From Nitrosopumilaceae archaeon (GTDB taxonomy: Archaea; Thermoproteota; Nitrososphaeria; Nitrososphaerales; Nitrosopumilaceae), in contig UYNY03000031.1 in assembly GCA_900620265.3 (NCBI GenBank), positions 85,312-135,585 on the forward strand: a stretch of 50,274 bases of DNA, in the 5' to 3' direction. The notes below the pieces were generated by a model. It was given only the letters and a program-made list of their open reading frames with translations, did no database searches and was not told the DNA's origin. Of the stretch, positions 1 to 50,274 are shown piece after piece. Each line of letters begins with the position of its first letter. Positions within the stretch are counted from its first letter, which is position 1. Both the position numbers and the translations under genes were made by a program.

Positions 1-233
1 GCCATTTTCTTTAATCGCGGGGTCCGGATCTATCAAATTCCATAGATCAGGGGGCCGGGATTAAAGAAATCGGCCATTTTCTTTAATCGCGGGGTCCGGA
101 TCTATCAAATTCCATAGATCAGGGGGCAGGGATTAAAGAAATCGGCCATTTTCTTTAATCGCGGGGTCCGGATCTATCAAATTCCATAGATCAGGGGGCA
201 GGGATTAAAGAAATCGGCCATTTTCTTTAATCG
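1..233. repeat. 72-bp tandem repeat array with nested dyad symmetry
   Basis: Three full 72-bp units begin at 1, 73 and 145, and a 17-nt partial unit begins at 217. Units 2 and 3 look identical; unit 1 differs by one base (C at 56 where the others have A). Each unit holds two nested inverted repeats: an outer 11-bp arm (TTTCTTTAATC at 6-16 against GATTAAAGAAA at 59-69) and an inner 7-bp arm (GATCTAT at 27-33 against ATAGATC at 42-48) around an 8-nt loop. It is AT-richer than its surroundings and non-coding. The array is truncated by the window start. Function unknown: protein-binding array, cruciform or hairpin element. Confidence 0.95.
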
Positions 234-291
234 TGGGGGCGGCGCGCCGGCCACGCTAGGCACGGGGAAAAAAGGGCGGCTATATGCCGCT

Positions 292-1647
292 CTACTGGAA
301 TGGGTCTATGAAGGGGCAGTTGACGATGTGGTCGCTGTCCATCGGCCTTGCAAGCCCGACCGAGATCGAGCCATCGGCCACGAGCGTGTTGATGTCACGC
401 GTGGTCTCGACCAGCGTCGCAGACGACGGATCCTCCCACGTGGCAAGCGATATCCGCCACATGGGCGAATAGTTCGCGTCGCCGGGTCCCGCAAAGGCCA
501 CGCCCGGCTGGAACCCGAGGGGCCCGGGGCCGGCGATGCCGTTGCTGAACTGGTACAGGTCCACCGCCGCGGGGTTGGCGATCAGCGAGGCTGACGACGG
601 CGTGTGTACCACGCCCATCCCCTCTGCTGGGCCGGACGGGGTCGCGTCGGTGACGATATAGTAGATCGTCCTGCCGTCGGGGCCCCAGCCCCTGTGCGCC
701 ACGAACGTGGCGGTCATGGCGTCGGTGTCGATGTCGAGCACCTGCCCTCCGCCGTACGCCGTGTCGTGCGCAAGCTCCTTGTCGGCCTTTACCTGCAGCT
801 GTCCGCCTGGCCACATGACGTGCGGCATGTTGATCACCACCGGCAGGTCCACGAGCGAGATGTCGCCCGCCTCCTCGGCCGCCATGATGTCGGCCTCGGA
901 CGTCAGCAGGCGCGGCTCGGCGTCGTCGTTCCACGCCACGTGGACGTGGGACGTCAGGGCGCTATACCCCTCGTCGCCGGGCACGGTCGTAAAGACCTCG
1001 CCCTGGAACCCGTGCACGCCGTCGCCGGCGATGCCGTTGGAGAACATGTACGTCCTCGAGAGCGCCTCGTCGGGTGCCTCCGCCAGTAGCGGCGCCAGCT
1101 CGACCTTCCATCCCTGCGCCGCCGTTATGACGTCGGCGTGGGCCTGGTCGCTCGAGTCGGTGATGATAAAGTGCACATCACCCCCGTCGTGGTACCCAAG
1201 GTGCAGCGGGATCACGGCCGGCACGTTCGCCGCAGAGAGCCTGAGCTCCATGTGCGCGTGCGCCGCCATGTGGTCCGTCATGGCCTCCTTTTCCATGCTC
1301 TCCGACATGGCATCACCTGCCGCGCCGTCCTTCATGGCGTTCTTTTCCATGGCGTCCCCCTCCATTGCCTCACCCTGCATGTGGTCGGACTCTGCTTCCT
1401 TCTCCATGGCGTCCTTCGACTCCATGGCTTCCCCCTCCCCGCGGTCTCCTGCCTGGGGCGTAGCGACGGGAACCCCCGTGCTGCGCTGCGCCTCCCACGC
1501 CTCCCTGCCACCCGGTATCTCGGAGCACATCTGCACCCCGCAGATCCTCGGGTTGGCAGCGTCGGCCAGTGGCACGCTACCCATGACAAGCCCTGCCGCG
1601 AGCAGGGGCAGCGCCGCGAATACCGCGGCGCGTGTCTTCTTGTCCAT
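292..1647 (-). CDS. secreted two-domain protein with Met/Glu-rich linker
   Basis: The 451-aa product has an N-terminal signal peptide (basic start, hydrophobic residues about 8-30). A Cys-containing segment with CSEIPGG (about 41-47) follows, resembling a motif I associate with exported thaumarchaeal proteins. Residues about 70-130 are a low-complexity linker of repeated EAMEKEA/DAM/DHM units, rich in Met, Glu and Asp. Two related beta-type domains follow; each carries an FSNGIAG...GFQ motif (near 205 and 365), so they look like an internal duplication. The ATG at 1645-1647 has a TATA-like CTTTTAAGG about 27 nt upstream. The likely location is the cell surface or the pseudo-periplasm. The Met-rich linker could bind metal such as copper, which is inference only. 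Confidence 0.85.
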   Translation of the reverse strand: MDKKTRAAVFAALPLLAAGLVMGSVPLADAANPRICGVQMCSEIPGGREAWEAQRSTGVPVATPQAGDRGEGEAMESKDAMEKEAESDHMQGEAMEGDAMEKNAMKDGAAGDAMSESMEKEAMTDHMAAHAHMELRLSAANVPAVIPLHLGYHDGGDVHFIITDSSDQAHADVITAAQGWKVELAPLLAEAPDEALSRTYMFSNGIAGDGVHGFQGEVFTTVPGDEGYSALTSHVHVAWNDDAEPRLLTSEADIMAAEEAGDISLVDLPVVINMPHVMWPGGQLQVKADKELAHDTAYGGGQVLDIDTDAMTATFVAHRGWGPDGRTIYYIVTDATPSGPAEGMGVVHTPSSASLIANPAAVDLYQFSNGIAGPGPLGFQPGVAFAGPGDANYSPMWRISLATWEDPSSATLVETTRDINTLVADGSISVGLARPMDSDHIVNCPFIDPFQ

Positions 1648-1722
1648 GCCGGGGCGGGCCGGGGGACGCCTTAAAAGAATTTGCCCAAAAGGGGCCCGAT
1701 CCGGGGCGGATCCCGGGCCGGA

Positions 1723-2064
1723 TCAGGGGGCCCGGAGCCTCGAGCGCAGCTCCGCTATCCGGCCCGCCTCGGCCGGCTCCGCCAGGGACTGGGCGCACGC
1801 GAGGGCCCGGTCCAGCACCCCGGCCCGGGGCACCGACTGGGCCTCCCCTGCAAGAAAGTCGGCCAGCTCCGAGGCGGCCCCGTCGACCTCCGGGATGGTC
1901 CTTGCCGCCTCGGCCGATATCGCCGGCGCCAGCGCCGGCGATCCCCCGAGCCCGCGCCCGGCGCGCGCCTCGCAGAGGCGCTCCCTGTACAGGCCGAGCG
2001 CCGCAAAGGCGTCCTCGTACCCGCCGTTTATCAGGTCAATGCCGCCCGTCCAGGCGCCGCTCAT
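1723..2064 (-). CDS. hypothetical helical protein
   Basis: A 113-aa product starting MSGAWTGG and rich in Ala, Glu and Arg, apparently all helical, with no motif I recognise. The longer open frame reaching 2340 is not used: its upstream part is Arg/Gly-rich shadow sequence over the neighbouring gene. The ATG at 2062-2064 has a TATA-like GCATATACG about 28 nt upstream, in the tail of the preceding gene. It lies downstream of the small membrane protein at 2097-2306 in the same direction. Confidence 0.6.
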   Translation of the reverse strand: MSGAWTGGIDLINGGYEDAFAALGLYRERLCEARAGRGLGGSPALAPAISAEAARTIPEVDGAASELADFLAGEAQSVPRAGVLDRALACAQSLAEPAEAGRIAELRSRLRAP

Positions 2065-2096
2065 GCGGGGCTGGCGCCAAGCAACCCCGTATATGC

Positions 2097-2306
2097 CTAC
2101 CCGCGCGGCGGCGGGCCGCGGCTCACAAGGTACAGAAGGGCGCCGGCCAGGGCGACGCCGATCCCGGCGATCCCCACGAACGTGCCGGCGTTCCTTGCAA
2201 GCTGGAGCGCCGGATCGCCGGGGTTCTGCCCGACAGAGTAGAACGCGGCAAGGCCGGCTGCCAGCATGCAGATGCCCGCCAGGAACACCGCCGCCTCCGC
2301 CCTCAT
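2097..2306 (-). CDS. small two-helix membrane protein
   Basis: A 69-aa product with two hydrophobic segments (about residues 5-23 and 42-62) separated by a short polar loop that contains NPGD. The ATG at 2304-2306 is preceded about 28 nt upstream by a TATA-like GTTTATAAC. No enzymatic motif is visible. It is probably an integral membrane protein of unknown role, followed directly by the 113-aa gene. Confidence 0.65.
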   Translation of the reverse strand: MRAEAAVFLAGICMLAAGLAAFYSVGQNPGDPALQLARNAGTFVGIAGIGVALAGALLYLVSRGPPPRG

Positions 2307-2397
2307 GACGGACCGCCCGGGGCGGGCCGGTTATAAACACGCGTGCCCGGGACCCCCCTTCTATGGCTTATATTTGCCGTGGACGCCCCTATCCCGC

Positions 2398-2769
2398 ATG
2401 GCCGGGGCGGACATGCTCGGGATCGTCCAGAAGATAATAGAGCTGGATCCGCAGATGAGGTTCGCCGCGATCATCGACCACAGGGGGCGCATCAGGGAGG
2501 CGATAATGAAGGCGGGCAAGACCAGCCTCGAGTCCCAGAGGGAGGAGGAGCACTTTTGCAGGCAGGTGGCCCAGAGGAGGAAGATGAGGAAGGAGTTTGA
2601 CAGGTCGCTCGGCAAGGTGAGGTACGTGCACGTCGAGCGGGAGAGCGTCTCGCAGATGGTCATATACACAAAGAGGAACATCGTCTACTTTGCGACGGAG
2701 CCGGAGATGCCGATAAGCGCAAAGGTGCGGCTGGTCACCAGGATAAAGAGGATCACCGCCGACATATAG
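2398..2769 (+). CDS. DUF6659-like thaumarchaeal protein
   Basis: A 123-aa protein with the pattern of a small roadblock/profilin-like fold: MRFAAIIDHRGR near residue 20, a charged helix (SLESQREEEHF), then strands VRYVHVERES and NIVYFATEPE. I assign it tentatively to the DUF6659 family seen in Nitrosopumilus-type archaea. The ATG at 2398 was chosen because CTTATATTTG lies about 28 nt upstream, giving a leaderless start; an ATG at 2413 is the alternative. It ends 8 nt short of the opposing gene. Confidence 0.75.
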   Translation: MAGADMLGIVQKIIELDPQMRFAAIIDHRGRIREAIMKAGKTSLESQREEEHFCRQVAQRRKMRKEFDRSLGKVRYVHVERESVSQMVIYTKRNIVYFATEPEMPISAKVRLVTRIKRITADI

Positions 2770-2777
2770 CCGGGCGC

Positions 2778-3494
2778 CTAGCACGCCCCGCGGAGCTTCC
2801 TTGCGGCCACGAGCGGACCGGCAAGCAGCACCGGTATCGAGACCGCGATGAACGCAGTCTGCAGCGGGGCCAGCGCCGCCGACACCGCTATACCGCCGGC
2901 CGTGCCTGCAAAGATCGACGCCGCGGCCCCGGCGCACGCCGGGCACGCGACGAACAGGCCCGCCGCGGCGCCCGCCCCGGCGCCCCCGCCGAGCCTGCGG
3001 ATCCGCACCGCGAGCGACACGTTGAGCGCCACCAGATACGAGACGGCCAGCTGCAGCACGAGGTTGAGCGGCACCACCTGGAGCCCCACGTTCCACTCCA
3101 GGTACACGAGTATCTTTGGCATGTACCCGGGCGGGCCGCAGCACGGCGAGACGAACGCCGACGGTATCTCGGCCCCATAGTGCTCCTCAAAGTCTATCCC
3201 CGGCTGGTAGACCAGCGTCCCGGAGAAGAGCGTAAAGAAGACGCCGTAGGCGGCCAGCGTGGCGGCAAAGGCGCGCCGCTGCGCCGCGCCGTCAGTCGCG
3301 GCCGCGAGCGCGCCCAGGTACCCGGAGCCGGACGCTGCGAGCGTGGCGCGCCACCTGTGCAGCCCCAGGGCGACTGCGCCAAGCGATGCTGCCATCGCCA
3401 GGTAAAAGATGTGGGCTATCCTCTGTATGGCGCCTATCGCGTCCGGCGTCAGCGACGCCGGATCCTGGTACCTCGAGTACGCCAGGAAGAGCAA
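2778..3494 (-). CDS. polytopic membrane protein with Cys pairs
   Basis: The product has about five or six membrane helices and two short Cys motifs, SPCCGPPGY (about 117-125) and ACPACAG (about 185-191). These could bind metal or undergo redox change. The first canonical start in frame is TTG at 3492-3494, inside what reads as the first membrane helix. The open frame continues upstream with hydrophobic residues (WALAATGAAALALL) to about 3609 without ATG, GTG or TTG, so the real start is uncertain and may be CTG. It overlaps or abuts the end of purD. Function not recognised. Confidence 0.7.
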   Translation of the reverse strand: MLFLAYSRYQDPASLTPDAIGAIQRIAHIFYLAMAASLGAVALGLHRWRATLAASGSGYLGALAAATDGAAQRRAFAATLAAYGVFFTLFSGTLVYQPGIDFEEHYGAEIPSAFVSPCCGPPGYMPKILVYLEWNVGLQVVPLNLVLQLAVSYLVALNVSLAVRIRRLGGGAGAGAAAGLFVACPACAGAAASIFAGTAGGIAVSAALAPLQTAFIAVSIPVLLAGPLVAARKLRGAC

Positions 3495-3547
3495 GGCAAG
3501 CGCGGCGGCCCCCGTGGCGGCAAGCGCCCACCCGCCCCTCGTCCCGC

Positions 3548-4846
3548 TCAGGCCCGCGCACCCCGGGGCATCCCGGCGGGCGTCCCGATGTCGGCCCTGT
3601 GCTCAAGCTGGCCGCCCACGCCGGATTGTATCGCATCCTCGACGATCCGGGAGGCCTCGCCGACGGAGGGGGCGGACGCGCAGACGGCGGCCGCGCGCGA
3701 CGCGCCGAGCGCCACGTACCTGCCGTCCCCGCCCGTGCACGAGGACGTCACGAGGTACGCGCCGCCCCCCATACGGCCCGCCGTGAACTCCCTCGGCGGC
3801 GCCCTGGACGGGTACTCGGGGGGCACAAGGTACTTTGTGACCGTCGCCCTGCGCGCGAACTGGACGCGCCCAAGGTTGCCGCCGGCCATGCCGGAGATCA
3901 CGCCGGCCAGCGACCCCTCCAGCACGTCAAGCACGTTTATCGCCTCGGGGTCACCGAGCCGGGCGTTGAACTCCATGAACCGCAGCCCGGAGGGCGTCTT
4001 GAAGAACCCGCCGTTGATGACGCCCGTGAACGGGTGGCCCCTCGAGGCGCACTCTTCCAGGACGGCCAGCATGGCGCGCCTGCACGCCTCCGTGTCGCCG
4101 GGCCCCATGAACGGCAGGTCGGGATCCGGCCCCGCGAGGCACCCCATCCCGCCGGTCCCGGGGCCGCGGTCCCCCTCGAGCCTGTACGGATAGTCATACG
4201 TGGCCGGCGCCAGCTCGAGGCGCGTGCCGTCCGTGAACCCCATGACGGTGAACTCTGGGCCCGCGAGGCGCTCGACCAGCAGCACGCTGCCGCCGGCCGC
4301 CAGCAGGTCCCGCGCGTATGCCGCGCACTCGCCGTACGATCCGAGGTGCTCGGGCATCACCTTTACGCCCTTGCCGCCGGTCAGCCCCTGCGGCTTTACC
4401 ACCACCTGCCTCCCGGACCCCTCGAACTCGGCGAGCGCCCGGTCAAGCGACGCGCCGTCGCGCACGATCCTGTGGAATGGCGATATCTCCGGGCAGACCT
4501 CGGCGACCATCTCCGCCGCGTACGCCTTGTCCCACTCTATCCTCGAGGCGCCGCGCGTGGCGCCCGCCACCGGCACCCCCGCGGCCGCAAGCGCGTCGGC
4601 CACGCCGTTTGCAAGCGGCTGGTCGGCGCTCACGAACGCAAGGCCCGCGCGCGCCTCCCGCGCGAACGACGCCACGGCCGCCGGATCTGCCGGATCACCT
4701 ATCATGAACTCCCCGCCGGACGCGGCGCACGCGTCCCTGATGCCGGGGTTCTCGTGCGGCATGACGGCGCACACCTCCGAGTCCTCGGCAAGCCTGCGGG
4801 CGATGGCCGCCTCGCGCCCGCCCCCGCCAGCCAGCAGAACCCTCAC
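3548..4846 (-). CDS. purD: phosphoribosylamine-glycine ligase (GAR synthetase)
   Basis: This ATP-grasp enzyme of purine synthesis joins 5-phosphoribosylamine and glycine. Evidence is the N-terminal GGGGREAAIA, VVVKPQGLTGGKG (ATP-grasp lysine/glycine loop), GDRGPGTGGMG and the metal-binding region FMEFNARLGDPE. The length of about 432 aa is normal for the family. An ATG lies at 4862-4864, but the GTG at 4844-4846 (VRVLLAGGGG) fits better: it is about 26 nt from TTTTAAAG at 4869-4876 and begins exactly where family members begin. No other purine gene is nearby. Confidence 0.95.
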   Translation of the reverse strand: MRVLLAGGGGREAAIARRLAEDSEVCAVMPHENPGIRDACAASGGEFMIGDPADPAAVASFAREARAGLAFVSADQPLANGVADALAAAGVPVAGATRGASRIEWDKAYAAEMVAEVCPEISPFHRIVRDGASLDRALAEFEGSGRQVVVKPQGLTGGKGVKVMPEHLGSYGECAAYARDLLAAGGSVLLVERLAGPEFTVMGFTDGTRLELAPATYDYPYRLEGDRGPGTGGMGCLAGPDPDLPFMGPGDTEACRRAMLAVLEECASRGHPFTGVINGGFFKTPSGLRFMEFNARLGDPEAINVLDVLEGSLAGVISGMAGGNLGRVQFARRATVTKYLVPPEYPSRAPPREFTAGRMGGGAYLVTSSCTGGDGRYVALGASRAAAVCASAPSVGEASRIVEDAIQSGVGGQLEHRADIGTPAGMPRGARA

Positions 4847-4867
4847 GGGGCAAGGCAGCCACATGGG

Positions 4868-4878
4868 GCTTTAAAACG
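4868..4878. promoter_or_regulatory. near-palindromic TATA element upstream of purD
   Basis: GCTTTAAAACG contains a TATA-like core readable on both strands. On the minus strand it is about 26 nt from the purD GTG. On the plus strand it is about 30 nt from an ATG at 4903 that opens a short frame with no clear homology. A bidirectional promoter is therefore possible. Confidence 0.5.
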
Positions 4879-4902
4879 TTCGCTCCGAACAGGGGATCGT
4901 GC

Positions 4903-5088
4903 ATGCCGGAACGGACGGCGGCAGGCCACAGCGGCACGCTGCTGCCGGAACACGAAGATCCGGGGCAGATCAAGTACAAGCAATGCCGATCGGGCTATGG
5001 GTTTTTTGTGAGTTTTGTTATGAGATTCGTACCAATATTATATACGGGTTCTCCGATCTGTGTAAAAAACTTGGTCTTTTTGACCTGA
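4903..5088 (+). other. possible truncated gene at island edge
   Basis: The first roughly 30 codons (beginning MPERTAAGHSG) have the GC-rich composition of the host genome and a correctly spaced TATA-like element. The rest lies antisense to the AT-rich 154-aa gene and looks like read-through. This suggests the 5-prime stub of a host gene cut by insertion of the 4995-5991 cassette. Evidence is compositional only, and it may be no gene at all. Confidence 0.2.
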
Positions 5089-5459
5089 TCGATTACGGTC
5101 CTAGCCTTTAATTGCCTGCCATTGCCCAGCTCGTATGTTACAAATTCTTCCGAGAGTATCTCGTAATCCACGTCTTCATCTATTATACCAGAAGAAATCT
5201 CGTGGTACTCAAACGGGGTGAATTTTTCAGGTGTTCTTGACGATAATGGAACAAATGTGGAAAGCACGGGCTTGCTGACTATTCCGAATCCCGGTGCGTT
5301 GAATGGGTTTGGTGCAAGATGGCTTATTACACAGATGGCTGAGACAATAGTGCCGGTTCCATCGTTTAGGCGATAATAGCTGGGGAGCAATGAAGTAGGA
5401 TTGCACTTTACATACCCCATATTATTGATCATCTGGGCTAGTTCTTCAGGGGGGATCAT
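4995..5459 (-). CDS. hypothetical protein, third gene of AT-rich cassette
   Basis: A 154-aa product starting MIPPEELAQM with mixed alpha/beta character and no recognised motif. Its base composition is clearly lower in GC than the flanking genes, with many AAT, ATT and TTT codons. The start ATG overlaps the stop of the preceding gene as ATGA (5456-5459), so the pair is probably translationally coupled. It is likely horizontally acquired. The three-gene set has the size of a toxin/antitoxin or defence accessory cassette, but no motif proves this. Confidence 0.65.
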   Translation of the reverse strand: MIPPEELAQMINNMGYVKCNPTSLLPSYYRLNDGTGTIVSAICVISHLAPNPFNAPGFGIVSKPVLSTFVPLSSRTPEKFTPFEYHEISSGIIDEDVDYEILSEEFVTYELGNGRQLKARTVIDQVKKTKFFTQIGEPVYNIGTNLITKLTKNP

Positions 5460-5650
5460 TGATCCACCACCTCGGATGTAACTGACACGACACCGTCATC
5501 GTTTCCATGAATAAGTATTATCTTGTCTTTGCGCACTAGGCGCTCTTTGTATATAACCAAGTGCTTACATGGGGCAACCTCGTGTGAGTGATAACCGGAT
5601 TTTTTAAAAGAACCGCCCACGCCATCAATCTCACCGGAAATTTCAATCAT
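5456..5650 (-). CDS. small hypothetical protein, second gene of cassette
   Basis: A 64-aa, beta-rich product containing HSHEVAPCKHLVIYKE. The closely spaced His and Cys residues might bind metal, but no family is recognised. It starts at an ATGA overlap with the 114-aa gene (5647-5650) and ends in an ATGA overlap with the 154-aa gene (5456-5459). Both overlaps argue for a real coupled gene rather than a chance frame. Its AT-richness matches the rest of the cassette. Confidence 0.6.
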   Translation of the reverse strand: MIEISGEIDGVGGSFKKSGYHSHEVAPCKHLVIYKERLVRKDKIILIHGNDDGVVSVTSEVVDQ

Positions 5651-5991
5651 TTCGCATCGGGATAAAACTTGAAGAACTCCACTTCGGTTTCAGTTTTACG
5701 CAGCGCGTATCCTTCGCCGCACCACATCACCTTGTACAGCTTGCCCATCTCCATATCCGATGTACGGTAGACGATCTGTTCCTCGTCACCCCTGCGCACG
5801 ACCCGCACCGGATCAAGCTCTGGAATCTCGCATACCGGGGGATCACGCCAAGAGGAGTCAGCCGTGACGACAGCCGTCTTTTCCTCAACGCCCGGTTTTG
5901 CGGCAATCTGCAACAGGTGCCCGGCCGTTGAAACGAACACGTCCCGGGTCCGGGTCATGGCGGACTCCGAGGAGACGAACCTGCTTGCCAT
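5647..5991 (-). CDS. hypothetical protein, first gene of cassette
   Basis: A 114-aa product starting MASRFVSSESA, beta-rich, containing VRVVRRGDEEQIVYRTSD. No family is recognised. The ATG at 5989-5991 is preceded about 26 nt upstream by a TATA-like GGTTATTAACG (about 6011-6022), so this gene probably carries the promoter for the three-gene unit. GC content is intermediate between host and cassette, so the insertion boundary on this side is unclear. Confidence 0.65.
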   Translation of the reverse strand: MASRFVSSESAMTRTRDVFVSTAGHLLQIAAKPGVEEKTAVVTADSSWRDPPVCEIPELDPVRVVRRGDEEQIVYRTSDMEMGKLYKVMWCGEGYALRKTETEVEFFKFYPDAK

Positions 5992-6077
5992 GGGGGGAGC
6001 CCGGGAATCCCGTTAATAACCATTTGCTAGATCGGGAACGCCGGGCGGTCGTGCGGCCCGCACGTCCGGCGGCGCCG

Positions 6078-7889
6078 CTATGCCAGCCTCGGCACGAATA
6101 TGTACAGTATCGCGATGATCTCAAGCCGCCCTATTATCATCAGGAACGAGAGCGCTATCTTGGTGGCAGGATCGGTCCCCGAGTCTATCACGCCGGCCGA
6201 CAGCCCGCCGGTCGTCACGACCCCGACGGCCTCGAAGAACGCGTCGTTGAACGGCACCCCCTCGGACATGGCAAGGTGGTGCCCGGCGGCGGCGGCCATC
6301 ACCGGGAACGATGCCACTATCACGATGGTGGCGACGGCCTCCTTCTTTGCGTGGGGCGAGAGCCGGGCGCGCCGCGCCGCCGATGCCATCTGGGCCACGT
6401 CCCGCAGGTGGAGCAGCCGGAAGACCTTGAGCCCGCCGGCCGTCGAGAACCCGCACCCCCCGACGAGCATCAGGGCCATCAGGACCGCCTGCGCCGCCGG
6501 CCCGATCCCGGCCAGGCTCTCGGCCTGGAGCCCCGCAGTCGTGCTTGCAGAGACTGACCGGAACGCGCCCTGGACGGGGTCGGACCCCGTCACCAGCACG
6601 AAGAGGGCCGTCCCGCACCCCAGTATCACAAAGTAGGCGAGCACCTCGCGCCCGAGGCGCGGCGAGAGGAACTTTTTGCCGACGAAGACATAGTGGAACG
6701 TGAACGGGAGCGCCCCGAGAATCATGGCGGCCATCAGCACGGCGCTCTCCTGCCAGAGCAGCCCGTCGAGGATCGTCGATGACGGGACGAACCCGCCCGT
6801 CGCAAGCGTGCTCATCGCCAGCGAAAAGTTGTCAAGCAGGTTCCGCTCGCCCAGCAGGAAGAGGAGCAGCGCCACTATCACGATATAGATCGAGAAGATC
6901 ACCGTGATGGTCACAAAGAGCTCCTTCATCCGCAGCGTCCGGCCGGTGACGAACCCGCGCATCGACTGGAGCTTTGACTCTGGGTAGAACGCAGTTATCA
7001 CCAGGTAGATGAAGCTCATCCCCCCGACCAGCTGCGTATAGCTCCTGTAGAAGGTAAAGCTCTGCGGCAGGTCCTCGGGCGTCTCGAACAGGGATATCCC
7101 GCCGGTCGTGAACCCCGCGGCGCTCGAGAAGAACGCGTTGCCGAAGACCTCGGCGTCGCCGGCCGACCCCGGAAAGACGTACAGGTACGGGACCGTCCCG
7201 AACAAGGAGAGCAGGGCCAGGCTCGAGAAGACCAGTATCGAGGCCTGCTGCAGGTTCAGCCCGGACTTTTCCCCGTACGAGTTCAAAAAGAACCCCGTCA
7301 CGAGCAGCAGCACGGTGGTAAGGTATATGCCGGTGGCAGTCAGCGTGTCCTCGAGCACCGTCGCCACTATGGCGGGGACGAGCAGCAGCACGCCTGCAAA
7401 CTGGAGGACGAACCCCAGGTTGCCGAGGACGGCCCGGACCGGCGGGCTGAGAAGGCGCGGCAGCGTCGTGGTCGCCTGCCTGATATCCTCGGCGATCTCC
7501 CGCTGCAGTATCATGCCGACGAGCGCCCCCTTGCGGTCAAGGACGGGCAGCTTGCGGACGTGCTTGTCCCGCATCACGTGGAGGGCCTCCTGGAGCGACC
7601 TCCTCGACCCGATGGTGACAAGGGGCGAGCTCATGATATCCTTGAGGACCGTCCTCTCGGCGTCCACGCTGGCGTCCCCCACCTTGCTCAGCACGTCCTC
7701 GTCCGTCACGATCCCGACGGGGTCCCCGTCGGCGCCCGTCACTATGATGTCATCGACCTCGTTGCCGAGCCGCCTGACGGCGTCCCGGGTGGGCGTGTCC
7801 CACGGCAGTATCAGGACGTCGCGCTTCATGTGTTGCTCGACGGGCCTGCGCAGCAGGTACGAGATCGCCTTGTTCGGGTTCGACGACAC
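6078..7889 (-). CDS. trkH: CBS-domain TrkH-type potassium transporter
   Basis: A 603-aa product. Residues about 10-135 form a CBS pair (GDPVGIVTDEDVLSKV and GALVGMILQREIAEDI). The rest is a TrkH/KtrB-type channel subunit with repeated selectivity-loop motifs (AAGFTTGGIS, LATGGF, STTAGLQ, VVTTGGLS) and about ten membrane helices. It imports K+ (or Na+/K+). N-terminal CBS modules normally sense adenine nucleotides, so gating by ATP/AMP or c-di-AMP is plausible. The GTG at 7887-7889 was chosen over a longer frame because AATTAAGAG lies about 27 nt upstream; the upstream extension would run through the divergent promoter and gene. No trkA gene is adjacent. Confidence 0.9.
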   Translation of the reverse strand: MSSNPNKAISYLLRRPVEQHMKRDVLILPWDTPTRDAVRRLGNEVDDIIVTGADGDPVGIVTDEDVLSKVGDASVDAERTVLKDIMSSPLVTIGSRRSLQEALHVMRDKHVRKLPVLDRKGALVGMILQREIAEDIRQATTTLPRLLSPPVRAVLGNLGFVLQFAGVLLLVPAIVATVLEDTLTATGIYLTTVLLLVTGFFLNSYGEKSGLNLQQASILVFSSLALLSLFGTVPYLYVFPGSAGDAEVFGNAFFSSAAGFTTGGISLFETPEDLPQSFTFYRSYTQLVGGMSFIYLVITAFYPESKLQSMRGFVTGRTLRMKELFVTITVIFSIYIVIVALLLFLLGERNLLDNFSLAMSTLATGGFVPSSTILDGLLWQESAVLMAAMILGALPFTFHYVFVGKKFLSPRLGREVLAYFVILGCGTALFVLVTGSDPVQGAFRSVSASTTAGLQAESLAGIGPAAQAVLMALMLVGGCGFSTAGGLKVFRLLHLRDVAQMASAARRARLSPHAKKEAVATIVIVASFPVMAAAAGHHLAMSEGVPFNDAFFEAVGVVTTGGLSAGVIDSGTDPATKIALSFLMIIGRLEIIAILYIFVPRLA

Positions 7890-7910
7890 GGCGGCGGCGC
7901 CCGGCCGCCG

Positions 7911-7944
7911 CCTCTTAATTGTATCCCGGCCCACGTTTATAAGC
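7911..7944. promoter_or_regulatory. divergent TATA elements, trkH / nuclease-family gene
   Basis: AATTAAGAG on the minus strand (7912-7920) sits about 27 nt before the trkH GTG. GTTTATAAG on the plus strand (7935-7943) sits about 27 nt before the GTG at 7966. Both genes would be leaderless and could share a regulator bound between the boxes. Confidence 0.6.
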
Positions 7945-7965
7945 GGATCCGCCCCGATCGGCGCC

Positions 7966-8400
7966 GTGGAGATCGGGCAGCAGGGCGAGCCGGGGTACGA
8001 GCAGGCCAGGATCGGCACCATGGGGTTCGTCGACCCGCACGGCATGGAGGGGGTGGTCGTGCTGCGCTCGGACTCGGGGGCAGAGTTCCCGATGCGCGCC
8101 TTTTCCGGCGAGGTCATCCACCACATATCCGGGTTCGGGGAGGGCGACCCGCCGCCCTCGATATACAGGCTGGTCGGCGAGATATGCGAGGAGTGCGAGG
8201 TGGTCCTCGTAAAGGTAAAGATCTACGAGAGCGGCGGCGTGATGCGCGCCAACCTCTACCTCACCGGCAAGAAGGACATCATACTGAGGAACTACCGGGC
8301 GTCGGACGCCGTCGCGCTCGCCTCCTTTTACAGGGCCCCCATCCTGGTGAGGGAGGGGCTGCTTGCAAGGGGCGCGGACGGGCCGCCGGGCGGCGCCTGA
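7966..8400 (+). CDS. bifunctional nuclease family (DUF151) protein
   Basis: A 144-aa product matching the DUF151/BFN fold: GVVVLRSDSGAEFPMRAF, IYRLVGEICEE and the family-typical C-terminal NYRASDAVALASFYRAPILV, which corresponds to the conserved R-P/A-S-D-A-hydrophobic-A-L motif. Family members are reported as DNase/RNase in plants and are common, uncharacterised proteins in prokaryotes. The GTG at 7966 fits the TATA element at 7935-7943. A much longer open frame upstream is a shadow of trkH. It ends 2 nt before the opposing hydrolase gene. Confidence 0.85.
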   Translation: MEIGQQGEPGYEQARIGTMGFVDPHGMEGVVVLRSDSGAEFPMRAFSGEVIHHISGFGEGDPPPSIYRLVGEICEECEVVLVKVKIYESGGVMRANLYLTGKKDIILRNYRASDAVALASFYRAPILVREGLLARGADGPPGGA

Positions 8401-8402
8401 CC

Positions 8403-9143
8403 CTAGGGGAACGAGCGCAGCACCGCCGCGTACTCTGCAAAGCGGTGGCCGGCCGGCCTCACCCTCCTCTGCCTGTACGCGGGGATGGCGCGGCCCGACG
8501 CCCCGCGCAGCCCCAGCGGCGAGTCCGCAAGGCCCCTCGCCTCGGCGTCGGCCAGCACAGGATCGGACGGCGCGTAATAGTTCGTGATGCGCGTGGCGAC
8601 TGCGCGCCGCGCCGCCGCGCCGCCCGGCACTGACATCGAGTCGGACGGTATCGAGGCCCCGAAGAGGTGCACGCTGTGCACGCGGAGGCCGCGCGCCGCG
8701 AGGTACCCGAGGCACGAGTGGATGACCTGCGACCCGAGCGAGTGGCCCACCAGGCGCACCCTCGTGCGCGGGGACGAGGCGGCCAGATCCTGCACGAACA
8801 TGCCGAGGTGCCGCCCGTTGGCGGCAGCTATCCTGTTGCCGGCCGCGACGGCGCGCGCCTCGGATTTGGCCAGGTGCGCCCCCGTCGTGTTCGAGTCATA
8901 GCTGAACCCCGCCACCGGGTGCGCGTACCCGAGCTGCCGCAGCCTGCGCCTTGCTATGAGGGCCTTTTGCGCGGCCGCGCGCCCGTCGTTCCGCAGGCCG
9001 TGCACCACGACGGTGATCTCGGGCGAGCCGGCGAGCCGCGCGAACCAGCGCGCCGGGTACAGGTAGTACCTGCGCCTCTTGAGGGCGCGGCCCGTCCGCA
9101 GGTCATAGTACCCGCGCGTCGATATCCTCGGGACCGGCCTCAC
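8403..9143 (-). CDS. alpha/beta hydrolase coupled to metG
   Basis: A 246-aa alpha/beta-hydrolase fold with the nucleophile elbow GHSLGS (about residues 131-136), an upstream HGLRNDG oxyanion-type loop, PSDPVLADA (candidate acid) and a C-terminal AGHRFAEY (candidate catalytic His). Substrate unknown, probably an esterase or lipase. I start it at the GTG that overlaps the metG stop (GTGA, 9140-9143). The longer frame into metG encodes only antisense-like sequence. Co-translation with metG is likely; a functional link is not evident. Confidence 0.8.
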   Translation of the reverse strand: MRPVPRISTRGYYDLRTGRALKRRRYYLYPARWFARLAGSPEITVVVHGLRNDGRAAAQKALIARRRLRQLGYAHPVAGFSYDSNTTGAHLAKSEARAVAAGNRIAAANGRHLGMFVQDLAASSPRTRVRLVGHSLGSQVIHSCLGYLAARGLRVHSVHLFGASIPSDSMSVPGGAAARRAVATRITNYYAPSDPVLADAEARGLADSPLGLRGASGRAIPAYRQRRVRPAGHRFAEYAAVLRSFP

Positions 9144-10768
9144 CGGCCCATGCCCCCCTTGAGGCGCCCGATGTCGGCCGCCTCGACACGCGCAAAGAGC
9201 GGCTCGGGGTCCCCTATCGCGTGCCCGGGCGCAAGGGCGGCCTCGGAGCACCCCTCCCACGGGGCGGCCGAGGCGTCCCCCTCCAGCCCCAGCTGCCCCC
9301 ATATGCGCTGCGCCGAGAACGGGATGAACGGCGAGGACGCTATGGCAAGGGAGCGCGCCGCGTTCACCGAATAGTAGACGCACCTTGCCGCGCCGGGGCC
9401 GCCCTTCCACGGCTCGGCGTGCTGGAAGTACTGGTTGAACCCGGCCGAGAACTCCATCAGGCGGCGCAGCGCCCTGTCGATGTGGTTCTCCTCGAGCAGG
9501 CCGCCCACCCCGCGCGCAAGCCCGGATATGAGCCCCGCGGGGCCCGGGTCCTCCCCCCCGGGGTCGGGAACCCTGCCGTCAAACCGGCTCTTTGCAAACC
9601 CGAGCGCCCTGTTCACAAAGTTGCCGAGGTTGCCGATGAGCTCCGAGTTTATCCGGGCCGCAAAGTCGTCCCAGTCAAAGTTGAGGTCGTCCTGCGAGTA
9701 GGGCGTCATGGACGCAAGATAGTACCGGAGATAGTCGGCCGGATACGACCCCATAAAGTCGGCAAGCCCGATGTACCACCCCTTGCTCTTTGAGAGCTTT
9801 CTTGACTGGAACGTGAGGTGGCCGCGCACGGGCATCCTGTCGGGCAGCTTGAAGCGGCCCAGCCCCATCCGCATCGCCGGCAGGAAGAGGTAGTGGTGGT
9901 ATATGATGTCCTTGCCGATAAAGTGGTAGATCTCGGCCGAGTTCCAGAACTGCTCGCCGTCGATCCCCCGCCCCTCGAGGAACTTGAGCGTCGAGGAGAT
10001 GTACGCAAGGTGGTTGTCAAACCACCCGTAAAAGACCCTGCCGTCGGCGCCGGGGACCGGCACCCCCCACGGGATGTCCCTCGTGACGTCCCAGTCCTCC
10101 AGCCCCGACCGTATCCAGTTCTGCACGTACCTGACCACGTCCCGCTGCAGGCTCCCGTTCCCCTCCAGCCAGCCGGACAGCCGGTCCGCAAAGCCGCCCA
10201 GCCTGAAGAAGTGGTGCTCCGTCGTCCGCTTTTCTGGCGGGCGCCCGCACAGGGCGCAGCGCGGGTCGGAGATCTCGTCGGGTATGCGGCCGCACGCCTC
10301 GCAGAGGTCCGAGTACTGGTCCGCCGCCGAGCAGTGCGGGCAGGTCCCGCGCACGTACCTGTCCGGCAGGAATTTTTCGTCGTGCGCGCAGTAGAACTGG
10401 ACGACGTCCCTCCTGTAGATGTGCCCCGCCTCGTCAAGCCTCCTGAACGCGTCCTGGACGAACCTTACGTTGGCATCCGAGCTGGTCCCCGAGAAGTAGT
10501 CAAACGAGATCCCCAGCCTCCCAAAGTCCTCCCGGTCCCGCCTGTTCCAGTGGGCCACATAGTCGGCCGGCGCCTTGCCCTCCTTCTCGGACTGGATGAG
10601 TATGGGGGTGCCAAAGTCGTCCGACGCGCAGACATAGTACGCCTCGACGCCGCTCATCCTCAGGAACCGGGCCGTGATGTCGGCCGGCAGGTACGTCGAG
10701 GCCACGTGCCCGAGGTGTATCTCGCCGTTGGCGTACGGCAAGGCGCTAGTTATCAGGGCCCTCCTCAT
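9140..10768 (-). CDS. metG: methionyl-tRNA synthetase
   Basis: Class I aminoacyl-tRNA synthetase charging tRNA-Met, 542 aa. It has the HIGH-type HLGH at residues 18-21, the KMSKS-type KLSKS, and zinc knuckles CPHC...CEAC and a CALC pair in the connective peptide. The anticodon-binding domain occupies the C-terminal third. There is no C-terminal EMAP/tRNA-binding domain, as is common in archaea. The ATG at 10766-10768 lies about 28 nt from CTTTTAAC, so the GTG 15 nt upstream is less likely. Confidence 0.97.
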   Translation of the reverse strand: MRRALITSALPYANGEIHLGHVASTYLPADITARFLRMSGVEAYYVCASDDFGTPILIQSEKEGKAPADYVAHWNRRDREDFGRLGISFDYFSGTSSDANVRFVQDAFRRLDEAGHIYRRDVVQFYCAHDEKFLPDRYVRGTCPHCSAADQYSDLCEACGRIPDEISDPRCALCGRPPEKRTTEHHFFRLGGFADRLSGWLEGNGSLQRDVVRYVQNWIRSGLEDWDVTRDIPWGVPVPGADGRVFYGWFDNHLAYISSTLKFLEGRGIDGEQFWNSAEIYHFIGKDIIYHHYLFLPAMRMGLGRFKLPDRMPVRGHLTFQSRKLSKSKGWYIGLADFMGSYPADYLRYYLASMTPYSQDDLNFDWDDFAARINSELIGNLGNFVNRALGFAKSRFDGRVPDPGGEDPGPAGLISGLARGVGGLLEENHIDRALRRLMEFSAGFNQYFQHAEPWKGGPGAARCVYYSVNAARSLAIASSPFIPFSAQRIWGQLGLEGDASAAPWEGCSEAALAPGHAIGDPEPLFARVEAADIGRLKGGMGR

Positions 10769-10805
10769 GCGCGCCCGTGCCACCCGCCGGGGTTAAAAGT
10801 TGAGC

Positions 10806-12041
10806 TTACCAGCTCTCCGCATAGCCGCGCTGCTCGCCGGTCAGCCTGTCTATGCCCACCCCCATCGCGGCCAGGGCGTCCCGCGCCACCTGCCTGTCTA
10901 TCTGCTCGGGCACGTCCATGACCCTGTTCCCCAGCCTGCCGCGGTTCTTCAGTATGTACAGTATCGAGAGGATCTGGTTGGAGAAGGACTGCGCCATCAC
11001 CTCCGGCGGGTGCCCCTCGGCGGCCACCAGGTTCGCGAGCCTCCCCTTGCCGACCAGGTAGAGGGTCCTGCCGCCGGGGAGCCGGCACTCGTCGAGGCCC
11101 GGGCGCACCTCTGCCTTTCTGTACCGCAGCAGGAACCTCGAGTCGATCTCCACGTCAAAGTGCCCCACGTTGGCAAGCACGGCTCCGTCCCTCATCCGCC
11201 TCATGTGCTCACGCCTTATTATCCCGCTCATCCCCGTGCACGTGACAAAGACGTCCCCGAGCGGGGCGGCCCTTGACATCGGCATCACGTCAAACCCGTC
11301 CATGTGCGCCTCGAGCGCCCTGACGGGGTCCACCTCCGTCACGATGACGCGCGAGCCCATGCCGCGGCACCTCTCGGCGACGCCGCGCCCGACCCAGCCG
11401 TATCCGGACACCACCACCCTCTTTGAGGCCATCAGCAGGTTCATCGAGCGGAGCAGCCCGTCGATGGTGCTCTGGCCGGTCCCGTACCTGTTGTCAAAGA
11501 GGTGCTTTGTGTGCGCGTTGTTGACAAGTATCACCGGATACCTTAGCAGCCCCTTCCTCTCGACCGCCCTGATCCGGGTGACGCCGGCCGTCGTCTCCTC
11601 GGTCGCCCCGTGGATCTCCAGCCCCTTGAACCGGTCGTCAAAGTGCGCCTTTATGTTCATGTCAGCCCCGTCGTCGGTCAGTATCGAGGGCCGGTGCCCC
11701 AGCACCATCTCGATGCACCTGTCGTACTCCTTTGGGGTCTGGTTGGCCCACGCGTAGACGTGGATCCCCTGGGATGCAAGGAACGCCGCCACGTCGTCCT
11801 GGGTGGTAAGCGGGTTACCCCCGCAGCAGGCGACGGTCGCCCCGAGGCTCTTTGCCCCCATCAGGAGGACGGACGTCTCCTTTGTGATGTGCAGGCAGAA
11901 CCCCAGCGTCACACCCCTCAGCGGGGCGGCCTTTTTGTGGCGTGATATGGTGTTCTCCAGTATACTCATGTGCGAGCGGGCCCACTCGTAGGACCGCCGC
12001 CCGTCCTCGGCCATCTTTTTCGTGTATCTGGGACGCCCCAC
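10806..12041 (-). CDS. ahcY: adenosylhomocysteinase
   Basis: NAD-dependent S-adenosylhomocysteine hydrolase, which removes the methylation by-product SAH as adenosine plus homocysteine. The 411-aa length is typical of archaea. Evidence: substrate-domain motifs TDDGADMN, EETTAGV and NNAHTKHLFDNRYGTGQS; Rossmann segment VVVSGYGWVGRG; and ANVGHFDVEID. The GTG at 12039-12041 is placed about 26 nt from an ATTTATAG box. It is divergent from the Rieske gene, with about 65 nt between starts. Confidence 0.96.
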   Translation of the reverse strand: MGRPRYTKKMAEDGRRSYEWARSHMSILENTISRHKKAAPLRGVTLGFCLHITKETSVLLMGAKSLGATVACCGGNPLTTQDDVAAFLASQGIHVYAWANQTPKEYDRCIEMVLGHRPSILTDDGADMNIKAHFDDRFKGLEIHGATEETTAGVTRIRAVERKGLLRYPVILVNNAHTKHLFDNRYGTGQSTIDGLLRSMNLLMASKRVVVSGYGWVGRGVAERCRGMGSRVIVTEVDPVRALEAHMDGFDVMPMSRAAPLGDVFVTCTGMSGIIRREHMRRMRDGAVLANVGHFDVEIDSRFLLRYRKAEVRPGLDECRLPGGRTLYLVGKGRLANLVAAEGHPPEVMAQSFSNQILSILYILKNRGRLGNRVMDVPEQIDRQVARDALAAMGVGIDRLTGEQRGYAESW

Positions 12042-12062
12042 GCGGGGCGGCCCGGATCCCTG

Positions 12063-12084
12063 CTATAAATATCAAAGATAAATA
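12063..12084. promoter_or_regulatory. back-to-back TATA boxes, ahcY / Rieske gene
   Basis: CTATAAATA at 12063-12071 serves ahcY (minus strand, about 26 nt from its GTG). GATAAATA at 12077-12084 serves the Rieske gene (plus strand, about 26 nt from its ATG). The two boxes are only about 6 nt apart, so the two preinitiation complexes should compete. Confidence 0.6.
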
Positions 12085-12106
12085 GCCCCGCCCGGGGGCA
12101 GTATCC

Positions 12107-12409
12107 ATGGCATGGACCAGGGTGGCAGACAGGGGGGCCGTCGGGCCCGGCAAGGGGGCCGCGTTCGAGGTGGGCGGCAGGAGGATCGCCGTCTTTAACA
12201 GCGACGGGTACCACGCCATCGACGACAAGTGCGTCCACCAGGACGGCTCGCTGGCCCCGGGCAAGATCGAGGACGGGGTGGTCGAGTGCCCCCTGCACTT
12301 TTGGCACTATGACATAAAGTCCGGCAAGCTGCTCGACTATCTTGAGGGGATCAACCTCAGGACGTATCCCGTCGAGGAGAGGGACGACGGCCTCTACGTG
12401 GACGCCTGA
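12107..12409 (+). CDS. Rieske [2Fe-2S] ferredoxin
   Basis: A 100-aa soluble Rieske protein. Cluster ligands are visible as C42-x-H44 (CVHQDG) and C61-P-L-H64 (CPLHFWHYD). There is no membrane anchor, so it resembles the ferredoxin component of a ring-hydroxylating dioxygenase or the small nitrite-reductase NirD type rather than a bc1 subunit. No oxygenase is adjacent, so the partner is unknown. Leaderless ATG at 12107. Confidence 0.93.
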   Translation: MAWTRVADRGAVGPGKGAAFEVGGRRIAVFNSDGYHAIDDKCVHQDGSLAPGKIEDGVVECPLHFWHYDIKSGKLLDYLEGINLRTYPVEERDDGLYVDA

Positions 12410-12445
12410 AACGGTTTTTATCATGCCGGGCCGTCCGGCCGCCGC

Positions 12446-13201
12446 ATGGGCGTCATCCCGGAGATCACCGGCATCGACTATGCGGCAGCGGCCGGGTCAG
12501 TCTCGTCGGCGATACGCGGCGCAGTCCGGGACGCCGGCGCGCGCGGCGCCGTCTTTGGGCTCAGCGGCGGCGTCGACTCGGCGGTCCTGGCGTACTCGTG
12601 CGCCTCGTGCATCAGGGAGGGGGCCCTGGCACTGGTGATGCCCGACCCGTCAGTCACGCCGCGGTCGGAGACTGACGACGCGCTGGCGGTCGCCTCGGGA
12701 CTCGGCATCGCGCACAAGACGGTGGACATCGGGCCGGTGATGGCCGCGTTTGCAGGGGCGCTCGAGCCGGACCGGAGGGCGGAGGGCAACCTGCGCGCGA
12801 GGGCCAGGGCGGCCATATCGTACTATTTTGCCAACTCGCGCAACCTGCTGGTGCTCGGGTCAAGCGACAGGAGCGAGGTGGAGACCGGCTATTTTACAAA
12901 GTTCGGGGACGGCGCGTCGGACCTGGCCCCGCTTGCCGGCCTCTACAAGCTCCAGGTGAGGGGGCTTGCAAGGCACCTCGGTGTCCCGGACCGCATAATA
13001 TCAAAGAGGAGCAGCCCGCACCTCTGGCCCGGGCACGACGCGGAGGGCGAGCTTGGCATGTCCTACGAGGAGCTTGACTCTGTCCTCTACTGCATGGACA
13101 ACGGGATGCCGGAGGGCGCGTCCGGCGTCTCCGCGGAGAAGATAGCCAGGGTGGGGCGGCTGCGCAGGGACAGCGCCCACAAGAGGGGCGCGCCTTGCTG
13201 A
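12446..13201 (+). CDS. nadE: NAD synthetase (ammonia-dependent type)
   Basis: Converts nicotinic acid adenine dinucleotide to NAD. The 251-aa length fits the ammonia-dependent form without a glutaminase domain. Evidence: PP-loop SGGVDS at 40-45, GSSDRSEVETGYFTKFGDGASD, and a RIISKRSSPHLWPG segment. The TATA-like GTTTTTATC is about 28 nt upstream of the ATG. It overlaps cysS by 7 nt, so the two are probably one transcript. Confidence 0.95.
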   Translation: MGVIPEITGIDYAAAAGSVSSAIRGAVRDAGARGAVFGLSGGVDSAVLAYSCASCIREGALALVMPDPSVTPRSETDDALAVASGLGIAHKTVDIGPVMAAFAGALEPDRRAEGNLRARARAAISYYFANSRNLLVLGSSDRSEVETGYFTKFGDGASDLAPLAGLYKLQVRGLARHLGVPDRIISKRSSPHLWPGHDAEGELGMSYEELDSVLYCMDNGMPEGASGVSAEKIARVGRLRRDSAHKRGAPC

Positions 13202-14580
13202 TCCGGGACACCCTCACGGGCGGCATGCTCGACCCGGGGGGCGGCGGGGGGGAGGGCCCGGTCAGGATCTACCTCTGCGGGATAACCACGTACGACGACT
13301 CGCACATCGGGCACGCAAGGACGGTCGTCGTATTCGACGTGCTGCGGCGGCACCTTGCCGGGCTCGGCACGGAGTCGGTCCTGGTGCAGAACTTTACGGA
13401 CGTGGACGACAAGATAATCGCGAGGTCGGAGGCGGAGTCGTCCACCGCCGCCCAGGTGAGCCAGAGGTACATCGACAGGTACTTTGAGGACTTTGACGGG
13501 CTGAACGTGGGCAGGGCGTCAGGCTACCCGCGCGCCACCGAGCACATGGGCGAGATAATCGGGTTCATACGAAGGCTCGAGGGGATCGGGGCCGCGTACG
13601 CGGCGCCAAACGGCGTCTACTTTGACGTCTCAAGGGCCCCGAGGTACGGCGCCCTCTCCAAGAAGAGGACGGACGAGCTGGTGGCGGGGGCCCGCGTCGA
13701 GGTCGACGAGTCAAAGAGGAACCCGCTTGACTTTGCGCTCTGGAAGCTCTCGGACGCGCCACCCTCCTGGGACAGCCCGTGGGGGAGGGGCAGGCCCGGC
13801 TGGCACATCGAGTGCTCGGCCATGTGCGGCAGGGTCCCCGGCGGCACGCTTGACATACACGGGGGCGGCCGCGACCTGATATTCCCCCACCACGAGAACG
13901 AGATGGCCCAGTCAGAGGCGTGCACCGGGGAGCCGCTGGCCAGGATCTGGATGCACGTCGGGATGGTGACGGCCGGCGGCGAGAAGATGTCAAAGTCGAC
14001 CGGCAACGTGGTAGGCGTCAGGGGGGCCCTCGCAAGGTGGGGCCCCAACGTGCTGCGCATCTTCTGCCTCTCGGGACACTATTCAAAGCCCGTCGACTAT
14101 ACGGACGGCGCCGCGCTCGAGTCGCTCTCAAGGTGGAGGCTGGCCGAGGCGGGATACGCCGAGGCGTCGCAGGCGGCCGGCGAGGGCGCCGCCGGCGCGG
14201 CCGAGGCGGCAGAGGCGGGCGCCAAGTTCGACGGCGCCCTCGGCGACGACCTCAACACGCACCTTGCGCTGACGGCGTTCCTGTCCCTTGCAAGGGACGC
14301 GTGCCGGCTGGCGGCCGGCGGGGAGCTTGGCGCCGAGGGCGGCGCCGCGGCCGCCGCGCAGATATCAAGGATGGCAGGCGTGCTCGGGCTCGAGTTTGCG
14401 GGCGCCGACGCGCGCGCCGTCCGGGCGCTGGTGGACAGGCGCCGCGAGATGCGCGCGGCCGGCAGATACGCCGAGGCCGACGCCGCGAGGGACGAGCTTG
14501 CGGGGATGGGCGTGGAGCTCGTCGACAGGGGCGGCAGGACGGTCTGGATACCAAGGGAGCGCGTGCCGGGGGAGGGCTAG
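13195..14580 (+). CDS. cysS: cysteinyl-tRNA synthetase
   Basis: Class I synthetase of 461 aa. It has zinc ligand C28, HIGH motif HIGH at 37-40, KMSKS in GEKMSKSTGN, and GRPGWHIECSAM plus FPHHENEMAQ of the zinc/active site. The start is TTG at 13195, overlapping nadE; there is no ATG before the conserved N-terminus. The insertion DPGGGGGEGP near residue 13 is glycine-rich and lies before the first conserved strand. The stop lies in a 14-bp tandem duplication. Confidence 0.96.
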   Translation: MLIRDTLTGGMLDPGGGGGEGPVRIYLCGITTYDDSHIGHARTVVVFDVLRRHLAGLGTESVLVQNFTDVDDKIIARSEAESSTAAQVSQRYIDRYFEDFDGLNVGRASGYPRATEHMGEIIGFIRRLEGIGAAYAAPNGVYFDVSRAPRYGALSKKRTDELVAGARVEVDESKRNPLDFALWKLSDAPPSWDSPWGRGRPGWHIECSAMCGRVPGGTLDIHGGGRDLIFPHHENEMAQSEACTGEPLARIWMHVGMVTAGGEKMSKSTGNVVGVRGALARWGPNVLRIFCLSGHYSKPVDYTDGAALESLSRWRLAEAGYAEASQAAGEGAAGAAEAAEAGAKFDGALGDDLNTHLALTAFLSLARDACRLAAGGELGAEGGAAAAAQISRMAGVLGLEFAGADARAVRALVDRRREMRAAGRYAEADAARDELAGMGVELVDRGGRTVWIPRERVPGEG

Positions 14581-14604
14581 GCGCAGCTCACTAGGCGCAG
14601 CTCA
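14577..14604. repeat. 14-bp tandem duplication at the cysS stop
   Basis: CTAGGCGCAGCTCA occurs twice in direct succession (14577-14590 and 14591-14604), and a near-copy of the CTAG follows. The first copy contains the cysS TAG stop. It looks like a simple slippage duplication in the intergenic space. Confidence 0.85.
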
Positions 14605-14658
14605 GTAGGGGCGTCTAATTTTCAACAGGTATATTATCTGCCTGTAACAACCAGATGC

Positions 14659-14985
14659 ATGAACGCGTGGACCAGGTTCTGGGGGTGGTACGAGGACAAG
14701 ATACTCGGGAGCATCATCATAATCGCCATCATCCAGTTCATCCAGATCCCCCACATGGTGTGGAACGCCGACCTGATGCTCGAGGCCGGGCTGGTCTCCC
14801 GCGTCCACCCGGCGCTCGACTGGCTCCTGTACGGGGTGGACCTGGTCGAGACCGTATCCATAGTCAACGTCGGCATGATAATGTTCAGCCTGCTCCGGCG
14901 CAGGGCCCGGCGATCAAGGGAAAGGGATATTAGCGGACGGGGCGGGACGGGCACCCATGAGACGCACGATGCCGGTCTGCCTTGA
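14659..14985 (+). CDS. small membrane protein
   Basis: A 108-aa product with hydrophobic segments at about residues 17-33 (IIIIAIIQFIQI) and 58-80, followed by a basic Arg-rich tail. The ATG at 14659 is chosen over one at 14655 in another frame because a GTATATTAT box is centred about 27 nt upstream and only this frame gives coherent membrane helices. Its last 29 nt overlap the next small gene. Function unknown. Confidence 0.75.
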   Translation: MNAWTRFWGWYEDKILGSIIIIAIIQFIQIPHMVWNADLMLEAGLVSRVHPALDWLLYGVDLVETVSIVNVGMIMFSLLRRRARRSRERDISGRGGTGTHETHDAGLP

Positions 14986-15073
14986 CGGCGAGCAGTACAG
15001 GCTTGCCGCGGCGATCGCGAAGAAGAGGGGCATGGTCGACGCCGGGCAGGCCCTCGAAGAGATCCTGGGCTGA
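14957..15073 (+). CDS. 38-aa protein, RHH-like helix content
   Basis: A tiny frame starting MRRTMPVCLDGEQYR, with one short strand and two helices (the second ending QALEEILG), the arrangement of a ribbon-helix-helix DNA-binding monomer. A TATA-like GATATTA sits about 29 nt upstream of the ATG at 14957. It overlaps the end of the membrane-protein gene. The promoter and composition support it, but a chance frame of this length cannot be excluded. Confidence 0.45.
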   Translation: MRRTMPVCLDGEQYRLAAAIAKKRGMVDAGQALEEILG

Positions 15074-15117
15074 TCCCCGCCTACATTTATAGAAAAGGCG
15101 GGGGCCAGTCCCCCCTG

Positions 15118-15528
15118 TTGGGTCTTTTCTCCAGGGGTCCGCAGTTCTGCGCCGTCTGCAAGAAGGAGCTCGGCCACAGGCACAAGCCCAAGAGGGAGTG
15201 GAACATCAAGGGCCGCCTCTGCGGCGACTGCCACTTTGAAAAGTCAAGGGACTATTACGAGGGCAAGGTGCGCCAGGAGTGCGCCGCGTGCAAGAAGGTC
15301 TTCAAGGTGACCGACCTGTGGGAGCCGCGCTGGCAGTGGGACATGGACGGCCTCCTCTGCAAGGGGTGCTTTGACGCAAAGGAGGAGGAGCACGGGAGGA
15401 GGCGGAGCTATTGCTCATCGTGCGGAGCAAAGATGGGCTTTGTAAGGTACAACCCAAAGCCAAAGTGGAAGATGGAGGGGCAGCTCTGCAGGCGGTGCTG
15501 GGACTCAAAGAAGGCGGAGATGGGATGA
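15118..15528 (+). CDS. triple CxxC zinc-ribbon protein
   Basis: A 136-aa product with three tandem treble-clef-like modules of the form CxxC...W...G.LC..C: CAVC/LCGDC, CAAC/LCKGC and CSSC/LCRRC. Each has a conserved Trp-(D/K)-(M/I)-(D/K/E)-G core before the second Cys pair. This is an internal triplication. It starts with TTG at 15118, about 31 nt from ACATTTATAG. It overlaps the next zinc-finger gene as ATGA. Probable nucleic-acid or protein binding; function not recognised. Confidence 0.8.
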   Translation: MGLFSRGPQFCAVCKKELGHRHKPKREWNIKGRLCGDCHFEKSRDYYEGKVRQECAACKKVFKVTDLWEPRWQWDMDGLLCKGCFDAKEEEHGRRRSYCSSCGAKMGFVRYNPKPKWKMEGQLCRRCWDSKKAEMG

Positions 15529-15698
15529 CCCGGTGCGAGATCTGCGGCAGGAGGGTCGGGGGCGAGGAGGGCCTGATGCACCACATGGAAAAGGAGCACT
15601 CGGACCCGGGCTATGACTGCCGGAGGTGCGGGCTCGTATTCTCCAGCATGGAGGAGATGCGCACGCACCTGCAGGGAAGCCACAGGTACGACGGCTAG
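15525..15698 (+). CDS. C2H2-type small zinc-finger protein
   Basis: A 57-aa product with two fingers: C4/C7 (CEIC) with H19/H20 and H25, then CRRC with H48 and H53 (C-x2-C-x12-H-x4-H pattern). Archaeal C2H2 proteins of this size are mostly uncharacterised DNA- or RNA-binding factors. The ATG overlaps the preceding TGA (15525-15528), indicating translational coupling with the triple zinc-ribbon gene. Its TAG shares CTAG with the stop of rpoP on the other strand. Confidence 0.8.
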   Translation: MTRCEICGRRVGGEEGLMHHMEKEHSDPGYDCRRCGLVFSSMEEMRTHLQGSHRYDG

Positions 15699-15934
15699 AC
15701 GGCCCTCACGGTCTTTACCACGGGGGGTCGCACCTTTATGAAGACGCGGAACCCGCAGATGCACTTTATCTCCGGCAGCCTCGTGAGCTCGGCGTTCGAG
15801 ACGGCCGTCCCGCACTTTAGGCACGAATAGTTCACCTCGAACGTCTCGGGGGGCGCCTCGACGGGCTGCGGGGCCTCTGCCGGGGGGGCCGGGGGCGGGG
15901 CCGCGGCCGCCGGAATCTCCCCTAGATCTGCCAT
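15695..15934 (-). CDS. rpoP: RNA polymerase subunit P (Rpo12)
   Basis: The C-terminal 45 residues match archaeal Rpo12/eukaryotic Rpb12: YSCLKCG, then KCICGFRVFIKVRPPVVKTV with the invariant KxRPP. The zinc ligands are C-x2-C...C-x-C. The last pair is one residue shorter than the usual CPYCG, and CICG is probably adequate. An extra N-terminal segment of about 32 residues is Pro/Ala/Glu-rich. The ATG is about 26 nt from a TAATTTAAAC box, so the extension looks genuinely translated. Confidence 0.9.
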   Translation of the reverse strand: MADLGEIPAAAAPPPAPPAEAPQPVEAPPETFEVNYSCLKCGTAVSNAELTRLPEIKCICGFRVFIKVRPPVVKTVRAV

Positions 15935-15965
15935 GTCCGGCCCCCCGGTGCCGGTAATTTAAACA

Positions 15966-16283
15966 TCATGCCAGGGTCATCTCGATGTAGACCTCGTCGG
16001 GCACGTTCAGGCGGGTCAGCTGCTTTATCGCCTTGTCGTCGGCGCTGATGCTCATTATGCGGCGGTGCATCCGCATCTCCCACTTTTCATACGTCTCGGT
16101 CCCGTTGCCGCACGGCGACTTGCGGGTGGCCACGTGGAGCCGCTTTACGGGCAGCGGCGTCGGCCCCCGGATCCGGACGCCGGTCCTCTTGCCGATCCCC
16201 TTTATCTCCTCGCAGACGCCGTCAAGCAGCCTCAGGTTTGCCGAAGTGAGCTTTACGCGGGCTGTCTGGACCAACCAGCCCAC
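15966..16283 (-). CDS. rpsJ: ribosomal protein S10
   Basis: Small-subunit protein uS10, 105 aa: ARVKLTSANLRLLDGVCEEI, IRGPTPLPVKRLHVATRKSP and MRMHRRIMSI are family-typical. It starts with GTG at 16283, immediately after the TAG of the EF-1alpha gene, so it is co-transcribed and probably coupled. The tuf-rpsJ order is the classic archaeal arrangement. Confidence 0.96.
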   Translation of the reverse strand: MGWLVQTARVKLTSANLRLLDGVCEEIKGIGKRTGVRIRGPTPLPVKRLHVATRKSPCGNGTETYEKWEMRMHRRIMSISADDKAIKQLTRLNVPDEVYIEMTLA

Positions 16284-17582
16284 CTATGGCTTGTACTCTT
16301 CGGTGACTTCCTTTACGACGCCGGCGGCTATGGTCGCGCCCATGTCCCTGAGCGCGAACCGCCCCATCTCCGGAAAGTCACCGAAGGTCTCGATGCAGGT
16401 GGGCCTCACCGGCCTTATCTTTACGATTGCAGAGTCGCCGACCTTTAGGAACTTTGGGTTCTCCTCCTCTACGGAGCCGGTGGCGGGGTTTATCTTTTGC
16501 AGGAACTCCGTCACCGTGGCGGCCACCTGGGCGGTGTGCGCGTGCATCACCGGCGTGTAGCCGGGGGCGATCGCCGTCGGGTGGTGTATGACGATGATCT
16601 GCGCCTTGAACTCCTTTGCGACCAGGGGGGGCGCGTCCGGCGTCCCGAGCACGTCGCCGCGCTTGATGTCCTTCTTTTCAACGCCCCTGAGGTTGAACCC
16701 AATGTTGTCGCCTGCCTCGGCCTTTGGCATCTCGGTGTGGTGGGTCTCTATCGACTTTATCTCGCCGGGGGCCCCGGACGGCATTACCACGATCTTGTCG
16801 CCAGCCTTCATCGTGCCGGTCTCGACGCGGCCCACGGGCACGGTGCCGACCCCGGTGATCGTATAGACGTCCTGGATGGGGACGCGGAGCGGCTTTCCGA
16901 CCGGCTTTTCGGTGACCGCAAAGTCGTCAAAGGCCTCCAGCAGCGTCTTTCCCGTATACCAGGACATGTTCTCGGACTTTTTGACCAGGTTGTCGCCCTT
17001 CCACCCGGAGACGGGGATGAACGGGACGTTCTCCAGCTTGTACCCGACCGACTTTACCAGCTTTTCGCCCTTTTCCTTTGCCGCCTTGTAGGCGTCCTCC
17101 GAGTAGTTGCTGTCGTCCATCTTGTTTATCGCCACGATGAGCTGGTTCACGCCCAGCGTCTTTAGGAGGAAGGCGTGCTCGCGGGCCTGCCCCCCGGCGG
17201 CGATCGCGGTATCCGTCTCGCCCTCCTTTGCGGAGAGCACCAGGATGGCCGCGTCGGCCTCCGACGCGCCCGTGATCATGTTCTTGATAAAGTCCCGGTG
17301 GCCCGGGGCGTCTATCAGCGTAAAGAAGAACTTTGAGGACTCGAACTTTTGGAACGCAAGGTCGATGGTGATGCCCCTCTCCCTCTCGTCCTTTATGTTG
17401 TCCATCACCCAGGCGTACTTGAACGTGTCGCCCTTGCCGGTCTTTTCGGACTCTGCGGCGTGGGCCGCTATGGTCCTCTCGTCCACGACCCCGAGATCCA
17501 TCAGGAAGTGGCCCATCGTCGTCGACTTGCCGTTGTCGATGTGGCCCGTGACGATCAGGTTCAGGTGGGGCTTGTCTGCCAT
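16284..17582 (-). CDS. tuf: translation elongation factor 1-alpha
   Basis: GTPase delivering aminoacyl-tRNA to the ribosome, 432 aa. It has G1 GHIDNGKST at 13-21, G3 DAPGHRDF, G4 NKMD, and family blocks ERERGITIDLAF and SGWKGDN, followed by the two beta-barrel domains. Leaderless ATG at 17580-17582 with a TAATAAATA box about 27 nt upstream. First gene of a tuf-rpsJ(-rpoP) unit. Confidence 0.98.
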   Translation of the reverse strand: MADKPHLNLIVTGHIDNGKSTTMGHFLMDLGVVDERTIAAHAAESEKTGKGDTFKYAWVMDNIKDERERGITIDLAFQKFESSKFFFTLIDAPGHRDFIKNMITGASEADAAILVLSAKEGETDTAIAAGGQAREHAFLLKTLGVNQLIVAINKMDDSNYSEDAYKAAKEKGEKLVKSVGYKLENVPFIPVSGWKGDNLVKKSENMSWYTGKTLLEAFDDFAVTEKPVGKPLRVPIQDVYTITGVGTVPVGRVETGTMKAGDKIVVMPSGAPGEIKSIETHHTEMPKAEAGDNIGFNLRGVEKKDIKRGDVLGTPDAPPLVAKEFKAQIIVIHHPTAIAPGYTPVMHAHTAQVAATVTEFLQKINPATGSVEEENPKFLKVGDSAIVKIRPVRPTCIETFGDFPEMGRFALRDMGATIAAGVVKEVTEEYKP

Positions 17583-17602
17583 CGGGGGGGCCCCGATTCG
17601 GG

Positions 17603-17657
17603 TTATTTATTACTGTTATGAATGAGCGCCGGGCCGGGCCCCACAAAGGCACATAAG
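17603..17657. promoter_or_regulatory. divergent promoters of tuf and FBP aldolase/phosphatase
   Basis: TTATTTATTA (17603-17615, minus-strand use) is about 27 nt before tuf. ACATAAGATA (about 17650-17659, plus-strand use) is about 26 nt before the ATG at 17681. The tuf box is the most A/T-pure promoter in the window, in keeping with a highly expressed gene. Confidence 0.55.
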
Positions 17658-17680
17658 ATAGCACGGGCGGGGGCCCGGAC

Positions 17681-18811
17681 ATGAGGATCACCGTCTCTGT
17701 GATCAAGGCCGACGTCGGGGGGATCGGGGGGCACACCCGGCCCAGCGACGCCCTCCTCAAGGCCGTCATGGAGGTCGTCTCCGGCTCTGACCTGCCGCTT
17801 GACAGGTATGTCGGGTACTGCGGGGACGACACCCACATCGTAATGTCCCACACCCGCGGGACCGGCGATCCGGAGATCCACAGGCTCGCGTGGGACGCCT
17901 TCATGGCCGGCACGCAGGTGGCCAGGGAGGAGGGCCTCTACGGGGCCGGCCAGGACCTCCTCAAGGACTCGTTCTCCGGGAACGTAAAGGGGATGGGCCC
18001 CGGCGTCGCCGAGCTCGAGTTCGAGGAGAGGCCCAACGAGGCGTTCACCGTCTTTGCGGCGGACAAGACGGAGCCCGGCGCGTTCAACTATCCCATATAC
18101 AGGATGTTCGCCGACTCGCTGAGCAACACCGGGCTCATCGTGAACAAGAGCCTGGCCGAGGGCGTCAGGGTCTCCATAATGGACGTCGAGAAGGGGCGGA
18201 TCGCCCGCCTCGAGCTCTGGCAGGACAAGCCCACCATCGAGGCGGCCCTGATGTACCCCGGCAGGTACGTCGTCGAGTCAGTCTCCACCAGGGACGGCGA
18301 GCCGATACTTGCCGCCTCGACGGACCGCCTGCACAACATCGCCGGCACCTACGTCGGAAAGGACGACCCCGTCTGCCTCGTGAGGACCCAGAAGAGGTTC
18401 CCGGCCACCGAGGAGGTGGGCAGCGCCTTTGACAACCCCCACTACGTGGCAGGCAACACCCGTGGGAGCCACAACATGCCGCTGATGCCGGTGCCGCTCA
18501 ACTCTGCCGCGTCGATCAACTTTTGCATACCCATAGTCTGCTCGCTGGTCTTCAGCATGCACGGGGGCAGGTTCACCGGCCCCTTTGACGGGTTCTCCAC
18601 GCCTGACTGGGACCGCCCGAGGCGCATTGCCGCCGAGCGCGCCGCGGCGATGCGCAGCCAGGGGTTCATACACCCGGCCACCCTCGTCCCCTCCGAGCTC
18701 GAGTACGCCGAGGGGTACAGGGCCCGCATGGAGGTGCTCGAGTCCAGGATGGAGGAGATGGAGCAGGCCGAGACCGGGGCGGCACGCCAAAAGTACGAGG
18801 ATCCCGACTGA
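17681..18811 (+). CDS. fbp: fructose-1,6-bisphosphate aldolase/phosphatase
   Basis: The bifunctional archaeal FBPA/ase (class V) condenses triose phosphates and dephosphorylates FBP, making gluconeogenesis unidirectional. Evidence: N-terminal TVSVIKADVGGIGGHTRPS (catalytic Asp and His), GDDTHIVMSH, KDSFSGNVKGMGPG, TEPGAFNYPIYRMF and AGNTRGSHNMPLMP. The length of 376 aa is normal. The C-terminal 40 residues are a charged helix (RARMEVLESRMEEMEQAE). It fits an autotroph that builds hexoses from CO2 fixation products. Confidence 0.96.
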   Translation: MRITVSVIKADVGGIGGHTRPSDALLKAVMEVVSGSDLPLDRYVGYCGDDTHIVMSHTRGTGDPEIHRLAWDAFMAGTQVAREEGLYGAGQDLLKDSFSGNVKGMGPGVAELEFEERPNEAFTVFAADKTEPGAFNYPIYRMFADSLSNTGLIVNKSLAEGVRVSIMDVEKGRIARLELWQDKPTIEAALMYPGRYVVESVSTRDGEPILAASTDRLHNIAGTYVGKDDPVCLVRTQKRFPATEEVGSAFDNPHYVAGNTRGSHNMPLMPVPLNSAASINFCIPIVCSLVFSMHGGRFTGPFDGFSTPDWDRPRRIAAERAAAMRSQGFIHPATLVPSELEYAEGYRARMEVLESRMEEMEQAETGAARQKYEDPD

Positions 18812-18862
18812 TCCCGGCGCGCGGGAAATAATTAAATTCGAACCGGGGCGGGCGCCCGCCTG

Positions 18863-19261
18863 ATGTCCCCGAGCTGGCTAAGCTGGTACGCCTACGCCCA
18901 CCTGGCCGCCCTCTCGATCCCGGGCACCCTGGCGGTCCTCTTCGGCCAGACCATCCCCGGCGTCCTGGCCTCCCCCTTCCGGATGGCCGGCGAGTACGTG
19001 GTGCTGGGGGCCGTCTTCGTGTTCGCCCTCGCCTGGATCCTGAGGGCCCGGCCCCGGACCCGCCCCACCGGGTACGAGGTGGTCGTCTTTGACGTCTTTG
19101 GATCAAGGTGCCGCATGGAGGGCATCAGGACCCGGTTCAGGACCCACGACGTGGCGTGGAGCTATATGAGGCAGTACAAGGAGGCATACCCGCTGAACAG
19201 CTTTGCCCTGGTATCTGACGACCCCGGCTCGGCGCGCCCCACCATATTCAGGTATATCTAG
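18863..19261 (+). CDS. membrane protein with soluble C-terminal domain
   Basis: A 132-aa product with two hydrophobic helices (about residues 10-30 and 43-61), then a compact alpha/beta domain (GYEVVVFDVFGSRCRMEG...HDVAWSYMRQYKE). No family recognised. A leaderless ATG at 18863 lies about 28 nt from AATAATTAAATT. It is followed closely by the DNA ligase gene with its own promoter in the tail of this gene. Confidence 0.75.
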   Translation: MSPSWLSWYAYAHLAALSIPGTLAVLFGQTIPGVLASPFRMAGEYVVLGAVFVFALAWILRARPRTRPTGYEVVVFDVFGSRCRMEGIRTRFRTHDVAWSYMRQYKEAYPLNSFALVSDDPGSARPTIFRYI

Positions 19262-19295
19262 ATCCTTTTATTGGCCGCCGCCGCGCGGGGCCCAG

Positions 19296-21047
19296 TTGAA
19301 GTTCGCGGTGCTCGCCGGCGCGTTCGGCAGGATGGAGTCGACCTCGAAGCGGACGGAGCTGACGGCCTTCCTCGTCGACCTGCTGAGGGAGACCCCGCCC
19401 GAGTCGGTCGCCACCATAACATACCTCATCCAGGGCAAGCTGCGCCCCGACTTTGAGGGGGTGGAGCTCGGGGTGGCAGAAAAGCTGGCGGCGCGCGCCA
19501 TTGCAAAGTCGGCCGGCGTCCCCGCCTCGGCCGTCGCCGACCGGTTCAAGAGCGGCGGCGACCTCGGGGACGCCGCGGCCGGCGTCCTGGACAGCAGGGC
19601 CCAGACGACCTTTGCCGCAGAGGAGATAACCGTGGATCGCGTCTACGAGACGCTGCTCCGGATAGCCCGCGCCTCGGGCGCCAGGTCACAGGAGATGAAG
19701 GCAAGGTACATCTCGAGCCTGCTCAACGACGCCACCCCCGACGAGGCAAGGTACATCGTAAAGCTGCTCCTCGGGACCATGCGCCTCGGGGTGGCCGAGA
19801 ACACGATGCTCGACGCGCTGGCCATATCCTTCGCGGGCGGCAAGGAGGCGAGGCCGGAGCTGGAGCGCGCCTACAACGTCTCAAGCGACCTTGGGCGCGT
19901 GGCCAGCGCCGCCGCCGCCGGCGGGGCCGAGGCCGCCCGGGGCTTTGAGATCCGGATGTACAGCCCCGTCAGGCCGATGCTGGCCGAGCGGGTGAGGGAC
20001 CCGTCGGGCGCCGAGCCGAGGCTGGGCGCCGAGTTTGCCGCCGAGTTCAAGCTGGACGGCGAGCGCGTCCAGATACACGCGGGCGGGGAGAGGGTGGCCA
20101 TCTTCTCAAGGAGGCTCGAGGACGTGGCGTCGTACTATCCGGACATCATCGAGATGGTGCCGCCAAGGATCGGGGGGCGGGAGGCAATACTCGAGGCCGA
20201 GGCCGTCGCCGTCAACGAGGAGACGGGGGCCTTCCTCCCGTTCCAGGAGCTGATGCACAGGAGGAGAAAGCACGGCGTGGCCGGCGCCGTCACAAAGTAC
20301 CCCGTCTCTGTGAACCTCTTTGACGTGCTGTATGTGGACGGGAGGAGCCTGCTCTGCGAGCCGTACAGCGCAAGGCGCGAGATCCTCGAGGGGATGGTGG
20401 ACGCCGACCAGAGGGTCAGGTGCGTGCAGGCCGCAAGGACCGGGGGAGCCGGCCTTGACGACCTGATGGAGGACGCCTTTAACGCGGGGGCCGAGGGCCT
20501 GATGCTCAAGAAGCTTGACAGCACGTACCAGGCCGGGTCGCGCGGCAGCAACTGGCTCAAGCTAAAGCGCGAGTACAGGGACGACCTGGCAGACAGCCTC
20601 GACCTGGTGGTGGTGGGGGCGTTCTTCGGCAGGGGCAGGCGCACCGGCATGTACGGGACGCTGCTGCTTGCCACCAACGACGCCCCGACGGGCACCCTCA
20701 CGTCAGTCTGCAAGGTGGGGACCGGCTTTACCGACGCCGACCTTGACTCGCTGTACCAGATGCTCAGCCCGGACGCCCGGGCCAGGAGGGACAGGAGGGT
20801 CGTGAGCGGGATGGAGGCGGACGTCTGGTTCGACCCGTCCCTGGTGATAGAGGTGGCCGCCTCCGAGGTGACCCTCAGCCCCACCCACAAGGCCGGCATG
20901 GACGCCGTCCGCAAGGGGTACGGGTTCGCCCTCCGCTTCCCAAAGTTCACCGGCAGGATCAGGGACGACAAGTCCCCGGAGCAGGCGTCCACCAACGAGG
21001 AGCTCGAGGCGCTCTACGCGGGCCAGAACAAGGCGGCGCGCGCCTGA
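19296..21047 (+). CDS. lig: ATP-dependent DNA ligase
   Basis: Replicative archaeal DNA ligase I type, 583 aa. The N-terminal DNA-binding domain is about 1-210, the adenylation domain carries motif I KLDGE with nucleophile K252, and the OB-fold domain is C-terminal (KFTGRIRDDKSPEQA motif). The start is TTG at 19296 (LKFAVLAGAFGRMES), which restores the usual N-terminus and sits about 28 nt from CCTTTTATTG. Longer upstream frames overlap the preceding gene and are not credible. Confidence 0.96.
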   Translation: MKFAVLAGAFGRMESTSKRTELTAFLVDLLRETPPESVATITYLIQGKLRPDFEGVELGVAEKLAARAIAKSAGVPASAVADRFKSGGDLGDAAAGVLDSRAQTTFAAEEITVDRVYETLLRIARASGARSQEMKARYISSLLNDATPDEARYIVKLLLGTMRLGVAENTMLDALAISFAGGKEARPELERAYNVSSDLGRVASAAAAGGAEAARGFEIRMYSPVRPMLAERVRDPSGAEPRLGAEFAAEFKLDGERVQIHAGGERVAIFSRRLEDVASYYPDIIEMVPPRIGGREAILEAEAVAVNEETGAFLPFQELMHRRRKHGVAGAVTKYPVSVNLFDVLYVDGRSLLCEPYSARREILEGMVDADQRVRCVQAARTGGAGLDDLMEDAFNAGAEGLMLKKLDSTYQAGSRGSNWLKLKREYRDDLADSLDLVVVGAFFGRGRRTGMYGTLLLATNDAPTGTLTSVCKVGTGFTDADLDSLYQMLSPDARARRDRRVVSGMEADVWFDPSLVIEVAASEVTLSPTHKAGMDAVRKGYGFALRFPKFTGRIRDDKSPEQASTNEELEALYAGQNKAARA

Positions 21048-21090
21048 CCGTACAGGGTTTAAATTACCACGCGCGCCGGCCCGCGCGTCA

Positions 21091-21744
21091 ATGTATAGCG
21101 GCGAGCTCGAGGTGCAGGCAAAGCGCAAGGCGATTGCGGTCCTGCAGGACGAGATCAGCCGAATACTGCACGCCTCGCGGGAGCTGGGCAAGATCCCGGA
21201 GCTCATGGTAAAGAAGGACAAGCGGGGGATAAAAAAGGCGCTAGAGGAGATCTCCTCGATAGAGGAGGACGTGGAGAACCTGCGCAGGAAGATAACGCGC
21301 GAGGTTGCCGACGTCGGGGGCCTCATAATGAACAGGGAGAACCTCCTGAACACCGCCTACACGATGGACGAGATAGCGGGGTATATCACGGGCATCTCGT
21401 TCAAGCTCTCCAACGTAAAGGTGGCCACCCTCAAGGGCACCAAGCTTGACAAGGACATCACGACGCTCATCGAGCTCGTCGTGGACCAGGTCTACAAGCT
21501 CAACGAGATAATCAGGAGCCTGACCACCAACACGGCCAGCGCCATCGAGCTGGCCCAGGAGACCCAGACCATCGAGAGGGAGATCGACATAAAGTACCGG
21601 GACGCCACCATAAAGCTCCTCTCCGAGGTATCGAACACGAAGGAGCTGCTCCTCATCAAGGACGTCATCGAGGGGATAGAGGAGATGGCCGACAAGTGCC
21701 AGAGGGTCTCTGACTCGTTCATCCTGCTGGCCCTCAGCCTCTAA
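21091..21744 (+). CDS. PhoU-like (DUF47) protein
   Basis: A 217-aa all-helical protein of the PhoU/DUF47 superfamily: helical repeats with ISSIEEDVENLRRKITREVAD, EIAGYITGISFKLSN and IKDVIEGIEEMADKCQRVSD. Relatives usually accompany phosphate permeases or regulate metal/phosphate uptake. No Pit or Pst gene is in this window. It has its own TATA element (GTTTAAATTACC) about 29 nt upstream of the ATG. Confidence 0.85.
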   Translation: MYSGELEVQAKRKAIAVLQDEISRILHASRELGKIPELMVKKDKRGIKKALEEISSIEEDVENLRRKITREVADVGGLIMNRENLLNTAYTMDEIAGYITGISFKLSNVKVATLKGTKLDKDITTLIELVVDQVYKLNEIIRSLTTNTASAIELAQETQTIEREIDIKYRDATIKLLSEVSNTKELLLIKDVIEGIEEMADKCQRVSDSFILLALSL

Positions 21745-21775
21745 ACCAATATACGGGCGCCCGGCCCGGCCCGCC

Positions 21776-22324
21776 ATGCCGGCGGCAGACCTCGTGGGAG
21801 GGCGCTTTGTGGTGTGGGACAGGGCGGCCGGAGGCAGGATATTCAGGTCAGGGTACTATGGCAAGCCAGTCGGCGTCCCAAAGCCAAAGGCCGACGGGGG
21901 GGACGTCCCGCTCGGGGCGCCCCTGGTGCTTGACGCCATGGAGGCGCTCTACCTATCCAGGAAGGGCGTCATCACGGTCCGCTCCGGGGGGAGGAGGCTG
22001 GGGGACGCCGAGATCGAGGAGGCGTGCCGCGCGTCCCACCACGGGTTCGCCCCAAGGTACGCAGTCTACGAGGACTTTAGGGAGAGGGGGTACGTGGTGG
22101 GTCCCGGGATAAAGTTCGGCTGCGACTTTGCAGTCTATGAGAGGGGCCCGGGCATCGACCACGCCCCGTACCTTGTCCGCGTCTGCACCAGGTCCGAGCC
22201 GCTGACCGCCACGGGCCTCGTCCACGCGGGCCGGATGGCGACCACCGTCAGAAAGCAGTTCATATTCGCCATACCGGGCTCCGGGGGCGTCGAGTACCTT
22301 GCGATAGACTGGTGGCGCGCCTAG
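21776..22324 (+). CDS. endA: tRNA-splicing endonuclease
   Basis: A 182-aa archaeal EndA that cuts bulge-helix-bulge introns from pre-tRNAs. The catalytic triad is visible as Y121 (CDFAVYERGP), H129 (GIDHAPYLV) and K160 (TTVRKQFIFA). The single-domain length fits a homodimeric or homotetrameric enzyme. TATA-like AATATAC lies about 25 nt upstream of the ATG. The stop shares CTAG with the opposing gene. Confidence 0.93.
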   Translation: MPAADLVGGRFVVWDRAAGGRIFRSGYYGKPVGVPKPKADGGDVPLGAPLVLDAMEALYLSRKGVITVRSGGRRLGDAEIEEACRASHHGFAPRYAVYEDFRERGYVVGPGIKFGCDFAVYERGPGIDHAPYLVRVCTRSEPLTATGLVHAGRMATTVRKQFIFAIPGSGGVEYLAIDWWRA

Positions 22325-22692
22325 AGCGACCTTATGTGCCCCGCTATCCGGTCGCAGATCTCGTACATGCCTCGCGAGACCCCGAACTCGAGGTGGTTCT
22401 CCCAGCCGCCCCGTATCCGGACGGCCCCCTCCGTCGGCTCGACGAAGAGGCGCGCGGAGCGCGCCCCCTGCGAGGCCATCATCCGGCAGAGCTCCCCGTC
22501 GGCGGCCAGGACGCCGGCGAGCCGGCCGCCCTCCCAGGTGACCCCGGTGACGGCGCCCCTCCCGAGTGCGCCCTCCGTCGAGACTATGGAGCGCGCGGCA
22601 TAGTCGGCGGGGCTGGCCGGATCAATCCTCACAACATAGTGCGCCTGGAACCTGTCCTGCGCCCCCCAAGGTACCGCGTCTGATCCCACCAT
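22321..22692 (-). CDS. conserved-looking hypothetical protein
   Basis: A 123-aa alpha/beta product (MVGSDAVPWGA; IVSTEGALGRGAVTGVTW; HLEFGVSRGMYEI). No family recognised. The ATG at 22690-22692 comes 1 nt after the TGA of the preceding 77-aa gene, so the two are translationally linked. It converges on endA, sharing CTAG. Confidence 0.7.
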   Translation of the reverse strand: MVGSDAVPWGAQDRFQAHYVVRIDPASPADYAARSIVSTEGALGRGAVTGVTWEGGRLAGVLAADGELCRMMASQGARSARLFVEPTEGAVRIRGGWENHLEFGVSRGMYEICDRIAGHIRSL

Positions 22693-22693
22693 A

Positions 22694-22927
22694 TCACCCC
22701 TTTTGGATTATCTGCACGGCATCGATGTTGGACCCGCTCAGCCCGAGGCACCCCCTGCTGCTCACCATCCGGGGCGTGCTCGAGTAATACCTCGAGTAGC
22801 AGTCGCCGGCCTCGAGCGGGTCGTCCCCCCGTATGACCTCGGACTCGACCCCGATCTCGGAGAGCATCTGCGAGAACCTCTCGGGCCACGTCATGTACCT
22901 GAACGTCTCGGGCTCGTCGTCGTGCAT
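22694..22927 (-). CDS. small hypothetical protein
   Basis: A 77-aa product starting MHDDEPETFRYMTW; the C-terminal half has three Tyr and two Cys in a short stretch (DCYSRYYSS; SSRGCLGLSG). No family recognised. A GTTTATTTTG box is about 30 nt upstream of the ATG. It forms a two-gene unit with 22321-22692. Confidence 0.65.
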   Translation of the reverse strand: MHDDEPETFRYMTWPERFSQMLSEIGVESEVIRGDDPLEAGDCYSRYYSSTPRMVSSRGCLGLSGSNIDAVQIIQKG

Positions 22928-22970
22928 CTGGGAGGCCCCCGGGGCCGCCCCAAAATAAACACTTTGGAGC

Positions 22971-23039
22971 CTACCGGTACACGAGGGGGTCGTCCCTGTC
23001 GTCGAACTCGCGGATTATCCGCGGGTATGCGCGTGCCAT
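22971..23039 (-). CDS. putative 22-aa peptide
   Basis: The frame is MARAYPRIIREFDDRDDPLV plus two residues, highly charged. GTTAATA lies about 28 nt upstream of the ATG at 23037-23039, the spacing used by real genes here, and there is no better reading of this interval. Too short to judge from sequence alone. Confidence 0.3.
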   Translation of the reverse strand: MARAYPRIIREFDDRDDPLVYR

Positions 23040-23149
23040 GGACGGCCTGCGATCGGATTGCTATTAACATACATCAGCACAGTATGCATACAATTAATAC
23101 CATTCGTGCCTGCGATCCGTTAAATAGAGCCCGGATCGGCGGCAGCCCG

Positions 23150-24874
23150 GTGGAGTTCAAGGGGAAGACGGCACTGGTGACGGGGGGCGGCACCGGGATC
23201 GGCAGGACCGTGGCGTCCGCGTTTGCAGAGCGCGGCGCGGGGGTCGTCCTGCTGGGGCGGAGGCGGGAGCCGCTCGAGGAGGCGGCCGCCGACATCAGGT
23301 CAAGGTGGGGCGTCCCGGCCAGGGTCTTTGCCGGAGTCGACGTGGCCGACGGGGGCGCCGTCGACCGCGTCTTTGCGGAGCTCGAGGCGGCGGGCGAGGG
23401 CGTCGACTATATCATAAACAACGCCGGGGTCTCAGGACCGGTCAGGTGCTTTGTGAGCACGCCGCTTGGCGAGTTCAGGGACGCCGTCGCCATCCACCTG
23501 ACCGGCTCGTTCTGGTGCGCCGTGCGCGGGCTTCCCTCCATCAGGAAGGGGGGCAAGATAATCACGATATCGACGTTCTTCACGGAGGAGAGGCCGCTCG
23601 AGCAGAGGCCGTACAGGTTCAGGAGCCCGTACACGGCGGCGCAGGGCGCAAAGAACCGCCTTGCAGAGGCGCTCTCGTGGGAGCTTGCGGACAGGGGGAT
23701 CGCGTCAATAGCGACCAACCCCGGGCCCGTACACTCTGACAGGATCTACAAGACGGTATACCCAAAGGCGGCGCTCGAGTTCCTCAGGGCCGCCGGGTTC
23801 GAGGGGGTGGATCCGGCCGGCGTCGCCGGGGCCGGCGCGGAGCTGCTCCCGCTGCTCGGCGAGTCTGACGGGACCGTCCGGGACGGGATAGCCGCCGCGT
23901 CCGGCAGGCTCGGCATCGGGGAGGACGTCCTCACAAGGATGCTTGAGAAGATATCCACCATAGCGGAAAAGGTCCAGTCAAACACGTCGCGCATGATACA
24001 GGACGGCCAGTTCCTCACGCAGGCCCAGGTGGCAGAGACGGTGCTGTGCATCTGCGGGGACGGCATCTCGGCGATACTGAACGGCAGGGTGGTGCCCGGC
24101 GACAGGGTCTCATACCCCGTCAGGGCGCACGTCGGGGCGGCGGCGCCCCCGGTCCCGCCGCAGAGGTTCGGGACGGTCCTCGTCACGGCCGATGCCGTGG
24201 ACGGGGCCGGCGCCTCGCTTGCAGAGCACCTGGCGGGCCACGTATCGGGGAACGGGGGCAGGGCGGTCTGCGCCGTGTCGGGGTCGGCATCCGCGGACAT
24301 CAGGGACCGCCTTGCCGGCTCGGTCGGCGCCGAGGCAGTCGATCTTGCAGACGAGGGGGCCGTCGACGCCCTGCTCGGCAGGGCCTCCGGCGGCGGCCGG
24401 ATCCAGGCGGCCGTCCACATCACGGGCGGGCCGCCCGAGAGGCCGCTCTCGGAGACCGGCAGGGACGAGTGGGACGCCCTGGTGGCAAGGCTGGTCACCA
24501 CGCCGGCCACCATAGCCCAGAGGGCGCTCGAGGCGCAGGTGCACGGCGGCGGCGCGGATCCCCGCCTCTACAGGGATGCCCGCGGCGCGGTGCTGATCGT
24601 GGGGCCGGGGCTTCCCGTCGGGAAAAAGACGGCCGGCGCCCAGAGGGCCCGCGCCGAGGTGTTCAGGGGGGCGCTGAGGCCGTTCACCGCCACCGTCAAC
24701 CAGGAGCTCTCAGAGGTGCTAGGGTCCCGCGCGAGGGTCTTTACGGTCCTTCCCGGCACGGTATCCGGCGCGGAGCCGGACGACTCGCGCGTGGCAGCGG
24801 CGCTCGACTTTGCCGTCTCGGATGACGCCCCGTCGTCCCCCGTCGTCACGTTCTGCGTCGACGAGTCAAGGTGA
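23150..24874 (+). CDS. two-domain SDR oxidoreductase, malonyl-CoA-reductase-like
   Basis: A 574-aa product made of two Rossmann SDR domains. The N-terminal domain (about 1-330) has the cofactor motif TGGGTGIG at 11-18, NNAG, ISTFF, SPYTAAQGAK and NPGPVHSDRIYKTV. The canonical YxxxK lysine is Gln, with Lys at +7. The C-terminal domain (about 335-574) is a degenerate SDR lacking the glycine motif. From memory, the tandem-SDR layout and the PGP-x2-SDRI segment recall the N-terminal half of Chloroflexus malonyl-CoA reductase (malonate semialdehyde reduction). A role in the 3-hydroxypropionate/4-hydroxybutyrate cycle is therefore possible. The GTG at 23150 is about 27 nt from GTTAAATAG; the longer frame upstream is antisense to other genes. 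Confidence 0.8.
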   Translation: MEFKGKTALVTGGGTGIGRTVASAFAERGAGVVLLGRRREPLEEAAADIRSRWGVPARVFAGVDVADGGAVDRVFAELEAAGEGVDYIINNAGVSGPVRCFVSTPLGEFRDAVAIHLTGSFWCAVRGLPSIRKGGKIITISTFFTEERPLEQRPYRFRSPYTAAQGAKNRLAEALSWELADRGIASIATNPGPVHSDRIYKTVYPKAALEFLRAAGFEGVDPAGVAGAGAELLPLLGESDGTVRDGIAAASGRLGIGEDVLTRMLEKISTIAEKVQSNTSRMIQDGQFLTQAQVAETVLCICGDGISAILNGRVVPGDRVSYPVRAHVGAAAPPVPPQRFGTVLVTADAVDGAGASLAEHLAGHVSGNGGRAVCAVSGSASADIRDRLAGSVGAEAVDLADEGAVDALLGRASGGGRIQAAVHITGGPPERPLSETGRDEWDALVARLVTTPATIAQRALEAQVHGGGADPRLYRDARGAVLIVGPGLPVGKKTAGAQRARAEVFRGALRPFTATVNQELSEVLGSRARVFTVLPGTVSGAEPDDSRVAAALDFAVSDDAPSSPVVTFCVDESR

Positions 24875-25615
24875 GGCGAGCGCCCCGTACAGCAGGCGGG
24901 CCGCGGCGGCGGCCATCATGACGGCGGCAAGCAGCACCAGCCTCCCGTCACGGACGCGCCCCGCAATCTTTGATCCTGCAATCCCGCCGGGGACGGCGCC
25001 GGCCGCCAGCAGGAGCGCCTGGTACGCGTCGGCGTGGCCGAGGTACGCGTGGGCGGCCATCCCGGCAGCCGACGCCAGCATCAGCGCCGCAAGCGAGGAG
25101 GGGACGGCCTCCCCCATCCGCATCCCGGCCGCGCAGACCAGGAACGGCACGAATATGACGCCGCCGCCGATCCCAAAGAACGCCGAGGCGGCGCCCGCGC
25201 AGACCCCGGCCGGCACCCCCAGCGCGACCAGGGCGGGGGTGCCGAGGCGGCGCCTGCCCATCTTCCCCCTCGCGACAAGGTACGCGGCAGAGGCGCACAG
25301 CACGGCCCCGAACAGGATCTGGAACTCCGGCGGCGCCACCGCCGAGGAGGCGTGGGCGCCCGCGACCGCGCCCGGCGCCGCGGCGGCCCCGAGCATGAGC
25401 CCGGGCGCCAGCGGCCCGCGCCGGCGGGCCCCGGAGACTACGGCCGAGGCCGAGCTGCCGAGCGCCGCGGAGAGCCCGTTGGAGGCGGCAAGCGCCGGCG
25501 GGAACCCCAGCACGGAGAGCACCGGCACCGTCACGATGCCGCCCCCCAGCCCCGCCGCGGACCCGAGCAGCCCCGCTGCGAGCCCGAGCGGGACCAGCCA
25601 GAGGTGCTCTATCAG
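24866..25615 (-). CDS. TauE/SafE-family permease with non-canonical start
   Basis: About 249 aa with seven or eight membrane helices and two GxGGG repeats (GLGGGIVTVPVL near residue 27; FGIGGGVIFVPFL in the second half), the hallmark of the TauE/SafE anion exporter family. The first in-frame ATG/GTG/TTG (GTG at 25532-25534) would delete the first helix and repeat. The complete domain can only start at CTG 25613-25615 or the adjacent ATA, 15 nt after the in-frame TAG of the upstream gene. It overlaps the SDR gene by 9 nt tail to tail. Confidence 0.8.
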   Translation of the reverse strand: MIEHLWLVPLGLAAGLLGSAAGLGGGIVTVPVLSVLGFPPALAASNGLSAALGSSASAVVSGARRRGPLAPGLMLGAAAAPGAVAGAHASSAVAPPEFQILFGAVLCASAAYLVARGKMGRRRLGTPALVALGVPAGVCAGAASAFFGIGGGVIFVPFLVCAAGMRMGEAVPSSLAALMLASAAGMAAHAYLGHADAYQALLLAAGAVPGGIAGSKIAGRVRDGRLVLLAAVMMAAAAARLLYGALASP

Positions 25616-25630
25616 GGCGCGGCGCCCCCG

Positions 25631-26203
25631 CTAGGGCTGCGTGATGACAAGCCCCCACCTGTCGCCGCCCCGCCCCACCTCGAGCAGGATGTCGGCCCCC
25701 GCAAGCCCCGATATCTCCGAGTTGAGCGGGATCTGGCCGCCGTGCTCGGCCGATCTTGACGCGGCGTCCTCGAGCCACCCGAGGATGCTTGCAAACCCGC
25801 CCGGGGACTCGGCCTCCCAGCACCTGCAGACAAGCTCCTCTATCATTATCTTGAAGACCTCGGCCGCCTCGGCGGGGCCCGCAGGCTCCACCACCCCCAC
25901 CGTTATCATGCGCCCCGACGCGCCGGCCCCCGCGTTTACGTTGCCTATGGAGGATCCCGACCTGACGAGGGCGGTGGTGGCGCAGTACCTGGCCTGCTCG
26001 CCGCCGGGATTCGGGCAGTACTCGAGGCGCGTCACGTCAGTAAAGAGGGTGTGCCCCGTCATGCGGATCCCCGCGTCGCCGAACGCCGACCGCAGGCCGT
26101 CCAGCCGGGCAAGCTCCGGCTCGGGGGGGTCCCATGCGGCCACGGCGAGCGCCGCGAGCGCCCCGGCCGTCACGAGAGCCACGGCGGCGATCCTGCGTGC
26201 CAT
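25631..26203 (-). CDS. exported hypothetical protein
   Basis: A 190-aa product with a signal peptide or membrane anchor (ARRIAAVALVTAGALAALAVAAW). The mature part has four or more Cys (YCPN, RYCATT, CRCWE). No family recognised. ATG at 26201-26203, about 27 nt from TGTATTTGG. The start eleven codons upstream is less likely because it lies inside the promoter. It is directly upstream of, and in frame with, the TauE-like gene. Confidence 0.7.
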   Translation of the reverse strand: MARRIAAVALVTAGALAALAVAAWDPPEPELARLDGLRSAFGDAGIRMTGHTLFTDVTRLEYCPNPGGEQARYCATTALVRSGSSIGNVNAGAGASGRMITVGVVEPAGPAEAAEVFKIMIEELVCRCWEAESPGGFASILGWLEDAASRSAEHGGQIPLNSEISGLAGADILLEVGRGGDRWGLVITQP

Positions 26204-26245
26204 GGGGAGGGGCCCGGGGGGCCCCAAATACAAGGATTGCCCGGG

Positions 26246-26737
26246 TCAGGCCGATATTATCTCGAGGACCGAGCCGACCTCGATCCCGTGCATCTCCACA
26301 AAGCCGGCCGTCGCCTCGAGCACGTAGAGCGCGTCGATCCCGGGCTCGTGCGTCACGCAGCTGACCAGCTCGACGACCGTCGTGCACGGCTGCACGCCCT
26401 CGGAGACTGCCACGGCCCTGCCGTCGGCGGAGAACCAGACCACGTCTATGGCAAACTGCATGTTGCTCATCCAGATCCCGTGGTTGCCCGGGGATCCGAA
26501 CACGAAGAGCATCCCCTCGTCGTACGGGAGCGCGTCCTGGAACATCAGGCCCCGGACGCGCCGCGCGTCCGTGTCGGCCACCTGCACCTGGAAGGCCGTC
26601 CCGTCCACCTTTATGAGCCCGCGCGGGAACTCGACGGACTTTAGCTTTGCGTCGCCTGGCGCCGTGTAGAGCCCGACGGCCCCCACCACGACGGCCGCCG
26701 CTATCACTGGCACGAGCGCCTGGGCCCGGGTCGGCAT
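26246..26737 (-). CDS. exported DUF192 protein
   Basis: A 163-aa product with an N-terminal hydrophobic anchor (about 8-27), then a DUF192 domain: VQVADTDARRVRGLMFQ, LPYDEGMLFVF, IWMSNMQFAIDVVWF and the C-terminal YVLEATAGFVEMHGI. The family is widespread, small, exported and of unknown biochemical function. Leaderless ATG with TTTTTTAGG about 26 nt upstream. Confidence 0.92.
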   Translation of the reverse strand: MPTRAQALVPVIAAAVVVGAVGLYTAPGDAKLKSVEFPRGLIKVDGTAFQVQVADTDARRVRGLMFQDALPYDEGMLFVFGSPGNHGIWMSNMQFAIDVVWFSADGRAVAVSEGVQPCTTVVELVSCVTHEPGIDALYVLEATAGFVEMHGIEVGSVLEIISA

Positions 26738-26767
26738 GGCCGGTGTCGCACGCCCCGCCTAAAAAAT

Positions 26768-27115
26768 CTACGTTATGGATCTCCTAAAGTCGCCTATCGC
26801 CGAGAGGGTGCGGCCGGCCTCGGCCCCCACGTCCCCGATGGTGGCCCCGTTGTACTTTTTGTCAAGATACCTGCCGGCCACTATCATCGGGCCCCCGACG
26901 GCGCACGTGACGCCGGTCGGCTCTGGGATCCAGAGCATCATGAAGCCGATCTTCTGGAGCTTCTTGCCCGGGGCCGGGGCCTTGCGGAGGGCCCCGAGCG
27001 AGGAGGCGGCCTGCGAGCCGCCGAGGCCTGCAAGCTCCGAGTAGAGCCCGGCACGCCTCTTGGCGGAGCCGGCCACGCGGCGCAGCCTCTCTACCCTCTC
27101 CCTCATGGGATCCAT
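26768..27115 (-). CDS. hypothetical protein with hydrophobic centre
   Basis: A 115-aa product with a basic helical N-terminus (MRERVERLRRVAGSAKRR) and a central hydrophobic region (KIGFMMLWIPEPTGVTCAVG) that could be a membrane-interacting segment. No family recognised. TATA-like CCCTTAACT is about 29 nt upstream of the ATG at 27113-27115. It is divergent from the MntR-like gene. Confidence 0.65.
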   Translation of the reverse strand: MDPMRERVERLRRVAGSAKRRAGLYSELAGLGGSQAASSLGALRKAPAPGKKLQKIGFMMLWIPEPTGVTCAVGGPMIVAGRYLDKKYNGATIGDVGAEAGRTLSAIGDFRRSIT

Positions 27116-27234
27116 CCGGGCCCTGATCCGCCCGGACGCTAGTTAAGGGCGGGGGATCGGCGGAGGAAACCCGCTAGTCAAGATCTGCCGACAAGGGGCA
27201 CCAATTATACAAGGACGGGCCCGGATCCGGCCCC

Positions 27235-27693
27235 ATGGGGGACAGCAGGCGGCTCGACTCGATAAAGGCGGCCCACCGCTCCGAGAGGAAGAAGTCAAGC
27301 TCCCGGACCGAGGACTATCTCGAGGTCATCTCGGAGCTCGTGGAGCTCAAGGGGTACGCCACCACGCTTGACATATCAAGATACATGCACGTGAGCGCCC
27401 CGAGCGTCACCAAGATGCTCCAGAGGCTCGACGAGGGCGGGTACCTCGAGTATGAAAAGTACCACGGGATAAAGCTGACCGCCAGGGGGTCGTCGGTGGC
27501 CGAGTCCGTGAGGCAGAGGCACGGGATCCTGCTCGAGTTCCTCGAGATGATCGGGGTCGGGTACCGGGCCGCGAACAGGGACGCCGAGGGGATAGAGCAC
27601 CACCTGGATCCGACCACCCTTGCGCAGCTGCGAAAGTTCATCACGTTCCTGCGCGCGAACCCGAAGATAGCGGAGAGCTTTAGGAACCTCTGA
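27235..27693 (+). CDS. MntR/DtxR-type metal-dependent regulator
   Basis: A 152-aa product with the N-terminal winged helix of the DtxR/MntR family (TEDYLEVISELVELKGYATTLDISRYMHVSAPSVTKMLQRLDEGGYLEYEKY region) and a dimerisation/metal domain (GILLEFLEMIGVG; EGIEHHLDPTT). It is likely a Mn/Fe-responsive repressor. The SH3-like third domain is absent. TATA-like CAATTATAC is about 29 nt upstream of the ATG. Nothing nearby is an obvious metal transporter, though superoxide dismutase is about 6 kb away. Confidence 0.88.
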   Translation: MGDSRRLDSIKAAHRSERKKSSSRTEDYLEVISELVELKGYATTLDISRYMHVSAPSVTKMLQRLDEGGYLEYEKYHGIKLTARGSSVAESVRQRHGILLEFLEMIGVGYRAANRDAEGIEHHLDPTTLAQLRKFITFLRANPKIAESFRNL

Positions 27694-29503
27694 GGAGCAC
27701 CCGTATCTCGGAGGGGGAGTCGGCGATCGTGCGCCCCGCGCCGGAGTGGCGCGGGATCTTTATCAGGCCGCGCCTGCCGACCCGCCGCAGCGCGACGAGG
27801 CGCCCGTCAAGCATCACCTCGGCCTCCGTCGAGGCGTGCTCGAGCCCGACGTCAAGTATCACGGCCCCGCGCGTCTCTGAATACTTGAAGGGGACGCCCT
27901 CTGCAGGGCCCCCGGGCGCGCCGCCCCCCGGCGCGTCCCGGCCGCGCGGGACGACGTCGATCTTTACGCCGAGCGATCTCTCTATCCCGCTGATGTTCGA
28001 GCCGCCGCGCCCGATTATCGAGGCGGCACGCGAGGCGTCGACCGTGACGCGCGCCCTGCCGCCGGAGACGGCCTCGACGGACGCCCCCGGGTCGTACCTT
28101 GAGAAGACCTCCCTGATGCGCTCCTCTGCGAGCCGGTCGAGGCCGGCCCTCTCCCCGCGCCCGGACACCGGCACGATGACGTTCTCCTCGCCGAACGTGT
28201 ATATCTCGTGCTCGAGCTCCCCTCCGGCAAAGTCCCGTATCTCGATGACGGGGCGCGCAAGGTCCGACTCTGTCATGCCGGAGGGCACCTTTACCTTTAG
28301 CTCCAGCCCGTACACCTTTTGGATCGAGCCGTCCCTGACGAAGACGACGGTGTCAAGCACGCTCGGTATTATCCCCAGCTCTATCTTGCCGACGAACCGC
28401 TGTATGGCGTCTATGGGCGAGCTGGCATGGATGACCCCGACCATCCCCACCCCGGTCAGGCGCAGGTCCGCGAACGTGGCAAAGTCCTCCCGGCGGCGCA
28501 CCTCGTCAAAGATGGTATAGTCGGGGCGCACCAGCAGCAGCATCTCGGCGGCGTTCTCAAAGCTCCCCTCGAGGCGCCCGTACTGGGTGATCCCGGGGTC
28601 CACCTGCAGGTCGCGCGGCGACTCGAGCGTCTTTACGATCCTCCTCCGCGAGTGGTAAAAGTTGGCAAGCCCCGACGCAAGGGTGCTCTTGCCGGAGCCG
28701 GGCGCCCCCGATATCACGATACCCTCCGCCCCGCCGGCAAAGCGCTCCATCAGCTTTTCAGAGACGCCGTACTCCTCAAGCGACATCCTGGCTATGGGGT
28801 GCACGATGGTTATCTCGAACGCCTCGGAGAACGGCGGGTGCGTTATGGCAATCCGGTAGGTCCCGAGCTGCACGACGGACGCGCCCGTCATCGACATGTC
28901 CACGCTGCCGTCGTCCGACGAGCCGGCCGCGTCGAATATCTCCGAGGCGATCCCCTCGATCTCCCGCCGCTCGAGCGGAGCGTCGCCCACCTCTTCAAGC
29001 TCGAACGCGCCCGGCCTGCCCCTCTTTGCAAGCGGGATCCTCCGCTCCTTGAGGTGGACGCTCATGGTCTGCCCGTCAAAGTACCTCTCAAAGCGCAGGC
29101 CGCCGGACTGCGCCGGGGCGCGCAGCATCACGGAGCCCGGGCCCGTGGCCTGCGCCGCCATGTGCTGCACCGCGTCAGACGTGTAGAGCACGGCGCCCTC
29201 CTCGGCGGCAAGGTCGGATATCAGGGCGTCGATCCTGCCGCCGCCTGCAAGCCCGACCTCCTCGGCCGTCGGGTGCCGGCCCCTGACAGATACTGCGATC
29301 CCGTGCTGCTCGGCGACGGCCTTGAGCCGGCCCACCTTCTCGAGCCCCACGTACCCCTGCTCGCGGCCCGCCGCCGCCTGCGAGCGGAGCTCGTCGAGGG
29401 CCGCCTGCGGTATTATCACCTCGGATCCCCGGAGCGAGCCGGACTCCACCTGGGCAAGCAGGCGCCCGTTTATGATGACGCTGGTATCCGGGACTATCTT
29501 CAC
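27680..29503 (-). CDS. PIN-ATPase-KH protein (COG1855 type)
   Basis: 607 aa in three parts. The first is a PIN nuclease domain at about 1-130 with acidic residues in DTSVI, ALDELRS, GRIDALISD and TSD. The second is a PilT/VirB11-like ATPase at about 200-470 with Walker A GAPGSGKST and a Walker B region TIFDEVRRRED. The third is a KH domain around 520-550 (IIGRGGSNISGIE). It is a conserved archaeal protein, probably an RNA-processing or decay ATPase. The start is GTG at 29501-29503, about 26 nt from GCAATTAAGG. It overlaps the MntR-like gene by 14 nt at the tail. Confidence 0.92.
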   Translation of the reverse strand: MKIVPDTSVIINGRLLAQVESGSLRGSEVIIPQAALDELRSQAAAGREQGYVGLEKVGRLKAVAEQHGIAVSVRGRHPTAEEVGLAGGGRIDALISDLAAEEGAVLYTSDAVQHMAAQATGPGSVMLRAPAQSGGLRFERYFDGQTMSVHLKERRIPLAKRGRPGAFELEEVGDAPLERREIEGIASEIFDAAGSSDDGSVDMSMTGASVVQLGTYRIAITHPPFSEAFEITIVHPIARMSLEEYGVSEKLMERFAGGAEGIVISGAPGSGKSTLASGLANFYHSRRRIVKTLESPRDLQVDPGITQYGRLEGSFENAAEMLLLVRPDYTIFDEVRRREDFATFADLRLTGVGMVGVIHASSPIDAIQRFVGKIELGIIPSVLDTVVFVRDGSIQKVYGLELKVKVPSGMTESDLARPVIEIRDFAGGELEHEIYTFGEENVIVPVSGRGERAGLDRLAEERIREVFSRYDPGASVEAVSGGRARVTVDASRAASIIGRGGSNISGIERSLGVKIDVVPRGRDAPGGGAPGGPAEGVPFKYSETRGAVILDVGLEHASTEAEVMLDGRLVALRRVGRRGLIKIPRHSGAGRTIADSPSEIRVLLRGS

Positions 29504-29617
29504 GCGGCGGCGTCCAGCGCCGTCCCTTAATTGCCTTGCGGGGTCGCAGAATACAGACCCGGGGGGCCAAATGATCTGACAAGGCCCGTAAAATCCCGGC
29601 GGGGCCCGCCATATACC

Positions 29618-29743
29618 ATGGCAAGCAGGTTCCACAGCGACTGCCACGCGTACTTTGAGCACCTCAGGCGCGCGGGGAGGAAGGACCACGTCTTTGAGGA
29701 CGAGTACTATTTCACGATGCCGGCCATATCGGGCGGCGCGTAA
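29618..29743 (+). CDS. 41-aa conserved-looking protein
   Basis: A short frame starting MASRFHSDCHAYFEHLRRAG and rich in His, Phe and Tyr. A GTAAAATCC box lies about 26 nt upstream of the ATG at 29618. Composition fits the host. No family recognised; likely a small soluble protein. Confidence 0.5.
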   Translation: MASRFHSDCHAYFEHLRRAGRKDHVFEDEYYFTMPAISGGA

Positions 29744-29775
29744 CCGCTAATACCGGGGGGATCCGGGCGGGGGTG

Positions 29776-30360
29776 ATGCGGCTCGGGGCCATCGCCGAGG
29801 GGGTCAGTTCCTGCACCGCGTGCGGCCTGTGCGAGACAAGGACGCGCGCCGTGCCCGGATCCGGCAGCGGGGGGGCGGCCCTCGTGCTGGTCGGCGAGGC
29901 GCCCGGCAGGAGCGAGGACCTGCGCGGCGAGCCGTTCGTCGGGGCGGCGGGCCGGATACTGGACGGGGCGCTGGGGCGGGCCGGCGTCGCCAGGGGGGAC
30001 GTCTACATCACCAACGTGGTAAAGTGCAGGCCGCCGGGCAACAGGGTCCCGACGGGCGCCGAGCGGGACGCGTGCAGGGCGCACCTCGAGGCGGAGCTGG
30101 CCGAGATAGGGCCGGAGATAATATGCGTGATGGGAAACACGGCGCTCGGCTCGCTGCTCGGCGAGTCGGGAATCACAAAGCTGCGCGGCAGGGTCGCCAG
30201 GGTGGGCGGGCGCGTATTCATGGCGACGGTCCACCCGGCCGCCGTGATATACAACCCGTCGCTTGCCGGCGCGCTTGACGAGGACATTGCAAGGGCCGCC
30301 AGGCTGGCCGCGGCGGCCAGGGGCGGCGCGGAGGTGCCGGTTGACATCGTGCGTCCCTAG
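29776..30360 (+). CDS. udg: uracil-DNA glycosylase, family 4 type
   Basis: Removes uracil from deaminated DNA, 194 aa. Evidence: iron-sulfur cluster cysteines beginning C13-x2-C16 with further Cys in NVVKCRPPGN and ERDAC, motif A GEAPG at about 40-44, and motif B HPAAVIYN. The ATG at 29776 is about 26 nt from CTAATA; the GTG just before it is the alternative. It overlaps the downstream alkyladenine glycosylase by 20 nt, giving a base-excision repair pair. Confidence 0.93.
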   Translation: MRLGAIAEGVSSCTACGLCETRTRAVPGSGSGGAALVLVGEAPGRSEDLRGEPFVGAAGRILDGALGRAGVARGDVYITNVVKCRPPGNRVPTGAERDACRAHLEAELAEIGPEIICVMGNTALGSLLGESGITKLRGRVARVGGRVFMATVHPAAVIYNPSLAGALDEDIARAARLAAAARGGAEVPVDIVRP

Positions 30361-30892
30361 GGGGTTCTACGGGAGGCCGGTGGCAGAGGTCGCAAGGGGC
30401 CTGCTCGGCAAGAGGCTGGTGAGGAGGACCAGGCTCGGCACGATGTCGGGGATCATCACCGAGACTGAGGCGTACGGCCACGCCGACGACCCTGCAAGCC
30501 ACGCGCACCGCGGCGCCACCGACAGGAACAGGGCCATGTTCGGGCAGCGGGGCCGCGCGTACGTCTACTTTACCTACGGGATGCACTGGTGCTTTAACAT
30601 AGTCGCGAGGGGGCCGGGCGAGGAGGCCGGCGCGGTGCTCGTCAGGGCGGCAGAGCCGGAGTCGGGGACGGCGCAGATGATCCGCAACAGGGGCGGCAGG
30701 GGCGACGTCATGCGCGGGCCGGCGAGGCTCGCGCAGGCGCTCCGCATAACGGGGGATCTGTACGGGGAGGACCTCACGGTCGGCCGCCGCGTCTGGATAG
30801 AGGATGGGCCTGCCCCGCGCCGGATCAGGTCGTCGCCCAGGGTCGGCATACGCCTCGCGGCGCAGAGGCCGTGGAACTTTAGGTCCGCCTAG
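30341..30892 (+). CDS. 3-methyladenine DNA glycosylase (AAG/MPG type)
   Basis: 183 aa of the AAG fold, excising alkylated purines: FYGRPVAEVARGLLGK, ITETEAYGHADDPASHAHRG (catalytic Glu region), YVYFTYGMHWCFNIV and GPARLAQALRI. The TTG at 30341 is used because the domain begins almost at once. It lies inside the end of the uracil glycosylase gene, so the two are probably co-translated. The stop shares CTAG with the opposing DedA-type gene. Confidence 0.92.
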   Translation: MTSCVPRGFYGRPVAEVARGLLGKRLVRRTRLGTMSGIITETEAYGHADDPASHAHRGATDRNRAMFGQRGRAYVYFTYGMHWCFNIVARGPGEEAGAVLVRAAEPESGTAQMIRNRGGRGDVMRGPARLAQALRITGDLYGEDLTVGRRVWIEDGPAPRRIRSSPRVGIRLAAQRPWNFRSA

Positions 30893-31506
30893 TCGTCGAG
30901 CGTCCACGGGGCTATCCGGCCCAGTATCCGGTGCCAGTCAAGGCGCAGCATCAGGACGACCACGGCGGTCATCGAGGCCGCAAAGACGGCGGTGCCCACG
31001 TAGACCGTGGACTCGTCCACGTCCTCGAGCAGCGGGCCCACCAGTGTGAGCCCGAGGTGGTGCGACGCCAGGACGATCACGTAGCTGAGCACCAGCTTGC
31101 CGGCCAGCGTGGCCGCGAAGAACCGCTTCGGGTCGTACCTTGCGAGCCCGAGCGGCACGTACACCAGGTCGTCCGGTATCGGGGTGGCCGCCGCGGCGAA
31201 CGCGGCAGCCGCGCCGTACCTCTTTACGAGCCGCTCGAACGGGCGCAGGCGCTCCCGCGTCCTCTTCCCGACGATCCTCCTGCCGCCGTAGCTCGCGTAG
31301 AATATCACCTGCTTTGCGCCGGCCGAGAGGAGCGCCGATATCAGGGCCAGCGCGTGCAGGTCGAACTGGGGGCCGACGGACATGGTGGCAAGCAGCAGGA
31401 ACCCCGGCAGCGGGACGAAGGGGACGAGCGACCCGAAGAAGCTGACCAGCCCGAGCAGGGGGTAGCCGATCTCCGGGGCGAACGGGAAGATGCCTGCAAA
31501 GTCCAC
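30889..31506 (-). CDS. DedA/VTT-family membrane protein
   Basis: A 205-aa product with four to six membrane helices and the VTT/SNARE-associated signature: GSLVPFVPLPGFLLLATM, FYASYGGRRIVGKRTRERL, AATPIPDDLVYVPLG and KRFFAATLAGKLVLSY. Family members act as lipid scramblases or in proton-dependent membrane homeostasis. GTG start at 31504-31506, about 27 nt from AAATTAACG. Confidence 0.88.
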   Translation of the reverse strand: MDFAGIFPFAPEIGYPLLGLVSFFGSLVPFVPLPGFLLLATMSVGPQFDLHALALISALLSAGAKQVIFYASYGGRRIVGKRTRERLRPFERLVKRYGAAAAFAAAATPIPDDLVYVPLGLARYDPKRFFAATLAGKLVLSYVIVLASHHLGLTLVGPLLEDVDESTVYVGTAVFAASMTAVVVLMLRLDWHRILGRIAPWTLDD

Positions 31507-31534
31507 CGGGCGCGGCCTGCGCGCCGGCGTTAAT

Positions 31535-32356
31535 TTAGCCTTGCGGGCCCAGCAGCCGGACGGCCTGCTTGTAGTGGACCTCGTCTATCATCCTGCCGCG
31601 CACGGTGGTCGCCCCCCTGCCGGACGCGGCGGACGCCTCGTACGCGTCGCGCACCTCGCGCGCGAGGGCCAGCTGCCCCTCCGACGGTGCGAACCCCCCG
31701 TGTATGGCAGGCAGCTGGTCCGGGTGTATGGCGCACTTGCCGAGGTACCCCATGGAGCGGCCGCGCCTGCAGTCGTCCGCCAGCCCCCCCGGGTCGCGCA
31801 CGTCCTGCCAGACGGAGTCGATGGCGTACCTGCCGGCCGCCCGGGCGTCGACGGGCACCTTTGATCGCGCATAGGCGGCGCTCCCGCCGCCCTCGTACTC
31901 GGACCCCATGTCGTGCAGCAGGTCAAAGACGCCAAAGACGAGGGCGGACGTCCCGCCGCACGAGGCGATCCCGAACGCGTTGACCACGCCGAGCGCCGAC
32001 TCGATGGACGGGAGGACGGGGGCGCCGCACCCGAGCGAGTCCATCAGGCGCCTTGCCGCGTCCACCTCCCGGGCCGCGTCCACCTTTGGTATCACGACGC
32101 CGTCAAGGCCCGGCCCGCACGCGGCGCGCAGGTCGTCCTCCATCATCCCCGAGCCCGGCGAGTTCGTGCGGACCAGCGCGGCGCCCTCGAACCGGCCGCC
32201 GAGCGCCTCCCGCACGGCGCGCCGCGCCTCCTGCTTTTCTGCCGCCGGCACGGAGTCCTCGAGGTCCAGGCAGACGGCGTCGGCGCGCGCGGTGCGCGAC
32301 TTTGCCACAAAGCGCGGGTTGTTGCCCGGCACGAAGAGTAGGCTGCGGAACTCCAT
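31535..32356 (-). CDS. HpcH/HpaI / CitE-like acyl-CoA lyase
   Basis: A 273-aa TIM-barrel of the citrate lyase beta/malyl-CoA lyase group: RSLLFVPGNNPRF, DAVCLDLEDSVP (Mg and substrate Asp/Glu), VRTNSPGSG (catalytic Arg), VVIPKVD, PSIESALGV and GKCAIHPDQL. The substrate is probably a malyl- or citramalyl-type CoA ester. The ATG follows the TGA of the MDR gene after 1 nt, so the pair forms a tight operon. Confidence 0.92.
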   Translation of the reverse strand: MEFRSLLFVPGNNPRFVAKSRTARADAVCLDLEDSVPAAEKQEARRAVREALGGRFEGAALVRTNSPGSGMMEDDLRAACGPGLDGVVIPKVDAAREVDAARRLMDSLGCGAPVLPSIESALGVVNAFGIASCGGTSALVFGVFDLLHDMGSEYEGGGSAAYARSKVPVDARAAGRYAIDSVWQDVRDPGGLADDCRRGRSMGYLGKCAIHPDQLPAIHGGFAPSEGQLALAREVRDAYEASAASGRGATTVRGRMIDEVHYKQAVRLLGPQG

Positions 32357-32357
32357 G

Positions 32358-33428
32358 TCAGGGCTTTAGGATTATCTTGCCGAACAGGCCCTTGCCGGTG
32401 AGCATCTTTGTGTGCGCCTCGGCGGCGCGCTCGAACGGGTACTCGGAGTCGATCGCCGACTTTATCTTCTTCTGGCCCATCCAGTAGAGGCCCTGGTCAA
32501 GCTCGGCCTTTGTCCCCTGGGTGGACCCCAGTATGTTGGTCCCCTTGAAGAAGATGTGGCGGAGGTCGGTCTTTGCGTCGTAGCCGGTGGTGGCTCCGCA
32601 CGAGACGAGGGTGGCGCCGTACTTTAGCAGGGTCAGCTGCTGGTTCCAGTGCGTCTGGCCGATGTGGTCGAACGAGATGTCAATGCCGGGCGCCTCGCCC
32701 TTTCTCTTTGCTATATCCTTTGATATCTTGCGCACCTCCTTGTACCAGTCCTCCTTGCGGTGGTCCACGGCGTGGTCGGCGCCAAGCTCGATGCACTTGT
32801 CGAGCTTGTCGGGGCTGGCCGTCGCGATGACGTCGCAGTTGTAGAGCTTTGCTATCTGGATGGCAAAGCTGCCGACCCCCGAGCCGCCGCCCATCACGAG
32901 GACGGTCTGCCCGGGCGTTATCTTTGCCCGGCCCACCAGCATGTGCCACGACGTGAGCAGCGTCATCGAGGCGGCCGCCGCCTCCTCGTAGGAGACACCC
33001 TCGGGTATCTTTGAGACGTTGACCTCCGGCAGGTGCGTCACCTCCGAGTAGGCGCCCCACGTCGGGCCGGTCTGGAAGCCCCAGATGGTCCTCTTTGTAC
33101 AGTCAAACTCGCGGCCGTCCGTGCAGGCGCTGCAGACGCGGCACGACATGTTCGAGTGCGAGACGACCCTGTCGCCCACCTGGATCCCTCCCACGTCCTC
33201 GCCGACCGCTATGACGTCGCCTGCGGCGTCGGATCCCGAGACGTGCGGCAGCGGGACGGGCACCGGCTGGCCGCGCATGCCCCAGATGTCGTTATAGTTG
33301 AGGGCCGCGGCGCGGACCTTGAATACGACCTCGTCTGGCTTTGGCTTTGGATCGTCTATATCCCTCACCTTTAGTATGCGCGCATAGTCGTCATCGGGGG
33401 CGTACTCGTCATACACGACGGCCTTCAT
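32358..33428 (-). CDS. zinc-containing MDR reductase (enoyl/acryloyl-CoA reductase-like)
   Basis: 356 aa of the medium-chain dehydrogenase/reductase family. The GroES-like N-terminal part has a structural zinc motif (CRVCSACTDGREFDC); the usual catalytic GHE is replaced by SGSDAAG, as in quinone/enoyl reductases. The NADPH domain has VMGGGSGVGSFAIQIAK. The length matches archaeal acryloyl-CoA reductase of the 3-hydroxypropionate branch, a plausible but unproven role. ATG at 33426-33428 with GGTATAATTA about 26 nt upstream. It heads an operon with the CitE-like lyase. Confidence 0.9.
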   Translation of the reverse strand: MKAVVYDEYAPDDDYARILKVRDIDDPKPKPDEVVFKVRAAALNYNDIWGMRGQPVPVPLPHVSGSDAAGDVIAVGEDVGGIQVGDRVVSHSNMSCRVCSACTDGREFDCTKRTIWGFQTGPTWGAYSEVTHLPEVNVSKIPEGVSYEEAAAASMTLLTSWHMLVGRAKITPGQTVLVMGGGSGVGSFAIQIAKLYNCDVIATASPDKLDKCIELGADHAVDHRKEDWYKEVRKISKDIAKRKGEAPGIDISFDHIGQTHWNQQLTLLKYGATLVSCGATTGYDAKTDLRHIFFKGTNILGSTQGTKAELDQGLYWMGQKKIKSAIDSEYPFERAAEAHTKMLTGKGLFGKIILKP

Positions 33429-33474
33429 GCCCAAGCCCCCAGAATACCCATAATTATACCTGTCCCCCGAGGCC

Positions 33475-34086
33475 CTAGCCGAGGGGGGCCAGGAGGGCCT
33501 CGGCCCGGGCCCAGTTGGCGGAGCCGAGCCACCCCCTGACGTACGAGCGCCTGTCGGGCCCGTACTCGAGGTAGTGGGCGTGCTCCCACATGTCGAGCCC
33601 GAGCAGGGGGACCAGCCGCATGGACCGGGGGCTCTGCTCCCCCGGCGTGGCAAGGACCCTGATGCGCATCAGGGACGGGTCGAGGGCCAGCCAGCACCAC
33701 CCGCTCCCCTCGATCCCGAGCGAGACTGACTCGATCTCCCCCGAGAGCCCCCCGAGCCCCCCGTAGTAGACGTCCGCCTGCCCCTCGAGGGCGGGGCCGG
33801 GGCGGCTCCCGCCCGGCACCAGCGACTCCCAGTAGACAGAGTGGTTGTCATACCCGCCGCCGTAGAAGCCGATCCGCCCCCTCGAGCCCTCGGGGACGGA
33901 CAGCGGGTCGGAGAGCACCGAGGAGATGTGGCGCGGGTGCGCCGAGGCCCCGATCGACTCGAGCTCGGCGTTGAGCGCCGCGGCGTGCGCCCTGTGCACC
34001 TCGAGGTGGGACATGACGGAGGCGGGCCCGAGGAAGCCGCCGAGCCCCGAGCCGGCAAAGCGGGGCTCCGGCACGTGGTATGCCAC
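33475..34086 (-). CDS. sod: Fe/Mn superoxide dismutase
   Basis: 203 aa. Metal ligands are visible as H27 in SHLEVHRAH, His in YDNHSVYWESL, and Asp/His in GLDMWEHAHYLEYG. C-terminal RSYVRGWLGSANW is family-typical. The central SOD region is more divergent than usual (GFYGGGYDNHS). GTG at 34084-34086, about 25 nt from TTATATTT (34107-34114 on the minus strand). It is divergent from a winged-helix regulator, which may control it. Confidence 0.92.
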   Translation of the reverse strand: MAYHVPEPRFAGSGLGGFLGPASVMSHLEVHRAHAAALNAELESIGASAHPRHISSVLSDPLSVPEGSRGRIGFYGGGYDNHSVYWESLVPGGSRPGPALEGQADVYYGGLGGLSGEIESVSLGIEGSGWCWLALDPSLMRIRVLATPGEQSPRSMRLVPLLGLDMWEHAHYLEYGPDRRSYVRGWLGSANWARAEALLAPLG

Positions 34087-34104
34087 GCGCCGCGGATCCC
34101 CCGT

Positions 34105-34135
34105 CCAAATATAACCGCAGGCGGGCTTTTTATAC
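34105..34135. promoter_or_regulatory. divergent TATA boxes, sod / winged-helix gene
   Basis: AAATATAA at 34107-34114 (minus-strand use) is about 25 nt from the sod GTG. TTTTTATA at 34127-34134 (plus-strand use) is about 26 nt from the ATG at 34157. The boxes are 12 nt apart. Confidence 0.6.
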
Positions 34136-34156
34136 GGGGGGCGGGGCCGAACCCCC

Positions 34157-34702
34157 ATGGCCGCGCTGGACGGCGCCGGCATCGAGATCATCCGCGCGTG
34201 CATCGGCAACGGCGGGACCGCCGACGAGCGCGTGCTGGAAGCTGCCGGCGTCGGGAGGTACGGGACCGGCAGGGTGCTTGACGCGCTCGCCGCGCTGGTC
34301 GACGGCGGGTACGTCGTGCGCGACGGCGCCGCGTTCCGGGCCACGGAGAGGGCCAGGGACGCGCTCTGGAACGCCGGGGATCCCGTGTGGGCACGGGTGC
34401 TGCGCCTGCTGCGCGCCAGGTCCTGCACCGCCCAGGAGATCGCGCGCGTGTTGATGATCGGCGAGGACGACGCGCGCAGGGAGGCCGAGTCGCTGCGGGA
34501 GTCCGGGCAGGCGGTGCTCACCACCCAGAGGCGCGGCGGAAAGGTCGAGGCCGTGTATGAGATCCAGTCGGAGGGGGCGTCCCGCATATCGAGGAGGGAC
34601 GCGGCCGAGGCGGCCGACAGGATGGGGCGCGAGCTCGGGCGGGACGAGCCGGACATACCGAGGCTACGCAGGCTGCTGGAGGATATCAGGGCGTCACTTT
34701 GA
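34157..34702 (+). CDS. winged-helix DNA-binding protein
   Basis: A 181-aa product with two helix-turn-helix-like modules: residues about 5-65 (RVLDALAALVDGGYVVRDG wing) and about 78-135 (LLRARSCTAQEIARVLMIGEDDARREAESL). The C-terminal helix is charged. It is probably a transcription factor of a lineage-specific type. It is divergent from sod, so oxidative-stress regulation is a testable guess. It overlaps the helicase gene by 9 nt tail to tail. Confidence 0.72.
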   Translation: MAALDGAGIEIIRACIGNGGTADERVLEAAGVGRYGTGRVLDALAALVDGGYVVRDGAAFRATERARDALWNAGDPVWARVLRLLRARSCTAQEIARVLMIGEDDARREAESLRESGQAVLTTQRRGGKVEAVYEIQSEGASRISRRDAAEAADRMGRELGRDEPDIPRLRRLLEDIRASL

Positions 34703-36415
34703 GCGGATCTTGTCCTGTATCTGGGCCAGTATCATCTCGGCCCTCCTCCGGTCCTCGAACTCGTCGGCGTCATCGTCAAGTATCTCGTCGATCTCGTAGC
34801 TCTTGTCCACCAGTATGTCGGCCACGTGGTCATCAAGGGTGCCCGACCCTATCAGGTAGTAGGCAAAGACGGTGTTCCTCTGGCCTATGCGGTGCAGGCG
34901 GTCCTCGGCCTGCCTGTGTATGGCGGGGCTCCAGTCGAGCTCGGCGAACAGGACGTACTTTGCCCGGGTCAGGTTTATCCCCACGTTGCCGGCGCGCAGG
35001 CCCGCGATCATCAGCTTTGACTGGCCGTTCTGGAACATGTCTATCTGCGACTGGCGCTCAGAGTCGGACTGCCCGCCTATTATCGAGACGGGCGAGAACT
35101 CGGCCAGGCTCTCCCGCAGCAGCTGGTGTATGGCCCGGTGGTGGCAGAAGACCACGACGCTCTCCTCTATCTCCATGATGTTCTTTACAAAGTTTATCAC
35201 GTGCGGTATCTTGGCGACGCCGGCGACCTGGCGCTCGCTCTGTATGGCGCGCTGGTACGAGGAGGACTTTGTCGACGGCGCGCCTGATCTCCGCTCCTCC
35301 TCGAGGCGCTCCCAGATCTTTTTCAGCTCGTCCAAGTAATAGTCGGTGTCGGCGCCGATCACCTCCTTGTACCGGACCTTGTCCTTGAGCTCGCGCAGCA
35401 CGTCGGACTTTTTCCTGCGCAGCATGATGTGCTTTAGCAGCTGGTTGCGCAGCGAGGCGCGCCTGTTCTCGAGCACGATCGCCTTGCCCTTCTCGTTGAC
35501 GTAGCAAAAGTACTCGCAGAACTCCTTGAACGACCCGAGCAGCCCCGGCTGGATGATGTCTATGATGGGCCATATCTCGGAGCCGCGGTTGTAGATCGGG
35601 GTCCCCGAGAGCCCTATCCTGTACAGCACGGTGTCTAGCGCGGCGAGCCTCTTGACCGCCTTGTACTTTTGGGTCGCCTTTGAGCGCAGGTTGTGCACCT
35701 CGTCGCAGACTATGGTGCGGATCCCCGCCGCCTCGATGTCGGCGCGCCTCTTGAAGAGCAGCTCGTAGTTTATCAGGTAGATGTCGCTCCGGGGCAGCGG
35801 CGCCCTCCTGCCGGTCCGGATGGTGGTGACGGTGGGCGAGCCCGAGTCCAGTATGCGGCCGTTCCGGCTCTTCTTACGGAGGAACTTTGCTATCTCCCTC
35901 TCCCAGTTGTGGAGCGTCACCAGGGGGGCCACGACCAGCACCGGGAACGCGTGCTTTTCGGTGGCCACGTACGAGAGCGTCTCGACGGTCTTCCCGAGCC
36001 CCATCTCGTCGGCCAGGAGGGCGTTCCCGGACGACTTTAGCAGAAAGTCAAGCCCCTCCCTCTGGAAGTTGAGCAGCCTGCCGCGGAACTGCTCCCCCGG
36101 CTTTGCCCTCTTGAGGTCGTGCTTTACGGGGGGCGGGCCCGGGCGGGGGGCCCGGATCCCGGCGGCCTTGCGCTGCCAGGCGTGCTTTGAGAGGACCTCC
36201 ATCGGGTATCTTTCCATCATCATCTGTATCTGGCGCACGTTCTCGGCGTTGTCAGAGACTATCACCTCGTCGTCCCTCTCCCCGTACCACGCCTCCGGGA
36301 CGAGCCTCGAGATCATGCTGACGGCCCTAGAGCCGGATATCTTCCAGCTCCATATCTTGGAGTACCTGTCAAGGACGTACTGGAGCGTCCCGATGGACTC
36401 TAGCGGAGCGTCCAT
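34694..36415 (-). CDS. SNF2-family DNA translocase (SMARCAL1-like)
   Basis: 573 aa of superfamily 2 helicase: motif I DEMGLGKT, motif Ia VVAPLVTLHNWEREI, motif II variant CDEVHNLR (DEVH), motif III LSGTPIYNR, motif V GNVGINLTRA and motif VI RQAEDRLHRIGQ. The N-terminal part before the helicase (about 100 aa) has a HARP-like flavour, as in fork-remodelling SNF2 enzymes. The ATG at 36413-36415 is favoured over the GTG 24 nt upstream by a TCATAAGC element about 30 nt away. Confidence 0.93.
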   Translation of the reverse strand: MDAPLESIGTLQYVLDRYSKIWSWKISGSRAVSMISRLVPEAWYGERDDEVIVSDNAENVRQIQMMMERYPMEVLSKHAWQRKAAGIRAPRPGPPPVKHDLKRAKPGEQFRGRLLNFQREGLDFLLKSSGNALLADEMGLGKTVETLSYVATEKHAFPVLVVAPLVTLHNWEREIAKFLRKKSRNGRILDSGSPTVTTIRTGRRAPLPRSDIYLINYELLFKRRADIEAAGIRTIVCDEVHNLRSKATQKYKAVKRLAALDTVLYRIGLSGTPIYNRGSEIWPIIDIIQPGLLGSFKEFCEYFCYVNEKGKAIVLENRRASLRNQLLKHIMLRRKKSDVLRELKDKVRYKEVIGADTDYYLDELKKIWERLEEERRSGAPSTKSSSYQRAIQSERQVAGVAKIPHVINFVKNIMEIEESVVVFCHHRAIHQLLRESLAEFSPVSIIGGQSDSERQSQIDMFQNGQSKLMIAGLRAGNVGINLTRAKYVLFAELDWSPAIHRQAEDRLHRIGQRNTVFAYYLIGSGTLDDHVADILVDKSYEIDEILDDDADEFEDRRRAEMILAQIQDKIRSK

Positions 36416-36528
36416 AATTTGCCGGATGGATTGGAACACCGCTTATGAACCTTGCCGCACGTGATCGGGGCGATCAGCGATCGCCCGTGGCAAGCGTAAT
36501 ATGGCGGGGGCACGCCGCGCGCGAGCGC

Positions 36529-37017
36529 ATGGAGCACGAGTCCGTATGGTGGCTGTACCTGGTGTTCTTTATGATCCCGCTTGCAAGGATCCTCCCGCGC
36601 CTGATCGCCAGGGTCCGCGGCACGCGCGCCGGATCGCCGGGCGGCTCGCCGGCCGGATCGCGCGCGGGGCGGGGGGCCGGGGAGAACGCGGGCCGGCGGG
36701 CCGAGCCAAGGACCGATCCGCGGATCGGGCTGCGGGCCGATCAGCGGCCCGGACAGGGGGGACGGGCGGCGGGGCCCGCCGAGGATCCGCGGCGCGACCT
36801 GCCGCCCGACAAGAGGGTGCTCGGGCAGATGAGCCTCGGGATCAGCGACTATGCCCGGATACGCGACAGGCTGGGCATGGACGAGGAGGAGCTTGACAAG
36901 ATACTGGCGGACCTTGAGAAGGGGGGCCTGATGAGGGTGGAGCGCAAGTCCGGCCTGCTGGGCCAGAAGGTGGAGCTCCGCATAACGGAGGAGGGCATGA
37001 GGCGGTACCACTCGTGA
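36529..37017 (+). CDS. membrane-anchored winged-helix protein
   Basis: A 162-aa product. An N-terminal hydrophobic helix (VWWLYLVFFMIPLARIL, about 6-22) is followed by a low-complexity Gly/Ala/Arg/Pro linker (about 30-90). The C-terminal winged-helix domain has YARIRDRLGMDEEELDKILA as the recognition region and a wing ending LRITEEGMRRY. This is a predicted DNA-binding domain tethered to the membrane. ATG at 36529 with GTAATATGG about 29 nt upstream. It precedes the PAC2 gene by 13 nt. Confidence 0.75.
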   Translation: MEHESVWWLYLVFFMIPLARILPRLIARVRGTRAGSPGGSPAGSRAGRGAGENAGRRAEPRTDPRIGLRADQRPGQGGRAAGPAEDPRRDLPPDKRVLGQMSLGISDYARIRDRLGMDEEELDKILADLEKGGLMRVERKSGLLGQKVELRITEEGMRRYHS

Positions 37018-37030
37018 CGGCGGGGATCAC

Positions 37031-37684
37031 GTGAGGTTCGAGCAGGAATCGGATCCGCCGGTCGACAAGCCGGTGGTGATAGCAGGCATGCAGGACATGG
37101 GGAACGTGGGGGGCGTCGTGATCGATTTTGTAAACAGGTCGCTCGGGACGGCGCCGTTCAGGAGGGCGGTGCCGGACCACCCGTCCCACGTCATCGACAG
37201 GGGCGGCAGCATCGACGTCCCGGACGAGGGGTGGGAGTACCGGTACGGAGACGGGGTCATCGTCTTCGGGGGCGGGCGCGGGCAGCCGGAGGGCGCGGAG
37301 ATGGGCGAGCTCTGCCGCGACGTGATCGGCGTGGCGCAGAGTCACTCGGCCAAGATCATATACACGGTGGGCGGGTTCCACGCCGGATCCCGCGCCGGGG
37401 CGCCGCGCACGTACGTGACGTCCACGTCGGGTGCGCTTGCAGAGAGGCTCTCCGGCATGGGGATGCGCCTGACCCCGGGCAGGTCGGCGATAACCGGCTT
37501 TAACGGGATAATGCTAGGGTTTGCAAAGAACGCGGGGATGGACGGGATAGGCCTCTTTGGCGAGATAGACAGGCCGGACGTCGTCCAGTACGGGGCGGCC
37601 GCAAGCGTGGTAAGGACGCTCGGGGCGCTCACATACATGAAGATCGGCGACGCCGGCGAGCTAGAGTCAAGGATGCGCGGCTAG
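37031..37684 (+). CDS. PAC2-family protein (proteasome assembly chaperone-like)
   Basis: A 217-aa product of the PAC2/DUF75 group: PVVIAGMQDMGNVGGVVIDFV, VIVFGGGRGQP, KIIYTVGGFHAG, ITGFNGIMLGFAKNAGMDGIGL. Archaeal relatives (PbaB type) bind proteasome alpha rings. GTG start at 37031, closely following the winged-helix gene. The stop shares CTAG with the opposing tiny Cys-rich gene. Confidence 0.87.
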   Translation: MRFEQESDPPVDKPVVIAGMQDMGNVGGVVIDFVNRSLGTAPFRRAVPDHPSHVIDRGGSIDVPDEGWEYRYGDGVIVFGGGRGQPEGAEMGELCRDVIGVAQSHSAKIIYTVGGFHAGSRAGAPRTYVTSTSGALAERLSGMGMRLTPGRSAITGFNGIMLGFAKNAGMDGIGLFGEIDRPDVVQYGAAASVVRTLGALTYMKIGDAGELESRMRG

Positions 37685-37815
37685 TGGGGCTTGCCCAGCG
37701 GGTGCGGGGGCGTGTTCTCGTCGTGGCACTCGCAGAGGCACAGACGCGTCTCGTGGTTGTTGAGGCAGTCGATGCACTCGTAGTGCTTCCGGGCCTCGCA
37801 CGCAGCGCATATCAC
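37681..37815 (-). CDS. 44-aa Cys-rich zinc-binding protein
   Basis: The product has Cys/His pattern CAAC, H, CIDC, H, CLCECH: seven Cys and several His in about 30 residues, enough for two zinc sites. The GTG at 37813-37815 lies about 26 nt from TCAAATTC. The longer frame upstream is Pro/Arg low-complexity from the G-rich spacer and is not used. No family recognised; many archaea carry such mini zinc proteins. Confidence 0.65.
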   Translation of the reverse strand: MICAACEARKHYECIDCLNNHETRLCLCECHDENTPPHPLGKPH

Positions 37816-37849
37816 GACTGGTCGGGGGGATCTTGCCGAATTTGAGCCT

Positions 37850-38017
37850 TTAGATGCCCAGCTTGCGGGGGCCCATGGGGCCGGGTCCCTGGGAAAGGGG
37901 CGCGTCCCGGGTACGGGTCCGGGGGACGGGCCCCCGGGGCAGGGCCGCGGGGCGGGGTCAGGCCCCGGGAGCCGGTCTCGGGAGGGAGGAACCCCGCGTG
38001 ATGGGCGCAGGACGGCC
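37850..38017. other. G-rich, palindrome-rich non-coding spacer
   Basis: About 170 nt of exceptionally G/C-rich sequence with many GGGG/CCCC runs and self-complementary stretches such as GGGGACGGGCCCCC. It separates the PAC2/Cys-rich pair from the decayed ATPase. Hairpin or G-quadruplex formation is plausible; no credible gene. Confidence 0.6.
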
Positions 38018-39189
38018 CTAGCAGGGGGCCGCATCAAGCAGGTACTGACGGAGAAGGGGCAGCGTAAAATTGTAAAAGCCGCGCTGCGACTTGAAGACGA
38101 GGCCGGCGTCTACAAGCCGGCTCATATAGTTGGCCAGGGAGCTCTTGCGGATTTCAGATGCGGCGATTATGTCTGAAAATCTCAGATCACCTGCAGGCAT
38201 GGATGCCATCGCGTATAAGACCTTCTTCTGGCTTGAGCTGAGGGGGGCGATGCGCTGTAGAAAGAACGTCTCACCCAGGCCCTCGATTATCGAAGAACGA
38301 ATCTTGGCATAATCGGCAAGCGTTATGTGGTTTTTGTCTGTTAGATCTATGACCTGCTTGGAGAAATATTGTATAAAATACGGATACCGCTCAGTGTCTT
38401 TTATGACGGCGTCGACCAGGTCGGGCGCAAAGTCCCATTTTGTATTCTTCAGCGGTATGGTTATCGCCTCGGCGGCTTTACCGGGGCGTATATTCGAGAT
38501 CTCCATGGCCCTGAACACCCTCTCTGAATAGGATCTGGCCTTTTTGACGTTGATCAGGAGCGTGGGGAGGCCAGACAGTATGACTGAACACCGCTGCCCC
38601 GTTCTTTGGAGCTCGTTCATGGCACCGATGAAATTTGCAAGGGTGGCATTATCTCCGTTTTTGCCCATTGTGTGAAATTCGTCAAAGAGAAAGATGACGC
38701 CGGAGTGGTCACTCGTTATGGACCCCCATTTTTTTGATATATAGGCCATTATGCGGTTCATCAGGATCGGGTTTGTATCGGCATCGTAGGACGGCTCGTA
38801 TTCCATGCCATAGGCGCCGACCTTTTTGGGTTTCATCTGGGCGGCCACGGCATGCGCTTTGGCTAAAATCTGCTCCTTTTTTGAATATTTTCAGATCGCG
38901 TCGTCCAGGGACTGCTTGAAGAATTCAAAGAATTTTTCCGGATCGTTGTGTTCCTCAGAGTATTGGTATTGGACCACGGGTAGAAAGCCATCCGCCTCGC
39001 ACATGGTGGCGAATTCGTTGAGCAGGACGGTCTTACCCACCCCGCGAAGGCCGTATATCAGGATATTTCCGGCCAGGCCATTGTCAAGATCCGACAGCAG
39101 TGCACCCATCGCCGACTGCTCGGAGCCCCTGCCTGCCAGGTATGGGGGGTGCGTCCGGCGCCCGGCGTAAAGGGGTTGGCGTCTGTCAT
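38018..39189 (-). pseudogene. decayed archaeal AAA ATPase (frameshift plus nonsense)
   Basis: The gene encodes an archaeal STAND/ATPase-type protein: N-terminal NPFTPGAGRT, Walker A GLRGVGKT, Walker B FLFDEFHTMG, and a C-terminal winged helix. Two lesions are visible. First, frame changes at a C6 run (39144-39149): MTDANPFTPGAGRT is in one frame, PPYLAGRGSEQ in the next; one added C would restore it. Second, an in-frame TGA at 38891-38893 separates ...FKQSLDDAI from KYSKKEQILAKAHAV..., with the frame otherwise open to 38018. The gene is AT-richer than its neighbours. Read-through or sequence error remain alternatives. Confidence 0.85.
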
Positions 39190-39238
39190 CACCCACCCGT
39201 GCTTTGATCCGCTATAATAGCAGATCAGTTGCTCCACA

Positions 39239-39408
39239 GTCGACAGTTAAATACTCTCAGGCGTGGGCGGGCAAAGTCGACAAAGTCGACAGTTAAATAC
39301 TCTCAGGCGTGGGCGGGCAAAGTCGACAAAGTCGACAGTTAAATACTCTCAGGCGTGGGCGGGCAAAGTCGACAAAGTCGACAGTTAAATACTCTCAGGC
39401 GTGGGCGG
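39239..39408. repeat. 46-bp tandem repeat array, 3.7 copies
   Basis: Identical 46-bp units start at 39239, 39285 and 39331, with a 32-nt partial copy from 39377. Each unit holds GTCGAC twice around AAA at its junction (GTCGACAAAGTCGAC) and the TATA-like GTTAAATAC. The array lies between the decayed ATPase (minus) and a secreted-protein gene (plus). It may be a multiplied promoter/operator or an iteron-like binding array; it is not CRISPR because there are no unique spacers. Confidence 0.95.
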
Positions 39409-39490
39409 CGGGCCACGCTCAACAAAAATCCAATCCGGGGCAGCTTTTGTTAATACCCCGCCTTAACAGAACCACGGGCGAGCGGGCCGC

Positions 39491-40360
39491 ATGCTGGTCC
39501 CAGCCGTGGCAGTCCTGCTCGCCCTCGCGGTTCCGGCCGCCCACGCCTCCCTGCAGGACGTCATCGTCGAGTGGGAGGTGTCCCCGGGCGTGACGGAGCC
39601 CGGCGGCCCGGTAACGGTCCACGGGAGGGCCCTTGACCACGGGTACGACCCGCTCGAGGGGGCCGAGATAACGGTCAGGATAGGGGGCATAACGGAGTCG
39701 ATCCGCACGAACTCGAGCGGCGGCTTTGAGGCCCGCTTCGAGGGCGGGTGGCAGGTGCCGGCCACGTACGTCGTCAACCTGGTAGCATCCTCGGGCGACG
39801 GGGCGTCCATATACGAGGGGCGGTTCCGTGTCGCCGGCAGCCTCGACGGGACGAACGAGCTGAGGGCGGCCCTATCCACCCCGGCGGCTGCAAGGTACCT
39901 TGCCGCAAACGCGTCTGACTTTGAGAGGGATCCCATAGGCGCGCGGCTCTTTGAGTACTATGACTCGATGAGGCGGGATCTTGAGGAGAAGGTGGCGGGA
40001 ATGGCACCCACGACCAGGGATCTCCAAGCGGAGCAGTCAAGGGGCATCGCCGAGAGGCTGAGGCAGGAGGCCGTCGAGGAGTCCGAGCGGCGCGCGGGGA
40101 CGGCCGATGCCGAGTCGTACAGGTGGAACCTGGAGATGGCGCACCCCGAGGTCAGGGAGCTGGTGGAGGGGCAGTTCAACTTTACAAGGGGCGTCCTTGA
40201 CGGCGCAAGGGACGCCAGGGACGCCGTCATCGCGTCCGGCGGGACGAGCGAGCAGGCCGAGGACGCCTACTGGGAGGCGCTAAAGGTGCCGAGGGAGACG
40301 CTCGAGGAGTTCAACAGGAACGCCACCGGCGGCAACCCGCCGGGAACGGGCACCCCCTGA
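39491..40360 (+). CDS. secreted protein with beta-sandwich domain
   Basis: A 289-aa product with a signal peptide (LVPAVAVLLALAVPAAHA). An Ig-like/carboxypeptidase-regulatory-like beta-sandwich (about 25-118: PGGPVTVHGRALDHGYDPLEGAEITVRIGG) follows, then a long helical region to the C-terminus (GQFNFTRGVLDGARDARDAV). No membrane anchor at the C-terminus. It precedes two peptide-type ABC permeases but is not a typical solute-binding protein. ATG about 26 nt from CCTTAACAG. Confidence 0.75.
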   Translation: MLVPAVAVLLALAVPAAHASLQDVIVEWEVSPGVTEPGGPVTVHGRALDHGYDPLEGAEITVRIGGITESIRTNSSGGFEARFEGGWQVPATYVVNLVASSGDGASIYEGRFRVAGSLDGTNELRAALSTPAAARYLAANASDFERDPIGARLFEYYDSMRRDLEEKVAGMAPTTRDLQAEQSRGIAERLRQEAVEESERRAGTADAESYRWNLEMAHPEVRELVEGQFNFTRGVLDGARDARDAVIASGGTSEQAEDAYWEALKVPRETLEEFNRNATGGNPPGTGTP

Positions 40361-40404
40361 CCCCCGGGAACCGTTTTTAACACGCGCCCCCGCCCTCGCC
40401 CGCC

Positions 40405-41457
40405 ATGGGGCTTGCAAGGTATGCGGCATCAAGGGCGGCCGCCATGTCGGGGGTCCTCCTCGCGACCGTCCTCATCACCATCGCGGTGGTCGGATCCAAC
40501 ATGGACGTGATACTAAAGCAGGGGATCTCGGTCCAGGTCAGGACCGAGCTTGCGGCCGATCCAGCGACGGTCGCCTCGTTTGGCACCCCCGAGGAGTTCG
40601 AGGCGTACGTGGCGGGCATCGTGCGCGAGAGGGAGGTCCTTCTAGGACTTGACGAGCCGTGGTACTCGCCGCTGCGCCTCGGGCAGTCAGTATACCGCGT
40701 CATCACGCTTGACTTTGGGCACGCCACGTTCCTCACGGGCGACACGGGATCCACGTCAGTCTCTGAGATCATACTGGAAAAGCTCCCGCGCACCATACTG
40801 CTGTTTACCACCGCGACGGCGGCCATATCCCTCATCGGCATCCTGCTAGGGGCGCTGGCCGGCAGCAGGGCCGGCTCCGCCCCGGACCGGGCGACCTCGG
40901 CGTTCGCAGTCGCAAGCTCGAGCTTTCCCGTCTGGTGGGTCGGGATCCTGATGATCTTCCTCCTCGCGTTCACCTACCAGGTGTTCCCCGCAAGGTCCAC
41001 GCCGGACCTCCCGCCCACCGACCCCGGGTACGCCGCGTCCCTCCTCTACCACATGGCGCTCCCCCTGATCACCCTGGTGCTGGTCGGGTTCGGCTCGTGG
41101 GCGTACCTGGTGAGGAACTTTATGTCGGGGATCATGCGCGAGGACTTTGTGGCCGCAAAGGCGGCCATCGGGATCCCGCGCAGGAGGATAGTATACACGC
41201 ACGCCCTGCGCAACGCGGCCCCGCCCATAGTCACGGTGCTGGCGCTGAGCCTCTCGGGATCCCTCGGCGGCGCCATCATAACCGAGGCCGTCTTTGACTG
41301 GCCCGGCATGGGGAGGCTCTACTTTGAGGCGATAACTGCGCTGGACCTGCCCGTCATAGTGGGCGCCACGTTCGTCCTCACCGTCTTCTTCCTTGCAAGC
41401 GTCCTTGCTGCGGACATACTGTACGGGTACTTTGACCCGAGGATACGCGCGCGATGA
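40405..41457 (+). CDS. ABC transporter permease, DppB/OppB type
   Basis: 350 aa with an N-terminal membrane helix, an extracytoplasmic segment of about 100 residues, and five further helices. The ATPase-coupling EAA-type loop is VAAKAAIGIPRRRIVYTHAL and the C-terminal block is GGAIITEAVFDWPGMGRL, diagnostic of oligopeptide/nickel permeases. It has its own TATA (GTTTTTAAC) about 28 nt upstream. It overlaps the partner permease by ATGA. Confidence 0.9.
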   Translation: MGLARYAASRAAAMSGVLLATVLITIAVVGSNMDVILKQGISVQVRTELAADPATVASFGTPEEFEAYVAGIVREREVLLGLDEPWYSPLRLGQSVYRVITLDFGHATFLTGDTGSTSVSEIILEKLPRTILLFTTATAAISLIGILLGALAGSRAGSAPDRATSAFAVASSSFPVWWVGILMIFLLAFTYQVFPARSTPDLPPTDPGYAASLLYHMALPLITLVLVGFGSWAYLVRNFMSGIMREDFVAAKAAIGIPRRRIVYTHALRNAAPPIVTVLALSLSGSLGGAIITEAVFDWPGMGRLYFEAITALDLPVIVGATFVLTVFFLASVLAADILYGYFDPRIRAR

Positions 41458-42809
41458 GCGCGGCGGGGCGCGTGCTGCGCAGCAGGGCGGGCGCGGCCGG
41501 CGCGGCGCTGCTGCTCGTCCTCGCCGCCACGTCGGTGCTCGCCGTCACCGCGGTCCCCCCCGAGGCGTTCAGGGAGTGGGGCAACCCGGCAAGCTGGCTC
41601 TCCCACCCGAGGGCCGCCGCCCCCGCCTGGGCCGGCCTCATCCAGCAGGAGAGGATCCCGGAGCACCTCCTGCTCGAGGGGCCGCGCGCCGGCGGCAGCG
41701 CCGGGGCCACCCACACGGAGACCCGCGTCTTTGAGTTTGACTACGAGTACGACGGGTTTCCAAGCGACCTCATATACGGGTTCGAGGCATCGTACGAGGG
41801 CTCGCCGCTGCTCCTGCTGCGCCTGGAGAGGCCCGACGGCTCCTCGATGCGCATCTACTCGGCGCCGCTCCCGTTCCACGGCGAGTACGGGGCCCAGCAC
41901 GTCAGGGTCTTCTCGGCCGACCACGCCGTGAGGAAGAACGCGGCCATGCAGGCGCCCGCCGCGCCTCTCCTCCCGGGCGCCCCGGCCGAGCGCCTGCTCT
42001 TCTCCGACGGGGCCGGCGGCCCGCTGGCAGGAAGGTACGCGCTCGTGGCAGACGTCCACTCGGCGGCAGGCGGGATAGCAGTCTCCGGCGAGTCGCTCGT
42101 GGTGGGGGGCAGGGCGTTCGGCCTGATGGGGACCGACGAGCTGCGCAGGGATGTCGCGACCGGCCTCCTGCTCGGCGCCCCCATCGCGCTCTTCATCGGG
42201 CTGTCGGTGTCAATCTCCTCGGTGGCCGCCGGCCTCCTCTACGGCGTCTATGCCGGGTACAGGGGCGGGAGGACCGACGAGGCCATGATGAGGCTCAACG
42301 ACGTGGCGTACGCCATACCGGCCCTGCCGCTGCTCGTCATGCTCGCCGTCACGGTCAGCGGCAGCATATTCGTCATGGCAGGGTTCCTGGCGCTCTTCGG
42401 GTGGGTCGGCGTCGCAAAGGTCTCAAGGAGCATGGCGCTGCAGATACGGACGCGCGGGTACGTGGACGCGGCGGCGCTGATGGGGCACGGCTCTGGCAGG
42501 ATAATCAGGCGCCACATACTGCCGCAGATGCTCCCCTACGCGCTTGCAAGCGTCGCCATATCCGTGCCCGCCGCGATAACCACCGAGGCGGGGCTGAGCT
42601 TCCTCGGGCTCGTCGACCCCTCGTTCCCCACCTGGGGGCAGATGCTGCACGACGCGGACGTCCACGGAGCCGGCTCCCGCGGGATGTGGTGGTGGATAGT
42701 GCCGCCCGGCGTGATGATCGCCGTGACGGGGCTGGCGTTCGTGCTGCTTGGAAACGCCATCGAGTCGGCCACCGACGTCAGGTCGCAGGCGCTTCGAACC
42801 CGCGGATGA
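41454..42809 (+). CDS. ABC transporter permease, DppC/OppC type
   Basis: 451 aa, much longer than the usual 280-300. Between helix 1 (about 12-32) and the core permease (from about 235) is an extracytoplasmic insert of about 200 residues (EFDYEYDGFPSDLIYGFEAS and following). The core has VDAAALMGHGSGRIIRRHIL as EAA loop and EAGLSFLGLVDPSFPTWG, typical of DppC. No ATPase or binding-protein gene is adjacent, so the cytoplasmic motor must be encoded elsewhere. Confidence 0.9.
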   Translation: MSAAGRVLRSRAGAAGAALLLVLAATSVLAVTAVPPEAFREWGNPASWLSHPRAAAPAWAGLIQQERIPEHLLLEGPRAGGSAGATHTETRVFEFDYEYDGFPSDLIYGFEASYEGSPLLLLRLERPDGSSMRIYSAPLPFHGEYGAQHVRVFSADHAVRKNAAMQAPAAPLLPGAPAERLLFSDGAGGPLAGRYALVADVHSAAGGIAVSGESLVVGGRAFGLMGTDELRRDVATGLLLGAPIALFIGLSVSISSVAAGLLYGVYAGYRGGRTDEAMMRLNDVAYAIPALPLLVMLAVTVSGSIFVMAGFLALFGWVGVAKVSRSMALQIRTRGYVDAAALMGHGSGRIIRRHILPQMLPYALASVAISVPAAITTEAGLSFLGLVDPSFPTWGQMLHDADVHGAGSRGMWWWIVPPGVMIAVTGLAFVLLGNAIESATDVRSQALRTRG

Positions 42810-43095
42810 CGCCGAGGGCGCCGTCGGTGAGCCGGATGGTGTAGACGCGCGAGGACGGGTCGTCCGGCGACTTTGCAAGCTCGTCGGCCAGCCTGGACCT
42901 GGCGTCCTCGGAGCCGGCGTCGTGCGCGCACAGCCCGAACGACTTTAGCCCGAGGTCCCTCTCCCGCAGGTACGATATGAAGCCCCGATAGCCGTCGGGA
43001 TCGCCCCACCCGGCGCCCCGCTCCTCGCACAGCCCTATCCAGACGTCTATCGAGTTGTGGAAGAGGACCCTTTGGCGCATCTCATCAAGGGTCAA
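42778..43095 (-). CDS. hypothetical protein
   Basis: A 105-aa product starting at TTG (overlapping the previous stop as TTGA): TLDEMRQRVLFHNSIDVWIG, then a helical/charged body. No family recognised. Its 3-prime end overlaps the DppC-type gene by 32 nt on the opposite strand, the longest tail overlap in the window. Confidence 0.6.
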   Translation of the reverse strand: MTLDEMRQRVLFHNSIDVWIGLCEERGAGWGDPDGYRGFISYLRERDLGLKSFGLCAHDAGSEDARSRLADELAKSPDDPSSRVYTIRLTDGALGVIRGFEAPAT

Positions 43096-43400
43096 AAGTC
43101 AGCACGCTTCATCTTGGAGCCGCACCGCGGGCAAGAGCCCCCCTTGTACGTGTTGTTGCAGACGAGGCAGACGTACTTTACCCCGCCGGACCCGCGCGGG
43201 CCGGACCCGAAGAAGCCGCCGGCCCCCGAGCCGTACCCCCCCATCTGGCCGCTGTACCTCTTGCGGAGCAGCAGCGGGAACGCCACGAATATCGCGAGGG
43301 CGGCGGCCAGGCCGAACGGGAACGGGATTATCCACTGCAGGGCGATGCTGAGCCCCAGGGACGCGAAGAGAAAGATGAGGTAGGTCTTGTACTGGAACAA
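43092..43400 (-). CDS. membrane protein with C-terminal zinc ribbon
   Basis: A 102-aa product with two hydrophobic helices (YLIFLFASLGLSIALQWIIP and FGLAAALAIFVAFPLLL), a Gly/Ser-rich linker (GQMGGYGSGAGGFFGSGPRG) and a C-terminal zinc ribbon CLVC...CPRC. TTG start at 43398-43400, about 27 nt from TTTATAAC. Domain layout suggests a membrane-tethered zinc sensor or adaptor; function unknown. Confidence 0.75.
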   Translation of the reverse strand: MFQYKTYLIFLFASLGLSIALQWIIPFPFGLAAALAIFVAFPLLLRKRYSGQMGGYGSGAGGFFGSGPRGSGGVKYVCLVCNNTYKGGSCPRCGSKMKRADF

Positions 43401-43423
43401 CGGGGATCGTGGGCCGCGTAGAG

Positions 43424-43858
43424 TTATAAAGTTTTGCGGAGATCCCGGGCACCTGTGGCCGGATCCCCGTATATTGAGAGCGGCAGGCGCCTCCCGCCGC
43501 TGTCCCACGCGTACACGGAGCCGTCCTCGTACGGGAACCCCACTATCACCGAGACGAGGCCGAAGAAGTTGTGCAGGTCCGTCAGGGACGGCTCGGCCGG
43601 GCCGCTCGGGTGCGAGTGCACCATCCCCACGTAGCTGAGGTCGAACGGGAGGAACGAGTGGGGGAACCCCGCAAAGGAGGGGCCCGACTCGCTGAACGGC
43701 GGTATCACCAGCCCGTCGACGGTGATGAGCCCCCGTTTGGAGCGCCCCTTGAGGACGAGCACACCCTCGTTGGGGTGCTTTATCCGGCAGTATGACAGTA
43801 TGCTGTCCATCACGTCGCGCCTCACCTCGACGCTCCGCTCCAGCTTTTTGCCGAACAT
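43424..43858 (-). CDS. JAMM/MPN+ metallopeptidase
   Basis: 144 aa with an exact JAMM motif: E31, H81-S-H83, seven residues, S91-x2-D94 (HSHPSGPAEPSLTD). Such enzymes are zinc isopeptidases or endopeptidases (deubiquitinase/desampylase type in archaea). The ATG at 43858 directly follows the TAG of the coiled-coil gene upstream, so the two are tightly coupled. A SAMP/ubiquitin-like partner is not in the window. Confidence 0.92.
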   Translation of the reverse strand: MFGKKLERSVEVRRDVMDSILSYCRIKHPNEGVLVLKGRSKRGLITVDGLVIPPFSESGPSFAGFPHSFLPFDLSYVGMVHSHPSGPAEPSLTDLHNFFGLVSVIVGFPYEDGSVYAWDSGGRRLPLSIYGDPATGARDLRKTL

Positions 43859-45127
43859 CTACCCGCGCTCCACCACGTACTCGGTGCTGGACATGGCGCA
43901 CAGCAGCCGCCCCGCCTCTGACACCATGCCGGGGATGCCGCCCTCCAGCGCGGCGGCCTCGGCGCGCAGCGACTCGGACCTCTCGGCCGCCATCCGGGCC
44001 ATCGATCCGGCCCTCTCTAGCGCCTTCTCGGCCCTCTCCAGGCCCAGGGGGCGCGCCGATTCGACCTCGGCCTCTATCGCGCGCCCCGCCTCCTCGTGCG
44101 CAGAGATCCGCGCGGCCAGCCCGGGCGCCGCGGCGCCCGCCTCGTCGACCTGCGCGAGCGACTTTTGCACGTCCTTTACGGATATCGACCCCGACGAGAC
44201 GGCGCGCCTGACGTTGCCGAGTATCTCGGCGACGTCAGCGTCGCTGCCGCGCCGGAGCGCATCGTACGGGTCGGACGCCAGAGACTCGAGGAGCGCCTTT
44301 TTCTCCTTGTCAAGCGACGAGCCGTACGAGTACCTGCCAAGCGGCCTTGATATCCGTGCAAAGACGGAGGCGGCCTCGGCGCGCAGGGCGGTGCCGGCCG
44401 CCTCGTGCGCCCCCGACTTGTCCCTCGCTGCAAGGTACCTGGCATAGCCGTCGGACCCGCGCTCCTCCTCCACCTTGGCGCGGAGGGACTCCTCCTCCCC
44501 CCTGTGCGCCGCCGCGTCCCGCGCCGCCTCGCCTGCCTTCTTGAGCAGGTCGGCGCCCCCCTCCTCGGCCTCGGCCACCCCGGCCACGATCTCCCGTATC
44601 CGCGCCGCCGAGTCCCGGCGCAGGTCCGCCTCCGTCACGAGTACCCGGAGCTCCTTGTGCGCGGCGCTCACCTCGGCCATGTCGTCCCGGAGGCGCTGCG
44701 AGTACTTTTTCGCGAACAGGTGTATCACGCGCTTTTGCCTGCCGAGCGCGTCGCCGACGCGCTTTAGTATCTGGGCCATCTGGGCCTCAAGCTCACGGGC
44801 GCCGTCCTCGCCGGAGACCTCGGGCAGGCCGTCAGAGCACCTGCCGATCGCCTCGATCACCTGCTTCTTGCCGCGCACGACGATCACCCGTATGTTCCGG
44901 TCCGCCTCGTCCACGTCAAGGTCGTCGTCCTTGAGGAGGCGCCCCACCTCGGCGAGCCCCTCCACGGCGGGGGCCGCCCGCTCGCGCAGGCGGGCGGCCT
45001 CCTCGGCCAGCGTCCTGCCGCGCAGCGACTCGATCTCAGAGACGGCCCCCGGCACGTCGCGCAGCCGTATGGTCCTGCGGGGCGGGGGCTCGGGGGGCTT
45101 TTTCTTCTTGCCAAGCCCGAACACCAT
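43859..45127 (-). CDS. long coiled-coil protein coupled to JAMM peptidase
   Basis: 422 aa, nearly all helical, rich in Ala/Glu/Arg with heptad-like stretches throughout (EIESLRGRTLAEEAARLRER and similar). The N-terminus is FGLGKKKKPPEPPPRR, a basic/proline tail. No enzymatic motif. The ATG at 45125-45127 is about 27 nt from ATTTTTTAA; the start eight codons upstream lies in that promoter. It could be a scaffold, a cytoskeletal or ESCRT-like filament protein, or a substrate of the JAMM enzyme; none is proven. Confidence 0.75.
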   Translation of the reverse strand: MVFGLGKKKKPPEPPPRRTIRLRDVPGAVSEIESLRGRTLAEEAARLRERAAPAVEGLAEVGRLLKDDDLDVDEADRNIRVIVVRGKKQVIEAIGRCSDGLPEVSGEDGARELEAQMAQILKRVGDALGRQKRVIHLFAKKYSQRLRDDMAEVSAAHKELRVLVTEADLRRDSAARIREIVAGVAEAEEGGADLLKKAGEAARDAAAHRGEEESLRAKVEEERGSDGYARYLAARDKSGAHEAAGTALRAEAASVFARISRPLGRYSYGSSLDKEKKALLESLASDPYDALRRGSDADVAEILGNVRRAVSSGSISVKDVQKSLAQVDEAGAAAPGLAARISAHEEAGRAIEAEVESARPLGLERAEKALERAGSMARMAAERSESLRAEAAALEGGIPGMVSEAGRLLCAMSSTEYVVERG

Positions 45128-45150
45128 GGGGGCGCGGCGCGCCCCGCTCA

Positions 45151-45177
45151 TTAAAAAATCGTGTGAAGGTTTAAAGG
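45151..45177. promoter_or_regulatory. divergent TATA boxes, coiled-coil / SRPBCC genes
   Basis: TTAAAAAATC at 45151-45160 (minus-strand use) serves the coiled-coil/JAMM pair. GTTTAAAGG at 45169-45177 (plus-strand use) serves the SRPBCC gene, about 26 nt from its GTG. Confidence 0.55.
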
Positions 45178-45198
45178 CCCGCGCGGGCCCGCGGCAAC

Positions 45199-45627
45199 GT
45201 GCGCCGCACCGGCAGGGTCAGGAGGAGGGCCACAGTCGCGGCCCCGGCGCGGGCCGTGTGGGCCGTCATCGGCGGCATATACGGGATGGAGAAGTGGGCC
45301 GACGGAGTCACGGGAACGGACGCCCTGCCGGGCCCGAGGCGCGGCGTCGGCGCAGGCAGGGTCGTGAGGATGGCCGGCGGGCGGGGCATCGAGGAGTATG
45401 TCACGGCGTGGGACCCGCCAAGGTCATACACGTACGTGGCCGTCTCGGGGCTCGGCGCGAGGGCGTACGTGGCGACTGTCAGCCTGGCAGGATCCGGCGG
45501 GCGCACCGCCGTCACGTGGGAGTCGTTCGTCTGCGCCGACTCGGGGCTTGACGCCCTGCTGGACGACCTAGGGCGGTTCTACTCTGGGTCGCTGGCGGGC
45601 CTGCGGAGGCTCTTGGAGAAGGGGTAA
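45199..45627 (+). CDS. SRPBCC (polyketide cyclase-like) protein
   Basis: A 142-aa START/Bet v1-like fold: ATVAAPARAVWAVIGGIYGMEKW, GAGRVVRMAGGRGIEEYVTAWDPP, TAVTWESFV and a C-terminal helix FYSGSLAGLRRLLEKG. Binds hydrophobic ligands in other family members; ligand unknown here. GTG start with a TATA-like box about 26 nt upstream. Confidence 0.85.
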   Translation: MRRTGRVRRRATVAAPARAVWAVIGGIYGMEKWADGVTGTDALPGPRRGVGAGRVVRMAGGRGIEEYVTAWDPPRSYTYVAVSGLGARAYVATVSLAGSGGRTAVTWESFVCADSGLDALLDDLGRFYSGSLAGLRRLLEKG

Positions 45628-45652
45628 ATATCCCCGGGATGCAGGCACGCGC

Positions 45653-45934
45653 GTGAGCGACATGCGCGCCGTGCTCGCCGGGATCGGGATACTCTTTGCC
45701 GGGTTCATCGTCATGGCGGGGCTCGGGGGTGACCACAGGGACGCGCTGGCCGAGGCGGCCGAGTTCGGCGAGTGCGCCGGGAACCCGGGGTGCGAGGGGG
45801 ACGCGGCGCTCTTCTTCGTAGCAGTCGCGTGCATCGCGGGGGCCGGCGCGTTCATGCTGTACAGGGGGGCCCGCGGCGACTGGGACAGCAGGGTAAGGCC
45901 GGAGGACGTGGTCGGCCCCAAGAGGCCCGGCTAG
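45653..45934 (+). CDS. small two-helix membrane protein
   Basis: A 93-aa product with helices at about 6-24 and 50-68; the loop between them has a Cys pair (GECAGNPGCEGD) facing outside. GTG start at 45653, about 24 nt from GTAAATATC. The stop shares CTAG with the opposing Lrp-domain gene. Function unknown. Confidence 0.65.
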   Translation: MSDMRAVLAGIGILFAGFIVMAGLGGDHRDALAEAAEFGECAGNPGCEGDAALFFVAVACIAGAGAFMLYRGARGDWDSRVRPEDVVGPKRPG

Positions 45935-46161
45935 TCCTTTCTTATCAGCGTGGCAGTCGAGCGCACCTTTTCAAGGCGCTGTATGCCCCACGTGACGGCC
46001 TCGCGGGCCTTTTCAAAGTTGTCGGCCTCGAGCACGACCATCATGTCGTGCGCCCCGATCGTCTCAAAGACGTCCACCACACCGTCGGTCCCCCGCAGCT
46101 TTTCGGCCACGTCGGCCTCGGCCCCGAGCTCGCAGTTGAGCATCACGTACGCGCGCGTCAT
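45931..46161 (-). CDS. stand-alone Lrp/AsnC ligand-binding (RAM) domain
   Basis: A 76-aa product comprising only the C-terminal effector domain of the Lrp/AsnC family (TRAYVMLNCELGAEADVAEK, VVDVFETIGAHDMMVVLEAD). It has no DNA-binding part. Such stand-alone domains bind amino acids and may modulate full-length Lrp regulators. ATG at 46159-46161, about 27 nt from GGTTTAAATAC. Confidence 0.9.
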   Translation of the reverse strand: MTRAYVMLNCELGAEADVAEKLRGTDGVVDVFETIGAHDMMVVLEADNFEKAREAVTWGIQRLEKVRSTATLIRKD

Positions 46162-46201
46162 GCCGGCGCGGCGCCGGGCTCGGTATTTAAACCTGCGACG
46201 C

Positions 46202-46840
46202 TCACACGACGTGCACGAGGTCCTTGAGGTTGCGGCGCGGCTTTGGGTACCTTGACTGCTCGGGGTACCCGATGCAGAGGATCGACGAGGGGACAAGATC
46301 CGTCCCGATCACCTCCATCACCGCCCGCTCGTCGAGCATGCCTATCCATATCGAGCTGAGCCCGAGGGCCTGAGCGGCCAGCTGCGAGTAGGCGGCGGCC
46401 AGGGTGGCGTCCTGGATTGCGAACTTTGTAAGCACGTACTGCTCAAAGTCGAACTTTACGCGGGCCGGGTTCTTGCAGAAGACCAGCACGGCGGGCGCGT
46501 CGACGTACTTTTGCCCGTTGCACGCGGCCACCAGGCCCTTCTTCACCTTGGGATCACGGACGTAGAATATCTCGAACCCCTGGTAGTTGCCCGCCGTGGG
46601 CGCCGTGTCGGCCGCCGCTATTATCCGGTCCATCTTTACGGCCTCGACGGGCCTCTTTGAGAACCGGCGGGTCGACCTGCGCCTTGCCATCACCCGGAAC
46701 ATGTCGGTGTCGGTGTCCGCCTCGGAGGCCGACGAGAGTATGTGGTCGAGGAGCTGGTTCCGCAGCCCCGGGTCATAGTCGGGCTCGTCCTGCGGCTCGT
46801 ACCCCTTGGGGTATATCCGGGTCCCGTGCACGGGGATCAT
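46202..46840 (-). CDS. nitroreductase-family flavoprotein
   Basis: 212 aa of the FMN-dependent nitroreductase fold: MARRRSTRRFSKRPVE (FMN phosphate-binding RRSxRxF), TAPTAGNYQGFEIFYV, LAAAYSQLAAQALGLSSIWIG and CIGYPEQ. The N-terminal 50 residues are an extra acidic/helical segment. The physiological substrate cannot be told. The start is less certain: a TTTTAATAC box is only about 18 nt away. Confidence 0.9.
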   Translation of the reverse strand: MIPVHGTRIYPKGYEPQDEPDYDPGLRNQLLDHILSSASEADTDTDMFRVMARRRSTRRFSKRPVEAVKMDRIIAAADTAPTAGNYQGFEIFYVRDPKVKKGLVAACNGQKYVDAPAVLVFCKNPARVKFDFEQYVLTKFAIQDATLAAAYSQLAAQALGLSSIWIGMLDERAVMEVIGTDLVPSSILCIGYPEQSRYPKPRRNLKDLVHVV

Positions 46841-46855
46841 GGGCGGCCCGTGGTA

Positions 46856-47044
46856 TTAAAACGGCGCCTCTGGCTCGAACGAGTCGCATCCGGACCCGCA
46901 CGGCTTGTTCATGACCCCCTCGCAGGACCCGTCTGCAGCATGCATTATGCGGTGGTGGCCGCAGTACCGGCACCGCTCCCTAAAGTGGGATATCACGTCC
47001 TCCAGCGGGATCCCGGACCCCCGCAGCCTCTCCCCCGTGTCCAT
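46856..47044 (-). CDS. 62-aa Cys/His zinc-binding protein
   Basis: The small product has CRYCGHHRIMHAADGSC and further Cys (KPCGSGC), suggesting one or two zinc sites. The ATG at 47042-47044 has GGTTAATTT about 27 nt upstream; the longer frame to 47245 is not used. It directly precedes the nitroreductase gene's terminus region in the opposite order. No family recognised. Confidence 0.65.
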   Translation of the reverse strand: MDTGERLRGSGIPLEDVISHFRERCRYCGHHRIMHAADGSCEGVMNKPCGSGCDSFEPEAPF

Positions 47045-47236
47045 GCGGGGGCGCCGCGCGTCCCGGCAAATTAACCAAGCGCCCGGCGGGGGGGCGTCCC
47101 GGGATGTAGGAGGGTTTTGGCGCCGGGAATGACATTCGAATTCGGGCCGGGGCCCACGCCTGCGGCAGGGCCACGCGGGGGCCGTTTTCGGGCCTTTTTG
47201 AATATCTTTTACGCCTGAGGGCCCAGATGTTATTTT
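47045..47236. other. intergenic spacer before the recombinase gene
   Basis: About 190 nt with promoter boxes at each end: GGTTAATTT for the minus-strand zinc gene, and ATCTTTTACG about 27 nt before the recombinase ATG. I looked for a tRNA 3-prime end or repeated att core that would mark an integration site and found none. Confidence 0.5.
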
Positions 47237-48907
47237 ATGCGACATTCAAAGTCTGCAGCGGCAGGCACGGAAAAAGGTGCGTGGAAGATGGGTAGGAGGA
47301 CCAGGGCTACGCACTTTTTGTCAAATCCTGAACTGAAAAGGCTCCTTAAATACAACCCGGGACTGGAGGGCATGGACGACGACATCCACAAGTCCCGGTA
47401 CAGGACGGAGCTGGAGCTCAAAAAGATAGCAAAGAGGCACCCCGGGCCCAACTATGAGCTGGCCTGCAGGTACATCGACAGGCTCCACATGGCCAACCGC
47501 TCCCTGGGCAGGATCTCAAGCTATGCGGCCGGGGTCGCAAAGATACTGGATATCTGCGGGGCCACCGTGGCGGAGTGGAGCCGGGAGGACGTCGAGCGGA
47601 TCCACAAGTCCATAGCCTGCTCCAGGTACTCCAACAGCGTCAAGAAGGACACGCTGACCTGCCTCAAGAGGCTGTACCACTTTGCCGTCCACGGGGACAT
47701 ACCCAACAAGGCGGCCGGCGGGCAGTACGACCCCATGGTGGCCTGGATAACCCCGGGCGCCTTTAACGAGAGGCACCAGAAGATCCAGCCGATGGACCTG
47801 CTCACCGAGGAGGAGGTGCTGGCCCTGGTCCGGGCCGTAAAGGACACGGGCCGCCACGTCAGGCGGAACGTGGCCCTCATATTCATGATGCTCGAGGGGG
47901 CCTACCGGCCCGGCGAGATCCTCTCCATCAGGGTGGGCGGGGTCGAGCTGTACGACGGGTTTGCAAAGGTGATCACCACCGGCAAGACCGGCCCAAAGTC
48001 CCTCACCCTGGTCTCCAGCTTTGGGCCGCTCCGCGAGTGGCTCTCAGAGCACCCGCGGGTCGACGACCCCGAGGCGTTCCTGATGTTCCACAACAACGCG
48101 GCGGGCGTCATGGGGTACAGCAGCCTGGCATACACGATAAGCTCGGCCCAGAGGAGGGCGGGCATAAAGAAGAGGATCTGGCCCTACCTCTTCCGGCACA
48201 CGGCCCTGACCGAGTACAGCAAGCTGATGGGCAACGTGGCAAAGATCTACGGCAACTGGACGGCCTCGTCCAACATGATAAGCGTCTATGAGCACCTTGC
48301 CAGCTCCGACCAGGAGGACGCCGTCCTGAGGCTCCACGGCATGAGGAACGAGAGGCGCAGGTCCGCCGTCCTGCTTGCCCGCCAGTGCCCCTCCTGCGGG
48401 GTTGTCAGCTCGGCCGACAGGGAGGCGTGCCCCGGGTGCGGGGGCGGCATGGAGGGGGCGGGCCACCCGATGGAGGGGCCGGCCGTGCAGGGGCAGGATG
48501 GATGGCCGGCCGGACACCCGGCCGGATACCCGGCCGGCGGCGCGTACCCCGCGCCCCCGGCGGGGACCGGGGCGGGAGCCGGCCTGGCGGGGGCCGGGGC
48601 AGTGGGCTCGGCGGGCGGCGCGGCAGTGCCGGCGGAACGGCCCGGGGAGGGCCGCGCATGGACATCCGGGCCGGCGGCGGCGGGGGCCGGGCGCGCCCGG
48701 ATGCAGGAGTATGTGGGATACGGGACGGGACGGGGGGAGGACGGCCAACGCGTGGATCCGGGGATGCCCGCCCGGACTGCAACCCGGACGGCGGCCCGGG
48801 GGTCGTCCCAGCCGGACGACGCGGATGCCAAGATCAAGAGGCTGGAGGAGGCAAACGCCCGCCTGCAGGGGATGGTAGGCGACCTTTTAGCAAGGCTCAG
48901 CCAATAG
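47237..48907 (+). CDS. tyrosine recombinase with zinc-ribbon and coiled-coil tail
   Basis: 556 aa. The SAM-like core-binding domain is at about 50-155 and the catalytic domain at about 185-365: R224 (AYRPGEIL), beta-hairpin Lys near 250, R320/H321 (YLFRHTALTE) and nucleophile Y351 (MISVYEHL). The usual first His of HxxR is Tyr. An unusual tail follows: zinc ribbon C384/C387/C398/C401, a Gly/Ala/Pro/Arg linker of about 110 residues, and a terminal coiled coil (AKIKRLEEANARLQGMVG). It is probably the integrase of an integrated element or a lineage-specific recombinase. The first ATG is supported by a TATA-like box. Confidence 0.88.
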   Translation: MRHSKSAAAGTEKGAWKMGRRTRATHFLSNPELKRLLKYNPGLEGMDDDIHKSRYRTELELKKIAKRHPGPNYELACRYIDRLHMANRSLGRISSYAAGVAKILDICGATVAEWSREDVERIHKSIACSRYSNSVKKDTLTCLKRLYHFAVHGDIPNKAAGGQYDPMVAWITPGAFNERHQKIQPMDLLTEEEVLALVRAVKDTGRHVRRNVALIFMMLEGAYRPGEILSIRVGGVELYDGFAKVITTGKTGPKSLTLVSSFGPLREWLSEHPRVDDPEAFLMFHNNAAGVMGYSSLAYTISSAQRRAGIKKRIWPYLFRHTALTEYSKLMGNVAKIYGNWTASSNMISVYEHLASSDQEDAVLRLHGMRNERRRSAVLLARQCPSCGVVSSADREACPGCGGGMEGAGHPMEGPAVQGQDGWPAGHPAGYPAGGAYPAPPAGTGAGAGLAGAGAVGSAGGAAVPAERPGEGRAWTSGPAAAGAGRARMQEYVGYGTGRGEDGQRVDPGMPARTATRTAARGSSQPDDADAKIKRLEEANARLQGMVGDLLARLSQ

Positions 48908-48913
48908 GGCCGA

Positions 48914-49021
48914 TCAGGACCAGTGGTCCAGTCGGTCTATTGCAACGATCCGGGAACAGCCATACTCTTTCATCATCATCCGGACCGCCAGTTCCTCGCC
49001 CTTGGTGAGCTTCCTTTCCAT
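48914..49021 (-). CDS. 35-aa protein downstream of the unknown operon
   Basis: The frame starts MERKLTKGEELAVRMMMKEY and ends VAIDRLDHWS, one amphipathic helix plus tail. It begins 12 nt after the stop of the 335-aa gene and fills the space before the recombinase stop. It may be a small regulator of the element, but it is too short to be sure. Confidence 0.4.
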   Translation of the reverse strand: MERKLTKGEELAVRMMMKEYGCSRIVAIDRLDHWS

Positions 49022-49033
49022 GGCCCCCTTGGG

Positions 49034-50041
49034 CTAGTCCACGTACATAACCGTTATCATCTGGCCCTGGAGCCGCCCTAGGCTGGCCACCACCCTGTCC
49101 AGCCGCCTCCTAAAGCGGGCGGATCTGGGCCCCATTACCAGTATCGCCCTTATGGCCGGCCTTGAGCCGACCCGGAGGTGGACCTCGGCCTCGTGCAGGA
49201 GCAGTCCCGACTGCCTCCCCCCGAACCGCTCATACGGGTTGAACAGGCGCCTCCCGGCCCCTGTCACGCGGACTATGTTCCTGGCCTCGTAGGTCACCGC
49301 CTTGTACTCGTTCCTGTCAAGCCCGGAGATATCGGCCACCACGACCAGGCCCAGATCCAGCCACCGGGAGGCGAACAGGGCGGCCGCCATGCTGCTGACT
49401 GTAAATGACGTAAAGTCCGGCACCGCCGCGTACTTGGCCCTCTTGTGGAATCCAAAGGCCCCGCCACGTCTTGACACGGTCTCAAGCTCCCCTATCAGTG
49501 TGCCACGGTAGATCAGGACCGCACTGTCCACGATCCCACCCAGTCTCGTGTTGCACCGTCCCATCAGGGCGTCAAGATCCACCATCCTGTCGCTGAACTC
49601 CCGCGCCGCCGCCACGACCTCCTCATACTTGTGCAGATCCGACGACCTGATTATCGCGATATCCGGGGCGATGGCGGTCCCGGAGGCGGAGGACGGGCGC
49701 CTATACTTCCGGGCGGCGGCGGTATGAACAAAGTCGCCAAAGCGCTCGTCCAGCCGCCTCCCCACGGCCCCGCCGGCGACCTTCTTTAGCACGGCCCTCA
49801 GCCGCTTCTCGGATCCCAGCAGGAGATCCAGATCCGCCCTTGGAAGGCTGCCGATCCGCGCGCCGGCATCACCCACGGGGATTCTTGGACTAGAATCAAA
49901 AAACTGCCGCCATGCGTCCAATACGGGGCCCGGGTTTGGGGCCAGGGCCAGAGGGCCGCCGCCCGCCCGGGCACGCCCGCCGGGCTTTGGGACTAGTACC
50001 GGATATCCGGGCCCGCGGGAGGCATCATGCGCCGGTGGCAA
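49034..50041 (-). CDS. hypothetical protein of putative integrated element
   Basis: About 335 aa from the TTG at 50039-50041, which overlaps the upstream gene by 17 nt. The N-terminal 40 residues are Gly/Pro/Arg-rich, followed by an alpha/beta body with DIAIIRSSDLHKYEEVV, GGIVDSAVLIYRGTLIGELE, LDLGLVVVADISGLDRNEYK and AIRAILVMGPRS. Several hydrophobic strands ending in Asp recall a nuclease-like or Rossmann-like core, but I recognise no family. The longer frame to 50167 is a shadow. It opposes the recombinase gene tail to tail. Confidence 0.65.
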   Translation of the reverse strand: MPPAHDASRGPGYPVLVPKPGGRARAGGGPLALAPNPGPVLDAWRQFFDSSPRIPVGDAGARIGSLPRADLDLLLGSEKRLRAVLKKVAGGAVGRRLDERFGDFVHTAAARKYRRPSSASGTAIAPDIAIIRSSDLHKYEEVVAAAREFSDRMVDLDALMGRCNTRLGGIVDSAVLIYRGTLIGELETVSRRGGAFGFHKRAKYAAVPDFTSFTVSSMAAALFASRWLDLGLVVVADISGLDRNEYKAVTYEARNIVRVTGAGRRLFNPYERFGGRQSGLLLHEAEVHLRVGSRPAIRAILVMGPRSARFRRRLDRVVASLGRLQGQMITVMYVD

Positions 50042-50270
50042 TCCCTTCCAGCCTCTTCCTGTCCTCCTCCTCCTGCCTGACGACGGCCATGTACGCATCC
50101 ACGTCAAGGTGCTTGAGGATGGCCGACTCCAGCAGGTCCTCCAGGACCGCGGGATCCAGGGCGTCAAGCTCCCACGAGTCCCCGCCGTACTTGGCGGCGT
50201 ACTTGCGGGAGCGCGGATCCGTCTTCTTTGCCGGGTTGGGGGGCAGGTCGTGCTCCCTTATCTGGTCCAT
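50025..50270 (-). CDS. hypothetical acidic helical protein at window edge
   Basis: An 81-aa product starting MDQIREHDLPPNPAKK and mostly helical (LDPAVLEDLLESAILKHLDV). Its stop overlaps the start of the 335-aa gene. It looks like the small first partner of a two-gene unit. The promoter is outside the window, and the true start could lie upstream. Confidence 0.6.
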   Translation of the reverse strand: MDQIREHDLPPNPAKKTDPRSRKYAAKYGGDSWELDALDPAVLEDLLESAILKHLDVDAYMAVVRQEEEDRKRLEGIATGA

Positions 50271-50274
50271 GTTG

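Follow-up and report, generated by a model that had tools for sequence, protein, structure and literature searches.

A tandem-SDR protein of ammonia-oxidizing archaea with kinship to Chloroflexus-type malonyl-CoA reductase is a candidate for the missing malonyl-CoA reductase of their carbon-fixation cycle

We propose that a 574-residue tandem-SDR protein, encoded in a 50,274-nucleotide stretch of DNA from a Nitrosopumilaceae archaeon (the window), is the missing malonyl-CoA reductase (MCR) of ammonia-oxidizing archaea (AOA); it is the strongest candidate to date, and we give the assignment an even chance of being right. Its membership in the MCR group is well supported by fold, tree and substrate residues, and its family, domain layout, residue conservation and distribution come directly from computation.

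Thaumarchaea fix CO2 by a 3-hydroxypropionate/4-hydroxybutyrate cycle. Extracts of Nitrosopumilus maritimus show the activities of both malonyl-CoA reductase and succinyl-CoA reductase, for which no genes have been assigned (PMC6038301; PMC6964070), and malonyl-CoA reductase is missing from the markers listed in 2026 for the Nitrosopumilus variant of the cycle (PMC12894919). According to the Nitrosocaldus paper, the malonic-semialdehyde reductase of N. maritimus is the characterized Fe-ADH Nmar_1110 (PMC5797428); as that enzyme, of a family unrelated to the MCR-like protein, already accounts for the next step, malonyl-CoA reduction is the one that remains. The Sulfolobales malonyl-CoA/succinyl-CoA reductase, of the aspartate-semialdehyde-dehydrogenase type, catalyses the step proposed here with an unrelated fold. 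The ASD/ArgC family has two members in AOA and likewise two in their non-AOA relatives, so there is no extra crenarchaeal-type MCR among them. The Nitrosocaldus paper states that a homologue of the bifunctional enzyme of Chloroflexus was not identified and that SDRs of Ca. Nitrosocaldus cavascurensis, ~30% identical to Caur_2614, might be malonic-semialdehyde reductase candidates (PMC5797428); these are the nearest prior hint, given in its main text without a tandem family, motif analysis or distribution. Among the main texts of freely readable papers searched, up to 2026, none names this tandem SDR as malonyl-CoA reductase or assigns the step to any other AOA gene.

The reading frame begins with a GTG (23150), runs uninterrupted for 574 codons and closes with the stop at 24874; its start position is common to the homologues, which share an N-terminus of the M(L)KFQxK type (Table 1). 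Full-length identity is ~51–62% to other Nitrosopumilaceae and 42–48% to other families, far beyond chance. Pfam finds adh_short (PF00106) at residues 6–197 (E = 1.5e-34) and, over the 574 residues, only SDR and Rossmann-type NAD-binding families; PF02774, the family of the Sulfolobales-type, ASD-like MCR, is absent, and the second SDR escapes the search. An NCBIfam search of the protein gave no family at cut-off, the SDR matches listed lying far below theirs. The second SDR is visible in an AlphaFold2 model (built from 48 sequences; pLDDT 87, pTM 0.88), in which SDR1 is followed by a helical extension (~201–326) and then by a degenerate SDR, and it is covered by the fold matches. A second model, of a Nitrosotenuis homologue, has the same layout (pLDDT 88). 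Catalytic SDR, helical extension and degenerate SDR make up the layout of the MCR group, as seen in the AlphaFold2 models and in Foldseek alignments spanning 600+ columns. An earlier note on this DNA had described a 574-residue SDR–SDR protein here, and the reading frame, the model and the fold matches agree with it. Each chain holds one such unit, unlike the bifunctional full-length MCR, which has two (~1,220 residues).

Table 1. Features of the MCR-like gene, its product and its convergent neighbour (positions in the window).
Feature	Position	Strand	Basis
MCR-like tandem-SDR CDS	23150..24874	+	ORF, GTG start, 574 aa
SDR1, catalytic Rossmann domain, aa 1-200	23150..23749	+	Pfam PF00106; GGGTGIG nucleotide motif; NADP-contacting positions R37, D64
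Active-site block, aa 139-168	23564..23653	+	T142, Y155xxR158xxY161, Q165, K168; invariant in 95 distinct homologues
PGPVHSDRI, aa 191-199	23720..23746	+	R198 = RfxMCR R215 (N-half), R785 (C-half), CfxMCR R773
Helical extension between SDR1 and SDR2, aa 201-326	23750..24127	+	Model secondary structure
SDR2, degenerate non-catalytic SDR-fold domain, aa 327-574	24128..24871	+	Model, fold matches, conservation
TauE/SafE-family transporter, convergent neighbour	24866..25534	-	Pfam PF01925

Foldseek comparison with the PDB ranked MCR chains alone, rather than unrelated SDRs, as the top 25 matches of both models, spanning the whole tandem, with E-values of 1.5e-24 to 6.9e-18 for the window protein and 6.7e-25 to 4.0e-19 for the Nitrosotenuis homologue. 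The first matches outside MCR were a generic single SDR (E = 2.7e-15, TM 0.32) and 2et6 (E = 1.3e-18, TM 0.55), which, being another tandem SDR, served as an unplanned control for the ranking. Full-length MCR was also best in a single-sequence search of the PDB (8hjw at 126 bits and 8hi4 at 121, the next SDR reaching 84) and in a profile search (170 and 165 bits against 94). Sequence score alone is no proof of kinship, because part of this lead reflects the presence in MCR of two SDRs, each of which matches; single MCR domains score 75–90 bits by profile, comparable to good generic SDRs. It is the predicted fold, and not the sequence score, that establishes kinship with MCR, and a TM of ~0.7 at 15–20% identity shows kinship, not substrate.

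In a tree of the catalytic SDR domains of AOA and the MCR halves, to which 22 further SDRs of AOA and their relatives and a single SDR from the PDB were added, the AOA proteins and both MCR halves formed one clade (support 99/94, and 92/90 after removal of the active-site motif columns), a grouping to be taken with caution in view of the long branches in the SDR tree. Identity as a generic SDR was ruled out by the fold ranking, the tree and the two arginine motifs described below; the resemblance to the Chloroflexus enzyme that the earlier note had pointed out thus holds in sequence, fold, tree and active-site residues.

RfxMCR binds malonate/MSA through a YXXRXXY motif, and its contacts with NADP, malonyl-CoA or malonic semialdehyde include T165/S731, Y172/Y743, R175/R746, Y178/Y749, R215/R785, R616 and D651, besides two arginines that bind malonyl-CoA, R799 of the ED and R1164 of SDR4 (PMC10470521). 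Counted along printed alignments, the first seven positions correspond in the AOA protein to T142, Y155, R158, Y161, R198, R37 and D64, in that order. All seven are unchanged across the 95 distinct homologues, so that seven of eight MCR contact residues are invariant. R158 and R198 occur together in none of 23 generic SDRs, and the PDB matches include the CfxMCR-C variants Y731A and R773A/Q, altered at the sites equivalent to Y155 and R198. The PGP...SDRI segment picked out earlier is PGPVHSDRI. Around the active site, ~60% of columns are invariant; residues 145–152, the loop directly before the active-site tyrosine, are predicted with low quality in both models, as expected for a substrate loop modelled without ligand.

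The sole exception among the contact residues is the catalytic lysine (K182/K753), which is Gln165 here. The active-site stretch reads YRFRSPYTAAQGAK, with Tyr161, Gln165 at +4 and Lys168 at +7, and all three are identical in the 95 homologues; for this reason, sequencing error or a shifted alignment can be dismissed, and of the two explanations offered earlier for the altered YxxxK the fixed substitution is real and the alignment shift falls away. MCR-C has the same pair in reversed order (Lys at +4, Gln at +7). As far as sequence goes, the protein fails as a canonical MCR catalyst, since of the Ser/Thr-Tyr-Lys triad (YxxxK) T142 and Y161 are present and the lysine is replaced by the invariant Q165. 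The RfxMCR-C mutant K753A is inactive (PMC10470521), which makes substitution of K168 for the lost lysine the weakest part of our argument.

Substrate, direction of reaction, cofactor and the part played by K168 we infer as follows. NADPH would bind at the GGGTGIG Rossmann site of SDR1, contacting R37 and D64, and Y155, R158 and R198 would hold the free carboxylate of malonyl-CoA. With the thioester carbonyl polarized by T142 and Y161, hydride transfer would give a hemithioacetal, which would break down to CoA and malonic semialdehyde. Lying one helical turn past the usual position, K168 could stand in for the absent +4 lysine in orienting the cofactor and relaying protons; SDR2 would have a structural role and might serve to close the substrate pocket.

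A carboxylate site of this kind raises the matter of chain length. The YxxR motif together with R198 could be expected to accept any short dicarboxylyl-CoA, and in Metallosphaera one enzyme carries out both malonyl-CoA and succinyl-CoA reduction. The characterized members of the MCR-type SDR group, to our knowledge, use C3 substrates, which makes it distinctly unlikely that the protein serves AOA as succinyl-CoA reductase, whether for that substrate alone or, as in Metallosphaera, for malonyl-CoA as well. In favour of such a role, the succinyl-CoA step too is without an assigned gene in N. maritimus (PMC6038301).

Malonyl-CoA reduction, our preferred reading, has also to be weighed against the reaction of the other MCR half. 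The N-half of MCR converts malonic semialdehyde to 3-hydroxypropionate; the C-half is CoA-acylating and reduces malonyl-CoA. The window protein shares with MCR-C (CfxMCR-C and RfxMCR-C; PDB 8a30, 8hi5 and 6k8s) the fold of SDR, helical extension and pseudo-SDR, YxxRxxY, PGPxxxxR, the NADP-site arginine and aspartate, a similar active-site loop length and, in the other order, the Lys/Gln pair at +4/+7. It differs in being a free-standing 574 residues against ~650, in having ~125 against ~176 residues of extension after the PGP motif, and in its catalytic Thr where MCR-C has Ser. With MCR-N (CfxMCR-N and RfxMCR-N; PDB 8aew, 8hi6 and 6k8v) it shares the tandem SDR at a similar total length, YxxRxxY, and the catalytic Thr and PGPxxSDRI, the two features that lean toward the N-half; MCR-N has a +4 Lys in place of Gln, a ~9-residue insertion (109–120) that is missing from the AOA protein, a loop before PYxxR shorter by ~6 residues and a shorter helical extension. 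The AOA extension is thus intermediate in length; it ends in a conserved DRVxYPV, and 24% of its columns are invariant.

Structure is even-handed, with a TM of ~0.7 to both halves, and a topology test found grouping with the N-half or with the C-half statistically equal (p-AU 0.506 and 0.469). The earlier note's likening of the protein specifically to the N-terminal half is not borne out by this test, and both the profile score (87–90 bits for the C-half against 75–76 for the N-half) and the loop lengths, the long loop before PYxxR resembling the C-half, point the other way. A malonic-semialdehyde reductase, performing the N-half reaction, is therefore unlikely, the more so as Nmar_1110 already does this job in N. 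maritimus and families f1 and f8 (see below) carry both genes. In its favour are a length near that of MCR-N (~550–572), Thr142 in an ‘ST’ pair, PGPxxSDRI, the finding that RfxMCR-N is the best single fold match of the Nitrosotenuis model, and the presence of the gene in families f2 and f3, which are without the Fe-ADH type (PMC5797428 for that type).

With the motif columns removed, the N- and C-halves pair together (97/83; 86/51 with those columns) and the AOA proteins fall outside the duplication; the window protein is best read as a third, undivided MCR branch outside the Chloroflexus N/C duplication. That position, the active-site features of both halves and the Nitrosocaldaceae lacking Fe-ADH, which it would explain, might suggest an undivided, ancestral-like bifunctional unit taking malonyl-CoA through malonic semialdehyde to 3-hydroxypropionate. 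Given the equal N- and C-half placements and the separate malonic-semialdehyde reductase that mesophilic AOA retain, we consider a two-step enzyme very improbable. The fuller form of the preferred assignment, in which the protein is the missing MCR of all AOA, an undivided unit that branched off before the N/C duplication, with a relocated lysine (YxxxQxxK) and possibly performing both reductions in lineages without Fe-ADH, is a tentative one, falling somewhat short of even.

Conservation among AOA, which the earlier note had put forward as a check, is borne out. With AmoC (PF04896) as the AOA marker, the gene is present in 43 of 61 related genomes, among them all 35 with AmoC; the other 18, spread over thirteen further families in the order, have neither the gene nor AmoC. 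A class sample had it in 184 of 250 genomes, exclusively in families f1, f2, f3 and f8, and nearly always as a single full-length copy in each genome; the listed f1 genomes without it are four, all drafts 86–93% complete. Among 300 genomes sampled from the phylum, no carrier belonged to a family other than those of AOA, and of 249 relatives on GTDB contigs the best 80 are, by name, AOA or unclassified thaumarchaeal or archaeal MAGs. Plasmids gave only single generic SDR matches and viruses no matches. The gene is restricted to the AmoC-bearing families and present in all major AOA groups examined. Other markers were set aside: Pfam AMO (PF02461) fails to recognize archaeal AmoA, and the HpaB/4HB-dehydratase type and the carboxyltransferase occur so widely across the class that they do not discriminate.

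The Fe-ADH type of malonic-semialdehyde reductase accompanies the MCR-like gene in f1 and f8 and is not found in f2 or f3. Four genomes of f2 and f3 (G037, G053, G038 and G054) have the MCR-like gene without any strong Fe-ADH (PF00465) match. Family f2 is very probably Nitrosocaldaceae, because most of the member genomes have two HpaB genes and those tested lack Fe-ADH, as published for N. cavascurensis (PMC5797428).

The MCR-like gene lies outside any carbon-fixation cluster, which counts against the preferred assignment. It is paired with the TauE/SafE gene at 73 of 83 AOA loci, members of f2 and f8 included, and this neighbour, which could hint at sulfonate chemistry, together with the loss of the +4 lysine, might indicate a dead SDR pair or one employed differently, in a regulatory or structural role or on another carbonyl substrate. 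The neighbour is convergent and forms no operon, however, and the nucleotide-binding residues, the Thr, the Tyr and both substrate arginines are invariant in all 95 homologues across several families, as are 60% of the columns near the active site; we hold a dead or repurposed pair to be improbable.

SDR2 is otherwise poorly conserved, yet its helix at residues 499–520 (window 24644–24709), RAxxEVFRGALRPFxxTxxQEL, is nearly invariant and may make a dimer or substrate-pocket contact. At 84 of 109 AOA loci, an ORF of ~150 residues lies on the same strand a few bases downstream of the MCR-like gene (for example, L086:9767-10219 and L123:4413-4859). It looks hotdog-like by eye, matches no Pfam family, gave no convincing hit in the PDB and was rejected as a partner; neither the window nor Cenarchaeum (L120) has it next to the MCR-like gene, and it is not essential to the argument. 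One record titled Nitrososphaeraceae (L082:8001-9773; ~56% identity to the window protein, ~150-residue ORF present) looks mislabelled, because its homologue and neighbours are of Nitrosopumilaceae type.

AOA are among the most abundant autotrophs in sea and soil and use an unusually energy-efficient CO2-fixation cycle. With a single AOA-specific gene that combines the MCR fold with its substrate-binding residues, the question of the malonyl-CoA step becomes testable with one recombinant protein, and the fixed change of Lys to Gln raises that of how an SDR functions without the canonical lysine. If the assignment is right, AOA would owe the malonyl-CoA step to an MCR-type SDR and Sulfolobales theirs to an unrelated enzyme; the gene would provide a marker, and its product a compact natural enzyme of interest for producing 3-hydroxypropionate.
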